Positions 1 through 43,681 of a stretch of 43,681 nt of DNA are shown here, in pieces. How positions within the stretch are numbered: position 1 is the first letter of the stretch; every line of letters begins with the position of its first letter. The stretch is from a bacterium. GTDB taxonomy: Bacteria > Cyanobacteriota > Vampirovibrionia > Gastranaerophilales > Gastranaerophilaceae. The position numbers and the translations under genes were made by a program. The notes under the pieces were generated by a model that worked only from the letters and a program-made list of their open reading frames with translations, was not told the DNA's origin and searched no databases. Where the stretch lies: NCBI GenBank assembly GCA_017482685.1, contig JAFUMP010000020.1, positions 1 through 43,681 on the forward strand. Reading direction: 5' to 3'.

Positions 1-5
1 GCCAT
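1..5 (-). CDS. Start of a gene running off the left edge
   Basis: Only ATG plus two bases are inside the window. A good ribosome binding site (TAGGAG on the minus strand, positions 15-20) lies 9 nt before the ATG, so a real gene is likely. It has the same orientation as the flagellar operon but is separated from flhA by about 190 nt that contain their own promoter-like motif, so it may be transcribed separately. The product cannot be identified from this window. Confidence 0.6.
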
Positions 6-121
6 AATAATATACTCCTATTTTATTTAATACTTTGCATTGCAAAGAGAACAAAGAAAGAAGATTACATTTTCTTCATTTTTGTTTTTATTAGGGATTT
101 TCTCTCTTATATATCTCTTAT

Positions 122-162
122 GTATATATAAAGTATTTAAATAATAAAAAATTGCCTTTTTG
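122..162 (-). promoter_or_regulatory. Promoter-like motif, copy A
   Basis: Read on the minus strand: CAAAAAGGCAATTTTTT, 9 nt, then ATACTTTATATATA. The same arrangement occurs upstream of the LysM-lysozyme (27984-28026) and, less exactly, upstream of the 816-residue protein (9732-9774). It lies between flhA and the left-edge gene, with about 110 nt left before that gene's ATG, which would make a long leader. That it is a promoter is inferred from position and conservation. Confidence 0.5.
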
Positions 163-193
163 AGAGCTATTTGTTAAGTTTTGTTAAGATATT

Positions 194-2284
194 TTAATAA
201 CCGCCGGATTCTCCAATAGTATCAACGGCTTCAACCTTAATATCAGTAATAAGCTCTGAGTATGAAATTACAACAATAGTAGGAATATGCCTTTTTAATA
301 ATTGATATAACGGCAATCTAATTCTTGGAGAACAAAGAATTACAGGTTGCATTCCAATAGATTGGTGAGCACGCATCAATGTCATTGCAGTTGATTCAAT
401 TAAATCCTGTACTTGCATTGGATTTAAAAGGAACATCGTACCAAGCTCTGTTCTTTGACAGCTATCATCAAGATTCTTTTCCCATTCAGGAGAAAGGGTT
501 AAAGCATATAAAACTCTATCTCTATCGACATTTGTAAGACATATTTGACGTCCCAATGCAGCACGTAGACGTTCTGAAAGAATATCAGGCTCTTTTGAAA
601 ATCTTGCATAATCACATAGTCTTTCAAATACAAAAATAATATCTTTAATTGAAACTTTTTCTCGAATAAGGTTAACAAATATTTTTCTTAAATCAGAAGT
701 TGAAATAATAGCAGGAACTAAGTCATTAACAAGTGTAGGGTCTTGAGAACGAACAAGCTCCATAAGTTTAAGCACATCTGTTTTTGTCATAACTTCATCG
801 ACGTGTTTTCTTACACATTCTTGTAAGTGTGTAACAAGAACATCTGTTGCATCAACAGCCGTAACATTCTTAGTTGCCTTAGCATCTTCTTGAGAAATCC
901 AGTAAGCCTGAGTTTGATAAGTTGGGTCAACACCAACAATAGCGTCTTCTGGAATAGTTTTCTTCACAGAATCCCATTGATCTGCAATTACCATATATTT
1001 TCCAGGATATACAAACCCTGAAGCAACCACGTTATTACGTATAGAAATAACATATTCATTTGCTTCTAGAGCAGAAGAGTCCATGATACGAATATTTGGT
1101 AAAATGTAACCTAATTCATCTGTAACTCTTTGACGAAGAGCAGCAATTTTAGCAAGTAATTGACCTTCTTGGTCAGGATCGGCAATTACAAGCAAACCTG
1201 CGCCTACTTGTAAGCTTAATACGTCAACACCAAGTCTTTCATACATTTTATTAGGGTTAACCAAATCTTGCATATTTTGACGAACGCTTTCTAATTGACC
1301 TAATTGAGATTGAACGTCAGCATTAACTAATACAGAGAAACCTGCTACAGCAAGAACTATAGTAAAAACCAAAAATGGTAAAAATGGTAAACCTGTAATT
1401 GGACAAGTTATTGTAATTAAACCTAAGAATAACGCAGCAAAGAATAGCGAATATGGTTTCGCCATAATTTGATTCGTCAAATCACCACCTAATGAAGTAT
1501 TACCCGCTGAAGCACGTGTCATGACAATACCAGCTGCAATTGACATTAAAAGAGATGGTAACTGAGAAGCAAGTCCGTCACCAATGGTTAAAACTGTATA
1601 TTTACTAACTGCATCAGCGACAGGCATTTGATTAACAAGGCAACCAATACATAATCCACCAACAATGTTAATTATAACAATGATGATACCAGCCATAGTA
1701 TCACCTTTTACGAACTTCATAGAACCGTCCATTGAACCGAATAAACTTGATTCTCTTTGTAAGTCCTCACGTTTTTTAACAGCTTCTTCTGGTGATATTA
1801 AGCCTGCATTAAAATCGGCGTCAATAGTCATCTGTTTACCAGGCATAGCGTCTAAGGCAAAACGAGCCGCAACTTCAGCAATACGTTCCGCACCTTTTGT
1901 GATTACCATAAACTGTACAACAGTAATAATAAGGAAGATAACTCCCCCTACAATCATATTACCACCAGTAACGAAAGTTCCGAATGCGTGTACAACTTCT
2001 CCTGCATCACCTTTTGCAAGAATCAAACGTGTTGAGGCAATTGAAAGTACCAAGCGAAACATTGTACCAATAAGAATAATAGAAGGAAAAGCTGCTAATT
2101 CTAATGGCTTCTGGACATATAGGGAAATCATCAATAAAACAATACCTAGGGTTATGTTTAGTGAAATAGAAAAGTTAATAACCCAATTTGGCATTTCCAT
2201 AATCAGAATCAACACTAACGTCATAACGAATAGTGCTAAAAATATTTCTGATATTGGTTTATTTTGTTGTCCTTCTCCTGCCAT
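194..2284 (-). CDS. flhA: Flagellar biosynthesis protein FlhA (export gate)
   Basis: This 696-residue protein matches full-length FlhA in size and layout. Residues 1-320 hold about eight membrane segments and include the FHIPEP-type stretch FPSIILIGTMFRLVLSIAST (residues 66-85). Residues ~345-696 are the cytoplasmic domain that forms a nonameric ring docking export chaperones and substrates. FlhA is the gate of the flagellar type III export apparatus in the inner membrane. Its ATG follows the fliH stop by 6 nt and its binding site lies inside the end of fliH, so the two are probably translationally coupled. FlhA directly after FliH is unusual, because fliI normally follows fliH. An injectisome SctV is less likely because fliE and a full-length fliF are in the same operon. 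A soluble paralogue of residues ~345-580 is encoded at 32375-33019. Confidence 0.95.
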   Translation of the reverse strand: MAGEGQQNKPISEIFLALFVMTLVLILIMEMPNWVINFSISLNITLGIVLLMISLYVQKPLELAAFPSIILIGTMFRLVLSIASTRLILAKGDAGEVVHAFGTFVTGGNMIVGGVIFLIITVVQFMVITKGAERIAEVAARFALDAMPGKQMTIDADFNAGLISPEEAVKKREDLQRESSLFGSMDGSMKFVKGDTMAGIIIVIINIVGGLCIGCLVNQMPVADAVSKYTVLTIGDGLASQLPSLLMSIAAGIVMTRASAGNTSLGGDLTNQIMAKPYSLFFAALFLGLITITCPITGLPFLPFLVFTIVLAVAGFSVLVNADVQSQLGQLESVRQNMQDLVNPNKMYERLGVDVLSLQVGAGLLVIADPDQEGQLLAKIAALRQRVTDELGYILPNIRIMDSSALEANEYVISIRNNVVASGFVYPGKYMVIADQWDSVKKTIPEDAIVGVDPTYQTQAYWISQEDAKATKNVTAVDATDVLVTHLQECVRKHVDEVMTKTDVLKLMELVRSQDPTLVNDLVPAIISTSDLRKIFVNLIREKVSIKDIIFVFERLCDYARFSKEPDILSERLRAALGRQICLTNVDRDRVLYALTLSPEWEKNLDDSCQRTELGTMFLLNPMQVQDLIESTAMTLMRAHQSIGMQPVILCSPRIRLPLYQLLKRHIPTIVVISYSELITDIKVEAVDTIGESGGY

Positions 2285-2290
2285 TTTTTA

Positions 2291-3067
2291 TTAGATTCCT
2301 ATTAAGGCTTTTTTAATTATTTCAAGTTGTGTATCAATTGAAGCATCTACAATACCATTACTTGTTTGAAAAACACATCCACCTTCTTCAATTGATGGAT
2401 CAGCCACAATATTAATTTTTGAATCAATACCATATTGATAAGTTATATTTGGAATTGTATCTTTTACAAATTGTACCGAATGAGGTTGAACCCTTATAAC
2501 AATTTTTGGCTCATTTTTTGATACAGTTTTAAGTATATCAATAATTGTATCTATTAATATTTGTGGATCTGAATCTAATTCTTTTTTAATAATTTTTTTT
2601 GAAATATCTACACAAATTTCTAAAATATCTGGTGCAATATATTCAAAAACATCTTTTCTTGCATTCATAAAATTTGAAAGTTCTTGCTTAAATGCTTCAA
2701 TGTCTGCATTTGCTTTTTCCAAGCCAATTCTATAGCCTTCTTCAAAAGCGGATTTTTTAATATTTTCAGATTCTTCTTGAGCTCTTGAGACAAGATTTCT
2801 ATCATCAATCCTACGATACCCACGTCTACGAGAGCCTCTTCTACGTTCTTGCCTTTGTGTAAAATCTATATTTTCAATATCAAACAAATCAATATCAGGT
2901 TCAGGAGCTTGAGTTTCAGTAGGTTGAGGAGGTACTGTTTCTGTAACTAAATCTTGAATCTCAGGAGTAAAATTTTCAGCAGTTTCTACAGGCGCAACAT
3001 GTTTTTGCGTCTGTTTTTCACTTTTTTTAACCTCTCCCGATTTTTGATTTTTTCTTTTAATAATCAT
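2291..3067 (-). CDS. fliH: Flagellar export-ATPase regulator FliH
   Basis: FliH is the soluble stator that binds the FliI ATPase and targets it to the export gate. The 258-residue product has a low-complexity charged and Pro/Gln-rich N-terminus (residues ~1-75), a basic RRGSRRRGYRR patch near residue 80, a predicted helical or coiled-coil stretch (~95-140), and a C-terminal FliH/YscL domain ending in the family-typical segment EEGGCVFQTSNGIVDASIDT (near residue 230). The basic patch is not typical of the family. It starts 8 nt after the stop of the fliG-slot gene and is followed by flhA. No fliI is present in the window. Confidence 0.88.
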   Translation of the reverse strand: MIIKRKNQKSGEVKKSEKQTQKHVAPVETAENFTPEIQDLVTETVPPQPTETQAPEPDIDLFDIENIDFTQRQERRRGSRRRGYRRIDDRNLVSRAQEESENIKKSAFEEGYRIGLEKANADIEAFKQELSNFMNARKDVFEYIAPDILEICVDISKKIIKKELDSDPQILIDTIIDILKTVSKNEPKIVIRVQPHSVQFVKDTIPNITYQYGIDSKINIVADPSIEEGGCVFQTSNGIVDASIDTQLEIIKKALIGI

Positions 3068-3075
3068 TTTCTATA

Positions 3076-4137
3076 TTATACATTGTCCTCAATATATTCT
3101 GCAACTATTCCTGCAACTTTTAAAGGTATGTTTTCAAACTCGCCGTCAAAAGCTTTTGATACAAACCTTTTGACTATTGGTCGTTCATTTTTTATAACTC
3201 TTTCAATTTTTTCTCTAGATTTTGTAGCATATAGCCTTTTTAAATCTGCTAAAACATTTTCCTTTGACAATTTACGTTTTACTGGTAAGAAATTTTTAAT
3301 CTCTTTAATACAATCCGTAACTAAATCACCATCAATATGCGATTCTAAATCTGCCATATTCATATATTGAGAAATTGTTAATGAATCATTAGAATCAAAT
3401 TTATTAAGTATAGTCGTTACCTTATCTTGTGATAAAACTTTTAATACAAGAGCTAAAGACATTAATTTCAAATCTTTATGACTCAAGCCTTGAGGTATTG
3501 CACCAGAAGAAGCTGGAAGTTTTTTACCTCTTTTTGCAGCTCTGCGTTCTTCTTTACGCTTACGAGCCTCTTCTGCTTGTCTCTCAGATTCAGCTGCAAT
3601 TTCTTCTTGAGTTTTTTGAGACTGATTTGCCTGAGCTTGTTGAGCTTGTTGCGCCATAGCATCAATATTAGACTGATTTTCTGCTCGATTTTTTATCTCT
3701 GCATCAATAATCCCTTTTTGCTCAAGTTCCTCAATACTTTGCTTATAAACCTTTACTACGTGGTGTTCAACTGCTTGTAGCAATTGTTCATTAGGAATTT
3801 TTCTAATAACAGCCTGCTTCGCCACTTCAAAAATAGTAAATGCTATTTTTTGCATTATACTATCCCAGTATTGTGGAAGAATACCAGAATTTATTAAATC
3901 AATAGATTTATGATAAGACCATTCTGCAATAATTTGTGTTATAAAAACCGCTTGTTCAGCATTAAGCGCTAATGAAGTATCATTGGCCAAAGCCTCACCT
4001 GCTAGCATTGTAAAATTACCTAAAGTTTTTACAATATATTCTTTTTCATGAGGTTTTAAATCTGCAGGAACAAGATCTTTCGCTTGTTCTGCCATTGAAG
4101 CTGCAAACTCTTTATAATCAAATCCTTCTATTGCCAT
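3076..4137 (-). CDS. Divergent protein in the fliG position (probable rotor protein)
   Basis: The gene sits between fliF and fliH, where fliG is normally found, and its 353 residues match FliG length. FliG couples FliF to the C-ring and carries the torque-generating charged helix. Residues ~1-150 form a predicted helical domain I do not recognise, ~150-205 are a Gln/Ala/Glu/Lys/Arg-rich linker, and ~215-353 are helical. The segment at ~222-280 (LMSLALVLKVLSQDKVTTIL and what follows) resembles an armadillo-like repeat of the FliG N or middle domain. I see neither the EHPQ motif nor the canonical charged FliG_C torque helix. FliF in the same operon does end in a FliG-binding-like tail, which supports a FliG role. 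Function is inferred mainly from position, so no gene symbol is given. Confidence 0.6.
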   Translation of the reverse strand: MAIEGFDYKEFAASMAEQAKDLVPADLKPHEKEYIVKTLGNFTMLAGEALANDTSLALNAEQAVFITQIIAEWSYHKSIDLINSGILPQYWDSIMQKIAFTIFEVAKQAVIRKIPNEQLLQAVEHHVVKVYKQSIEELEQKGIIDAEIKNRAENQSNIDAMAQQAQQAQANQSQKTQEEIAAESERQAEEARKRKEERRAAKRGKKLPASSGAIPQGLSHKDLKLMSLALVLKVLSQDKVTTILNKFDSNDSLTISQYMNMADLESHIDGDLVTDCIKEIKNFLPVKRKLSKENVLADLKRLYATKSREKIERVIKNERPIVKRFVSKAFDGEFENIPLKVAGIVAEYIEDNV

Positions 4138-4174
4138 AAAATTAAGATTTCACCTTTCCCCACTTAAACACAAA

Positions 4175-5842
4175 TTACTGCTCAATCCAGCTTCTTATTC
4201 TTTCTCCAGCTTCAGATTCATCAACTCCATCAAACTCACGTTTGATTTCTCTTAAAGCATCTCTTATTTCAGCACCAGAAGAACGAATTGCAGGTCTATT
4301 TTGTTGTTCAATTAAACCTTGTTGCAATTGAGATTGCTTAGCTATCATATCTGCAGCATTAGCACTCAAGTCTTTAATCTGTCTTTCTTGAGCTTCATTT
4401 TGCTCTCTCAATCTTATAAGCTCTTCTTCTTGGGCAGCTTTTGCTGAATTAATTTTTTGTGTCATTGCTTTTTGCCCGAAGAACAAACCAAAAGCAAGAA
4501 GAGCAATTGCTAACCACCATGGATTACCATGTTCTGCTTTTATCGGCGCTTTTACATTTTTATCACCAGCCATAAACGGATCAAGAGATTCTGCAAAAGC
4601 AATTGTAACATTTTCAGGATCAGCTTTTGGACTTGCAGCATGAGCAACAAGCTCTTTTAAATCTTCTAATGTTATATCTACAGGAAGTGCGTCTTTTTCT
4701 AAAGTTACCGCAATCGAAATTTCTTCCAATACACCTGGAGAAATAAACTCATTTGTCTGAACTTTTGTCACTCCAAATTGAGTTTCTTTTGCTGTTCTTG
4801 AATAACTTCTATTTTGGCTGGAATCAGAGCTTCCTGCTGGTAAACCATTTGGAAGATATACACTTACTGCGTTAGTATTTTTATTAACATCTTGAGTTTG
4901 ATCTCCCAAGCCTTCAGAGAAAGTTTGTTCATTAACAGCAGTCTTTCTATTTGGATCATACTCAATTGTAAATTTTTCAACAGGAGCTTGTTTTAAAAAT
5001 GTTGATACTGTCGCAACATATTTACCAGCACCTATTAATCTGTTTAATTGAGTTTGAACTTTTTCCTGCATATATTTATCTTGCTGCTGGATTCTTTCAA
5101 TCATTTCTGATTGAGCATCAATTAAACTATTATAAACATGTCCATTTGTATCTGTTATAGAAATATTTTCAGCTTTTAATCCTGAAACGCTACCTGATAG
5201 TAAATTAGAAACAGCTTTAATTGTTCCCAGGCTTAATGTTTGACCAACAGATACTGTTAATTGAACAGTAGCAGTCACAGGTTTTTGCATTGATGAAAAC
5301 ATTGTCTGCTCTGGAATCGAAATAAATACAGAAGCATTTTCTATACCATCAATGCGTTTAATTAATCTTGCCAACTCACCATTCATAGCTCTTACAAGAC
5401 GAATTCTTTTATCTTCCTTAGTTGAAGTAAAATCACCTTTGTCAAAAACCTCTAAGCCTACATTTTGGTCATACAAACCACTTTCTACAATAAGCATTAG
5501 AGCCATATCTCTTTTTTCAGTTGTACATTTGCCACCAGCTGTAGAACAACTTTTTGCTTTTAATCTTAACAAAGATTTTGTACCGTCAACAGCCCTTGCG
5601 ACTACAATACCATGCTTTGCTAGCATTGCTTGGATTTCTAAAGCCTTACCTAAATTATCAGTTGTTAATAAATCAACATCTTCTTTTAATGGTTCATTAG
5701 ATGCATCAACTTCATTACCTTTACTTTTTGAATTAGAAGAGCCTACAATTGCGCAAGTAATTGAAATTGCAAGCACAATAACAATAACACCAGCAATAGC
5801 AGCTAATAACATTTTATTTCCAAGTAAAGATTTTAAGTCCAT
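4175..5842 (-). CDS. fliF: Flagellar MS-ring protein FliF
   Basis: FliF forms the inner-membrane MS-ring on which the rotor and export gate assemble. The 555 residues show the family layout: a membrane helix at ~12-33, a periplasmic region with ring-building domains (including FISIPEQTMFSSMQKPVTAT and an IDAQSEMIERIQQQ stretch), a second helix at ~438-457 (PWWLAIALLAFGLFFGQ), and a ~98-residue cytoplasmic tail. The tail is coiled-coil-like and ends DESEAGERIRSWIEQ, resembling the FliG-binding terminus. There is a small Cys pair (residues ~78 and 85) in the first periplasmic part. Two membrane spans and full length separate it from the SctJ lipoproteins of injectisomes. The ATG has a GGGAAGGA binding site. 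Confidence 0.92.
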   Translation of the reverse strand: MDLKSLLGNKMLLAAIAGVIVIVLAISITCAIVGSSNSKSKGNEVDASNEPLKEDVDLLTTDNLGKALEIQAMLAKHGIVVARAVDGTKSLLRLKAKSCSTAGGKCTTEKRDMALMLIVESGLYDQNVGLEVFDKGDFTSTKEDKRIRLVRAMNGELARLIKRIDGIENASVFISIPEQTMFSSMQKPVTATVQLTVSVGQTLSLGTIKAVSNLLSGSVSGLKAENISITDTNGHVYNSLIDAQSEMIERIQQQDKYMQEKVQTQLNRLIGAGKYVATVSTFLKQAPVEKFTIEYDPNRKTAVNEQTFSEGLGDQTQDVNKNTNAVSVYLPNGLPAGSSDSSQNRSYSRTAKETQFGVTKVQTNEFISPGVLEEISIAVTLEKDALPVDITLEDLKELVAHAASPKADPENVTIAFAESLDPFMAGDKNVKAPIKAEHGNPWWLAIALLAFGLFFGQKAMTQKINSAKAAQEEELIRLREQNEAQERQIKDLSANAADMIAKQSQLQQGLIEQQNRPAIRSSGAEIRDALREIKREFDGVDESEAGERIRSWIEQ

Positions 5843-5890
5843 ATATCCTTCCCTACATTATTATACACATATAAAGCAGTTATGAGAAGC

Positions 5891-6232
5891 CTAAATTTGT
5901 AATTGCATGATTTTATCATACGCTTGGATGACTTTTCCTGTTACAGTTGTTGCTACGTTAACTGCAATTTCTGCTTTAGACATAGCTGTCATAACGTCGT
6001 GAATATCAACATTTTCATTGCCCATCATAACATCTTTTAACAAATTATCAGGAGCTTCCATTGTTGTATTCAAATTTTCAACAAGTCCAGACATAACAGA
6101 AGAAAAGTCTGCAGTACCAACTTCTTCAACTCGGCTCATTCTTGCAGAAGGAATATCATACCCCCAAGAATCAAGTTTTGTATGTTGTATTCTAGCTTCT
6201 AGATCATATCTTGGATAAAAACCGTTAAACAT
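5891..6232 (-). CDS. fliE: Flagellar hook-basal body protein FliE
   Basis: FliE links the MS-ring to the rod and is an early export substrate. The 113-residue product ends with the family signature: VDIHDVMTAMSKAEIAVNVA, then a KVIQAYDKIMQLQI terminus. It is first in the operon, 48 nt upstream of fliF, with a strong AGAGGTG binding site about 7 nt before the ATG. flgB and flgC, which often precede fliE, are absent here, so the rod genes must lie elsewhere. Confidence 0.93.
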   Translation of the reverse strand: MFNGFYPRYDLEARIQHTKLDSWGYDIPSARMSRVEEVGTADFSSVMSGLVENLNTTMEAPDNLLKDVMMGNENVDIHDVMTAMSKAEIAVNVATTVTGKVIQAYDKIMQLQI

Positions 6233-6257
6233 AATTCACCTCTTTATAATTTCTATC

Positions 6258-6302
6258 GGATGATTTTGTGGTTTGTTTAATATTCACTCCCAAAAATCAT
6301 CC
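6258..6302 (-). promoter_or_regulatory. 10-bp inverted repeat in the fliE leader/promoter region
   Basis: GGATGATTTT (6258-6267) and AAAATCATCC (6293-6302) are perfect inverted repeats separated by 25 nt, lying 26 nt before the fliE ATG. The arms could be an operator bound by a dimer or a leader hairpin. On the minus strand the loop contains TATTAA, a possible -10. Function is inferred; no known flagellar regulator site was recognised. Confidence 0.4.
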
Positions 6303-6379
6303 ATTTGTACTAACGTAATTAATGAATTTTAAAGAAAAGTCAAAAAAAGTCGTTATTTAATAATAAAGAGGATTTTTCT

Positions 6380-6535
6380 ATGAATTTACACGAAGAATGT
6401 TTATTAAAATATTTATTGAATCCACTGGATTTATTACATTCAACAGAGCTTTTAAAACTTAACAATTCACTTATTGAAAAAGGTGATTTTAATGCATCTG
6501 CGTTGAAAATAAATTGTGGAGCAACAAGAATTTAA
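6380..6535 (+). CDS. Small hypothetical protein (51 aa)
   Basis: ATG with a good AAAGAGG binding site (6366-6372) opens a 51-codon frame (MNLHEECLLKYLLN... ending KINCGATRI) that stops 17 nt before the diguanylate cyclase start. The product is Leu-rich and amphipathic, with no signal peptide and two cysteines. I do not recognise it. It may be a real small protein translated with the downstream gene or a leader ORF. The good binding site and tight spacing are the main support. Confidence 0.5.
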   Translation: MNLHEECLLKYLLNPLDLLHSTELLKLNNSLIEKGDFNASALKINCGATRI

Positions 6536-6552
6536 AATATTTGGGAGGAATA

Positions 6553-8388
6553 ATGAATAAAAAGCTAAAGATGAAATGGTTTACATTTGCGACATATATA
6601 CTTTTAGTCCTTGCGGTAATGCTAGTTGGCTATACAATGATGAACAATAATAAAACATTAAAAAATGTTATAACTTCATTTTTTGAAGTAGCTGAAAACA
6701 GAAGTTTTGATTATAGACAGTCATTAAAAATCATTCATAAACAGCCTGTACCTAATAAAGATATTATCGTCTTGGCAATTGATGATGCAAGCTTAGAAAT
6801 GCTTTGGGAAAAATATGGAGAATGGCCACTTCCAAGAAATGTGTACGCAGATATTATAAATCATATCGAAAAAGAACATCCACAAGCGTTAATTTTTGAT
6901 TTATTATTTATAAAATCTATGCAAAAAGAAGCTCATTGTGACAAAGTTTTAGTAGAAGCAATGAATAAATATAATAACATTTATACAGGAATGAATTTTG
7001 ATGGACAAACTTTTGATATAAGACGCCCAATTGAATTACCTAATAGATTATCTATTGAAGTTGATAATCAATCTAATATTGATATAAAGAAAAAATATGG
7101 TTTCTCAAACTGTCGCCCTATAATGTCAGAACTGCTTAACGGAAATGTTCATGTTGGCATTATTAATGTTTTAAGAAACAGTGATGGAATTATTAGAAAA
7201 ATCGCCCCATTAATGGAATATAGGGGCAATTATTATCCATATTTAACTTTTGGTGCAGCTATTAATTACATGAGTGGTGAAGAAGTAAAAAAACTCTCAA
7301 TTGATAAAAATGCAAAATTAATTATTCAAGATACACAAATCCCTCTAACTAAAGACGGAGACGCAATTCTAAACTGGTATGGAACAAGTGGAACTCATAC
7401 TATATATCCGATGTACAAAGTAATTAATGAGATTGAAGGTAAAATTCAAGGTCAAAAGCTTGATTTTAAAGATAAAATTGTAATTATAGGAACTACAGCA
7501 ACATCTCTTCATGATACAAAAAGTGTCCCTGTACAGGAAGGAATTTATCCTGGCGTTGAAATCCACGCAACATTCTTTAATAACGTCTTAGATAATAATT
7601 TTATTAAACAAACTAGTACTTTTGTTAATATAGCTATAATTTTATTCGTAATTGCATTAGTTGGATGTATAGTAATGTTATCAACCTCAACAATATTTGC
7701 AATCCTTTCAACAACTTTATTCGCTATTGGCTATGTATTTATCTCTTACTACACAATGGAATTATTTAATCTTTGGATTCCTGTTGTTATACCTATAATT
7801 TCAATAATTTGCGCTTTTGCACTATCTTTTCTTGCAAAATACTTAATAAAATCAAGAGATTTTGAATATCAATATAAACTTGCAACTATTGACGGTTTGA
7901 CAGAACTATATAATCATAGATATTTTCAAGAGACATTAGCTAGTCAAATAGAGATTTCAAAGCGTTATTCACAACCGTTCTCATTAATAATAATAGATAT
8001 TGATTTCTTTAAAAAGTTTAATGACACTTATGGTCACCAAGCTGGAGACGCAGTTTTAAGACAAGTTGCTCAAACTCTGAAGAAAAATTCTCGTACAACA
8101 GATATTGTATGTCGATACGGTGGTGAAGAAATGAGCATAATTCTTCCTAATACAACCGCAGAAGAAGCTATGTTTAGTGCAAATCGTATACATAAAGCTG
8201 TTGCAGAAAGAGATTTTCAATTAAACCCAACAGAAACAGGAAAAGTTACAATAAGCGTTGGCGTAGCAACTTTCCCTGATAATGCAGAAACAGCTCAAGA
8301 TTTAATCGAATTTGCAGACAAAGGTTTGTATTATGCAAAAGAACACGGTAGAAATCAGGTAGTTAAAATTGATACGATAAAAGGTTAA
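6553..8388 (+). CDS. CHASE2-domain diguanylate cyclase
   Basis: Predicted membrane sensor that makes cyclic di-GMP from two GTP. Start chosen at the ATG behind GGGAGG (6543-6548); the frame opens further upstream at a TTG (6514) that lacks a binding site and overlaps the preceding small ORF. Order: N-terminal membrane helix (~10-28), an extracytoplasmic CHASE2 sensor (~35-350, with the characteristic IIVLAIDDASLEMLWEKYGE-type opening), three membrane helices (~355-440), then a GGDEF domain. The active-site loop reads GGEEM (near residue 523) and an RTTD sequence lies five residues before it, matching an inhibitory I-site. It is therefore probably active and product-inhibited. It lies beside the flagellar operon, so a link to motility or attachment is plausible but not shown. 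trmFO follows after 3 nt. Confidence 0.9.
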   Translation: MNKKLKMKWFTFATYILLVLAVMLVGYTMMNNNKTLKNVITSFFEVAENRSFDYRQSLKIIHKQPVPNKDIIVLAIDDASLEMLWEKYGEWPLPRNVYADIINHIEKEHPQALIFDLLFIKSMQKEAHCDKVLVEAMNKYNNIYTGMNFDGQTFDIRRPIELPNRLSIEVDNQSNIDIKKKYGFSNCRPIMSELLNGNVHVGIINVLRNSDGIIRKIAPLMEYRGNYYPYLTFGAAINYMSGEEVKKLSIDKNAKLIIQDTQIPLTKDGDAILNWYGTSGTHTIYPMYKVINEIEGKIQGQKLDFKDKIVIIGTTATSLHDTKSVPVQEGIYPGVEIHATFFNNVLDNNFIKQTSTFVNIAIILFVIALVGCIVMLSTSTIFAILSTTLFAIGYVFISYYTMELFNLWIPVVIPIISIICAFALSFLAKYLIKSRDFEYQYKLATIDGLTELYNHRYFQETLASQIEISKRYSQPFSLIIIDIDFFKKFNDTYGHQAGDAVLRQVAQTLKKNSRTTDIVCRYGGEEMSIILPNTTAEEAMFSANRIHKAVAERDFQLNPTETGKVTISVGVATFPDNAETAQDLIEFADKGLYYAKEHGRNQVVKIDTIKG

Positions 8389-8391
8389 TAT

Positions 8392-9720
8392 ATGCAAGAA
8401 GTTACTATAATCGGTGCAGGACTTGCTGGTTCAGAAGCCGCTTTACAATTATCAAAAAGAGGTATAAAAGTTAAATTATATGAAATGCGCCCTAACAAAA
8501 CAACTGGCGCGCACGTAGGTTCAGATTGTGCTGAATTTGTTTGCTCAAACAGCTTAGGCTCCTTGGATATAACAAATGCAAGCGGACTTCTAAAGAAAGA
8601 AATGGAAATTTTAGGCGGAGAGCTTATTAAAATTGCCTTAGAAAACTCTGTCCCAGCTGGAAATGCTCTTGCTATTGCTCGTGAAGACTTTTCAAGAGCT
8701 GTTACAAAAAGAATTGAAAACGACACTAATATTGAACTTATAAGAGAAGAGTTAACAGAAATTCCTGAAGGCAATGTAATTATAGCTTCAGGACCTTTGA
8801 CAAGTGATTCTTTAGCTGAAAGCATAAAAGAGTTTACAAAAAGTGAACATTTACACTTTTTCGACGCAATAGCTCCTATTGTTGAAATGGATTCAATAAA
8901 TTTTGAAAAAGCGTTTTGGGCTTCAAGATATGACAAAGGAGAAGCTTCTTATATAAATTGTCCTATGAATAAAGAAGAATACGAACGCTTCTATAATATA
9001 TTGATTAATGCACCAAGAATCGAACAACACGATATTGATAAAAAAGCTAAATTTTTTGAGTCTTGTCTACCTGTAGAAGTTCTTGCATCTCGTGGAGTTG
9101 ACACTTTGAGATTCGGCCCTATGAAACCTGTTGGGCTTGTAGATAAACGCACAGGGGTTGAAAACTATGCAGTAGTTCAGCTTAGACAAGATAACTCTGC
9201 AAAAACACTGTTTAACCTTGTTGGCTTCCAAACAAATCTAAAATGGGGTGCACAAAAAGAATTATTACAATCAATTCCAGGGTTAGAAGAAGTAAATATT
9301 GTACGTTACGGTGTAATGCACCGCAACACATTTATAAACAGCCCACAAGTATTAGACCCTACAATGGAAGCTCGTGAACGAAAAGGCCTGTTCTTTGCAG
9401 GACAATTAACTGGTACGGAAGGCTATACAGAATCTATTGCAACAGGCATGTTAGCTGGTATAAATATGGCAAAACATATTTTAGATGAAGAACTTTGGAT
9501 TCTACCAAAAGAAACTATTTTAGGTGCTTTAACTAGATATATATCAGATAAAGCCCATCTTGAAGATTCGAAATTTACTTTCCAACCTATTAATTCTAAT
9601 TGGGCACTAGTTCCTCCAGTAGAATTACCTAAAAAAGAAAGAAAAAATAAAAAACTCAAAAACGAGCTTCTTGCAAAGCGTTCGCTTGAAACCTTAGATT
9701 ACTTTGTAAAGAATTATTAA
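8392..9720 (+). CDS. trmFO: Methylenetetrahydrofolate-tRNA-(uracil-5-)-methyltransferase
   Basis: TrmFO makes ribothymidine at tRNA position 54 using methylenetetrahydrofolate and FADH2. The 442 residues open with the FAD-binding motif IIGAGLAGSEAALQLSKRG and contain CAEFVCSNSLGS with the catalytic-type Cys at residue 51. A second conserved region (GQLTGTEGYTESIATGMLAG) lies near residue 340, and a second Cys in YINCPMN lies near residue 191. Length and motifs are standard. The start lies 3 nt after the diguanylate cyclase stop, so the two genes are co-transcribed, probably by chance rather than function. Confidence 0.95.
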   Translation: MQEVTIIGAGLAGSEAALQLSKRGIKVKLYEMRPNKTTGAHVGSDCAEFVCSNSLGSLDITNASGLLKKEMEILGGELIKIALENSVPAGNALAIAREDFSRAVTKRIENDTNIELIREELTEIPEGNVIIASGPLTSDSLAESIKEFTKSEHLHFFDAIAPIVEMDSINFEKAFWASRYDKGEASYINCPMNKEEYERFYNILINAPRIEQHDIDKKAKFFESCLPVEVLASRGVDTLRFGPMKPVGLVDKRTGVENYAVVQLRQDNSAKTLFNLVGFQTNLKWGAQKELLQSIPGLEEVNIVRYGVMHRNTFINSPQVLDPTMEARERKGLFFAGQLTGTEGYTESIATGMLAGINMAKHILDEELWILPKETILGALTRYISDKAHLEDSKFTFQPINSNWALVPPVELPKKERKNKKLKNELLAKRSLETLDYFVKNY

Positions 9721-9731
9721 GCAAATTTTAA

Positions 9732-9774
9732 CTAAAAACGCAATTTTTAACTCCTGAAAAACTTTATATCTATA
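9732..9774 (+). promoter_or_regulatory. Promoter-like motif, copy C
   Basis: CTAAAAACGCAATTTTT is followed by about 12 nt and then CTTTATATCTATA, about 35 nt before the ATG of the 816-residue protein. It resembles copies A and B with a few mismatches. Spacing between the GC and CTTTATA elements (23 nt from the first G/C to CTTTATA) is kept to within 1 nt in all three. Confidence 0.45.
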
Positions 9775-9808
9775 CGAGGATTATAAAATTAAAAAGGAGA
9801 ATATTTTT

Positions 9809-12259
9809 ATGGGTATCGACGTATCTAAAATTCAAAATGCAGCATTAAGAAAATTAGCTGATAAGGCAAATGTTAATGATAATGATAAAACAACTCTAAA
9901 TAGAACTGAATTCATTGACTTTACTGTAGAAGCAATGGAGTCAAAAAAAACAAAAAAAGCTTGGACAGAATTATTTGGTCATACAACAGAACCAAATTCA
10001 AGAGAAGAAGTAAAACAAGAAAAAACAAGATTGGCGCAAGATAATTTAAGTAAAACAGAAAAAAGGGAATTAAAAAACAACTTACAAAAATTAACAACAT
10101 TGAGCGAGGTTGAAGCTTATTTTAACAACCCTGAGTTACATTCAAGCTACAATGATATCAAAGAAGCTTCATTAATGATGTTGAACGAAATTAAAAGCAT
10201 GAACATTAACTCAAAAGATGATGTTGAAGCAATTAAAGATAAAATTAAAGATAAATTCAAAAACACAAATGGTCTAAATGGTGATATTTTAAATATCTTA
10301 GTTGATATTGCAGAAAAAGAACAAATCCAAAAAGAAACACAAAGACTAATTGATATTTATCATAGTACAAGCGAAAGTCAAGACGTATTGAACAGATTTG
10401 ATTCAAGAGTTGAGGCTGTAAGAGCTAAAATGGATGAAATGAGCTTAACAGGAACATCTTATTACAAAAAAGCTTTCGAAAATATGATGGCTGAAGTAAT
10501 GAAAGACGCAGATTATGAAGTTGATAACCTTAGAAAAGGTGTTAAAGGCACTACTTCAAAAGAAATTAGAAAAGAACTTGAAGAAAAAGCTATGGGTGAT
10601 AAAACTTTAGAAAAAGCTATTAAAAAAGATAAAGTTGATAATGAACTACAAGCTCGTTATACTAACTACAATATTATAACTAGAATGCTAAAAGATAACA
10701 TGGATAAAGATTCAATGGATGCCATCTTACAAGAAAAATTAGATAAAGATACTTATATTAAAATAAGAAATGCATACCAAAAAGAAGACGGAAAATACAT
10801 GGGCTTAGTTGGATTACAAGCTGGACTAAAAGACAAAATTGGTTCAGATTTAAAACTAAATGCTTCACAAAACACTGAGATTGCTGAACTTACTTTCGTT
10901 AAACGATATTTAAAAGATGCAACAGGCTCTGATTTTAGTGATAGCCAAGTTAAGGATTTAGTTAAATTCTTAGGATTTGAATACGAAACAAAAGATAGAT
11001 CTTTAGAAACTGTAATGGAAGATACTTTACCTGGAGCAATAATTGGTGCGGGCTCAGCGGCAGCATTTGCTACAAGATTAAAAGTAGAACAATATGTTAA
11101 TATGAAAATTACAGCAGACTTATCCGAATCTTTAAAATCTCAATTAGGCGATAAAATTGTTGCATCTAGCACTGACTCTGATGGATTAATTAACCTAAAA
11201 GTCGCACAAAAAGTAGTAAAAGATGACACTATTATTGCAGCTTTGAGTGGTGCTGGAATCGGTACAATAGTAACAGCTTTATTTAACCTAATTGAAGGCA
11301 AAGATATCCCATTTGAAAAAGCTTGCTTCTCAAAAAGTGAACTCTCAGCTATCGTAAGAGGCTCTGAATCATTAGAAGATGCTAAAAATAAAATTTGTCA
11401 GCAATATCAAGGATTAAAAGGCTCTATTTTATCAGCTTTATTACAAAAAGCTCATGATGCAAAACCAGACGACTGGAAAAACAACTACATCAATGTAATC
11501 GACAAAATAGCTGGTAAATATTCAAATATGAACTGCGAAGAATTACAAGGTGTTAAATTTGATGAAATTGAAGAACTACTAGCTGAAGAACTTCACACTT
11601 ATAACACTAAAGATACTGAAGGTACACCTGATAAATTAGTAGCTGTACAAGTTGATACAATTGATGCAAGAAAATCTTCTTGGTCAAAATTAGTAGAGCA
11701 ATACGATTGTCTAAAAGATATTGAAATTGACCCTAACAAATATCCACTAAGTGCGAAAAAAGATAAAGAAACTTTAGCAATAAGAATGTTAAAAGTAGCT
11801 CAAGCTATTAATGATAATGATTATAGCAAAGAAAGATTATTAGATTTAGCAGAAAAAACATTCGCAGCTGATAGAAACTATACACAATTAAAAGATTACG
11901 AAGGAATTGACTACAACGTATTAGTTGGCACAATGAAAGCTGAATTAATGGGTACAAAAGTTAAAATGCCAGCAGTGTTAGCTTACGAAAAAGTACAAAA
12001 AGAAGACGGTACTTATGAAATCGTTGGTGGTTGCAATAGAACTAACAAAGATATAAAAGCAACTGTTGAAGATAACACTGGTACAAAAGCCGCAGTAGAT
12101 TCAGCTCAAGACTATGTAACAAAAAAAGGTGAAGACGGCAAATTATATGTAAAATTTGACGGCGGTGATTGGATCGAATGCCAAGACGAACTTGATAGAA
12201 ATGCAAAAATCGAAGAATTTAAAGCAAAATACAAAAATGTAAAAAAAGAAGAAGAATAA
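9809..12259 (+). CDS. Large helical protein of unknown function (816 aa)
   Basis: Not recognised. The product is acidic/lysine-rich and mostly helical with no signal peptide. Residues 23-34 (NDNDKTTLNRTE) fit a degenerate EF-hand loop, with hydrophobic L at position 8 and E at position 12. Two Gly/Ala-rich hydrophobic stretches interrupt the charged sequence: ~405-424 (PGAIIGAGSAAAFATRL) and ~473-495 (AALSGAGIGTIVTALFNLI). They could insert in a membrane as hairpins. The C-terminal ~75 residues look like a small beta-rich domain. AAAAAGGAG gives a strong binding site. It has its own promoter-like motif and a clear terminator, so it is a single-gene unit. Membrane-active or exported roles are possible but unsupported beyond these features. 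Confidence 0.85.
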   Translation: MGIDVSKIQNAALRKLADKANVNDNDKTTLNRTEFIDFTVEAMESKKTKKAWTELFGHTTEPNSREEVKQEKTRLAQDNLSKTEKRELKNNLQKLTTLSEVEAYFNNPELHSSYNDIKEASLMMLNEIKSMNINSKDDVEAIKDKIKDKFKNTNGLNGDILNILVDIAEKEQIQKETQRLIDIYHSTSESQDVLNRFDSRVEAVRAKMDEMSLTGTSYYKKAFENMMAEVMKDADYEVDNLRKGVKGTTSKEIRKELEEKAMGDKTLEKAIKKDKVDNELQARYTNYNIITRMLKDNMDKDSMDAILQEKLDKDTYIKIRNAYQKEDGKYMGLVGLQAGLKDKIGSDLKLNASQNTEIAELTFVKRYLKDATGSDFSDSQVKDLVKFLGFEYETKDRSLETVMEDTLPGAIIGAGSAAAFATRLKVEQYVNMKITADLSESLKSQLGDKIVASSTDSDGLINLKVAQKVVKDDTIIAALSGAGIGTIVTALFNLIEGKDIPFEKACFSKSELSAIVRGSESLEDAKNKICQQYQGLKGSILSALLQKAHDAKPDDWKNNYINVIDKIAGKYSNMNCEELQGVKFDEIEELLAEELHTYNTKDTEGTPDKLVAVQVDTIDARKSSWSKLVEQYDCLKDIEIDPNKYPLSAKKDKETLAIRMLKVAQAINDNDYSKERLLDLAEKTFAADRNYTQLKDYEGIDYNVLVGTMKAELMGTKVKMPAVLAYEKVQKEDGTYEIVGGCNRTNKDIKATVEDNTGTKAAVDSAQDYVTKKGEDGKLYVKFDGGDWIECQDELDRNAKIEEFKAKYKNVKKEEE

Positions 12260-12294
12260 AATATAGATGTAAGATGATTGTTTTTAAGTGTTTT

Positions 12295-12322
12295 AAAGAG
12301 GCGAAAAATCGCCTCTTTTTTT
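12295..12322 (+). terminator. Rho-independent terminator of the 816-aa gene
   Basis: AAAGAGGCGA, loop AAAA, TCGCCTCTTT, then further T residues; the 10-bp stem is perfect. Confidence 0.9.
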
Positions 12323-12328
12323 ACATAA

Positions 12329-12358
12329 AAAAGGATGTCCTACAAAGGACACCCTTTT
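12329..12358 (-). terminator. Rho-independent terminator of the repeat lipoprotein gene
   Basis: On the minus strand AAAAGGGTGTCC pairs with GGACATCCTTTT (one G-U pair), loop TTTGTA, followed by TTTT. It faces the plus-strand terminator just beside it, so the two convergent genes have separate terminators. Confidence 0.85.
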
Positions 12359-12376
12359 AATGTTTATTTTTATTGT

Positions 12377-14338
12377 TTATGAAAAGAAGTCTTCAAGATC
12401 TGTAACTGGTCCGTCAACACCTTCATTATTGTTATTTTTTGTATTATCAATAATTTCTTGTAACTTTTCAATAATAACTTTTAAAGATGCATCACATTTG
12501 CAAGATTCAGGCATATTGTCAATAACTTCTTGAAGTTTATCAATTACAGCTTGATTACCATCTTTTATCGCATTTTTAATACCTTCTAATGAAACTAATA
12601 CCAAAGAAGCTTTTGCATCAGCACTTGTCAACACTTCTCCATTAGCTTTTTCTTGAGCTAAAATATCTGCAAGCATTGATTCTACTGTTGAAAGATCTAC
12701 TTTTTCACCAACGCTAATGTTAGCAATCGCTTCAAGGATTTTATCACCATATTTACCAAATTTATCCATATTAGCTAAAATCTCTGTAACTAATTTATTA
12801 GTACCTTTTGCAACTTCAGTATTTTTATTAATTGCTTCTAGAATTTTATTAGTAGCGTCTTTTCCTTGTTCTTGAAGTTTATCTTGATTAGCAATAATAA
12901 CCTTCAATAATGCAATTTGTTCTGCACCTAACTTATCAGATTTTGCTAACAATTCCTTCAATAAAGCTGTTGTTTCTTTGTTAAAGTTTTGAACATTTTG
13001 AAGTACAGTTTGTAATAAACTATGAGTTTTTTCATCCATTGCAGCATCTTGTTTCATATGTGCTTGTAATGTATTCCAAATATTTTTCAATAAACTTATA
13101 ACTTCTGTATTATCTGAAGAATTTGCTTTACCCATAGCTTCAAGTATTAAAGCTAAGATTTCTCCATTTTTAGCGTTTATTTTATTTCCATTATTTACTT
13201 GATTCAAGATTTCATTAAGTAATTTTTGTCCGTCTTTACCCAAGTTTTCTAAATTATTGAATAATTTTGCAAATGCATTTGCCACACTAGCATCAAGATT
13301 TTTTACACTTTCAATTAATAGCATAATATTTTGTTTATTTTCTTCGCTAAAGTTTTGGATATTTTCTAAAATAGCTTTCAATAAATCATGAGTTTTTGCA
13401 TCCATATCTTTATTTTCTTGAATAGCTTTTTCTAAAGCTGCCCAAATTTTATTTAATAGTGTAAATGAAGATTTGTCATTTTTATCCAATTGAGTTAATT
13501 GTTTAATAACAATTGATAATAATGTATTATTTTGAGTACTTAATTCATTTGCTGTAGTAATTGCTGTTAAAATTTCAGTAAGCATTGCTTTTTGTTCATC
13601 GCCTAATTCATCAATTTTTTCAATTACATTTGTTAATTCTGTTTTTACAGTTGCATCAAGATTATCAACCTTTTGAATTAATAAAGTTAACAATTCTTTA
13701 TTTTCTGCATTGAATTTTTCTTGGTTATTAGCAATTTGAGTTAACAAATCAATAGTTGCTTGATCCATTTTTTCATTATGTTCTATGCTATAATTAATTC
13801 TTTCAAGAATAGCATTTAATATTTCCATTCCTTCTTTATCATTCTTTTCTAAATTCTTTAAACAGCTTATAACTGTATTTAATAGTTGTTGGTTTTCTGC
13901 TGAAATTTGGTTATTTTTTTCTAAAAGGTCAATAACCTTTAATAATAATTCTTGTGTTTTTTCTTGACCATCTACAAGTGGAGCTAAAGCTTCATAAAGA
14001 GCATTAATAAGAGATTTTGTATCAATATTTACATCAACATTTTGTGAAATTTGATCTTTTTCACAAGATGTCATAGTTGTTAATGTTGTCATTGCCATTG
14101 TACCTGCTAATAATAAAGTTAAAGCTTTCTCTTTTAATGTTTTTAAATGAGGGGTTCCAGCCATTTTCACGCCTTGGAATGTCATATTATTTTGTGCCAT
14201 TGCATCTAAAGCGCTCATTTTACCATTAGGATTTGAAACTGGTGCTTCTGGAGAAGCTGTTGTTGGAACTGGAGCTTCTTTTGCTCTTAGTTTCATGTTT
14301 CTGTTGATTAGCATTAGCTCTTGCGAATTGATGTTCAT
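12377..14338 (-). CDS. Lipoprotein-like protein built of ~121-residue helical repeats (653 aa)
   Basis: Not recognised. Residues ~69-92 form a lipoprotein-type signal (KEKALTLLLAGTMAMTTL then TTMTSC) with lipidation Cys at 92, preceded by a ~68-residue Pro-rich extension. The rest is Leu/Asn/Lys-rich amphipathic helix with an internal repeat: MDQATIDLL at 191, MDAKTHDLL at 312 and MDEKTHSLL at 434 mark units of 121 and 122 residues, with a partial unit before. The first ATG has AAGGAG 9 nt upstream; an in-frame ATG at 14164 (residue 59) has AAGGCG 7 nt upstream and would give a normal 33-residue signal peptide. Either start is possible. The C-terminus has CKC near residue 616 and an acidic tail. 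A cell-envelope fibre or coiled-coil anchor is the likeliest role, by inference. Confidence 0.85.
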   Translation of the reverse strand: MNINSQELMLINRNMKLRAKEAPVPTTASPEAPVSNPNGKMSALDAMAQNNMTFQGVKMAGTPHLKTLKEKALTLLLAGTMAMTTLTTMTSCEKDQISQNVDVNIDTKSLINALYEALAPLVDGQEKTQELLLKVIDLLEKNNQISAENQQLLNTVISCLKNLEKNDKEGMEILNAILERINYSIEHNEKMDQATIDLLTQIANNQEKFNAENKELLTLLIQKVDNLDATVKTELTNVIEKIDELGDEQKAMLTEILTAITTANELSTQNNTLLSIVIKQLTQLDKNDKSSFTLLNKIWAALEKAIQENKDMDAKTHDLLKAILENIQNFSEENKQNIMLLIESVKNLDASVANAFAKLFNNLENLGKDGQKLLNEILNQVNNGNKINAKNGEILALILEAMGKANSSDNTEVISLLKNIWNTLQAHMKQDAAMDEKTHSLLQTVLQNVQNFNKETTALLKELLAKSDKLGAEQIALLKVIIANQDKLQEQGKDATNKILEAINKNTEVAKGTNKLVTEILANMDKFGKYGDKILEAIANISVGEKVDLSTVESMLADILAQEKANGEVLTSADAKASLVLVSLEGIKNAIKDGNQAVIDKLQEVIDNMPESCKCDASLKVIIEKLQEIIDNTKNNNNEGVDGPVTDLEDFFS

Positions 14339-14459
14339 AAATATTTACTCCTTTTTTAATTAGTTTCATACACTTCTGTACTCCTTTTAAAACTGGTAAA
14401 AATTATAATTGCTTTTTTTTGAAAAAAAATTTACATAAATTAACATTTGAACCTTCTAG

Positions 14460-14488
14460 TTGTAATAATCGTTATTTGTATATATAAT
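14460..14488 (+). promoter_or_regulatory. Sigma-70-type promoter of the aspartokinase gene
   Basis: TTGTAA (14460-14465), 17-nt spacer, TATAAT (14483-14488). The predicted transcript start is about 25 nt before the ATG. Confidence 0.7.
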
Positions 14489-14519
14489 GATATGGCTAAT
14501 TAGTTAAGGTATAAATAGA

Positions 14520-15785
14520 ATGAAAGAGATAGTTGTACAAAAATTTGGGGGCACATCAGTCGCAGACACTGACAAAATCAAAAATGTTGCACGTGCCGTT
14601 ATTAGAGAAAAGAACTTAGGTAATGATGTCATTGTTGTTGTTTCAGCAATGGGACATACTACAGATATTTTAACAAAACTTGCAAAAGAAATAACTCCAA
14701 ACCCTTCATCAAGAGAAATGGACATGCTTCTATCAACTGGTGAGGGAGTATCTATTGCACTTTTAGCTATGGCTTTACAAGCGCAAGGATGTAAAGCTGT
14801 GAGTATGAATGCAATGCAAGTTGGCATAATAACAGAAAAAATTCACTCAAAAGCTCGTATTCTTGAAATTAAAACAGAAAGAATAAGAGAGCATTTGGAT
14901 AACGGTGAAGTTGTTGTAATTGCAGGATTCCAAGGCATAACAGAAGATTTTGAAATCACAACTCTTGGACGTGGTGGTTCTGATACATCAGCTGTTGCTT
15001 TAGCTGGTGCATTAGGTGCTAAGCGTTGCGATATCTACACTGACGTAGAAGGAGTTTATACAACTGATCCAAGAATTGTGCCTTGTGCTACAAGATTAGA
15101 ACAAATTTCTTATGAAGAAATGCTTGAGCTTGCTCATGCCGGTGCAAACGTGCTTCATCCAAGAGCTGTTGAAACTGCAAAACAATATCAAACACCTTTA
15201 AGAGTGCGTAGCACATTTAAATTAGATAATTTAGGAACTTTAATATTAGGAGTAGAACAAATGGAATTACATAAACCGGTAACTGGCGTTGCATCTGATT
15301 TATCACAATTAAGAATCGTAGTTTGTGATGTTAAAGACAATCCAGGTACAGCTGCTGTTTTATTTGACGGTTTAGCTAATGAAAACATTTCTGTAGATAT
15401 GATTATTCAGTCTTATGCAAGAAAAGATTTAAACACAAACGACATTGCTTTTACTATTGATAAAAATGATTTAGCAAGAACTAAGACTATTCTTGAAAAA
15501 CTTAAACCTGAGTTAGAATACAGCAATGTGTTTGTTGATGATACGATTGCAAAAATTTCAATTGTAGGTGCTGGCATGATTGACAGACCTGGTATTGCTG
15601 CAAAAATGTTTAGAACACTTGCGAGTCTTGATATCAATATCAAAATGATTTCTACAAGTGAAATCAAAATTAGCTGTCTTGTTGACCAAGCAAGAGCTAA
15701 TGATGCAGTTGAAGCGCTTCACAAAATCTTTGGTCTTGACTGTGATGAGATTGCGGAAGTAAAAGGAGATTTACCAGATGTTTAG
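14520..15785 (+). CDS. lysC: Aspartate kinase
   Basis: Aspartokinase phosphorylates aspartate, the first step toward lysine, threonine and methionine. The 421 residues begin with the family signature VQKFGGTSVADTDKI. The kinase domain (~1-240) includes MLLSTGEGVS, GFQGITE and TLGRGGSDTSAVALAGALGA, and two ACT regulatory domains follow (~260-330 and ~345-415, SIVGAGMIDRPGIAAKMF). This is the monofunctional LysC-type layout, without a fused homoserine dehydrogenase. The ACT pair implies feedback inhibition by an end product. It is the first gene after a sigma-70-type promoter. Confidence 0.95.
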   Translation: MKEIVVQKFGGTSVADTDKIKNVARAVIREKNLGNDVIVVVSAMGHTTDILTKLAKEITPNPSSREMDMLLSTGEGVSIALLAMALQAQGCKAVSMNAMQVGIITEKIHSKARILEIKTERIREHLDNGEVVVIAGFQGITEDFEITTLGRGGSDTSAVALAGALGAKRCDIYTDVEGVYTTDPRIVPCATRLEQISYEEMLELAHAGANVLHPRAVETAKQYQTPLRVRSTFKLDNLGTLILGVEQMELHKPVTGVASDLSQLRIVVCDVKDNPGTAAVLFDGLANENISVDMIIQSYARKDLNTNDIAFTIDKNDLARTKTILEKLKPELEYSNVFVDDTIAKISIVGAGMIDRPGIAAKMFRTLASLDINIKMISTSEIKISCLVDQARANDAVEALHKIFGLDCDEIAEVKGDLPDV

Positions 15786-15789
15786 TACA

Positions 15790-15820
15790 GCTTTATTTCG
15801 AATTTAAATCTAAATAAAGC
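15790..15820 (+). terminator. Possible weak terminator after lysC
   Basis: GCTTTATTT (15790-15798) pairs with AAATAAAGC (15812-15820) around a 13-nt loop, followed by CAAAATTTT. The stem is AT-rich, so termination may be partial. Confidence 0.4.
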
Positions 15821-15839
15821 CAAAATTTTGGAGAATTTT

Positions 15840-16313
15840 ATGAAAAAATATATTATTACATTTATAGCCCTATTATCATTATCATCAGCAGTATTTGCAG
15901 ATGATAAACAAGATGCATTAAATTTCTTTAATACTTATGTAGAAAATGCAAATAGTTATAATCCCGCGGTAGCAGAAATGTATTCCCCAAGCGCCAAAAT
16001 AATACGACAAGTTGTTAAACCTGATGGAACAACTGTTAATGTTTCTACAGATACGGCTACTTATATAAAGCAAATGAAAATCGGTCAAGCTGGCGCTAAG
16101 CTAAGAAAATATAAAAATGATTATACAAATATTTCCGCAACACCTTATGATGGAGGTTATAAAATTTCCTCATTAAGACAGCCTTCTGGAGAAGATTACA
16201 AACTAAAAACATATATGGTTGTAAAAAAACAACCTAACGGAAGTTGGCTTATCACAGAAGAGCTTATGCAGACAAAAGTTCAAACATTCTTAAGATATGC
16301 AGAAAAGAATTAA
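15840..16313 (+). CDS. Exported small protein, possibly NTF2-like
   Basis: Start taken at the ATG behind TTTGGAG; a TTG 12 nt upstream overlaps that binding site. The 157-residue product begins with a clear Sec signal (MKKYIITFIALLSLSSAVFA, cut before DDKQ). The mature part has helix then strands (ALNFFNTYVENANSYNPAVA early; YKLKTYMVVKKQPNGSW and LITEELMQTKVQTF late), a pattern resembling NTF2/SnoaL-like cone folds. No catalytic residues can be assigned. It is probably periplasmic, and the function is unknown. Confidence 0.85.
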   Translation: MKKYIITFIALLSLSSAVFADDKQDALNFFNTYVENANSYNPAVAEMYSPSAKIIRQVVKPDGTTVNVSTDTATYIKQMKIGQAGAKLRKYKNDYTNISATPYDGGYKISSLRQPSGEDYKLKTYMVVKKQPNGSWLITEELMQTKVQTFLRYAEKN

Positions 16314-16323
16314 GAAATAAAAT

Positions 16324-16361
16324 AACAAGTTAAAGCTCGTAATCTTCGAGCTTTTCTTGTT
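16324..16361. terminator. Shared hairpin terminator between convergent genes
   Basis: AACAAG, TT, AAAGCTCG, 7-nt loop, CGAGCTTT, T, CTTGTT, then TTTT. It lies 11 nt after the stop of the exported protein and overlaps the last ~10 codons and the stop of the opposing sigma-factor gene, so those codons are also constrained by hairpin pairing. Confidence 0.7.
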
Positions 16362-16962
16362 TTAGAAGCTCTTTTTTAACTTTATCCAAAGCGTTTTGAA
16401 TGATTCTTGAAATTCTTGATTGCGAAATATTGAATTCAGCTGAAATATCTTTTAATTTTTTATCATAAAAATATTTAGCTTCGATTAAATCTTGTTCTCT
16501 TTGAGGAAGTTTTTTCATAACTTCACAAATCCTAGCTTTTAGTTCAAGTAGCTCAGCTTTCTCATCAGGAGTTCTTCCTGAATCTTTTATTAAAGTTGGA
16601 TTCTCTGCTTCAGCCATTTCATCTATCGATAGAATTGTCTTGTAAACAGCATCCTTTATACTTTCTTGGCTTGGATTTTCATCATCTTTCATAGCATGCC
16701 ATTTATAACGACGACGCATTTCGTTACGTATTGCCCATCTAATAGCTTTTGCAAGATAAGCTTCGTTATATTCTTGCTTAGAATTATTAACAAGATAATA
16801 GACTGTATAATTCGCCAAGTTGATTAGCTCTGACAAGTCAATAAGTCCTAAGTTTGAAAACTTTTTATACTCAACTTTGCAAACTGTTTCAATTAAATCT
16901 CTATGTAAAGAAAGGTTAATCCTTCCTTCCCTCTCTTTATTAATTGTATCTATATCTTTCAT
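16330..16962 (-). CDS. Sigma-70-family sigma factor (FliA/SigB-like)
   Basis: This 210-residue protein has a short region 2 (~35-90, GLIDLSELINLANYT and then AYLAKAIRWAIRNEMRRRY). A variable linker (~95-140) leads to a region 4 helix-turn-helix at the C-terminus (LKDISAEFNISQSRISRIIQ). The size and single regions 2 and 4 fit the FliA/WhiG/SigB group rather than the primary sigma. Given the flagellar operon 10 kb away it could direct late flagellar or surface-protein genes, but its targets cannot be read here. The ATG has no ribosome binding site and a -10-like TATATT ends 7 nt before it, suggesting a leaderless mRNA. Confidence 0.85.
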   Translation of the reverse strand: MKDIDTINKEREGRINLSLHRDLIETVCKVEYKKFSNLGLIDLSELINLANYTVYYLVNNSKQEYNEAYLAKAIRWAIRNEMRRRYKWHAMKDDENPSQESIKDAVYKTILSIDEMAEAENPTLIKDSGRTPDEKAELLELKARICEVMKKLPQREQDLIEAKYFYDKKLKDISAEFNISQSRISRIIQNALDKVKKELLKQEKLEDYEL

Positions 16963-16969
16963 ATCTTAT

Positions 16970-16998
16970 AATATATCAAAAACCAAACTCTTAATCAA
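16970..16998 (-). promoter_or_regulatory. Promoter of the sigma-factor gene
   Basis: On the minus strand: TTGATT, 17 nt, TATATT, with TG one base before the -10 (extended -10). The ATG follows the -10 by 7 nt. Its -35 lies back to back with that of the divergent promoter, one base apart (AATCAA-A-TTGATT). Confidence 0.6.
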
Positions 16999-16999
16999 A

Positions 17000-17029
17000 T
17001 TGATTTTTATATACAAGGCATGTTACAAT
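17000..17029 (+). promoter_or_regulatory. Promoter of the OB-fold/GH57 pair
   Basis: TTGATT (17000-17005), 18 nt, TACAAT (17024-17029), with TG one base before the -10. Its -35 abuts the sigma-gene -35, so two polymerases could not occupy both promoters freely. Confidence 0.6.
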
Positions 17030-17055
17030 AATAAGTGAAAAAAGAGGTTATAAGA

Positions 17056-17562
17056 ATGAGAACTTTAAGATATATAAAAACTGTTGCATTGACATTATTT
17101 TGTGCGACTTTATTAACAACAAGCAATCTATGCTTTAATACAGTTACAGCTCAACCTGTTGCAACTCCTGTTACTGACACAGTAACAACTCAAGAACAAT
17201 TCACAAATCCACTTGCAATAGTAGCTTCTCCAAAAAGTTTTTTGAACAAAACTGTTACTATGAATGCAAAATTTGATAAATTTTCAACATTAGGTCTTGA
17301 TTATAAGCCTGCTATGAAATCCTCAGAACAATACATTTCATTTTTAATTAAGCGTAACGATACAACATTTGATATTCCTTTATCTGAAATGAAATTGTTT
17401 TTAAAAAGAGAACAAGCTGAAAAGCTAATTGATTTAAAAACTAATGATGAAATAAGAATCACTGGCACGATTTTTTCTGATGCTTTAGGTGATCCTTGGA
17501 TAGATGTAAGTAATTTAACATTAATTAAGAAAGCACCTGAGAAAAAAGACGGAGTTAACTAA
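17056..17562 (+). CDS. Exported OB-fold-like protein
   Basis: The start is the ATG 8 nt after AGAGG; an in-frame GTG 21 nt upstream lies before the binding site and is rejected. The ~168-residue product begins with a long Sec signal (about 33 residues, ending TVTAQ). The mature part (~55-160) looks like an OB-fold: NKTVTMNAKFDKFSTLGL, a central region, then DEIRITGTIFSDALGDPWID and VSNLTLIKK. Such folds often bind ligands, but no specific one can be inferred. The stop codon abuts the start of the GH57 gene, so the two form an operon. Confidence 0.85.
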   Translation: MRTLRYIKTVALTLFCATLLTTSNLCFNTVTAQPVATPVTDTVTTQEQFTNPLAIVASPKSFLNKTVTMNAKFDKFSTLGLDYKPAMKSSEQYISFLIKRNDTTFDIPLSEMKLFLKREQAEKLIDLKTNDEIRITGTIFSDALGDPWIDVSNLTLIKKAPEKKDGVN

Positions 17563-20067
17563 ATGATGGAAAATCTTGAAAAAGATAAAGATAAAGTATT
17601 TTTAACTGTTCACGGACATTTTTATCAACCACCTCGTGAAAACCCATGGTTAGAAGCTATAGAACAGCAAGATAGTGCTCTACCTGCACACGATTGGAAC
17701 GAGAGAATAAACAACGAGTGTTATAATCCAAACTCTGTTTCCAAAATTGTTGATTCAAAAAATCAGATTTTAAATGTTGTTAACAATTATGAGTATATGA
17801 GTTATAACTTCGGCCCAACATTGCTTTCTTGGTTAGAAGAATATGCCCCAATGGCTTATGAACGAATTATAAAAGCGGATGTTGCTAGTCGGAAATTGCA
17901 TAGTGGTCATGGAAACGCAATTGCACAAGTATATAACCATATAATTATGCCACTTGCAAATGAAAGAGATAAACAAGCACAAGTTAAATGGGGAAAAAAA
18001 GATTTTGAATATCGTTTTGGTAGAGAACCAGAAGGTATGTGGCTTGCTGAAACCGCTGTTGATGACGACACTTTAAGAGTTTTAGTCGAAAATGGAATAA
18101 AATTCACAATTCTTTCACCTTATCAAGCACAAAGAATTAGAAAAGAAGGTGAAGAAAACTGGCAAGATGTAAGTTGGGGAAATATTGATCCAGCTCGTTC
18201 TTATAGATATTACATAAAATCCGCTCCAGGAAAGTTTATAGACTTGTTCTTTTATGATGGAGCAATCTCAAAATCTGTTGCTTTTGACGAACTTTTAAAA
18301 GATGGAAACAAATTTGTAAACCGTTTAAAAGACGGTGTTTCTACAATGCGTAACTATCCGCAATTAATAAACATTGCTACAGATGGTGAAAGTTATGGTC
18401 ATCATACTAAATTTGGCGATATGGCATTAGCTTATGCAATGAAACTAAAGGTCAAAGATTCGGGTTTTACTGTAACAAATTATGGTGAATATTTAGAAAA
18501 ATATAGAAGTGATTGGGAAGTAGAAATTAAACCTGTTTCTTCTTGGAGCTGTTTCCACGGTGTTGGAAGATGGTCGGATGATTGCGGTTGCTCAACTGGC
18601 GGACATCCAGGTTGGAACCAAAAATGGAGAAAACCGTTGAGAGAAGCTCTCGATTATCTTAGAGATGAAACTGTATCAATATTCAAAAAATGTGGAAAAA
18701 AATATTTCTTGAACCCAGAGCTTACAAGAGATAATTATATTTCAGTAATACTAGATAGAAGTGAAAGTAATGTAAAAGCTTTTCAAGAAGAATTTTTTGT
18801 ACCAGATTTAGACAATGAACAAAAAATTCTTGCAATGGAGCTTCTAGAGATTCAACGTCAAGCTATGTTAATGTACACTAGTTGTGGCTGGTTTTTCTCT
18901 GAAATTTCAGGTATCGAAACTGTTCAGATTATGAAATATGCAGCAAGAGTTATGCAATTAGCAAAATCTTTTACTAAAAAGGATTTTGAGCCTAGATTCT
19001 TGGAAATTTTATCTGAGGCAAAAAGTAATTTACCAGAATTCGGTTCAGGTAAAGATGTCTATGAACGCTTTGTTAAGCCTTCTATTGTTACTCCGAAACA
19101 AATAGTAAGTTTATGGGCAATATCTTCTTTATACACAGATATTGAAGATGAAGAAATGGTATATTGCTATAAAATAAAAAAACATTCTTATAAAAAAGTA
19201 GTTAAAGGAAATTCAAAATTAGTTATTGGTCATATAGAAGTCAAATCAATGGTAACAATGGAAAAATCAAATCTAATGTTTGCACTATTGCAATTCTCAG
19301 GCGGAGATTTTCATTGTGCAATTAAAGAATATTCTGATAACTTTATTGAAACAAGAAAGGAATTAATAAGAACTTATCTTGTTTCTCCACTTACTGAGAT
19401 TATTAGAACAATTGATAATTATTTTGGCAAAGAGTACTTTACGCTTAAAGATATTTTTATAGAAGAAAGAAGAAAAATTCTTCAAACTATGCTTAAAGGT
19501 AAATTAAAAAACTTTGCTAATACTTATGAATCAATGTATAACGAGGGCAAGGGCTCAATTTATCAAATGCAAACTCTTGGGCTTGAAATTCCAAACGAAT
19601 TCAAAATTTCTGCTCAATATGTTCTCACAAAACAATTTAATGAACTTTTTGTAGAATCTAAAGGCTTCTTTAATAACGATATCTTACAACAAGCTTCTGA
19701 TATTATTTTTGAGGCTAAAAGAATCGGAATCGATATTAATAAAGAACCTACAGCAAAAATATTTAGTAAAAAAATCGCACAGAATGTTAGTAGATTAGCT
19801 TATGCTCTTGATATTCAACAAGTAGATGCAACTTTAGAATTATTAGATTGTATAACAAAATTAGAATTGAGTGTCGATATTGCAGAAGCACAAAATTATT
19901 TCTTCTCTAAAATTGTCAACAATATTGAAGAACTGATTCAAAACATGACTTGTGCAGCTGATAGAGAACTTGTAACAATGCTTTTTGAAATTGGTGAAAA
20001 TCTAAATATAAACATGGATTATTACAAACAACAATTCAATAAAGCACTTGTTAGAGGAAACAAATAA
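17563..20067 (+). CDS. GH57-family glycoside hydrolase with DUF3536-type C-terminus
   Basis: GH57 enzymes hydrolyse or transfer alpha-glucans by a retaining mechanism. The catalytic region (~1-330) has the opening motif LTVHGHFYQPPRENPW (residues ~14-29), the presumed nucleophile Glu163 in GMWLAETAVD, and the presumed acid Asp274 in IATDGESYGHH. The long C-terminal part (~400-834) resembles the extension seen in cyanobacterial relatives. No signal peptide is present, so it probably acts in the cytoplasm on glycogen-like glucan. The start directly follows the stop of the OB-fold gene, with GGAG 8 nt upstream; a second ATG follows immediately. The substrate is not determined. Confidence 0.9.
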   Translation: MMENLEKDKDKVFLTVHGHFYQPPRENPWLEAIEQQDSALPAHDWNERINNECYNPNSVSKIVDSKNQILNVVNNYEYMSYNFGPTLLSWLEEYAPMAYERIIKADVASRKLHSGHGNAIAQVYNHIIMPLANERDKQAQVKWGKKDFEYRFGREPEGMWLAETAVDDDTLRVLVENGIKFTILSPYQAQRIRKEGEENWQDVSWGNIDPARSYRYYIKSAPGKFIDLFFYDGAISKSVAFDELLKDGNKFVNRLKDGVSTMRNYPQLINIATDGESYGHHTKFGDMALAYAMKLKVKDSGFTVTNYGEYLEKYRSDWEVEIKPVSSWSCFHGVGRWSDDCGCSTGGHPGWNQKWRKPLREALDYLRDETVSIFKKCGKKYFLNPELTRDNYISVILDRSESNVKAFQEEFFVPDLDNEQKILAMELLEIQRQAMLMYTSCGWFFSEISGIETVQIMKYAARVMQLAKSFTKKDFEPRFLEILSEAKSNLPEFGSGKDVYERFVKPSIVTPKQIVSLWAISSLYTDIEDEEMVYCYKIKKHSYKKVVKGNSKLVIGHIEVKSMVTMEKSNLMFALLQFSGGDFHCAIKEYSDNFIETRKELIRTYLVSPLTEIIRTIDNYFGKEYFTLKDIFIEERRKILQTMLKGKLKNFANTYESMYNEGKGSIYQMQTLGLEIPNEFKISAQYVLTKQFNELFVESKGFFNNDILQQASDIIFEAKRIGIDINKEPTAKIFSKKIAQNVSRLAYALDIQQVDATLELLDCITKLELSVDIAEAQNYFFSKIVNNIEELIQNMTCAADRELVTMLFEIGENLNINMDYYKQQFNKALVRGNK

Positions 20068-20110
20068 ATAGTCCTCTCAAAATCAAAAAAGTTCCTGAAA
20101 GGTGGATAGA

Positions 20111-20776
20111 GTGAGTCAAAACACTTTTGGTATTGATAAAAGCTGGATTGAAGCTGGATTAGATATTAATTTAATCAACGAAATTATGTCTATTATTGCA
20201 GAAAAACGCAAAGATAGAGAGATTTTACCTTCACAAAATGATGTTTTAAACGCCATAAAATTAACAACTTTAGACAATGCAAAAGTTTTAATTATTGGTC
20301 AAGACCCTTATCCAAGTTCTGAACACGCTCATGGACTAGCCTTTTCTAGTTTGTCACCAAAAACCCCAGCAAGTTTAAAAAATATATTTAAAAAACTAAA
20401 AGAAGATTTTCCTGATGGTAAATATAATTCAAACACACTTACAGAATGGGGGAAACAGGGTGTAATTCTTTTAAACACTGCTCTTACATTTGAAGGTAAA
20501 GATACAAAACTTTTAAAAGAACATACGAAACTTTGGGAGCCTGTAATTAAAAATATTTTTGATATTTTAATAAAAAGAAATAAACCACTTGTAGTTATGC
20601 GCTGGGGAAATTACGCACAAACTATTGGAGAGTGTTTTACAAATAAACCTAACATTTACCCCCTAGATACAACCCATCCGTCACCTTTTTCTGCTAGAAA
20701 TGGTTTTCTAACCTGTAACCATTTCAAAAAATGTAACGAAATACTAGGTGAAAACGCTATTTGTTGGAACACTTAG
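20111..20776 (+). CDS. ung: Uracil-DNA glycosylase, family 1
   Basis: Removes uracil from DNA to start base-excision repair. The start is taken at GTG 20111, 5 nt after AAAGGTGG; an in-frame GTG at 20102 lies inside that site. The ~221-residue product has the water-activating GQDPYP motif, the uracil pocket (GLAFSS), VILLNTALT, and HPSPFSARNGF. The usual family sequence is HPSPLSA, so the Leu is Phe here. The gene is 43 nt downstream of GH57 and convergent with the uridine-kinase-like gene. Confidence 0.93.
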   Translation: MSQNTFGIDKSWIEAGLDINLINEIMSIIAEKRKDREILPSQNDVLNAIKLTTLDNAKVLIIGQDPYPSSEHAHGLAFSSLSPKTPASLKNIFKKLKEDFPDGKYNSNTLTEWGKQGVILLNTALTFEGKDTKLLKEHTKLWEPVIKNIFDILIKRNKPLVVMRWGNYAQTIGECFTNKPNIYPLDTTHPSPFSARNGFLTCNHFKKCNEILGENAICWNT

Positions 20777-20794
20777 ACTTTAAATAAATTAAAC

Positions 20795-21655
20795 TTAGGC
20801 AAAATACAATTCTTGAACGATACCAATAATTTTATTTAAGAAATTCTTGTATAAAATCCTATCAGCAGCACCAGAAAGAATAATATCAGCACATTCCTTA
20901 CAAGGTCTAATATGAACTTCTGCTTTTGAATTTGCATTTGCATAAATATGCTCAGCAGAATCTCCAAGCCCTCTTTCAGTTGCACGCACAAAAAATCTAT
21001 CACGTTTTATATTTTCTGGAATATCAACATAAATCTTGAAATTAAATGCGTCTTTTACTTTATCTGTAAGCGTAAAAAGACCTTCCGAAATAATAACTTT
21101 GGAAGGTTTTGCTAATGTATAATTATCATGTCGAATTGCTGTACCACTCATGTCATATTTAGGTAAATAAGTAGATTTACCAGCTAACAATTCTTTAATA
21201 TGTTTACTCATTAATTCTAATTCAAGAGCTTCTGGAACATCTAAATCATAGTTTTTTGCAAACTCAGAAAAACTACCAGCTGCTTTGACCATTTCTGAAC
21301 GATCATAATAATAATCGTCTGTATTTACACGAGTAATAACATCATTAATGCCAAACTCTGTAGCAAAAGATTCAATAGTATCAATTAAATCCTTTGTTAT
21401 TGTAGACTTTCCACTAGCAGTTTCTCCTGCAATACCAATCGATGCTGGCATTTTAATTCTTCCAGACAAATAACCTACAATCTTTTTTATAACAAAAGGA
21501 TTATATGCCAATAAAACAGAATTAGGAGTTTTCAATTCTGTTTCAAAAACATTATTCAAATAATTCTCAAGCTCATCACATACTTCTGTTGGTCTTGTTA
21601 TATACTGTGATTCTAGTTGATTTTGTTTAGTTGTATTTAATAAATTTTGTATCAT
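20795..21655 (-). CDS. Uridine kinase / phosphoribulokinase-family P-loop kinase
   Basis: The 286-residue product has a ~80-residue N-terminal extension, a Walker A motif GIAGETASGKST (~93-104), and the family region TDDYYYDRSEM near residue 140 with NYDLDVPEALELEL after it. A further conserved part is KVIISEGLFTL, then a basic RDRFFVRATERG segment. These fit uridine/cytidine kinases that phosphorylate nucleosides for salvage; the N-terminal extension is not typical. A TATAAT lies about 30 nt upstream of the ATG. The substrate could also be another small hydroxyl compound. Confidence 0.75.
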   Translation of the reverse strand: MIQNLLNTTKQNQLESQYITRPTEVCDELENYLNNVFETELKTPNSVLLAYNPFVIKKIVGYLSGRIKMPASIGIAGETASGKSTITKDLIDTIESFATEFGINDVITRVNTDDYYYDRSEMVKAAGSFSEFAKNYDLDVPEALELELMSKHIKELLAGKSTYLPKYDMSGTAIRHDNYTLAKPSKVIISEGLFTLTDKVKDAFNFKIYVDIPENIKRDRFFVRATERGLGDSAEHIYANANSKAEVHIRPCKECADIILSGAADRILYKNFLNKIIGIVQELYFA

Positions 21656-21755
21656 AAAAGCAAATCTTTATTCTTCCTTTGTCTATTATACACAATTCAA
21701 AACAAAAAAAAAGTTTTTTTTGCTAGATATTAAGCACATCTTTACAAAAATAAAT

Positions 21756-21795
21756 AAAAAAATAAAGGAATAAAAATTTATTCCTTTATTTTTTT
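21756..21795 (-). terminator. Terminator overlapping the end of the 133-aa gene
   Basis: A 19-bp AT-rich inverted repeat (21756-21774 with 21777-21795, core TAAAGGAATAAA) includes the stop codon and final Lys codons of the gene. T-rich sequence follows on the minus strand. Confidence 0.65.
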
Positions 21796-22187
21796 AAACT
21801 CAATTGTTCTTCTAACCACAAAGCAATATTTGTATAATAATTTAACTCATCACATCTAGTTTTTTCACACAAATCTCTCCAAATGGTTTTAGCTTCTTTT
21901 AAATCTTTAAAAGAAAATTTATACATTGGTTCTTTTTCTTCTTTTATATTGACAACAACCGAATTTTCTTGTGGTAATAAAGAAAATGACTGAATCCTTT
22001 GAAGAACTTCAGTCATTTTCTCTTTAATAGCTAATCCTTGTGAATCAATTATTACATCAATAAATTTAGTATTTGCCAACTTTTCCTTGCAACGACTAAT
22101 CTCTGATGCATTATAATGCATATAACCTTGACTTCTGACTTGTAACGCTTTGAAGTTTGTATTTTTTTGCACGTTATTTACACGCAT
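21786..22187 (-). CDS. Hypothetical protein (133 aa)
   Basis: Not recognised. No signal peptide; mixed helix/strand composition with two segments (KFIDVIIDSQGLAIKEKM; ENSVVVNIKEEKEPMYKFSF) and a C-terminal helix. The N-terminus MRVNNVQKNTNFKAL has an NTNFKAL motif that resembles NMTFQGV near residue 51 of the 653-residue repeat protein. Strong AAGGAGG binding site and an extended -10 promoter support it as a real gene, divergent from polA. Confidence 0.75.
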   Translation of the reverse strand: MRVNNVQKNTNFKALQVRSQGYMHYNASEISRCKEKLANTKFIDVIIDSQGLAIKEKMTEVLQRIQSFSLLPQENSVVVNIKEEKEPMYKFSFKDLKEAKTIWRDLCEKTRCDELNYYTNIALWLEEQLSLKK

Positions 22188-22208
22188 ACACTTTTCCTCC
22201 TTCAGAGC

Positions 22209-22236
22209 ATTATATCAAATTAAATCATTAAATCAA
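22209..22236 (-). promoter_or_regulatory. Promoter of the 133-aa gene
   Basis: On the minus strand: TTGATT, 16 nt, TATAAT with TG one base before it. Confidence 0.65.
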
Positions 22237-22256
22237 GTTTATTTTTACTTCTTGCA

Positions 22257-22265
22257 TGATATAAT
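22257..22265 (+). promoter_or_regulatory. Extended -10 promoter of polA
   Basis: TGATATAAT (TG-n-TATAAT) about 27 nt before the ATG, followed by GGGAG. No good -35 is visible, consistent with extended -10 use. Confidence 0.6.
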
Positions 22266-22291
22266 ATTATCAATAGATATGGGAGTATTAT

Positions 22292-24976
22292 ATGTCAGAT
22301 AAAAAAACTTTAGTATTAATAGATGGTCATGCTTTGGCTTTTCGTCAATATTATGCATTAGAAAGAACTGGAATGAAAAATTCAGAAAATCAACCGACTT
22401 GGGCTGTTTATGGATTCTTCAAAGCTATATTTGACTTACTTTCCCGTATAAAACCAGATTTTATCGCTGTTACATTTGACGTTGGACGTCAAACTTTTCG
22501 TGTTGAAAAATACGAAGAATATAAAGCAAATCGAGAAGCCATGCCTGATACTTTGCGTTCTCAAATAGGAGTAATTGTAGAAGGGTTACAGGCTTTTGAC
22601 ATCCCCATTTACACAAAAGAAGGCTACGAAGCTGATGATGTAATTGGTACAATTTCAAGAATCGCATCAGAAAGCGGAAGCCACACTTTAATCCTAACTG
22701 GAGACCAAGATAGCTTTCAATTAATTGACAAGGAAGGGATGGTAAAAGTGCTTATCCCTTCAAAAGGAGAATTAGTAGAATACAACTGGGACAAAGTTTA
22801 TGAAAAATTAGGAGTATATCCAAACCAAGTCATTGACTATAAAGGGCTTCGTGGTGATACATCTGATAATATCCCTGGAATACGTGGCATAGGAGAAAAA
22901 ACTGCCCAAAAACTTTTGAGCAGGTATGCGAACTTAGAAGAACTTTTAGCTGATTGCGAAAATATTCCTGAAAACGCAATCAGAGAAAAAATTTGTACCC
23001 AAAAAGATACAGCAATCCTTTCTAAAGAACTTGCAACTATTATTCGTAATGTAGATATAAATTTTGATATCGAAAAAGCAACTGTTACTTTGCCTCAAAT
23101 TAATAAAGTTTCTGATTTCTTAAGAAAAATGCAGTTTTATACTTTTATCAAAAACATTGATAAAATACTTGCATCATTTAATTCAACAGAAGTTTCTGCT
23201 GGCGAAAATTTAAGCCTTTTTGCGCAGCCTCAACAGATTTCAGGAGAATCTGTTCAACAGAACTTATTTACACAAGCTATAAAAGAAACTGTGGACGATT
23301 CTGATATCGAATATACAGTTATTAATTCAGATAATGTAGACAAAATAATAACAGAATTAAGCTCTTCAAAACGTATTGGAATCAAATATTACTCAAAAGA
23401 TGATGAAATTACTCATATTGGAGTTTCAAACGGTAAAAACTACTTTTTCCCACAAGAATTTGTTGAAAAGCTAAAACCAATTATAGAAAGCAAGGAAGTA
23501 AAAAAAGTTGGATTTGACATTAAATCTGATTATAATTTGCTTTTAAACAAAGGGGTTTCACCAAAAGGCTTGGAATATGATGTACTTCTTGCTAGCTATG
23601 TAAAAGATCCAAATCGTAAGCATACAATTGATGCTCAAGCTTTGGATTTCTTAAACCATATTCTTGCAAAACCTGATGATATCCAAAAGTTTGCTTGTGA
23701 TGAAGCAGAAACTATTTTGAAACTTTATGATTATTGGACAAATAATTTAGAAGAGGCAGAACAAAAACTTGTTAAAGATATCGAGCTTCCTTTGACAGAA
23801 GTGCTTGCCAAAATGGAATACACTGGTGTTGCAATTGATTGTGAGTATTTAAAAGAGCTTTCTAGCTATATGACAGAAAAGCTTGCTGAGCTTGAAGATT
23901 TTATTTATCAGCTTGCAGGAGAGCCTTTCAATATAAACTCTCCAAAACAAGTTGCAGAAGTGCTTTTTGATAAATTAGAGCTTAAATCTAAAAAGAAAAA
24001 ATCACGTTCTACAAGCGCTGAAGTATTAGAAGAATTAGCAGAAGAATATGAAATATGTGATTACATACTTCAACACCGTAAATTCTCCAAGCTAAAATCT
24101 ACTTATACAGACGTTTTACCAACTCTTATAAGTAAACGTGATGGAAGGATTCATACAACATACAATCAAGCTTTGACTGTAACAGGTAGGCTTTCTTCTT
24201 CTAATCCAAATTTACAAAATATTCCGATAAGAAGCGAAGAAGGTAATAAAATTCGTTCAGCATTTTGTGCACAAAATGCTGATAGCTTAATTCTTTCAGC
24301 GGATTATTCACAGATTGAATTAAGATTATTAGCACATGTTTCAAAAGACGAGAATCTTATACACGCATTCACTTCAGGTGAGGATGTTCATACAATGACA
24401 GCATCAAAAGTCTTTGGCGTAGGAATAAATGAAGTTACAAAAGAGATGCGTAGAAAAGCAAAAGCTGTAAACTTTGGTATCGTATATGGCCAATCTAAAT
24501 ATGGCCTAGCCAAAAATTTAGGAATTTCAAATGCTGAAGCTCAAGAATTCATTGATAAATACTTTGAACATTATCCAGGCGTAAAACAGTATATGGAAGA
24601 TAAAAAACAGTTTGCAAACCAAAATGGCTACGTAGAAACTATTTTTGGTCGCAAGCGTTATTTAGCATCAGAGCTAATGAGTCCAAACTTCCAGATTCGA
24701 GAGTTTGCTCAAAGGGCTGCTATAAATCAACCGCTTCAAGGTACAGCTGCTGATTTAATCAAAATGGCAATGATTGAAATAGACAAACAATTACAAACTC
24801 AGGAACTAAATACCAAAATGATTATGCAAGTACATGACGAACTTGTATTTGAAGTTCCACAAGAAGAGCTTGAAATCGTAAAAGCTCTCGTACTAAAAGC
24901 AATGGAACTTAATCAACCTTTAAGCGTTCCTTTAGAAATCGATATAAACTGTGGTACCTCTTGGAAAGAGGGGTAA
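22292..24976 (+). CDS. polA: DNA polymerase I
   Basis: Repair and Okazaki-fragment polymerase, 894 residues. The 5'-3' nuclease (~1-290) has LVLIDGHALAFR, YEADDVIGTI, LTGDQDSFQL and GDTSDNIPGIRGIG. The 3'-5' exonuclease-like domain (~330-500) appears degenerate: the expected FDTET-type first motif reads IGIKYYSKDDEITH and the last motif is CDEAETILKLYD. The polymerase domain (~510-894) is intact, with SADYSQIELRLLAH, RRKAKAVNFGIVYGQ and MQVHDELVFEV. So nick translation is probably kept and proofreading lost. Downstream is a MITE-like element, and 24977-25004 is itself a perfect palindrome that could act as a terminator. Confidence 0.95.
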   Translation: MSDKKTLVLIDGHALAFRQYYALERTGMKNSENQPTWAVYGFFKAIFDLLSRIKPDFIAVTFDVGRQTFRVEKYEEYKANREAMPDTLRSQIGVIVEGLQAFDIPIYTKEGYEADDVIGTISRIASESGSHTLILTGDQDSFQLIDKEGMVKVLIPSKGELVEYNWDKVYEKLGVYPNQVIDYKGLRGDTSDNIPGIRGIGEKTAQKLLSRYANLEELLADCENIPENAIREKICTQKDTAILSKELATIIRNVDINFDIEKATVTLPQINKVSDFLRKMQFYTFIKNIDKILASFNSTEVSAGENLSLFAQPQQISGESVQQNLFTQAIKETVDDSDIEYTVINSDNVDKIITELSSSKRIGIKYYSKDDEITHIGVSNGKNYFFPQEFVEKLKPIIESKEVKKVGFDIKSDYNLLLNKGVSPKGLEYDVLLASYVKDPNRKHTIDAQALDFLNHILAKPDDIQKFACDEAETILKLYDYWTNNLEEAEQKLVKDIELPLTEVLAKMEYTGVAIDCEYLKELSSYMTEKLAELEDFIYQLAGEPFNINSPKQVAEVLFDKLELKSKKKKSRSTSAEVLEELAEEYEICDYILQHRKFSKLKSTYTDVLPTLISKRDGRIHTTYNQALTVTGRLSSSNPNLQNIPIRSEEGNKIRSAFCAQNADSLILSADYSQIELRLLAHVSKDENLIHAFTSGEDVHTMTASKVFGVGINEVTKEMRRKAKAVNFGIVYGQSKYGLAKNLGISNAEAQEFIDKYFEHYPGVKQYMEDKKQFANQNGYVETIFGRKRYLASELMSPNFQIREFAQRAAINQPLQGTAADLIKMAMIEIDKQLQTQELNTKMIMQVHDELVFEVPQEELEIVKALVLKAMELNQPLSVPLEIDINCGTSWKEG

Positions 24977-24984
24977 ATAATACA

Positions 24985-25477
24985 TTTTACATAAAATGTA
25001 TTATGAATATGCATTTATATTATATTGCCACTTTTTTGTACCGGCAAAAAAGTGGCACAAAAAACCTCGTGCGCTATAGCTTCACTCATTAATCAATTGT
25101 AGCAATCGAGCTAAGCAAGTGAACTCGTGCCTACGGCACTCAAACAGCACTTGCTCTGTTGTTCTCTCTTACACATTGATTATTCGTTACGCTAGGCGCA
25201 CAAAATTTACTAACAAGCCGAGCACTGTTTGAAGCACGAAGTGCAAGTTTGCGAGGCAAAAAAGTGCGGGCTTGCCCGCTTAATTATAAACGGCTGAACG
25301 AAGTGAAGACGTAGAAACATTGCGTCTTTCTTTATTTTCTTTGGTACTTTCTTTTGGTTTCTTTGCTCGCAAGAAAGAAACAAAAGAAAGTACTAAGCTA
25401 AAAAGTGAGTTATATTGATAGATTCTGAATCAAGTTCAGAATGACAAATTGATTCCAATAATACATTTTATGTAAAA
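24985..25477. mobile_element. MITE-like non-coding element with 20-bp terminal inverted repeats
   Basis: TTTTACATAAAATGTATTAT (24985-25004) and its exact reverse complement (25458-25477) flank 493 bp with no open frame of note. A direct 14-bp repeat (AATAATACATTTTA) also occurs at 24976 and 25457. The interior is GC-richer than the genes and packed with hairpins: a 13-bp perfect stem TGCCACTTTTTTG at 25026-25057, GCGGGC at 25266-25279, a 20-bp stem starting GTACTTTCTTTT at 25344-25393, and ATTCTGAA at 25422-25442. It occupies the whole polA-purA gap. Mobility is inferred; no target duplication is clear. Confidence 0.55.
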
Positions 25478-25504
25478 CAAACCTATAAAAGTTTTAAAAA
25501 AATA

Positions 25505-25526
25505 AAAACGGGATTTCTCCCGTTTT
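25505..25526 (-). terminator. Rho-independent terminator of purA
   Basis: AAAACGGGA, loop, TCCCGTTTT; on the minus strand followed by TTATTTTTTT. The stem overlaps the first bases of the purA stop codon. Confidence 0.8.
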
Positions 25527-26802
25527 ATTTTCTAAATATTGTCTGCTCTCTATCAGGTCCGACAGAAATTATACCAACAGGTGCTCCGATTAAATCCTCA
25601 ACCCTTGCAATATACCTTTTTGCATTCTGTGGCAAATCGTCATAATTTCTTATACCTGTTAAATCTGTTTTCCAACCTGCAAAGGATTCATAAACAGGCT
25701 CTAAGTACTTATGAATAAATACATCAGTAGGATAAGAAGTATAGACTTTATCATTTCTACAATCTTTATAAGCTACACAAACTTTAATCTCATCAAAAGA
25801 ATCAAATACATCAATCTTCGTTAATGCAACATTTGTAATACCACCAACTAAAACTGCATATTTCATAATTACAGCATCAAACCATCCGCAACGTCTTGGA
25901 CGACCAGTTGTTACTCCAAACTCGTATCCAATATCTTGAATCTTTTTACCTGTTTCATCAGTCAGCTCAGTTACAAAAGGACCTTCGCCAACTCTAGTTA
26001 CATAAGCTTTTGAAACCCCAACAACTTCTTCTATCATAGTTGGGCCATAACCACTTCCTGTTGCAGCACCACCTCCAATTGGATTCGAGCTGGTAACAAA
26101 CGGATACGTTCCATAGTCAATATCAAGCATAACCCCTTGTGCGCCTTCAAAAAGAACTGTTTTATCTTTATAACGATTTAACATATCTTGCCATTCAAAA
26201 CACACATAAGGCTTAAATAATTCAGCATATTTTTCACACAATGAAAGAATACAATCTTTTGTATAAGCTTCTAAGCCATAAACCTTCTCTAATGTTTTAT
26301 TCTTTATAGGAAGCACCATGTCTATTTTTTCATTTAAAGCATCTAACGAATACAAATCTTGAATCTTAAACGCAATTCTAGACATTTTATCTGTATAAGT
26401 AGGACCAATTCCTCGCTTTGTTGTACCAATTTTTCCTTTACCAGAATTAGCTTCAGACCAGCCATCAACTTCAATATGATAAGGCATTGTAATAGTAGCC
26501 AATGGAGAAACCTTTAAGTTATCAAACTTAACACCTTGTTGTCTTAGCTCGTTAATTTCTTTTTCAAAAGATTCTGGATGAATAACAGTTCCTGCTCCAA
26601 TAAAACAAACTGTATTATCATACAATATCCCTGATGGTATTAAATGAAATTTATATGTTTGGCCATTTGCAACAACAGTATGACCAGCATTACACCCCCC
26701 TTGATATCTTATAATCAAATCCGCCTTTTGAGCTAATAAATCAGTTATCTTAGCCTTTCCTTCATCACCCCATTGAGCGCCTATAACAACCGTATTTTTC
26801 AT
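25525..26802 (-). CDS. purA: Adenylosuccinate synthetase
   Basis: Joins IMP and aspartate with GTP to make adenylosuccinate. The 425 residues have the family motifs QWGDEGKAKITD, GCNAGHTVV, GTTKRGIGPTYTDKMSR, FEGAQGVMLDIDYGTYPFVT, NPIGGGAATGSGYGP and TTGRPRRCGWFD. The loop that usually reads GDEGKGKI is GDEGKAKI here, an unusual Gly-to-Ala change. Catalytic Asp and His are present. A GGAG site precedes the ATG. Confidence 0.96.
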   Translation of the reverse strand: MKNTVVIGAQWGDEGKAKITDLLAQKADLIIRYQGGCNAGHTVVANGQTYKFHLIPSGILYDNTVCFIGAGTVIHPESFEKEINELRQQGVKFDNLKVSPLATITMPYHIEVDGWSEANSGKGKIGTTKRGIGPTYTDKMSRIAFKIQDLYSLDALNEKIDMVLPIKNKTLEKVYGLEAYTKDCILSLCEKYAELFKPYVCFEWQDMLNRYKDKTVLFEGAQGVMLDIDYGTYPFVTSSNPIGGGAATGSGYGPTMIEEVVGVSKAYVTRVGEGPFVTELTDETGKKIQDIGYEFGVTTGRPRRCGWFDAVIMKYAVLVGGITNVALTKIDVFDSFDEIKVCVAYKDCRNDKVYTSYPTDVFIHKYLEPVYESFAGWKTDLTGIRNYDDLPQNAKRYIARVEDLIGAPVGIISVGPDREQTIFRK

Positions 26803-26823
26803 GTTTTCTCCTTATAAAATTAT

Positions 26824-26846
26824 AAAGCCGGATAGAATCCGACTTT
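26824..26846 (-). terminator. Hairpin between the small Cys protein and purA
   Basis: On the minus strand AAAGTCGGAT, loop TCT, ATCCGGCTTT (one G-U pair), then ATAATTTTAT. It could terminate or attenuate transcription entering purA; the T tract is interrupted. Confidence 0.5.
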
Positions 26847-26854
26847 ATCAAAAT

Positions 26855-27043
26855 CTATTGACCTTTTGCAGCCTTCTGCTTAGCCTGAACATCCAGCATA
26901 GAATTATGTGCCATCATATAAACAGAACAAATCTTGTAGTTCTTTAAATACCAAGCACAATTCTCTTGCATACATACAATTTCTACTTGTGAACCGACAC
27001 TCATTAGTGGGCATAATGGTATTGTTTTTTCTTGAGGTGCCAT
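26855..27043 (-). CDS. Small cysteine-containing protein (62 aa)
   Basis: The 62 residues contain CPLMSVGSQVEIVCMQENCA and a later C, a four-Cys spacing (C-x13-C-x4-C) that resembles small uncharacterised anaerobe proteins with CPLMS...ECAW patterns. Metal or Fe-S binding is possible but unproven. AGGAG precedes the ATG, and the gene lies 10 nt after the NfnA-like gene, so it is probably co-transcribed with it. Confidence 0.7.
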   Translation of the reverse strand: MAPQEKTIPLCPLMSVGSQVEIVCMQENCAWYLKNYKICSVYMMAHNSMLDVQAKQKAAKGQ

Positions 27044-27053
27044 TCTTTATCTC

Positions 27054-27896
27054 CTATTTTTTATTAGCCATTTTTATCAAATTACAATTTTCACTACGTT
27101 TACGTTCCTCATCTTTATATATTTTACAACGATTTATTACTTCGTCAAAGTCTATAAGATGAGCATTAAAATCTGGTCCATCCACACAAGCAAACTTTGT
27201 TTCACCACCTACAGTAACCCTGCAAGCACCGCACATACCAGTACCATCTACCATAATAGGATTCATACTAGCCTCTGTGTAAATACCTTTATCACGAGTC
27301 AACTCTGCCACAGCTCGCATCATTGGCATTGGCCCTACAGCTATTGCATAATCGACTTTTTCATTTTGCATAATTCTTTCTAAAACTTGAGTAACAAACC
27401 CTTGTTCACCCAAAGTTCCATCATCAGTTGTTATAAACAATTCCGAGCATGCGTCTTTCATTTTATCTTGCCAGAAAATAAGTTCTTTTGTTCTTGCACC
27501 CATAATCATGTAGACTTTATTACCAGCTTCTTTAAACGCTTTTGCAATAAGATAACAAGGAGCTGCACCATATCCGCCAGCAAGACAAACAACTGTGCCA
27601 TAGTTTTTGATATGAGTTGGCTGTCCTAAAGGTCCAACTAAATCTACTAATTCATCACCGACATTAAATTCAGCAAGTTTTTTTGTAGAATAACCAACTG
27701 CCATAAACACAATAGTTAATGCACCAGTTTCTTTATCTACATCAGCAATAGTAAGCGGAACTCTTTCTCCATTTTCTTCTGCTCTAAATATAATAAATTG
27801 CCCAGCCTTAGCATTACGAACCACATAAGGTGCTTCTATAACCAATTCATATTGATTTGGACAAAGTTCAGTTTTTGATAAAATTTTATAACCCAT
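27054..27896 (-). CDS. NfnA/SudB-like FAD, NAD(P) and [2Fe-2S] oxidoreductase subunit
   Basis: Resembles the alpha subunit of NADH-dependent ferredoxin:NADP oxidoreductase or sulfide dehydrogenase, close to the PyrK family. Start taken at the ATG behind GGAG; the upstream GTG lacks a binding site. Domains: an FAD-binding barrel (~1-95, with RVPLTIAD), an NAD-binding domain (~95-220, VCLAGGYGAAPCYLIAKAF) and a C-terminal [2Fe-2S] region GTGMCGACRVTVGGETKFAC. The usual partner (NfnB, a glutamate-synthase-like flavoprotein) is not next to it. It forms an operon with the 62-residue Cys protein. Confidence 0.8.
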   Translation of the reverse strand: MGYKILSKTELCPNQYELVIEAPYVVRNAKAGQFIIFRAEENGERVPLTIADVDKETGALTIVFMAVGYSTKKLAEFNVGDELVDLVGPLGQPTHIKNYGTVVCLAGGYGAAPCYLIAKAFKEAGNKVYMIMGARTKELIFWQDKMKDACSELFITTDDGTLGEQGFVTQVLERIMQNEKVDYAIAVGPMPMMRAVAELTRDKGIYTEASMNPIMVDGTGMCGACRVTVGGETKFACVDGPDFNAHLIDFDEVINRCKIYKDEERKRSENCNLIKMANKK

Positions 27897-27983
27897 TTTG
27901 CACTCCGCTTCCACTGCATATCATACCATAATTTTATTAAATTGTATATACAATTTTTAAAAGTTATCTTTCATATTTCGTTA

Positions 27984-28026
27984 CAAAAAGGCAATTTTTT
28001 GAAAAAAGAAATACTTTATATATATA
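27984..28026 (+). promoter_or_regulatory. Promoter-like motif, copy B
   Basis: CAAAAAGGCAATTTTTT, 10 nt, then ATACTTTATATATA, about 30 nt before the LysM-lysozyme ATG. It agrees with copy A over nearly all positions outside the spacer. A sigma-70-like reading (TTGAAA at 27999, TATATA at 28021) is also possible. Confidence 0.5.
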
Positions 28027-28057
28027 GCTTAGTTTAAATAGAAAGAGAATAAAAGAT

Positions 28058-29542
28058 ATGAGCAAATGTTTTTATGTCCAATTAGAATCAAAAAATTATA
28101 GCGAAAGAATTCTAATGCAAGAAGGTACCCGTTTTGAAAACAAAGGTAAAAGATATACCATGGGATCAGACGGTGAACTTTCTATTTTTGATAAAGAAAC
28201 CCAAGAAATAACAAAAGGTAACACGATTGAATTAAGAGATTATCAATATCAAACTTTTAAAGCTGTTATGAACAACCATGATGAAAAAAAGGGGATTGCA
28301 ACCCTTAGTAATAAAGATATAGAGCTTTCATTAAAACAACATGAAAAAGGAAATGTTACAACAGATTTAGGAGAATTTCTTAAAGGAGATTATGAAGTCG
28401 AAAACCCTCGAAGATTTCCTAATGAAAATAAATTGTCTGCATACATAACAAATGGTAGAAAAAGCACTAGTGCTGTTTTGGCTTTTAGCTATAACGTCGT
28501 TGAAAAAGCTACGACAAAACCTGTAACACCAGAAAAAGATTCTAATTTACCAATAGAATCTACAACACCTGTTAAACCAACGCAAGGTGCTTTTACAGGC
28601 ACAGGATTATTTAATAATCCTAATATTAAAGAAAAAAGAGCTTTCACATATACTTGTAAAAAAGGAGATAACCTAGTAACACTTGCAAAAACATACGAAA
28701 TTGATACTTATCAAATAATTGCTGCAAACCCGCAGTTAGAAAAAGGTGTTGATTACAATGTAACTTTTCCTAAAAACGGACTAGCTAACTTAACTAGTAA
28801 TTTAAAACCAGGACAAAAAATAATAATTCCTGCTCGATATGATGTTAAAAAAGGCTCTTGCAAATCTGTTAATGATGTTGCAAAAATAGCTGGTGTTTCA
28901 GTGGATTTTCTTAAAGATTTTTTAACTATTGTCGAAACAAAAGAACAAAATGGTGAACCAGATTATAAAACGTACTTAGATGATGGAGGAACACCAACAA
29001 TAGGTTATGGACATACAGGTAGAGTTAATGGCAAACCGCTATCATGTAGAAAAGGCAAAAAAATTAGAATAGATAAAAAAGAAGCTTTAGAAATTTTAGC
29101 CGAAGATTTACTTAAACATAAAGCTATGACAATGGCTTACCTTGGAAAAGAAAATTACCTTAAAGCTCCTCGTTCAGTACAAGATGCTATTTTAGATGTT
29201 GCATATAATAAAGGTATTTGGGATGGTTATTTAACAAACCAAGGTTACGCTAAATCTACATCAAAAATAAAAGAAGATTTACAAAAAGGTCATTACGCTT
29301 CCGCATTAGTGCATACAAGACGAGAAAAAACTGGTTTTAGAGGTTTGAGAAAACGTAATATCTACAGATTTATATCTGGTCTAAAAGATCTCCCTACGGA
29401 TAAAAGAAAGGCTGCAATAAAAGCCATGACGTCATATTATAAACAAGAACTTGCAAAATGCAAAAGTTACGACAGAGAAGCTCTTAGGTCAGCTTGGGAA
29501 AATGCAAGACAAGGCAAATGCACAGGTTATAACCTAAAATAA
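28058..29542 (+). CDS. LysM-GH24 lysozyme-like protein without a signal peptide
   Basis: The 494-residue product has an N-terminal domain I do not recognise (~1-145), a Pro/Thr linker (~150-185), a LysM peptidoglycan-binding repeat (~196-260, with YTCKKGDNLVTLAKTYEI and later LKPGQKIIIPARY), and a GH24-type muramidase region (~285-430). The latter includes YLDDGGTPTIGYGHT, close to the T4-lysozyme-type pattern. The catalytic Glu is one residue nearer to the Asp than usual (E300). No Sec signal or lipobox is visible, so export would need another route or lysis. It could act in peptidoglycan remodelling or in a phage-like or flagellar context; this is inference. Confidence 0.8.
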   Translation: MSKCFYVQLESKNYSERILMQEGTRFENKGKRYTMGSDGELSIFDKETQEITKGNTIELRDYQYQTFKAVMNNHDEKKGIATLSNKDIELSLKQHEKGNVTTDLGEFLKGDYEVENPRRFPNENKLSAYITNGRKSTSAVLAFSYNVVEKATTKPVTPEKDSNLPIESTTPVKPTQGAFTGTGLFNNPNIKEKRAFTYTCKKGDNLVTLAKTYEIDTYQIIAANPQLEKGVDYNVTFPKNGLANLTSNLKPGQKIIIPARYDVKKGSCKSVNDVAKIAGVSVDFLKDFLTIVETKEQNGEPDYKTYLDDGGTPTIGYGHTGRVNGKPLSCRKGKKIRIDKKEALEILAEDLLKHKAMTMAYLGKENYLKAPRSVQDAILDVAYNKGIWDGYLTNQGYAKSTSKIKEDLQKGHYASALVHTRREKTGFRGLRKRNIYRFISGLKDLPTDKRKAAIKAMTSYYKQELAKCKSYDREALRSAWENARQGKCTGYNLK

Positions 29543-29544
29543 CT

Positions 29545-29575
29545 AATAAGTAGGCTTTACAAAGCCTACTTATTT
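29545..29575 (+). terminator. Rho-independent terminator of the lysozyme gene
   Basis: AATAAGTAGGCTTT and AAAGCCTACTTATT form a 14-bp inverted repeat 2 nt after the stop, followed by TTCTTGTTT. Confidence 0.8.
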
Positions 29576-29630
29576 CTTGTTTAACCCTCTTTACTTAGTA
29601 TGCCAATATATAATTTTTTATTTACTACTC

Positions 29631-29883
29631 TCAAAATTTCCAAATTGGACTTTCAACGGACTTGCCTCAAACAGCAATCTCTCCTTTGGAGAGATGTCAA
29701 CTTTAGCTGACAGAGAGGGTAAAATATAGAAAAGTTCGCATAAAATACCCTCTCCAAGAATTTGTAATTTTACTATGTTCAATAACAAATTCTATCCTCT
29801 CCGAGGAGAGGTTGAAGATTTATGAATTTTGAGTCCATCAAAAGACCATTTTCATCAAGTTTGGATTTCTAAACTTCCGACCT
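29631..29883 (+). repeat. Intergenic repeat R1
   Basis: Starts TCAAAATTTCCAAATTGGAC and ends CTAAACTTCCGACCT, with a second conserved block AGTCCATCAAAAG(A/C)CC at 29832. The same two blocks bound R2 (30421-30567). The interior holds hairpins such as GAATTTGT...ACAAATTC and CTCTCC-GA-GGAGAG. It accounts for most of the ~485-nt gap before the 111-residue gene; no gene is visible in the rest. Confidence 0.6.
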
Positions 29884-30027
29884 ATTTTGTCACTCTAAGT
29901 GTAGCGAAGATGTATTTTGACACTCGGTTTGAGAAGAAAGAACGGTCGATTTGATAATTTTGATTTAGCTAGCAAAATAATTTTTTACAGGTTTTATATC
30001 ATTATATGGCTAATGAAAGGAGTTTTT

Positions 30028-30363
30028 ATGAAACCAATAGTAGAATTTAGATGTTTAATGAATACGAAATTTAAACCAAATATTCAAAATGGTATTGCCC
30101 GCTGTGATAAAACATTAAATGAATATGTAACAAAAAATGGTAATAAAATTCGAGAGGTTTTATGTGATTATGGAAATGGAATATGTACAAAATCTGAAGT
30201 TTTTGAAAATAAAATTGTTAATACCTTAACAGATGCTAGTACTATCGTATATCATAGAAATCATTTTGGAGATGTTTTAATACAAGAGGGTACCACTGCA
30301 ACTCTTAGTAAAAAACCAAATTTATGGAAAGATTTAATATCTAATATTTTTAAAGGTTTTTAA
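30028..30363 (+). CDS. Hypothetical protein (111 aa)
   Basis: Start chosen at the ATG 6 nt after AAAGGAG; the open frame extends 37 codons upstream but without a binding site and inside repeat-like sequence. Product not recognised: no signal, three Cys (FRCLMN, ARCDKT, VLCDYGNGICTK region), mixed charge, a hydrophobic C-terminus (ISNIFKGF). It lies alone between repeats R1 and R2, suggesting accessory DNA. Confidence 0.6.
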   Translation: MKPIVEFRCLMNTKFKPNIQNGIARCDKTLNEYVTKNGNKIREVLCDYGNGICTKSEVFENKIVNTLTDASTIVYHRNHFGDVLIQEGTTATLSKKPNLWKDLISNIFKGF

Positions 30364-30420
30364 AGCTATGTAGGGTAGGGAAAATGAAATGTTCCCACAT
30401 TATTTAATTATTTGCCCCTT

Positions 30421-30567
30421 TCAAAATTTCCAAATAGGACTTTCTACGAGCTTGGGGGTAAATATAGAATCAGTCTAGGTTTCCTCCCTTGATGGGGAGG
30501 AACATTGGAAAACAAAGTCCATCAAAAGCCCGTTTTGGTCCAGTTTGAAATTGCAAACTTCCGACCT
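30421..30567 (+). repeat. Intergenic repeat R2
   Basis: A shorter relative of R1: TCAAAATTTCCAAATAGGAC at the start, AGTCCATCAAAAGCCC at 30516 and AACTTCCGACCT at the end, with the hairpin TTCCTCCC-TTGAT-GGGGAGGAA inside. ACTTCCGACC recurs twice more downstream at 30718 and 30765. Confidence 0.6.
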
Positions 30568-30575
30568 CATTGTCA

Positions 30576-30700
30576 CCCTGAATTTATTTCAGGGGCTTAC
30601 CAGAATGTAGTGAACACACCTAATTGGTAAGATGCTGAAACGCGCCTCGCATTAAACGGACACGCTTACGCTTTCATCCTCTGCTCGGCTTGTTCAGCAT
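30576..30700. repeat. Nested palindromic repeat region
   Basis: CCCTGAA-TTTAT-TTCAGGG (30576-30594), CTTACCA/TGGTAAG (30596-30631) and ATGCTGAA/TTCAGCAT (30632-30700) are stacked inverted repeats. The last pair encloses a GC-rich insert whose minus strand shares AACAAGCCGAGCA with the MITE-like element (plus strand near 25214). No gene is visible in the ~500 nt between R2 and the tRNA. Confidence 0.5.
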
Positions 30701-30825
30701 GACAGTTTTGTAATATTACTTCCGACCAAACTACTCATTAAAATACACCAACTTACAAAATTTTACTTCCGACCAAGCTGGACAAAAAATACATACACTT
30801 GGGGTTCTCATCCCAAACTAATCAT

Positions 30826-30862
30826 AAAAAAGAGACTTGAACTAATGTTCAGTCTCTTTTTT
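30826..30862 (-). terminator. Terminator of the tRNA gene
   Basis: AAAAAAGAGAC...GTCTCTTTTTT with an inner TGAAC/GTTCA stem, directly after the tRNA 3' end on the minus strand; symmetrical, so it could work both ways. Confidence 0.85.
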
Positions 30863-30863
30863 A

Positions 30864-30935
30864 TGGGCCCGGAGGGATTCGAACCCACGACCAAAGGATT
30901 ATGAGTCCTCTGCGCTACCGCTGCGCCACAGGCCC
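30864..30935 (-). tRNA. tRNA with CAT anticodon (Met or lysidine-type Ile2)
   Basis: On the minus strand: acceptor GGGCCTG/CGGGCCC, D arm GCGC-AGCGGTA-GCGC, anticodon arm GAGGA-CTCATAA-TCCTT, variable TGGTC, T arm GTGGG-TTCGAAT-CCCTC, discriminator A; 72 nt without encoded CCA. The anticodon is CAT, so elongator Met or Ile2 (C34 converted to lysidine by TilS) cannot be told apart by eye; it lacks the initiator pattern. The T stem has one U-U mismatch. The 5' end is copied in the tandem repeats just upstream. Confidence 0.88.
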
Positions 30936-31191
30936 GTGGCGTTAAATATTAAGTTTTCATCCGCTTGGGCGCTGCGCTAGCGAGGAGCTTCGCTCCGGCG
31001 CTACCTTCCTCTCACCAAACCCGACATTTAGTCGGCTTTGCTTCGGCAGAGTGCCACAGGCCCGTGGCGTTAAATATTAAGTTTTCATCCGTTTGGGCGC
31101 TGCGCTAGCGAGGAGCTTCGCTCCGGCGCTACCTTCCTCTCACCAAACCCGACATTTAGTCGGCTTTGCTTCGGCAGAGTGCCACAGGCCC
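30925..31191 (-). repeat. Two 128-bp tandem repeats carrying the tRNA 5' end
   Basis: GCCACAGGCCC starts at 30925, 31053 and 31181, exactly 128 bp apart. The two full units differ at about one base (CATCCGCTTGGG against CATCCGTTTGGG). Each unit reproduces the first 11 nt of the tRNA and its leader, then GC-rich hairpin sequence (CCGAC-ATTTA-GTCGG; GGAGC-TTC-GCTCC). The rest of the gap to the HNH gene (31192-31296) is plain AT-rich sequence. Confidence 0.9.
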
Positions 31192-31296
31192 TTATTAAAA
31201 ATTCTTAAACTTTCAATCTGCTCAATTTCAAACTTAAGCTTATTTAATATTAACAACTAAATATTCAAAAATCAAGCTCTTTTAGTTAATTAATAT

Positions 31297-32325
31297 TTAA
31301 CTCCAACGTTTTTCATACTCCTCAACAGCTTTTGCTGCTTCTTCCTCAGAATACTTATACCCTGACAAGCTTATCATTATCCGACCTGCAGATTCTTCCA
31401 TTAATTTCTTCTTTATCTTATATGGATACGTCTCGTTTCCTTGCATATTTCCTGCATGAATTTCTCTTATCACATCATCCACATACATTTGCATATATTG
31501 TGGAATCTTTGGATGTCTTTTTATATATTCAACTAACGGCATATTCTCACGATAACGGTTTCCACTCGCCGTTGTTAATAAAAAATTACCTATAGTATTT
31601 AACCCGCCCAAAGATTGTGGTGTTACATGCTCAATTGATCCTGTCGAAGCTATATACAATCTACGTACTATCTCAATCTGTTTACGTTTTGAATACTTAA
31701 CAACAAAAGCATTTCTACTACTTTCCGAAGTTGGTAAAAACAAAGCCTTATTTTTTATATTGTTAAATATCTCACGCTCGTTTTCTTTTGGTATAATCTC
31801 TTATAACGAATTCAAAAATGTTTTACGTTTAAAACAATCATTCTTCGAATTACTTAAAATTATTTGTCTACATCTTGTTGTCTTTTCTCGAATTTTCATT
31901 GCTGTCTGAGGGGAAAGCTTGCGTGTTAACATATCCACATCATCTAAAACTTCCATTTCCTCTAGTTTAAGCTTCATTAAACAATTCATTTTTATCATCT
32001 GTAAACAATTTTGCAAATCATCATCAGGATTCAAAAGAACAAAATCTTTAAATATCGCATAAACAGATTTTTCCACAGGCAACATATTATTCTGATATGG
32101 TGCTAAAACCTTTACAGCATCTTCAGCTGTCTTACATCTAGCTAAATTCTTTTCAAAACCTTTTATGGTATCAGTAGAAATTATTTTTATCCCACGATAC
32201 GGACAAGTTATATCCTTAAGCCTTCTCAAAGCTTTACCAGCAGAAGTTTTACCCTCTTGAGGGATGTCATAATAATACTTCAAATAATTTTCTGCAGTTA
32301 TGCGTTTTGGCTTTTGGGGTTTCAT
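31297..32325 (-). pseudogene. HNH-endonuclease-like gene interrupted by an in-frame TAA
   Basis: Two open frames in the same reading frame are separated only by a TAA at 31801-31803. The joined product would be about 342 residues. The first part (174 residues) has ITCPYRGIKIIS (C41, where a CPYCG zinc knuckle would be expected). The second has the HNH-type motif SIEHVTPQSLGGLNTIGNFL. A GAGGG site precedes the first ATG; the second frame has no credible start of its own. Read-through of the stop would restore it, but inactivation by mutation is simpler. HNH nucleases occur in homing elements, toxins and restriction systems; no partner gene points to one of these. Confidence 0.65.
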
Positions 32326-32374
32326 ATAGCCCTCAGGATGCTATTCTACACTAACATGATATCAGATAGCTTTA

Positions 32375-33019
32375 CTATTCGCAAGACTCGAGCTCTCTTG
32401 CAAGTTTTTTGACAATTCTTGTAGGTGATGTATAACTATAACAACCTGATTCTAAAGCACAATCTGCAAATTTTTCAAACACATAGTTTATATCTTTTAT
32501 CGAACGATTTTCCTCCAACAAATTCTTCAAGACATATCTAATATCTGTGATGGAGTACATTGATGTTATATTCCAAGCAGTCCAAGGTTGATTTTTTTGA
32601 ACAAAATTTACGTATTTTTCAGTCATTTGGTAAGTAAAAATCTGGTCTAAATGTCTATTATAAATATATTTCATCATATCTATTGTCTCCTTTTTTACTT
32701 CTTTTCTTGTTGGAATAACATATTTTTCTATTACCTTTTTTCCACGTACCAAAGCTAAAATCTGATTTTCTTGCAAATCAGACTTATCCAAAACATGCAC
32801 CGGCGGTAAAATAAAGCCATTTAAATCCTTCAATTCTTCTCGATACTCAGAAATTGTATTAATAATATCTACACCAAACGGAACTAAATCTTCTCCAATA
32901 AAAACCGTTATAATATCCGCATCTAAAGAATCAAACATTTCATCTATTCGTTCATATATATTAGGTTCAATTGTTTTTGATTCAGTATTTTTAAAAATTT
33001 TTTTTATTATTTCTAACAT
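32375..33019 (-). CDS. Stand-alone FlhA cytoplasmic-domain-like protein (214 aa)
   Basis: Aligns by eye with FlhA from this same window (residues ~345-580): YERI at 22 with YERL at 348, GFILPPVHVLD at 68 with GYILPNIRIMD at 392, and DIRYVLKNLLEENRSIKDIN at 159 with DLRKIFVNLIREKVSIKDII at 531 (about half identical over a 33-residue block). There is no membrane segment. The ~58 residues corresponding to subdomain D2 are replaced by a short linker, and the C-terminal D4 is absent. In Salmonella FlhA, D3 contacts build the ring and D1/D2 bind chaperones. A soluble competitor, assembly factor or alternative platform is possible. The ATG lacks a binding site; a -10 lies 6 nt before it. Confidence 0.8.
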   Translation of the reverse strand: MLEIIKKIFKNTESKTIEPNIYERIDEMFDSLDADIITVFIGEDLVPFGVDIINTISEYREELKDLNGFILPPVHVLDKSDLQENQILALVRGKKVIEKYVIPTRKEVKKETIDMMKYIYNRHLDQIFTYQMTEKYVNFVQKNQPWTAWNITSMYSITDIRYVLKNLLEENRSIKDINYVFEKFADCALESGCYSYTSPTRIVKKLARELESCE

Positions 33020-33025
33020 ATAGAA

Positions 33026-33053
33026 AATTTAATTATTTTAATTAAAAAGTCAA
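33026..33053 (-). promoter_or_regulatory. Promoter of the FlhA_C-like gene
   Basis: On the minus strand: TTGACT, 16 nt, TAAATT, then 6 nt to the ATG. It would give a transcript beginning at about the start codon. Confidence 0.5.
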
Positions 33054-33062
33054 ATTTTATTT

Positions 33063-33090
33063 TTGCAGAGAAAAATCTATGTGATAAAAT
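33063..33090 (+). promoter_or_regulatory. Promoter of tsaE
   Basis: TTGCAG (33063-33068), 16 nt, TAAAAT (33085-33090) with TG one base before, and the ATG 6 nt later: probably leaderless. Confidence 0.55.
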
Positions 33091-33096
33091 AGATTT

Positions 33097-33564
33097 ATGG
33101 AAAATATTACTATTAAATGTCAAACTTTAAATGAAACAAAACAACTTGCAGAAAAATTTGCAAAGCTTGTACAAGAAAAAGGTTGTTTTGTTAACCTTTA
33201 TGGTGAAATCGGAGCAGGTAAAACAGCATTAGTTAGGCTTACAGCTGAAGCTCTTGGAGTGAAAGAAAAAGTAACATCTCCTAGCTTTGTAATACTTAAT
33301 GAATATCACAGCGCTAGTATTCCGGTTTATCATTTTGATTTATACAGACTAGAACATACTGGCATCTCTACAATTACTGATGAACTAAGAGAATATTCTG
33401 AAGGAAAAAAAATAACTTTTGTAGAATGGGCTGAATTCTCTCAAGGTGAATTACCTTTTGAAAGATTAGAAATTAATGTTACCTATGATGACGACGATTC
33501 ACGAAACTATGAATTCAAATCTATTGGTAATAAAAATAATTATGTAATAGAAGGGCTAAAATAA
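33097..33564 (+). CDS. tsaE: tRNA threonylcarbamoyladenosine biosynthesis ATPase TsaE
   Basis: TsaE, with TsaB and TsaD, helps form the t6A modification on ANN-decoding tRNAs. The 155 residues carry the P-loop GEIGAGKTALVRL (~39-51), the family segment VTSPSFVILNEYH, and a FVEWAEF motif near residue 108. Overlaps tsaB by one base (TAATG). tsaD is not in this window. No ribosome binding site is visible. Confidence 0.93.
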   Translation: MENITIKCQTLNETKQLAEKFAKLVQEKGCFVNLYGEIGAGKTALVRLTAEALGVKEKVTSPSFVILNEYHSASIPVYHFDLYRLEHTGISTITDELREYSEGKKITFVEWAEFSQGELPFERLEINVTYDDDDSRNYEFKSIGNKNNYVIEGLK

Positions 33565-34187
33565 TGTGGTTATTGGCTTTTGATACTTGTTTAGATAAAA
33601 CTTATGTAACTCTAACAGATGGAATTGAATATAAAAATAAAATTATATTATCAAATGATAAAAATTATCATTCTGCTTATTTAATTTCTACAATCGTGGA
33701 AGTTCTTAAGGAAAATAATCTTGAGCCCAAAAATCTCGATTGTATCGCTATTGATATCGGCCCAGGTAGTTTTACAGGAATAAGAGCTTGTACTACAGTA
33801 GCCAGAATGCTTGCACAACAGCTTAATATTAAAGCCATTGGAGTTTCATCTTTAGAAATTTTATCCAAAATTCTTGGTAAAAATGATTTAGTTGCACTTG
33901 ATGCTAGAAAAAATAAGGCATATATTTATGATGATAAAATACTTGGCGCAATAGAATTAGAAGAAGTAGATAAAATAGTAAAAAATCGTCAATTAATCAC
34001 TGATAATTCGCTTATAGAAAGATTTAGCACAGTTACTGAGAATCTAATTTCTTATCAACAAAAAGAATACCAGCTTGGTGAAATCCTTGCAAAAATAGCA
34101 ATTGAAAAACTTAATAATAATGAAGATACTGATTGGAGAAAAATTAAACCCCTTTATATCCAACCACCACCTGTTTTTGGAAGATAA
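33564..34187 (+). CDS. tsaB: tRNA threonylcarbamoyladenosine biosynthesis protein TsaB
   Basis: TsaB is the actin-like scaffold that binds TsaD. The 207 residues open with LLAFDTCLDKTYVTL and contain the diagnostic IAIDIGPGSFTGIRACTTVA near residue 63-82, followed by GVSSLEIL. The end is about 20 residues shorter than many homologues and lacks any extra domain. Translationally coupled to tsaE through the TAATG overlap. Confidence 0.92.
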   Translation: MWLLAFDTCLDKTYVTLTDGIEYKNKIILSNDKNYHSAYLISTIVEVLKENNLEPKNLDCIAIDIGPGSFTGIRACTTVARMLAQQLNIKAIGVSSLEILSKILGKNDLVALDARKNKAYIYDDKILGAIELEEVDKIVKNRQLITDNSLIERFSTVTENLISYQQKEYQLGEILAKIAIEKLNNNEDTDWRKIKPLYIQPPPVFGR

Positions 34188-34192
34188 TTTAA

Positions 34193-35047
34193 TTAATTTA
34201 GAATATTAATACAGCTTGGAACAACTTTGAATTCCAAGTCGCCTCTAAATTTTTCTTTTTCACCATCAATATGTCCCATAGACCATTTGTTTTTTATCTT
34301 TAAATCAGAAGTCTTAAAATACATTGCTCTTGAATTATTAACTCTACGTTTAAGAATTATATTCAAAAACTCAATAAAAAATACTATTGGATTTTTTGTC
34401 TTTAAAATAAAAATATCCATTAGTCCGTCATCAAGTTTACATTTATTACCAACTGAAACCAGATTTTGGTACATATTTGCAGCATTAGCAACTATTATAC
34501 AAGAGGCTTTAACGTCAAATTCATTATCACTATAATTAATATGATATTCTTGTGGGATTAGCCTAAGTGCGAACAATATCCCTGCAATAAAATACGAAAA
34601 ATACCCAAATTTATTTTTTATTGATTGAGGTGTTTTTCCAATAATATCCGAATCATAGCCTAATCCAAATCTCAAAACACAAGGTTTATTATTAATTAAA
34701 ATAACGTCAATCTTATTTATATTTTTCTTTTCAAGCGTTTTTAAAGCCTTTTTAATATTTGTTGAAATTCCAAGCTTTGCCGCAAGTAGATTCGCTGTAC
34801 CACATGGTATAATCCCTAAAGTTTTATCAGTATTAACAACTAGCGGTAGCACTTTATTTATCGTTCCGTCACCACCCATTGCAATAACTGTATCAAATTC
34901 AGATGTATCAATATTATCAACATCACAAATATCTACAATTCTAAAATCCTCAGAATTCTTATATAAAAACTTTCTTAATATTTTTTTATTTAAAACTGCA
35001 GTTTTTCTTCCTGCTCTATAATTACTTACGACAAGAACTTTTTTCAC
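34193..35047 (-). CDS. Diacylglycerol/sphingosine-kinase-type lipid kinase
   Basis: The 284-residue YegS/DgkB-like product has the nucleotide-binding motif AMGGDGTINKVLP (~56-68), GIIPCGTANLLAAKLGI (~79-95) and the later family segments INKIDVILINN and LDDGLMDIFIL. It phosphorylates a lipid hydroxyl, probably diacylglycerol. Starts 2 nt after the PAP2 stop, so lipid kinase and lipid phosphatase are expressed together, which fits recycling of a lipid phosphate. Confidence 0.88.
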   Translation of the reverse strand: MKKVLVVSNYRAGRKTAVLNKKILRKFLYKNSEDFRIVDICDVDNIDTSEFDTVIAMGGDGTINKVLPLVVNTDKTLGIIPCGTANLLAAKLGISTNIKKALKTLEKKNINKIDVILINNKPCVLRFGLGYDSDIIGKTPQSIKNKFGYFSYFIAGILFALRLIPQEYHINYSDNEFDVKASCIIVANAANMYQNLVSVGNKCKLDDGLMDIFILKTKNPIVFFIEFLNIILKRRVNNSRAMYFKTSDLKIKNKWSMGHIDGEKEKFRGDLEFKVVPSCINILN

Positions 35048-35049
35048 TT

Positions 35050-35661
35050 TTATAGCCCTATATATTTTTCAAAAAATTTTCTAGTATTAATATAAATTAT
35101 TAATAAAATTATACCCAAAAGATAAGCAGCTAAGACGTCACTTGGATTATGAACCCCAAGCCAAGCTCTGCTAAATCCGATTAAAGCCATCCAAATTGTT
35201 GCTATTGTAAATCCTAAAATTCTTAAAACTTTATTTTCACAATAATTAGCTAAATAATAAATCACCATTCCCCACAAGCAAAAAGAAATGAGAGTATGAC
35301 TTGAAACATAACTAAACCCTCCAGGGTGAACTGATAAATGTAATTCTACTGGTGGTCTAGGACGTTCTACAATGTGTTTTAATATACTGCTAAAGCCATA
35401 AGTTATTAAAGGAACTGCTCCTAAAAAAACTATATCAAAATACTTTTTCTTCGCTATAAAAAATCCAAAGGCAAAAAGAAGTGGCAACACTATCATCGTC
35501 GCATAAAGCATTCCATCAAAAGCTGTCGGAATCCATTGAGGTACTTCCTTTAATAAACTTTGTATGCTAATAATTAATTCCCTATCCCACAAAGTAATTG
35601 CAGGATAGGTATTAATTACAACTGAAAACAAGATAAATAATACTATTAAAAATAATAACAT
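35050..35661 (-). CDS. PAP2-family membrane phosphatase
   Basis: The 203 residues form a multi-pass membrane protein with the three phosphatase motifs: KHIVERPRPP (~113), YVSSHTLIS (~135) and SRAWLGVHNPSDV (~164). Such enzymes dephosphorylate phosphatidate or undecaprenyl pyrophosphate on the outer face of the membrane. Placed between the polysaccharide genes and the lipid kinase, it could recycle the undecaprenyl carrier; the substrate is not settled by sequence. AAGGA precedes the ATG. Confidence 0.9.
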   Translation of the reverse strand: MLLFLIVLFILFSVVINTYPAITLWDRELIISIQSLLKEVPQWIPTAFDGMLYATMIVLPLLFAFGFFIAKKKYFDIVFLGAVPLITYGFSSILKHIVERPRPPVELHLSVHPGGFSYVSSHTLISFCLWGMVIYYLANYCENKVLRILGFTIATIWMALIGFSRAWLGVHNPSDVLAAYLLGIILLIIYINTRKFFEKYIGL

Positions 35662-35700
35662 TTTAAATCCTTATTTACCCCTATTTACCCTTACTCAGCC

Positions 35701-37221
35701 TTATTTACCCCCGCCACATCCAGCACATTGACCTGTGCATTTGTGTGCAGGAGGCTCTTTTGAGCAGAAAGTATCTCTGTCAATATAATATTCTCCTTCA
35801 AGAGGGAATATTGTCATCCATAAATTATTACGCCAATCTTCATCTAAAATTTCTTTTACTTCACTAGAATATTTATCAATTTTCGCAGTAATTTCTGGAT
35901 TTGTTAGATAATCTGCTGCCTTAGCGTGTGTTTCATAAGGCTTAAATTCTTCGTAATATTTCCTCAAGACTTCTGGTCTATCTACAATCATACAAGGACG
36001 AAGCATATTTCCGTCTTCGTAAGGAATGCCATCTCTAATTGCTCTCATAAATGGAGCTGCTAACGCTTCTGTTAAAGTACAATCATTGACATTATGAGTA
36101 GCTAAGTGAACGAATGTACAAGGTTCAACATCACCTTTTGGATTTACGTGAATATATTGTCTTCCACCAGCAATACATCCCATCATTTCTGGGCCATCAC
36201 CCCAGAAATCTACTGTCATCATTGGAAGTGTATTTCTCGCATTATAAACAGCTTTAAGAATTTGTTGTCTTTGTTTTGCATCTGGTACTAAATCAACATT
36301 AGGATTTTCACCAATTGGCACATAATGGAAAAACCAAGACCATAGACAGCCTTTATCAGATAGCATTTTCATAAATTCATCAGAAGTTACTTCATCACAG
36401 TTTTCTCTTGTTGCAGTAATAGAGCTACCAAAGAAAACCCCTGCTTCTTTAAGCATGTCCATCTTTTTCATAACCATATCAAAGCAACCTTCGCCCCTGA
36501 TTTTATCATTATTTTCTTTATATCCACCTAAAGAAAACATTGGCTGAACGTTACCTAATTTAACTAGTTTTTCAACTGTTTTTTCAGTAATCAAAGAACC
36601 ATTTGTGAATGTAATAAATGTACAATCACTAAATTCTTCTGCTAATTCTAAAAACTCTTTACGGCAGAAAGGTTCCCCACCAACGATAGGGAAAATATGA
36701 ATCCCCATTTCATCACGAGCTTCTTTAAAAATAGCTCTCCATTTTTCTTTTGTTAAATCTTCTCTAACATCATATTCGTGCGCCCAACAACCTTTACAAT
36801 TGAAATTACAATTTTTAGTAATACTTGCAAGTAAAACTGTCGGAGGAAAGAAACCATTACGATTATTAAATTCGGTACGTTTTCTTAAATTATCGCCATA
36901 ATATCCATTAACAAAGAAATTTTTAATCCATTTATTTCTACAATTAGGATGAAGCTCTGTCAAAATACGTTTCCACCAAAACAAGTGAGCGTGTTCTGAT
37001 TGAAATAACCATTGCATTCTCTTAGCGTGATTAATCCCACCTTTTGAGCCAGCAATTTTTTCAAATATTTTTGCAAGATTTACTAATTTCTCTTTCTTAA
37101 AATTTGTACCTAAATAATTAATTAAACCATCAATAGCCATGTTATTAAGTTTTAACTTTAAACTATCAAAACAACCCATTGAATTTGCTTGCCACATAGC
37201 TGATTGTTCTTTTACTCTCAT
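35701..37221 (-). CDS. Radical SAM protein with Cys-rich C-terminal tail
   Basis: Start at the ATG behind AAAGGTG; a GTG two codons upstream lies in that site. The ~506 residues carry CNFNCKGC (C138, C142, C145) binding the radical SAM [4Fe-4S] cluster, IVGGEPFCRKEFLEL, an FITFTNGSLI segment and a SPASM-like part (GCIAGGRQYIHVNPKGDVEP then CTFVHLATHN). The last residues, CTGQCAGCGGGK, repeat a C-x3-C-x2-C spacing and may bind another cluster. The substrate is unknown; some such proteins modify peptides or lipids, and its location beside the polysaccharide genes is only suggestive. Three near-copies of TTATTTACCC lie around its stop. Confidence 0.88.
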   Translation of the reverse strand: MRVKEQSAMWQANSMGCFDSLKLKLNNMAIDGLINYLGTNFKKEKLVNLAKIFEKIAGSKGGINHAKRMQWLFQSEHAHLFWWKRILTELHPNCRNKWIKNFFVNGYYGDNLRKRTEFNNRNGFFPPTVLLASITKNCNFNCKGCWAHEYDVREDLTKEKWRAIFKEARDEMGIHIFPIVGGEPFCRKEFLELAEEFSDCTFITFTNGSLITEKTVEKLVKLGNVQPMFSLGGYKENNDKIRGEGCFDMVMKKMDMLKEAGVFFGSSITATRENCDEVTSDEFMKMLSDKGCLWSWFFHYVPIGENPNVDLVPDAKQRQQILKAVYNARNTLPMMTVDFWGDGPEMMGCIAGGRQYIHVNPKGDVEPCTFVHLATHNVNDCTLTEALAAPFMRAIRDGIPYEDGNMLRPCMIVDRPEVLRKYYEEFKPYETHAKAADYLTNPEITAKIDKYSSEVKEILDEDWRNNLWMTIFPLEGEYYIDRDTFCSKEPPAHKCTGQCAGCGGGK

Positions 37222-37234
37222 TTTCACCTTTCCT

Positions 37235-38599
37235 CTATATTAAAACTTCTCTCAATATATTTTTATTCATTTCTTTCAACATTTGTCTTATTTGTTTGTA
37301 TAATTCAGCATCTGTTTGATTAACTTTTGCAAATATCACAACATCATTTGAATTTTCTATATTTCTTACAAAATCATTAGAAATGTCTGCTTGAACTAAA
37401 TTTAAATTATTGAATTCTTTTAATCTTTCAACAACATTTTGCGATAACTGTTCGAACATAATTAAAGAAATGTTTTTATTTTGATTAATTAAAAGAGCTC
37501 TCTTAAAATCAATAAAGTCTTTTTCTAAGCTATATATAATGTTATCACCTAACATAGAATACGCAAGCTTTTTATCAGTAACTTCTTTAAATATAACTGC
37601 TATTAAAGAAGCTATTACACCAAATACAACACCTAAAATAATGTTAGTAAATAGTTTTGGTGAAGCTTGTTCATAATCTTTAAGTATTCTAGGAGCTTTT
37701 AAAACAACTACTTTTGAAGAATCAGACATTTCTTCAACAAGCTTTGCCCATTCTAATCTTTTAGAAAGCTCTGCAACTTTTGCAGCTTCTTCAGTTACTG
37801 CAAATTTTGACTTATGTCCTTCAATAAGTTGCCCTCTTAATTGTCCCATTGCACTTTGAGCAGAAGATGAGAAAGCACTCATTGCAGAAATATTTGCAGT
37901 TTGCATAAATGCTTGTTCTGGTAAACCAGAAACATTATCTACAGATTTTTTCAAATCTTCTTTAGCTTGATTATAACTCTTTTCAATAACACGTTTATCA
38001 GATTTAGATTTTTGTGCATTAAGTTCTTTTTGTAACTGAACATAGTTTGTTATAATTGAACTTACTACATTATAAGCAAGCTCTTTGTCTTTACTTTTGT
38101 AAGAAATAGTTACGACGTTAGTTCCTTTTTTATTTTCAAAAGAAATACCTTTTTTCAAGAATTTTTCAGTTGTTAAAAGTTGTCCTGTTTTAACTGTTGG
38201 AAAAATTCCAAAAAGCTTTTTGAATCTTAAATCATTTTCTTTAATAACTTTATCAATAACTAATGGTGATTGCATAAGCTCTAATTCGTTAGTAAGGTTT
38301 CCTCCTCCAGACATTAAAGCAGCCATACCACCAGCAGCACCTAGTTCTGCTATTGCGTATGGATTAAGATCTACAAAGTTTGAGTTGTTTGATTTATTAA
38401 TATATAAATCTGCGTCAACTACGTATTTTTTTGCAGAAATAAAAGTCATAAGAATAAAAAATACTAGAACAGAAACAAAAACTTTAATAATAAGCTCTTT
38501 TCTGCTCCAGATTGCAAGTGCAATCTTTTTTAAATCAATTGTTAGTTCTTCGTCCAATTCGTCCTGCGGACAGTAATAGTTTAAATTTTGCTGTTCCAT
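37235..38599 (-). CDS. Wzz/chain-length-determinant-like protein with kinase-like tail
   Basis: Controls polymer length in Wzy-dependent polysaccharide export. The 454 residues have a membrane helix at ~38-57, a long periplasmic coiled coil with a Gly-rich GAAGGMAALMSGGGN stretch, and a second helix at ~318-343. A ~110-residue cytoplasmic tail follows (NISLIMFEQLSQNVVERLKE; NDVVIFAKVNQTDAELYKQI). The tail resembles the end of a bacterial tyrosine kinase domain but has no Walker A, so it is probably inactive. Overlaps the wzx stop by 19 bp. Confidence 0.8.
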   Translation of the reverse strand: MEQQNLNYYCPQDELDEELTIDLKKIALAIWSRKELIIKVFVSVLVFFILMTFISAKKYVVDADLYINKSNNSNFVDLNPYAIAELGAAGGMAALMSGGGNLTNELELMQSPLVIDKVIKENDLRFKKLFGIFPTVKTGQLLTTEKFLKKGISFENKKGTNVVTISYKSKDKELAYNVVSSIITNYVQLQKELNAQKSKSDKRVIEKSYNQAKEDLKKSVDNVSGLPEQAFMQTANISAMSAFSSSAQSAMGQLRGQLIEGHKSKFAVTEEAAKVAELSKRLEWAKLVEEMSDSSKVVVLKAPRILKDYEQASPKLFTNIILGVVFGVIASLIAVIFKEVTDKKLAYSMLGDNIIYSLEKDFIDFKRALLINQNKNISLIMFEQLSQNVVERLKEFNNLNLVQADISNDFVRNIENSNDVVIFAKVNQTDAELYKQIRQMLKEMNKNILREVLI

Positions 38600-39819
38600 G
38601 TGTTCTCCTTTATGCTACTTTGTATTAATTTTAATGTAAAAATAGTGTATCTAAAAGAGATAAAAATAGCTGTTAATAAAAATGAAACAGCAGCTCCATA
38701 GATACCAAATTTATGTAAAATAAATAATCCTAATATCGTTATAGAAATAGCTTCTAACTGCATAGGAATTTTCTTTTTTTGATTTCCACTGGCTGTTATA
38801 TATGTACCATAAACGGCAGCTTCAGCGATACTAATATTTCCAAGCATAAGTATTAATAATATTAGATAACCATTTGAGTAATAATCTTGTCCGTAGAGAA
38901 TTAGTAAAAGCGACTTTCCCCATATAACCATGAACAAAAAAAGTAAACTTGTAATAAAAATGAGAAATCTTAAATTTTTTTTAATAATTTTCTCAACTTG
39001 TTCTATAGGAGCTTTTATCATTTCCGGCATCATTTTTTGTGCTTGAGCGCTAATTAATAACCCTATTATTGCTGCAATTGTAAATGCAGAAAAATATAAA
39101 GCAGCTTGTTCTTTTGCTTGATATATTGAAACATATAATGAGGGCATTTGCGAATAAAGAAAATATGCTAACGTTGCTCCAACATAGGCAAAAATTCCTT
39201 TATCAAGCATTTTATAAAATCTTTTAAAATGCTTAAAGACTAACAAATAATTTATTTTCGCAATATATGAGCATTGAATAAAATTAAACAAACCTAATCC
39301 AATATTTAAAGCCAAAAATTTTAATAACGATAGTTTAAAAATGTAAGATACTATTGCAATAATAGAATTTCCTATTGCATAAAATATATTAATTTTAGCT
39401 ATTGTATTAAAAGTTTTAGTTGCTTGAAAATATGGCAATATAAGAGCAAAAAATGTACTGTCAAAAAAAGTACGAATTATTATTAAAATAAAAAGCAAAT
39501 GACTTTCTATATTAAAGATTGTCGAAGCAAATACTATTAAAATAGCCATATTAATTGCATTTAATAAAAATAATGATATTTTTAATTTTACTTCTTTTAC
39601 ATTAGCTTCTGATGCTACTAATATATAATCTGTAAAGCCTAAATTTGCAAACAAAAAACAAAAAGTTGCAATGTTTTTGTAGCTAGAGAATAATCCGAAA
39701 TCATAAACTGATAAGTATCTAGCAATTATAAACATTACAAGAGTTCCGGCAATTTGTCTTGCGTATAGAGAAACTGCATATAACTGACTATTCAAAATAT
39801 TTTTTAATACTTGTTGCAT
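38581..39819 (-). CDS. Polysaccharide flippase (Wzx-like)
   Basis: The 412 residues are almost all membrane segments (about 12) with the MATE/PST-type opening LKNILNSQLYAVSLYARQIA, and conserved-looking charged loops. Wzx flips undecaprenyl-linked repeat units across the inner membrane. Position between Wzz and the FrhB/pyruvyltransferase pair supports this. Which sugar unit is moved cannot be told. Confidence 0.85.
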   Translation of the reverse strand: MQQVLKNILNSQLYAVSLYARQIAGTLVMFIIARYLSVYDFGLFSSYKNIATFCFLFANLGFTDYILVASEANVKEVKLKISLFLLNAINMAILIVFASTIFNIESHLLFILIIIRTFFDSTFFALILPYFQATKTFNTIAKINIFYAIGNSIIAIVSYIFKLSLLKFLALNIGLGLFNFIQCSYIAKINYLLVFKHFKRFYKMLDKGIFAYVGATLAYFLYSQMPSLYVSIYQAKEQAALYFSAFTIAAIIGLLISAQAQKMMPEMIKAPIEQVEKIIKKNLRFLIFITSLLFLFMVIWGKSLLLILYGQDYYSNGYLILLILMLGNISIAEAAVYGTYITASGNQKKKIPMQLEAISITILGLFILHKFGIYGAAVSFLLTAIFISFRYTIFTLKLIQSSIKENTWNSKI

Positions 39820-40995
39820 TTATTTTTCCATTTTTAAAATTTTATATTTAATAAAGTTTTTTGCAAATTGTGGCAATAATCTGTAAAGCGCAATATGTAA
39901 AGACACTTTATTATATCTTTTTACACAACTTTTTAGAGATTTATTTTCAACACAAACTTCGTTTAAAAACTCCACTCTGTATTTATGTGGTTTTGATGAA
40001 CTATAAATATTAGGATTTCGTTTTATCACAACTTCTAAAGGTATTTCTTGCAATTTACAAATATTTTCAATCTGTTTTAATAAATTTTGCCCTTTTTGAT
40101 TATTTATTAAAACTATTGATATTCCTTTTTTGTCGTTTAAACTTTTATCATATTCATCAACTCCCCAAAAATCACCAATAGTTATATCAGCTACCCTTGG
40201 GATTTTATTGAATATACAATCTAAACATGAAGTATTTAATGATAAATTTCCAAATGCCTGTAAGTATGTTGATTTTGAACCATCAATACAATATTCTTTA
40301 TTTTTCGTTTGAATAATTAGCGTATAAAAAGCTCCCCAGCCACGTTTTTTAGACCTAAAATTTATATTTAATATATTTTCTTCGTTATTTTCTTTTAGAA
40401 ATTCTTGTTTATATTTTTCTAAAATTAGCGGTGACGGAGTTCCATGACAGACCAAATCTACTGTAATTAAATTATCATATTCTTTTCTCAGATAAGCTTT
40501 CAAACCCGCTATTTGACATGGTGTACCAGAAAATAAAACTGTTTTCCCACTTTCTAAATCTTTTTTTACATATTTAAAAGTATCCTTTGTGTTAGCTTGA
40601 ACATATTTAGAAGTATACATTTTTTCTAATTGTTCAATTGTTTCAGCTCTATCATGAACCGCAACAATATTTTCATTCCAAACAACACCATAAACTACTC
40701 CACCATTATTAATTATTTGAATAGCAAAAGCAGAAAATGCACCTCCAGAAGCACATTTTAAGCGAACACTATCGTCTTTATGAACCAAAGACATAGCCTT
40801 TGGCTCTTTATTGTTTGAAATAAATTTATCTAAAGGACAGATTTTTTCACATAAACCACAATTTGTACACTTTTCTTTATCTATTGTAGGTTTATAAAAA
40901 CCAAATTCATCACCTTGCATTATTATAGCGCCAACTGGACAAACATTATAACAAGCTCCACAGCCAGTACAAAGTTTTTTATTTTCTACTTGCAT
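39820..40995 (-). CDS. F420-hydrogenase-beta-subunit-family (FrhB-like) iron-sulfur protein
   Basis: Two ferredoxin-type [4Fe-4S] motifs at the N-terminus (CTGCGACYNVCPVGA, CTNCGLCEKICPLDK) precede FrhB-type N and C domains (GGAFSAFAIQIINNGGVVYG; VLFSGTPCQIAGLKAYL; VDLVCHGTPSP; DITIGDFWGVDEY). F420 is not implied: homologues are common in surface-polysaccharide clusters. The stop abuts the wzx start and its start overlaps the pyruvyltransferase-like gene by 10 bp, so all are translated together. It might reduce or oxidise a sugar or a carrier; unknown. Confidence 0.88.
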   Translation of the reverse strand: MQVENKKLCTGCGACYNVCPVGAIIMQGDEFGFYKPTIDKEKCTNCGLCEKICPLDKFISNNKEPKAMSLVHKDDSVRLKCASGGAFSAFAIQIINNGGVVYGVVWNENIVAVHDRAETIEQLEKMYTSKYVQANTKDTFKYVKKDLESGKTVLFSGTPCQIAGLKAYLRKEYDNLITVDLVCHGTPSPLILEKYKQEFLKENNEENILNINFRSKKRGWGAFYTLIIQTKNKEYCIDGSKSTYLQAFGNLSLNTSCLDCIFNKIPRVADITIGDFWGVDEYDKSLNDKKGISIVLINNQKGQNLLKQIENICKLQEIPLEVVIKRNPNIYSSSKPHKYRVEFLNEVCVENKSLKSCVKRYNKVSLHIALYRLLPQFAKNFIKYKILKMEK

Positions 40996-42194
40996 AATCT
41001 ATCCCTCATTAATCTAATTATATTTCTTAGCGTTTCCGGTAAAATATTATAAAATACAAATAACCAAGTCAGCCAGAAAAAATCTTTTAAACATTTAATA
41101 TAATTTTTCTTTTCAAATTCTCTTTCATGAACACAATATTCATAGACTTTTTGTTTTTCATCTTTTTTATTAGACTTAGCTTCAAGAGAACGCTTAAGAA
41201 AATTTAAGCCTTTTTGTCTTTGTTTCTCAATATTCTTATTAACTTTTTCATAATCAACATTAAAAATACAATCTTTTTCTTCAATATCTTTGATATTATA
41301 TATGCATTGGTTTTCAATTCCTAACATTTCAAAAATAGAATCATAACGAGTAGAGCCTGTTGAAGAATTCACAATACATATAAAAGGTTTATTAAAAATT
41401 ATCGCAAAACAGACACCGTGAAAGGAATCTGTTATAAGCAATTTGCAATCTTTTATTGCATATAACCATTCTTCAATAGATAAATTTGTTCCAAATAATT
41501 GTTTTATTTTACAATTATTTTTATTTTCGTATTTTTTAATAATATTATTATTTCGAGGACTAAGTATATAACTAACTATTTCGTTCTCAAATTTTGCACT
41601 TGCAGATATAGCTATTTTTTCATAAATAGAACGTTCAATCATAAATACTGGATCAATAATCCATTCTGCTTCAATTCCAAGAATATCTCTACAGATTTCG
41701 ACCCCTGATTTTTCTCTTACAGAGATAAAATCAAATGACTTCAACGATTGTTTCATTTTATCAAGAATTTCTTGTGAATTTTCTTTTAAAAATGTTTCTT
41801 TGTCTACTCCAAAACTTGCAGAACAAGCTATTTTTTTACAATCAGGTTTAACAAAATCTAAAAAATATTGATATCTCGTATTTTGTCCCAAAAGACTTGG
41901 TCTAAATACCTGATCTGAACCTGTAATAAAAGTATCAAAAGTTTTATTTAAAGCAAAAAAATGTGTGTAATTTTTTATCCAAGAAGATGATTTACAATAT
42001 TTTTTTTTAAATTTATCAAATTTATTGTTAAACAAATTACATACAATAAATTTAGTTAATACATTATTAATTAAAAAAACATTTGTCGTAAAATGAATAT
42101 CAATAGCTTTTTGTAAAGCATAAGCAGTCATTACAGCACCATAATTTGTTTTTTCCCAATTACAATTTATAATAGCTAATTTATTCTTATTCAT
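40986..42194 (-). CDS. Polysaccharide pyruvyl transferase-family protein
   Basis: The 402 residues fit the WcaK/CsaB-like family: NYGAVMTAYALQKAIDIHFT (~17-36), FITGSDQVFRPSLLG (~88-102), IACSASFGVD (~125), FISVREKSGVEIC (~155) and LLITDSFHGVCFAIIFNKPF (~253-272). Members add pyruvyl ketal groups to sugars. It overlaps the FrhB-like gene. The C-terminal ~60 residues are unusually Lys/Glu-rich. Confidence 0.87.
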   Translation of the reverse strand: MNKNKLAIINCNWEKTNYGAVMTAYALQKAIDIHFTTNVFLINNVLTKFIVCNLFNNKFDKFKKKYCKSSSWIKNYTHFFALNKTFDTFITGSDQVFRPSLLGQNTRYQYFLDFVKPDCKKIACSASFGVDKETFLKENSQEILDKMKQSLKSFDFISVREKSGVEICRDILGIEAEWIIDPVFMIERSIYEKIAISASAKFENEIVSYILSPRNNNIIKKYENKNNCKIKQLFGTNLSIEEWLYAIKDCKLLITDSFHGVCFAIIFNKPFICIVNSSTGSTRYDSIFEMLGIENQCIYNIKDIEEKDCIFNVDYEKVNKNIEKQRQKGLNFLKRSLEAKSNKKDEKQKVYEYCVHEREFEKKNYIKCLKDFFWLTWLFVFYNILPETLRNIIRLMRDRLCK

Positions 42195-42208
42195 TTAAAA
42201 ACCTCTTA

Positions 42209-43432
42209 TTAAATTTTTACTATATTATGTTTAATACTATTAATATTCAAACATTCTGTACAAGACTGTTTTTCAAAATAATGTATTATCGCTAATACTG
42301 CATAAAACAAATGGCAATTAATATAACAAAGGTTATACCCCATAAGAATTACTGGTAAAAATATTAATATAGATTTAGGAATCATTTTATATATTCTAAA
42401 CCAAGTGTAATAAACCAAAAGCATACCAATAACTCCAAACCATATAAAATAAATACATACTATATTATGAGGGAAGCGATCTATCAAGCTTACTGCTACT
42501 TCAAGTTTATTACTTATTCCGATTAAAATTTCCAAAAGACTCATTTGTTTCATTGCATCTATGGTATTAACAAAAATATCCATTTTAGTTATAAAACTGT
42601 CATCCGATAAAAAATTTTTTAAAATAAAAATTCCCACAAATCCCAAAATTGGAATTACAATTAAAGTTGTTAATACTAATTTTAAAGTCAACTTCTGTTT
42701 TATTAAAAAATACTTAGTGTGCTTTTTAATAAATCTAACACAATTAATTATTATAGCAGCTACAATTGATAAGATTATCGCAGATCTTGATAATGTTAAA
42801 AATATCAATATTGAAAAAGCTAATATGTAATAGATATAAAGCTTACGTTTCTCAACATAACTATATAAAAAACATGTAAAAAACAATAAAATAACAATTA
42901 GAATCGCTACGAAATTAGAATCTCCACACATAATAGAATTTAACTTATATGCATAGAAATACTCTGAAAAAGATAAACTCGATTCCACCATTGTATCTCT
43001 TCCCATAATAGGATGCGTTAAACGCCAAAAAGCCTCAATTGAAAAAATTATTAAATTAAAGAACAACATAAAATTACAAATTTTTATAACCTTAGCCCTA
43101 GATATTGTCTTTAGCAAAAATATTCCAATTGGATAATATGATATAGCTGAAATAAAAGCAAAAGTCGTTACAAAATTATTATCTTGAAAAGGATAAATCA
43201 AAATAACATAAAGCATAATAATAAATATTAAAATTTGTGTAAAATCTATTCTAATTTCCATTCTTTTTATTAATAAAATTAATGAAATAAATAAACCTAT
43301 AAAATAAAAATAATATATTGGCGAAAAGGGCTTTACCCCATATAAATAAAAATCTGAAAATACAAAAAATAAAAATATACCAATATAAATAGGAGAAAAA
43401 TTTTTTTTAAAATTTAGTATTGAAATTCTCAT
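42209..43432 (-). CDS. O-antigen/polysaccharide polymerase-like membrane protein (Wzy/WaaL type)
   Basis: The 407 residues have about 11-12 predicted membrane helices and a large extracytoplasmic loop near the C-terminus (~275-330, with DRFPHNIVCIYFIWFG). This is the usual layout of O-antigen polymerases and ligases. Wzy and WaaL cannot be separated by eye; with Wzx and Wzz beside it, Wzy is more likely. Its start overlaps the glycosyltransferase stop by 4 bp. Confidence 0.75.
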   Translation of the reverse strand: MRISILNFKKNFSPIYIGIFLFFVFSDFYLYGVKPFSPIYYFYFIGLFISLILLIKRMEIRIDFTQILIFIIMLYVILIYPFQDNNFVTTFAFISAISYYPIGIFLLKTISRAKVIKICNFMLFFNLIIFSIEAFWRLTHPIMGRDTMVESSLSFSEYFYAYKLNSIMCGDSNFVAILIVILLFFTCFLYSYVEKRKLYIYYILAFSILIFLTLSRSAIILSIVAAIIINCVRFIKKHTKYFLIKQKLTLKLVLTTLIVIPILGFVGIFILKNFLSDDSFITKMDIFVNTIDAMKQMSLLEILIGISNKLEVAVSLIDRFPHNIVCIYFIWFGVIGMLLVYYTWFRIYKMIPKSILIFLPVILMGYNLCYINCHLFYAVLAIIHYFEKQSCTECLNINSIKHNIVKI

Positions 43433-43681
43433 AAACCCCTTTCAGTACTCATCAATAAATCACTATAAATATCCATTATATTATTATAATAATTAGAGGT
43501 ATTATATAAACTTACAGCCTTTTTATGAGCATTCTGTCCATGAGTAATAACTAAATCTGGATTATTCCAATATTTTAAAACACACTCCTTTAACTGTTCT
43601 ACATTAGCAGAATCAAATAACAACCCCGTTTTATTATGTTCAACCTGTTCTAAGATACCACCAATTTTTGATGCAATAATA
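43429..43681 (-). CDS. Glycosyltransferase family 4-like protein, 5' part missing
   Basis: The last ~84 codons run in from the right edge. They read IIASKIGGILEQVEH, NKTGLLFDSANVEQL and a helical end, matching the C-terminal nucleotide-sugar-binding region of GT4 (GT-B) enzymes. It is upstream in the same polysaccharide operon. Confidence 0.8.
   Translation of the reverse strand, partial: IIASKIGGILEQVEHNKTGLLFDSANVEQLKECVLKYWNNPDLVITHGQNAHKKAVSLYNTSNYYNNIMDIYSDLLMSTERGL

What the first reader, a model, noticed from the sequence alone, without database searches (positions are those of the whole stretch)
122..162. Promoter-like motif shared by three loci
CAAAAAGGCAATTTTTT, about 10 nt, then ATACTTTATATATA occurs at 122-162 (minus) and 27984-28026 (plus) almost identically, and a relative at 9732-9774. 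GC to CTTTATA spacing is 23-24 nt in all. It precedes the left-edge gene, the 816-residue protein and the LysM-lysozyme. It is neither a clear sigma-70 nor a sigma-54 or sigma-28 consensus. A dedicated sigma factor or regulator, perhaps the one at 16330-16962, could use it.
Basis: partly seen in the sequence, partly recalled or inferred. Interest (0 to 1): 0.55.

Follow-up and report, generated by a model that had tools for sequence, protein, structure and literature searches.

The report
Order-specific promoter class with RpaB sites
A two-part DNA switch repeated in front of dozens of poorly known genes in gut relatives of cyanobacteria appears to be a real, shared promoter type, and about half of the copies examined carry what looks like the docking site of a light-response regulator that these dark-living bacteria kept.

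Summary
The motif is real. GCAATTTTT-N13/14-CTTTATA occurs 3 times in the window (0 in 100 shuffles), 20 times exactly (N13) in the genome, and 10-37 times in each of 34 same-genus genomes, own included, with 0 reversed-pattern hits in 57 genomes. The organism is a Candidatus Gastranaerophilales, a non-photosynthetic gut relative of Cyanobacteria. A stricter form was found only in this order among 386 phylum genomes. Upstream of orthologous CopG-type genes the fixed-length core persists across families with a changed second box. Sites face genes: 45 of 86 against 4 of 86 on the opposite side. New here: an HLR1 element (cyanobacterial RpaB site) just upstream; 31 of 91 sites score at least 15/16 against 0.45 expected, chiefly at the canonical 2-nt gap, and the genome encodes RpaB. 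Most targets match no protein family; a few have lysozyme, peptidase or ADP-ribosyltransferase-like domains. Best reading: an order-specific core promoter, probably read by an alternative sigma factor and often activated by RpaB. Which sigma is unresolved; the one at 16330-16962 is possible but unproven.

The parts
122..162 (-). Core promoter element, site A (conserved core 127-156)
   Evidence: Exact core match; 22 of 22 informative core positions
170..187 (-). HLR1-like (RpaB-type) direct repeat upstream of site A
   Evidence: 14 of 16 consensus positions, offset -32 from the core G
1..5 (-). First codon of the left-edge gene under site A: 80-aa protein; the contig ends here, and the same leader stands at the end of C28 and (in part) at the start of C13, where the gene can be read
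9732..9774 (+). Core promoter element, site B (core 9740-9768)
   Evidence: Exact match of GCAATTTTTN13CTTTATA; 20 of 22 extended core positions
9703..9720 (-). HLR1-like repeat upstream of site B, opposite orientation
   Evidence: 14 of 16, offset -37
9809..12259 (+). Target gene of site B: 816-aa protein, no Pfam, NCBIfam or PADLOC family
27984..28026 (+). Core promoter element, site C (core 27990-28020, spacer one base longer)
27970..27987 (+). HLR1-like repeat upstream of site C, at an unusual offset (-21)
   Evidence: 14 of 16
28058..29542 (+). Target gene of site C: LysM plus phage-lysozyme protein, 494 aa
   Evidence: Pfam PF00959 3.2e-09, PF01476 2.1e-05
16330..16962 (-). Short sigma-70-family protein (210 aa), one candidate for the core promoter; not linked to it by direct evidence
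   Evidence: Sigma70_r4 4e-12, TIGR02937 3.8e-20, all-helical model of modest confidence, PDB profile hits WhiG, FliA, SigA

Best explanation
The motif is the core of a promoter class specific to the order Gastranaerophilales. GCAATTTTT lies where a -35 element would and ACTTTATATATA where a -10 element would, at a fixed distance. The unusual boxes suggest an alternative sigma factor of this lineage, a short FliA-like pair (window 16330-16962 and its relative L024) being the most attractive candidates. About half of the copies examined also carry, just upstream, an HLR1 element: two KTTACAWW repeats 2 nt apart, the binding site of the cyanobacterial response regulator RpaB, at about -69 to -52 if the second box is a -10. 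RpaB, which the genome encodes, probably binds there and helps RNA polymerase. The genes served are mostly proteins without a known family, some with enzyme domains that could act on cell walls or on other cells, plus small CopG-type regulators. Shown by sequence: the core, its spacing, direction, conservation and taxonomic limits, HLR1 enrichment and position, and the RpaB gene. Inferred: that it is a promoter, that RpaB binds and activates, which sigma factor reads it, and any effector role.
For: Exact core 20 times in the own genome; reversed control 0 in 57 genomes. In 676 kb (69 related loci plus the window), GCAATTTT to CTTTATA occurs at two neighbouring spacings (6 and 1 hits, three of the seven being the window's own) and at none of the other gaps from 5 to 29. 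Order-restricted: 169 of 386 phylum genomes, all hits within the order. Upstream of 22 CopG-type genes outside the window's genus, 17 have a core score of at least 18 of 22 (0.12 expected by shuffles). Direction: a start with Shine-Dalgarno and an ORF of at least 100 aa within 110 nt in 45 of 86 exact sites downstream, 4 of 86 on the other side; only 1 of 86 sites lies inside an ORF of at least 100 aa, on its own strand. HLR1 at least 15/16 in 31 of 91 exact sites against 0.45 expected; sites of 14 or more cluster at -32 (+) or -34 to -37 (-); the 2-nt gap gives 31 of 91, other gaps 0-7. RpaB: NF045944 353.3 bits, cut-off 330. In cyanobacteria HLR1 upstream of the core promoter goes with activation (passages of PMC6331805; PMC11633204; PMC9241938). 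Melainabacterial RpaA/RpaB 'may have another function' (passage of PMC3787301).
Against: No transcription start is mapped. 35 of 83 scored promoters have no HLR1 of 14/16 or better within 70 nt, so RpaB cannot be the only input. HLR1 also occurs away from the core: 28 sites of 15/16 or better in 515 kb against 10 for the reversed motif, mostly without the core nearby; at the looser 14/16 the count over these loci (118) is hardly above the reversed control (100). TTGACA-N16-18-TATAAT is not enriched in the genus loci either (0 against 1 reversed), so lack of TTGACA does not by itself prove an alternative sigma. All sigma types compared except ECF L026 have counterparts in both motif-rich and motif-poor genera, so co-occurrence does not pick the sigma. 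The window sigma has only a weak match in 4 of 34 motif-bearing genomes, and no core within 2 mismatches lies at its own gene. Effector-like domains are sparse, some domain calls made by eye found no support, and two targets look Sec-exported.
Confidence: 0.64

Rival explanations
1. The core is read by the ordinary housekeeping sigma factor; GCAATTTTT is not a -35 element but part of an activator site or bent A/T-rich DNA, and RpaB or another regulator compensates for the missing TTGACA, as in class II activation.
For: TATATA in the second box is a tolerable -10; about half of the sites have an activator-type site at a suitable distance. TTGACA-TATAAT is not enriched in the genus loci, so housekeeping promoters here may do without TTGACA. 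PDB entries 9dvt and 9dvu hold both a cyanobacterial RpaA and a SigA1, so a related regulator has been caught with a housekeeping sigma.
Against: The A before CTTTATA, outside the search pattern, is invariant in 20 of 20 sites, unlike a plain -10. TGNTATAAT is enriched (99 against 48 reversed in 515 kb), so housekeeping -10 boxes look different here. The first box is kept across the order.
Confidence: 0.27
2. The sigma factor encoded in the window (16330-16962) is the dedicated sigma factor for this class.
For: Short sigma with FliA/WhiG-like region 4; match of 1e-30 or better in 51 of 56 order genomes and none at 1e-5 in the one same-class genome of another order examined, which also lacks the motif.
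Against: Only a weak match in G006, G012, G016, G018, which keep 15, 19, 10 and 10 exact motifs; present in motif-poor g38; no core at its own gene.
Confidence: 0.2
3. The SigF-like sigma factor (L027/L119) reads it, as cyanobacterial SigF reads TAGGC/GGTAA promoters.
For: Match of 1e-38 or better in 53 of 57 genomes; the -32 box TAGGC (PMC2758279 passage) shares GGC with the first box.
Against: GGTAA is absent; only a weak match in G017 (97% complete), which has 13 exact motifs; also present in G056, which lacks the motif.
Confidence: 0.12
4. Not a promoter: a repeat element, protein-binding site or chance A/T-rich similarity.
For: Very A/T-rich; two copies share identical downstream leaders because of a gene duplication.
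Against: Reversed controls 0, fixed spacing, orientation to genes, many unrelated downstream genes and variable spacer sequences.
Confidence: 0.04

Closest known systems
HLR1 element / RpaB regulon of Cyanobacteria
   Same: Two KTTACAWW repeats with a 2-nt gap, about 50-70 nt before the inferred start; RpaB gene above the NCBIfam equivalog cut-off
   Different: Targets seen are not photosynthesis or high-light genes; coupled to a lineage-specific core promoter; binding untested
Cyanobacterial SigF type 3 promoter (pilA1, TAGGC / GGTAA)
   Same: Two-box promoter of a group 3 sigma factor; GGC in the first box
   Different: Second box is ACTTTATA or TGTTTTTATA, not GGTAA
SigJ J-Box promoter (Nostoc)
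   Same: Widely conserved promoter marking a sigma regulon
   Different: J-Box has an invariant GGG extended -10 and a weak -35; here the upstream box is strong and there is no GGG
Sigma-28/FliA flagellar promoters
   Same: The candidate sigma has FliA/WhiG-like region 4; the genome is flagellated
   Different: No TAAA-N15-GCCGATAA; of 30 flagellin loci one (L329) holds an exact core, and that one precedes another gene

Membership tests
HLR1 (RpaB-binding) element | Two (G/T)TTACA(T/A)(T/A) repeats separated by 2 nt | tested here: met
   At least 15/16 in 31 of 91 exact sites with the 2-nt gap, 0-7 of 91 with gaps 0, 1 or 3-11; 0.45 expected by shuffles. 43 of 91 score under 14. Consensus from passages of PMC11633204 and PMC9241938
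HLR1 (RpaB-binding) element | RpaB present in the same genome | tested here: met
   L305 NF045944 353.3 bits, cut-off 330
HLR1 (RpaB-binding) element | RpaB binds the site | not testable with these tools
   Needs EMSA or ChIP
Sigma-70 housekeeping promoter | TTGACA-N16-18-TATAAT | tested here: not met
   Conserved boxes are GCAATTTTT and ACTTTATATATA; consensus stated in a passage of PMC2758279. The consensus is not enriched in the genus loci at all, so this is weak evidence about sigma use
Sigma-28 (FliA) promoter | TAAA-N14-16-GCCGATAA (recalled consensus) | tested here: not met
   The boxes differ. The scan of 515 kb found 0 FliA-consensus hits and 0 reversed, which says nothing either way
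Sigma-54 promoter | GG at -24 and GC at -12 (recalled) | tested here: not met
   No conserved GC at that distance in the column counts
Cyanobacterial SigF type 3 promoter | TAGGC (-32) and GGTAA (-12) | tested here: not met
   G at -1 in only 12 of 20, no GGTAA (consensus)
SigJ J-Box | Invariant GGG extended -10 | tested here: not met
   No GGG in the core (definition from a passage of PMC6495340)
Dedicated sigma factor regulon of window 16330-16962 | Sigma present wherever the promoter class is present | tested here: inconclusive
   Only a weak match in 4 of 34 motif-bearing same-genus genomes, all drafts
Dedicated sigma factor regulon of window 16330-16962 | Sigma directs RNA polymerase to the core | not testable with these tools
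   Needs in vitro transcription

The most novel reading that the evidence does not exclude
RpaB, the light/redox master regulator of Cyanobacteria, was kept by non-photosynthetic gut Gastranaerophilales and rewired onto an order-specific alternative-sigma promoter, where it switches on a fast-evolving set of effector-like proteins, most of which leave the cell by a non-Sec route such as the flagellar export apparatus. The promoter would then be a genome-wide tag for undiscovered host- or neighbour-directed effectors.
Probability: 0.2. Interest if true: 0.88.

Novelty: new variant of a known kind. Interest (0 to 1): 0.7.

Why it matters
Papers since 2013 noted RpaA and RpaB (two of them also NblS) in Melainabacteria without a known role there (passages of PMC3787301, PMC4040986, PMC5877343). 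Fixed HLR1 sites in front of a defined promoter class give RpaB a concrete, testable set of targets in bacteria that live in the dark, and bear on what this regulator did before it controlled photosynthesis. The promoter also offers a practical way to list co-regulated genes, most of them without annotation, in a little-known group of the animal gut.

Tried and rejected
Rejected: sigma-70, sigma-28, sigma-54, SigF type 3 and J-Box consensus (see membership test). FliA as reader through flagellin genes: 30 flagellin-family loci were fetched; 25 upstream stretches were printed and 5 gave none (some starts, e.g. L322, L334, L335, are doubtful). A later scan found an exact core in 1 of 30 whole loci, L329, before a different, haemagglutinin-like gene. 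Choosing the sigma by co-occurrence: six genomes were scanned for region-4 proteins; every class for which I had a reference has a counterpart in motif-poor and motif-rich genera except ECF L026; not every low-scoring locus was fetched. Reading TGTTTTTATA as a second frequent class in the genus: 0 hits in 676 kb, so it rests on the CopG orthologs and some 1-2 mismatch hits. Domain calls by eye (JAB/MPN-, kinase-, metalloprotease-, GNAT-like) found no support above cut-off and are hints only. Literature: no paper held Melainabacteria + flagell + sigma factor + promoter; the listings of two looser searches showed nothing relevant (15 of 50 and 15 of 2,261 papers listed); 4 papers hold RpaB + Melainabacteria, of which I read passages of 3; one search was seen as a listing of 5. 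The background of the signal-peptide test (52 of 305) is built from syntenic, hence repeated, genes, so its p-value should not be used.

Rows dropped: 111 loci were examined and 8 gave no ORF; 89 were kept (sites with 0-2 mismatches). One search lists 82 proteins (40 aa or more, less a list of 7 names: duplicates, masked or doubtful). Searches scanned 81 of these 82 plus two whole window ORFs (37 + 46); L035 was replaced by the window ORF. Start codons were chosen by a simple Shine-Dalgarno rule and some are probably wrong (e.g. L032; L006 gave a late start). The 83 promoters include one-mismatch sites and a few duplicates; site C (L006) is not among them. In one search, 4 of 30 orthologs had no start found. 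L302 was left out of the sigma alignment because its span holds a stop.

Full report
What was checked. In the genome holding the window (G000, 1,504,136 bases, 65 contigs, 74% complete) RGCAATTTTTN{8,14}CTTTATA has 19 hits and its reversed form none. The fixed N13 form has 20 exact, 21 one-mismatch and 31 two-mismatch hits, 72 in all, against 6 for the reversed form; the weaker hits are a mixture. Columns outside the search pattern are also conserved in the 20 exact sites: A immediately before CTTTATA (20 of 20), A-rich DNA before the first box, and TATATA after the second. In 676 kb (the window plus 69 related loci) GCAATTTT and CTTTATA occur together at two neighbouring spacings only (6 and 1 hits, three of the seven in the window itself) and at none of the other gaps from 5 to 29.

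Where it occurs. The window sigma gene found 70 relatives in named genomes; many titles read Candidatus Gastranaerophilales or Melainabacteria, others only uncultured or rumen, goat or horse bacteria, one is labelled Acinetobacter, and one match is very weak. Across 57 relatives, own genome included, 51 have exact copies; all 34 same-genus genomes have 10-37, other families of the order 0-9, the one genome from elsewhere in the class none, and the reversed control none in any. A stricter form was found in 169 of 386 genomes drawn from the phylum, always within this order, with none in the other class members or the rest of the phylum (unnamed, presumably including photosynthetic Cyanobacteria) and none in the reversed control. 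Within the window's family, genus g38 has nearly lost the strict form (0, 1, 0, 0 copies in four genomes).

It behaves as a promoter should. Among 86 unique exact sites with enough sequence, 45 have a Shine-Dalgarno start and an ORF of at least 100 aa within 110 nt downstream, against 4 by the same test on the other side; only one (L045) lies inside an ORF of at least 100 aa, a mechanical frame on its own strand. For the 89 kept targets, found by looking downstream only, the start codon lies a median of 66 nt after the core G. Unrelated genes share the core while spacers differ. For 62-aa CopG-type proteins found in 21 of 23 chosen genomes, 26 of 30 upstream regions could be read: 21-22 of 22 core positions in the four from the window's genus, and in the 22 others 17 score at least 18 (0.12 expected by shuffles) and 10 at least 20 (0.00 expected). 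There the first box AGCAATTTT and the distance mostly stay, while the second box often reads TGTTTTTATATAA or GTGTTTATATA instead of ACTTTATATATA. In G034 and G041 the match is at chance level (14-16). If the second box is a -10 element, the first lies at about -37 to -29.

An RpaB element lies upstream. HLR1, the site of the cyanobacterial response regulator RpaB, is two (G/T)TTACA(T/A)(T/A) repeats 2 nt apart (passages of PMC11633204 and PMC9241938; examples in PMC6331805). In 91 unique exact sites from up to twenty genomes of the order, within 90 nt upstream, 48 score at least 14 of 16 (4.65 expected by shuffles), 31 at least 15 (0.45 expected), 8 at 16 (0 expected); those of 14 or more cluster at -32 on the same strand or -34 to -37 on the other. 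The canonical gap stands out: 31 of 91 at gap 2, 0 to 7 of 91 at the other gaps from 0 to 11. In the window's own genome, 13 of the 19 exact sites scored reach 14. The three window sites each have a 14 of 16 element, site C at an unusual offset. Orthologous sites are not independent, but the own-genome sites precede mostly unrelated genes. The genome encodes RpaB by the NCBIfam equivalog rule (353.3 bits, cut-off 330). HLR1 also occurs elsewhere: 28 sites of 15 or more in 515 kb against 10 for the reversed motif, and 15 perfect against 2, mostly without the core nearby; at 14 the count is hardly above control. RpaB thus looks like a broader regulator of which this class is one part, and 35 of 83 scored promoters have no HLR1 of 14 or better.

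What is downstream. The left-edge gene is an 80-aa protein; the same leader stands at three contig ends, so it is probably a multi-copy gene. The other two window targets are an 816-aa protein without any family and a LysM-lysozyme protein. Elsewhere targets include CopG-type regulators, CHAP, glucosaminidase/GH108, transglutaminase-core, HEAT-repeat, DHH and ADP-ribosyltransferase-like proteins. By my estimate from the tallies only about 7 of 37 and a dozen of 46 proteins have a family (in one search, 10 of 35 families were not displayed). Sub-threshold matches to toxin-type ADP-ribosyltransferase and metallopeptidase families (0.054 and 0.028) are hints only. None of 54 targets of at least 120 aa has a Sec-type hydrophobic N-terminus by a simple test. 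Against that stand L156, a 34-aa open frame at a contig end with an evident signal sequence, too short for the test, and the exact site in L329, which precedes a haemagglutinin-like protein with a signal sequence, by eye. The effector idea is therefore a hypothesis from protein style, not a result.

Which factor reads the core. The boxes match none of the sigma-70, sigma-28, sigma-54, SigF or SigJ consensus sequences. TGNTATAAT is enriched in the genus (99 against 48 reversed), but TTGACA-TATAAT is not (0 against 1). G000 has 10 region-4 hits: FliA, group-2-like and SigF-like by NCBIfam, an RpoD-like and two ECF-like by eye, two that look like LuxR-type regulators by eye (L028, L029), and two short related sigmas, one in the window (L023) and one on contig 24 (L024). 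The window sigma gives an AlphaFold model of modest confidence (pLDDT 74.4, pTM 0.43); its fold matches are sigma factors of several kinds at low TM-scores, and by profile the nearest solved chains are WhiG and FliA. It has only a weak match in four same-genus drafts that keep the motif, whereas L024-type matches appear in 33 of 34 (my count). All sigma classes compared except one ECF have counterparts in both motif-rich and motif-poor genera. I leave the sigma open, with the short pair as first candidates and RpoD plus activator as the main rival.

Known and new. HLR1, RpaB and alternative-sigma promoters are known kinds. RpaA, RpaB and NblS have been noted in Melainabacteria, with the remark that they may have another function (passage of PMC3787301; also PMC4040986 and PMC5877343). 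I found no description of this promoter class or of RpaB targets in this group in the searches, which cover open-licence PMC papers only and of which I saw listings and, for the papers named, passages.

Noticed in passing
window 16330-16962 and L024:1471-2154: Two related short sigma factors with FliA/WhiG-like region 4 in one genome; both types recur in other genera of the family, the window one less conserved there.
   Followed up: partly
window 1-123; G000 C28 end; G000 C13 start: An identical leader plus gene start at three contig ends, probably a multi-copy 80-aa gene whose repeat breaks the assembly; G033 and G005 also have motif copies close to contig ends.
   Followed up: partly
34 same-genus genomes: 5-13 Flagellin_N matches per genome.
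   Followed up: no
window 17035-17562: Protein (175 aa) with a hydrophobic N-terminus (by eye), divergent from the sigma gene and matched in 73 fetched loci (some of them the same genome twice), so its neighbourhood to the sigma gene is conserved.
   Followed up: no
window 12377-14338 (-): 653-aa repetitive protein with a hydrophobic stretch near the N-terminus and no match in the fetched loci.
   Followed up: no
515 kb of genus loci: HLR1-like sites away from the core promoter (15 perfect, 2 for the reversed motif), so RpaB probably has further targets.
   Followed up: partly
L329, minus strand near 2687: Exact core with an HLR1-like stretch before a signal-peptide, haemagglutinin-like protein: a possible adhesin in this promoter class.
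   Followed up: partly

Follow-up and report, generated by a model that had tools for sequence, protein, structure and literature searches.

A free-standing FlhA ring-core paralogue in Gastranaerophilaceae that probably serves a second export machine

The gene at positions 32375–33019 (minus strand; its product is hereafter denoted P0001) encodes a 214-residue paralogue of the FlhA cytoplasmic domain (FlhA-C), which is predicted to be reduced to the ring core and which probably serves a second export machine, termed here system B. To our knowledge, all type III export relies on FlhA or SctV as its sorting platform. The gene lies in a window of 43,681 nt (the whole stretch of DNA analysed here), comprising positions 1 to 43,681 of contig JAFUMP010000020.1 in assembly GCA_017482685.1, from a member of the Gastranaerophilaceae; the source genome is 1.5 Mb in 65 contigs and 74% complete, and the Gastranaerophilales are non-photosynthetic relatives of cyanobacteria. 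The original prediction, which took P0001 for a paralogue of FlhA-C in a flagellar setting, was right as to identity and wrong as to setting; the mechanism outlined below is one that we infer.

The identity of P0001 as a homologue of the FlhA cytoplasmic domain is firm. The ORF begins with an ATG codon and its limits are exactly those given above. Its product scores 57.3 bits against the Pfam FHIPEP family (cut-off 29.1; E 1.4e-15), the matching stretch being residues 114–189, and in BLASTP residues 26–188 align with residues 345–560 of the FlhA encoded in the same window (E 1e-13). The top PDB sequence matches are all FlhA or SctV proteins. P0001 fails both of the NCBIfam equivalog models concerned, with 55.9 bits for FlhA (cut-off 772) and 22 bits for SctV (TIGR01399; cut-off 692). 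An AlphaFold model of P0001, built from a 23-sequence alignment (A2), has a mean pLDDT of 87.7 and matches the folds of Salmonella and Bacillus subtilis FlhA-C with Z scores of 15–16; superposed on residues 359–590 of Salmonella FlhA, it gives a Z score of 15.9 and an rmsd of 2.0 Å over 177 residues. The best PDB fold matches are FlhA or SctV cytoplasmic domains throughout, and Arg60, Gly68, Pro72 and Glu182 are among the residues shared with the FlhA core. Sequence and structure comparisons thus bear out the paralogue assignment, the predicted fold being that of FlhA D1/D3 (Z 16), and the assignment withstands the structural test named in the original prediction.

The first part of D1 occupies residues 33–105 (32705–32923, minus strand), which align with residues 352–429 of the window FlhA and superpose on Salmonella FlhA from residue 359. 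The second part of D1, together with D3, occupies residues 106–210 (32390–32704, minus strand), a region defined by the alignment and the Pfam match, with the superposition ending at residue 590 of Salmonella FlhA. D2 is missing at the junction of these two parts (32704/32705, minus strand): in an alignment of all paralogues, residues 105 and 106 are adjacent where the window FlhA runs from 429 to 477, its residues 430–476 having no counterpart; D2 of Salmonella FlhA spans residues 435–483 (PMC7911332). The deletion of D2 proposed earlier is therefore real and clean, but it measures 47 residues instead of approximately 58. At its C-terminus P0001 reaches only to the border between D3 and D4, and in the alignment with FlhA both D2 and D4 are missing from all 26 family members. 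The N-terminal membrane region, which contains 7–8 transmembrane (TM) helices in FlhA and SctV, is also missing, P0001 aligning only from the linker onward; alignment and predicted fold agree on the absence of the membrane part, D2 and D4. In FlhA the nonameric ring is built by D1–D3 and D3–D3 contacts (PMC7911332), whilst chaperone–substrate complexes dock at the D1/D2 dimple (PMC7911332) or in the space between SD2 and SD4 (PMC8213127). P0001 thus keeps the ring-building D1 and D3 and has lost both of these docking sites.

Residues 1–11 (32987–33019, minus strand) are predicted, from hydrophobic moment and charge, to form a basic amphipathic helix that may tether the protein to a membrane or a partner. 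Across the family, residues 2–10 constitute a conserved helix of this kind, with a mean charge of +2.7 and a mean hydrophobic moment of 0.68 over the 26 members, compared to 0.39 in shuffled sequences; none of 2000 joint shuffles reached 0.68. The helix could be a membrane tether, or the counterpart of the FlhA linker, which plugs the neighbouring subunit (PMC8213127). Because of this conserved helix, P0001 is probably peripheral at the membrane and not freely soluble; its earlier description as soluble is apt in that there is no membrane domain, but does not allow for the helix.

The P0001 family comprises 26 sequences of 207–226 residues, which form a single group in the tree (support 100/99). 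With an orthologue threshold of E below 1e-39, the gene was found in 13 of 191 Gastranaerophilaceae genomes (about 7%), across seven genera sampled, and in 12 of 33 congeners; a phylum-wide sample yielded no relative above threshold outside the Gastranaerophilaceae. A scan of a sequence collection with a five-row P0001 alignment returned nine loci, several of them from the rumen or from Gastranaerophilales. Values of dN/dS lie between 0.11 and 0.21 for pairs at 62–74% identity, although near-saturated silent sites make them rough, and the residues that are invariant specifically in this family include Gln83-Glu84-Asn85, Glu134 and Tyr136. On sequence grounds, the family is real, conserved, and under purifying selection.

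The flagellar setting did not survive the wider sampling. System A, the flagellar system, is represented in the 191 genomes by FlhA at about 870 bits, FliP at about 270 and FliF at about 190, and system B by FlhA at about 730, FliP at about 234 and FliF at about 122. An FHIPEP protein is present in every one of the 191 genomes, and FlhA-B, FliP-B and FliF-B in nearly all; flagellin is present in 76 and missing from 115. Seven of the 13 P0001 carriers have flagellin, the other six lacking both flagellin and flagellar-type FlhA, and the presence of P0001 is independent of that of flagellin (Fisher p 0.38). The original prediction had named occurrence in many relatives without flagella as evidence against itself; such relatives were found, and a flagellum-specific role for P0001 is rejected. 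These flagella-less carriers keep FlhA-B, FliP and FliF and, where checked, also FlhB, a FliI-type ATPase and rod-type proteins. System B, a type III-like export apparatus that has no filament, is present in all sampled carriers, but since non-carriers also have it, its carriage is a non-specific test for P0001. The P0001 family profile matches FlhA-B with E 1e-32 and flagellar FlhA-A with E about 1e-17.

The window itself contains a system B operon, fliE-fliF-X-fliH-flhA, on the minus strand, encoding FliE (5891–6232; Pfam FliE E 3e-19), FliF (4175–5842; YscJ_FliF E 7e-33), a protein denoted X at the place of fliG (3076–4137), FliH (2291–3067; Pfam FliH E 4e-23) and FlhA-B, the proposed partner ring (194–2284; FHIPEP 715 bits). 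Protein X is recognised by its conserved position and by homology of its N-domain to FlhA-C proteins of approximately 595 residues; its predicted structure has low confidence and matches nothing in the PDB significantly. FlhA-B falls below both NCBIfam cut-offs, with 692 bits for flagellar FlhA (772 needed) and 583 for SctV (692 needed). The system A operon of the source genome, fliP-fliQ-fliR-flhB-flhA, lies on a separate contig and encodes an FlhA of 702–703 residues; the window FlhA, with which P0001 was compared at the outset, is neither the only FlhA of the genome nor the flagellar one. System B loci were seen at 194–6232 of the window, at 8234–11715 of L150 and at 7964–11929 of L148, and elsewhere the system encodes FliN-like, FliO, FliP, FliQ, FliR, FlhB, FliI and rod-like proteins. 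Such genes have previously been viewed as eroded flagella, and earlier genome papers on the order describe incomplete flagellar gene sets (PMC4040986, PMC3787301); the open-licence literature yielded nothing relevant on either soluble paralogues of FlhA or type III systems of the Melainabacteria.

A motif, F-x-G/A, recurs in the N-terminal 50 residues of proteins that are not otherwise related (for example at window 21786–22187, L148 11934–12347, L053 10076–10633 and L151 9407–9817) and is found in 8.1% of N-termini versus 1.9% of internal stretches; some instances are plainly due to chance, and the motif is a possible export signal for system B. Frames of 1,000–1,400 residues with flagellin N-domains occur in genomes G211, G120 and G140, with up to 20 flagellin-domain matches in G140.

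P0001 is accompanied in this lineage by other detached FlhA-C modules. A protein of approximately 490 residues, with a weak DUF4177-like N-terminus followed by a complete FlhA D1–D4, is membrane-free and near-universal; that of the source genome has 488 residues and comprises the whole of FlhA-C (L031 1857–3323; G000 contig C34). Genome G079 encodes TM-anchored D1–D3 proteins of 238–249 residues, and further forms have 265–296 residues (g1, g23 and g53) or, in another family, 335 residues (G046). In genus g29, proteins of approximately 575–595 residues contain the protein X N-domain together with TM-like hydrophobic stretches and the whole of the FlhA cytoplasmic domain (L119 2042–3823, L120 1874–3649, L127 2133–3911 and L128 2364–4088), the N-domain matching system B protein X with E values of 7e-29 to 8e-19. 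This fusion is the best link of FlhA-C modules to system B, although it lies outside the clade of P0001 itself. The fusion genes adjoin a regulator pair resembling two-component signalling. A tree rooted on full-length FlhA places the P0001 clade with the TM-anchored G079 pair, and then with the soluble branch of approximately 490 residues, an arrangement that long branches, that of the P0001 family included, make tentative.

Among known proteins, Salmonella FlhA-C (PDB 3A5I/6CH1) and B. subtilis FlhA-C (3MIX) share with P0001 the fold and the order of D1 and D3, whereas P0001 lacks their membrane region, D2 and D4, has a helix of its own, and is encoded by a separate gene. The cytoplasmic domains of the SctV injectisome gates (MxiA, CdsV and YscV) share the fold with Z scores of 13–15, but P0001 is less similar in sequence to SctV than to FlhA (22 bits for TIGR01399 versus 55.9), and the same parts are absent relative to SctV. 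The protein of approximately 490 residues is a membrane-free paralogue in genomes that carry P0001, from which it differs in its complete D1–D4, its extra N-terminal domain and its near-universal distribution. FlhX, a small free-standing paralogue of the FlhB cytoplasmic domain, offers a precedent for P0001 as a detached export-gate paralogue, although it derives from FlhB and is flagellar. A list of the flagellar secretion proteins of Campylobacterota includes FlhX as well as FlhB (PMC9321776). Chlamydia pneumoniae FlhA, a 583-residue protein that occurs beside CdsV and keeps seven predicted TM segments (PMC2830194), is likewise a reduced member of the FlhA family, present as the second such protein of a bacterium that has no flagella; unlike P0001, it is not confined to D1 and D3.

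No system B export gene adjoins P0001 in any locus examined, and clustering of all flanking ORFs revealed no conserved operon partner except in four congeners, where gyrB adjoins the P0001 gene and flagellin or fliD genes lie nearby. A phage or defence gene is unlikely: PADLOC gave no significant defence match, tblastn revealed no phage records carrying P0001, and Foldseek against viral models returned weak matches alone, mostly thioredoxin-like. A match of PHROGs phrog_12657 to residues 118–187 (E 2.4e-7) most likely arises through the D3 domain. Directly downstream of P0001 (31297–32325, minus strand) are ORFs of 174 and 148 residues, the latter HNH-like, which lie in one frame with a stop codon between them and are apparently one gene broken by an in-frame stop. 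At 28058–29542 the window encodes a protein of 494 residues that combines LysM and phage-type lysozyme domains with an unassigned N-terminal segment.

The reading that we favour, tentatively and at somewhat below an even chance, is that P0001 is an accessory ring-core subunit or a competitor at the system B FlhA ring. In its support, the family profile matches FlhA-B far better than FlhA-A, and related paralogues reach the membrane via other anchors, namely a TM helix in G079 and the X N-domain in g29; against it, the P0001 family evolves fast, unlike FlhA-B. Since so few genomes of the family sample and only 12 of the 33 congeners carry P0001, system B works without it. In the tree, P0001 groups most closely with the G079 pair and next, when the root is placed on full-length FlhA, with the branch of approximately 490 residues, not with FlhA-B, and this soluble protein could therefore be the partner. 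An unlikely reading, though one to be taken seriously, is that P0001 and this protein work together in the cytoplasm, as a sorting ring of their own or as a chaperone reservoir, without dependence on the membrane gate. The 488-residue protein is the closest non-orthologous match to P0001 in its own genome (E 1.8e-8, 38% identity; 1.7e-6 for FlhA-B), the two proteins have Tyr136, Asn144 and Glu-Lys 182–183 of D3 in common, and rooting on full-length FlhA puts the P0001 family outside the FlhA-B branch, beside the soluble one; however, FlhA-B scored no worse than this protein with the P0001 family profile, nothing corresponding to the amphipathic helix is present in the soluble protein, and there is no gene linkage between the two.

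Exaptation of the domain for a task unconnected with export, such as scaffolding or regulation, would be in keeping with the scattered genomic positions and fast divergence of P0001 and with the thioredoxin-like arrangement of D1, which is common to many proteins; we regard it as improbable, given that P0001 keeps the FlhA-like D1–D3 arrangement and is confined to a lineage that has system B throughout, and that a related paralogue is fused to a system B domain. The proposal that P0001 acts on the flagellar FlhA ring, as a cap or a modifier, or handles a particular class of flagellar substrates, draws on the flagellation of all sampled members of the window's genus and on the copies beside gyrB, which have flagellin or fliD genes in their vicinity, but is largely refuted by the flagellin-less carriers and by the weaker similarity to flagellar FlhA-A, and is quite improbable. 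P0001 does resemble a truncated FlhA and is missing from most genomes; nonetheless, that it is a decaying fragment without function is very improbable in the face of 26 intact members of near-constant length, low dN/dS, a clean subdomain excision common to all members, a conserved N-terminal helix particular to the family, and the invariant QEN 83–85, Glu134 and Tyr136. The selection data rule out pseudogene status.

In the mechanism proposed for the system B reading, P0001 would be a stand-alone FlhA ring core (D1 and D3) whose helix probably holds it at the membrane face, and would sit at the FlhA ring of the filament-less system B. Acting there as a non-docking subunit or as a stacked ring, it would lower or partition the docking sites and so tune which substrates pass. 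We infer that P0001 forms rings, touches FlhA-B, is held at the membrane and has a regulatory role; competition with, or co-assembly into, an FlhA ring, as put forward in the original prediction, is our best guess. In a broader and rather speculative form of this proposal, the Gastranaerophilaceae system B would be an undescribed export machine whose ring is accompanied by detached FlhA-C modules particular to the lineage, with P0001 as a dedicated subunit of mixed or stacked rings that would switch docking on and off.

P0001 would represent a natural separation of ring building from substrate docking. It could show whether FlhA rings mix or stack, which bears on substrate-class switching in export. 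Its occurrence draws attention, moreover, to the fact that bacteria common in the gut and rumen possess a second export machine, and system B merits study as an independent secretion system.
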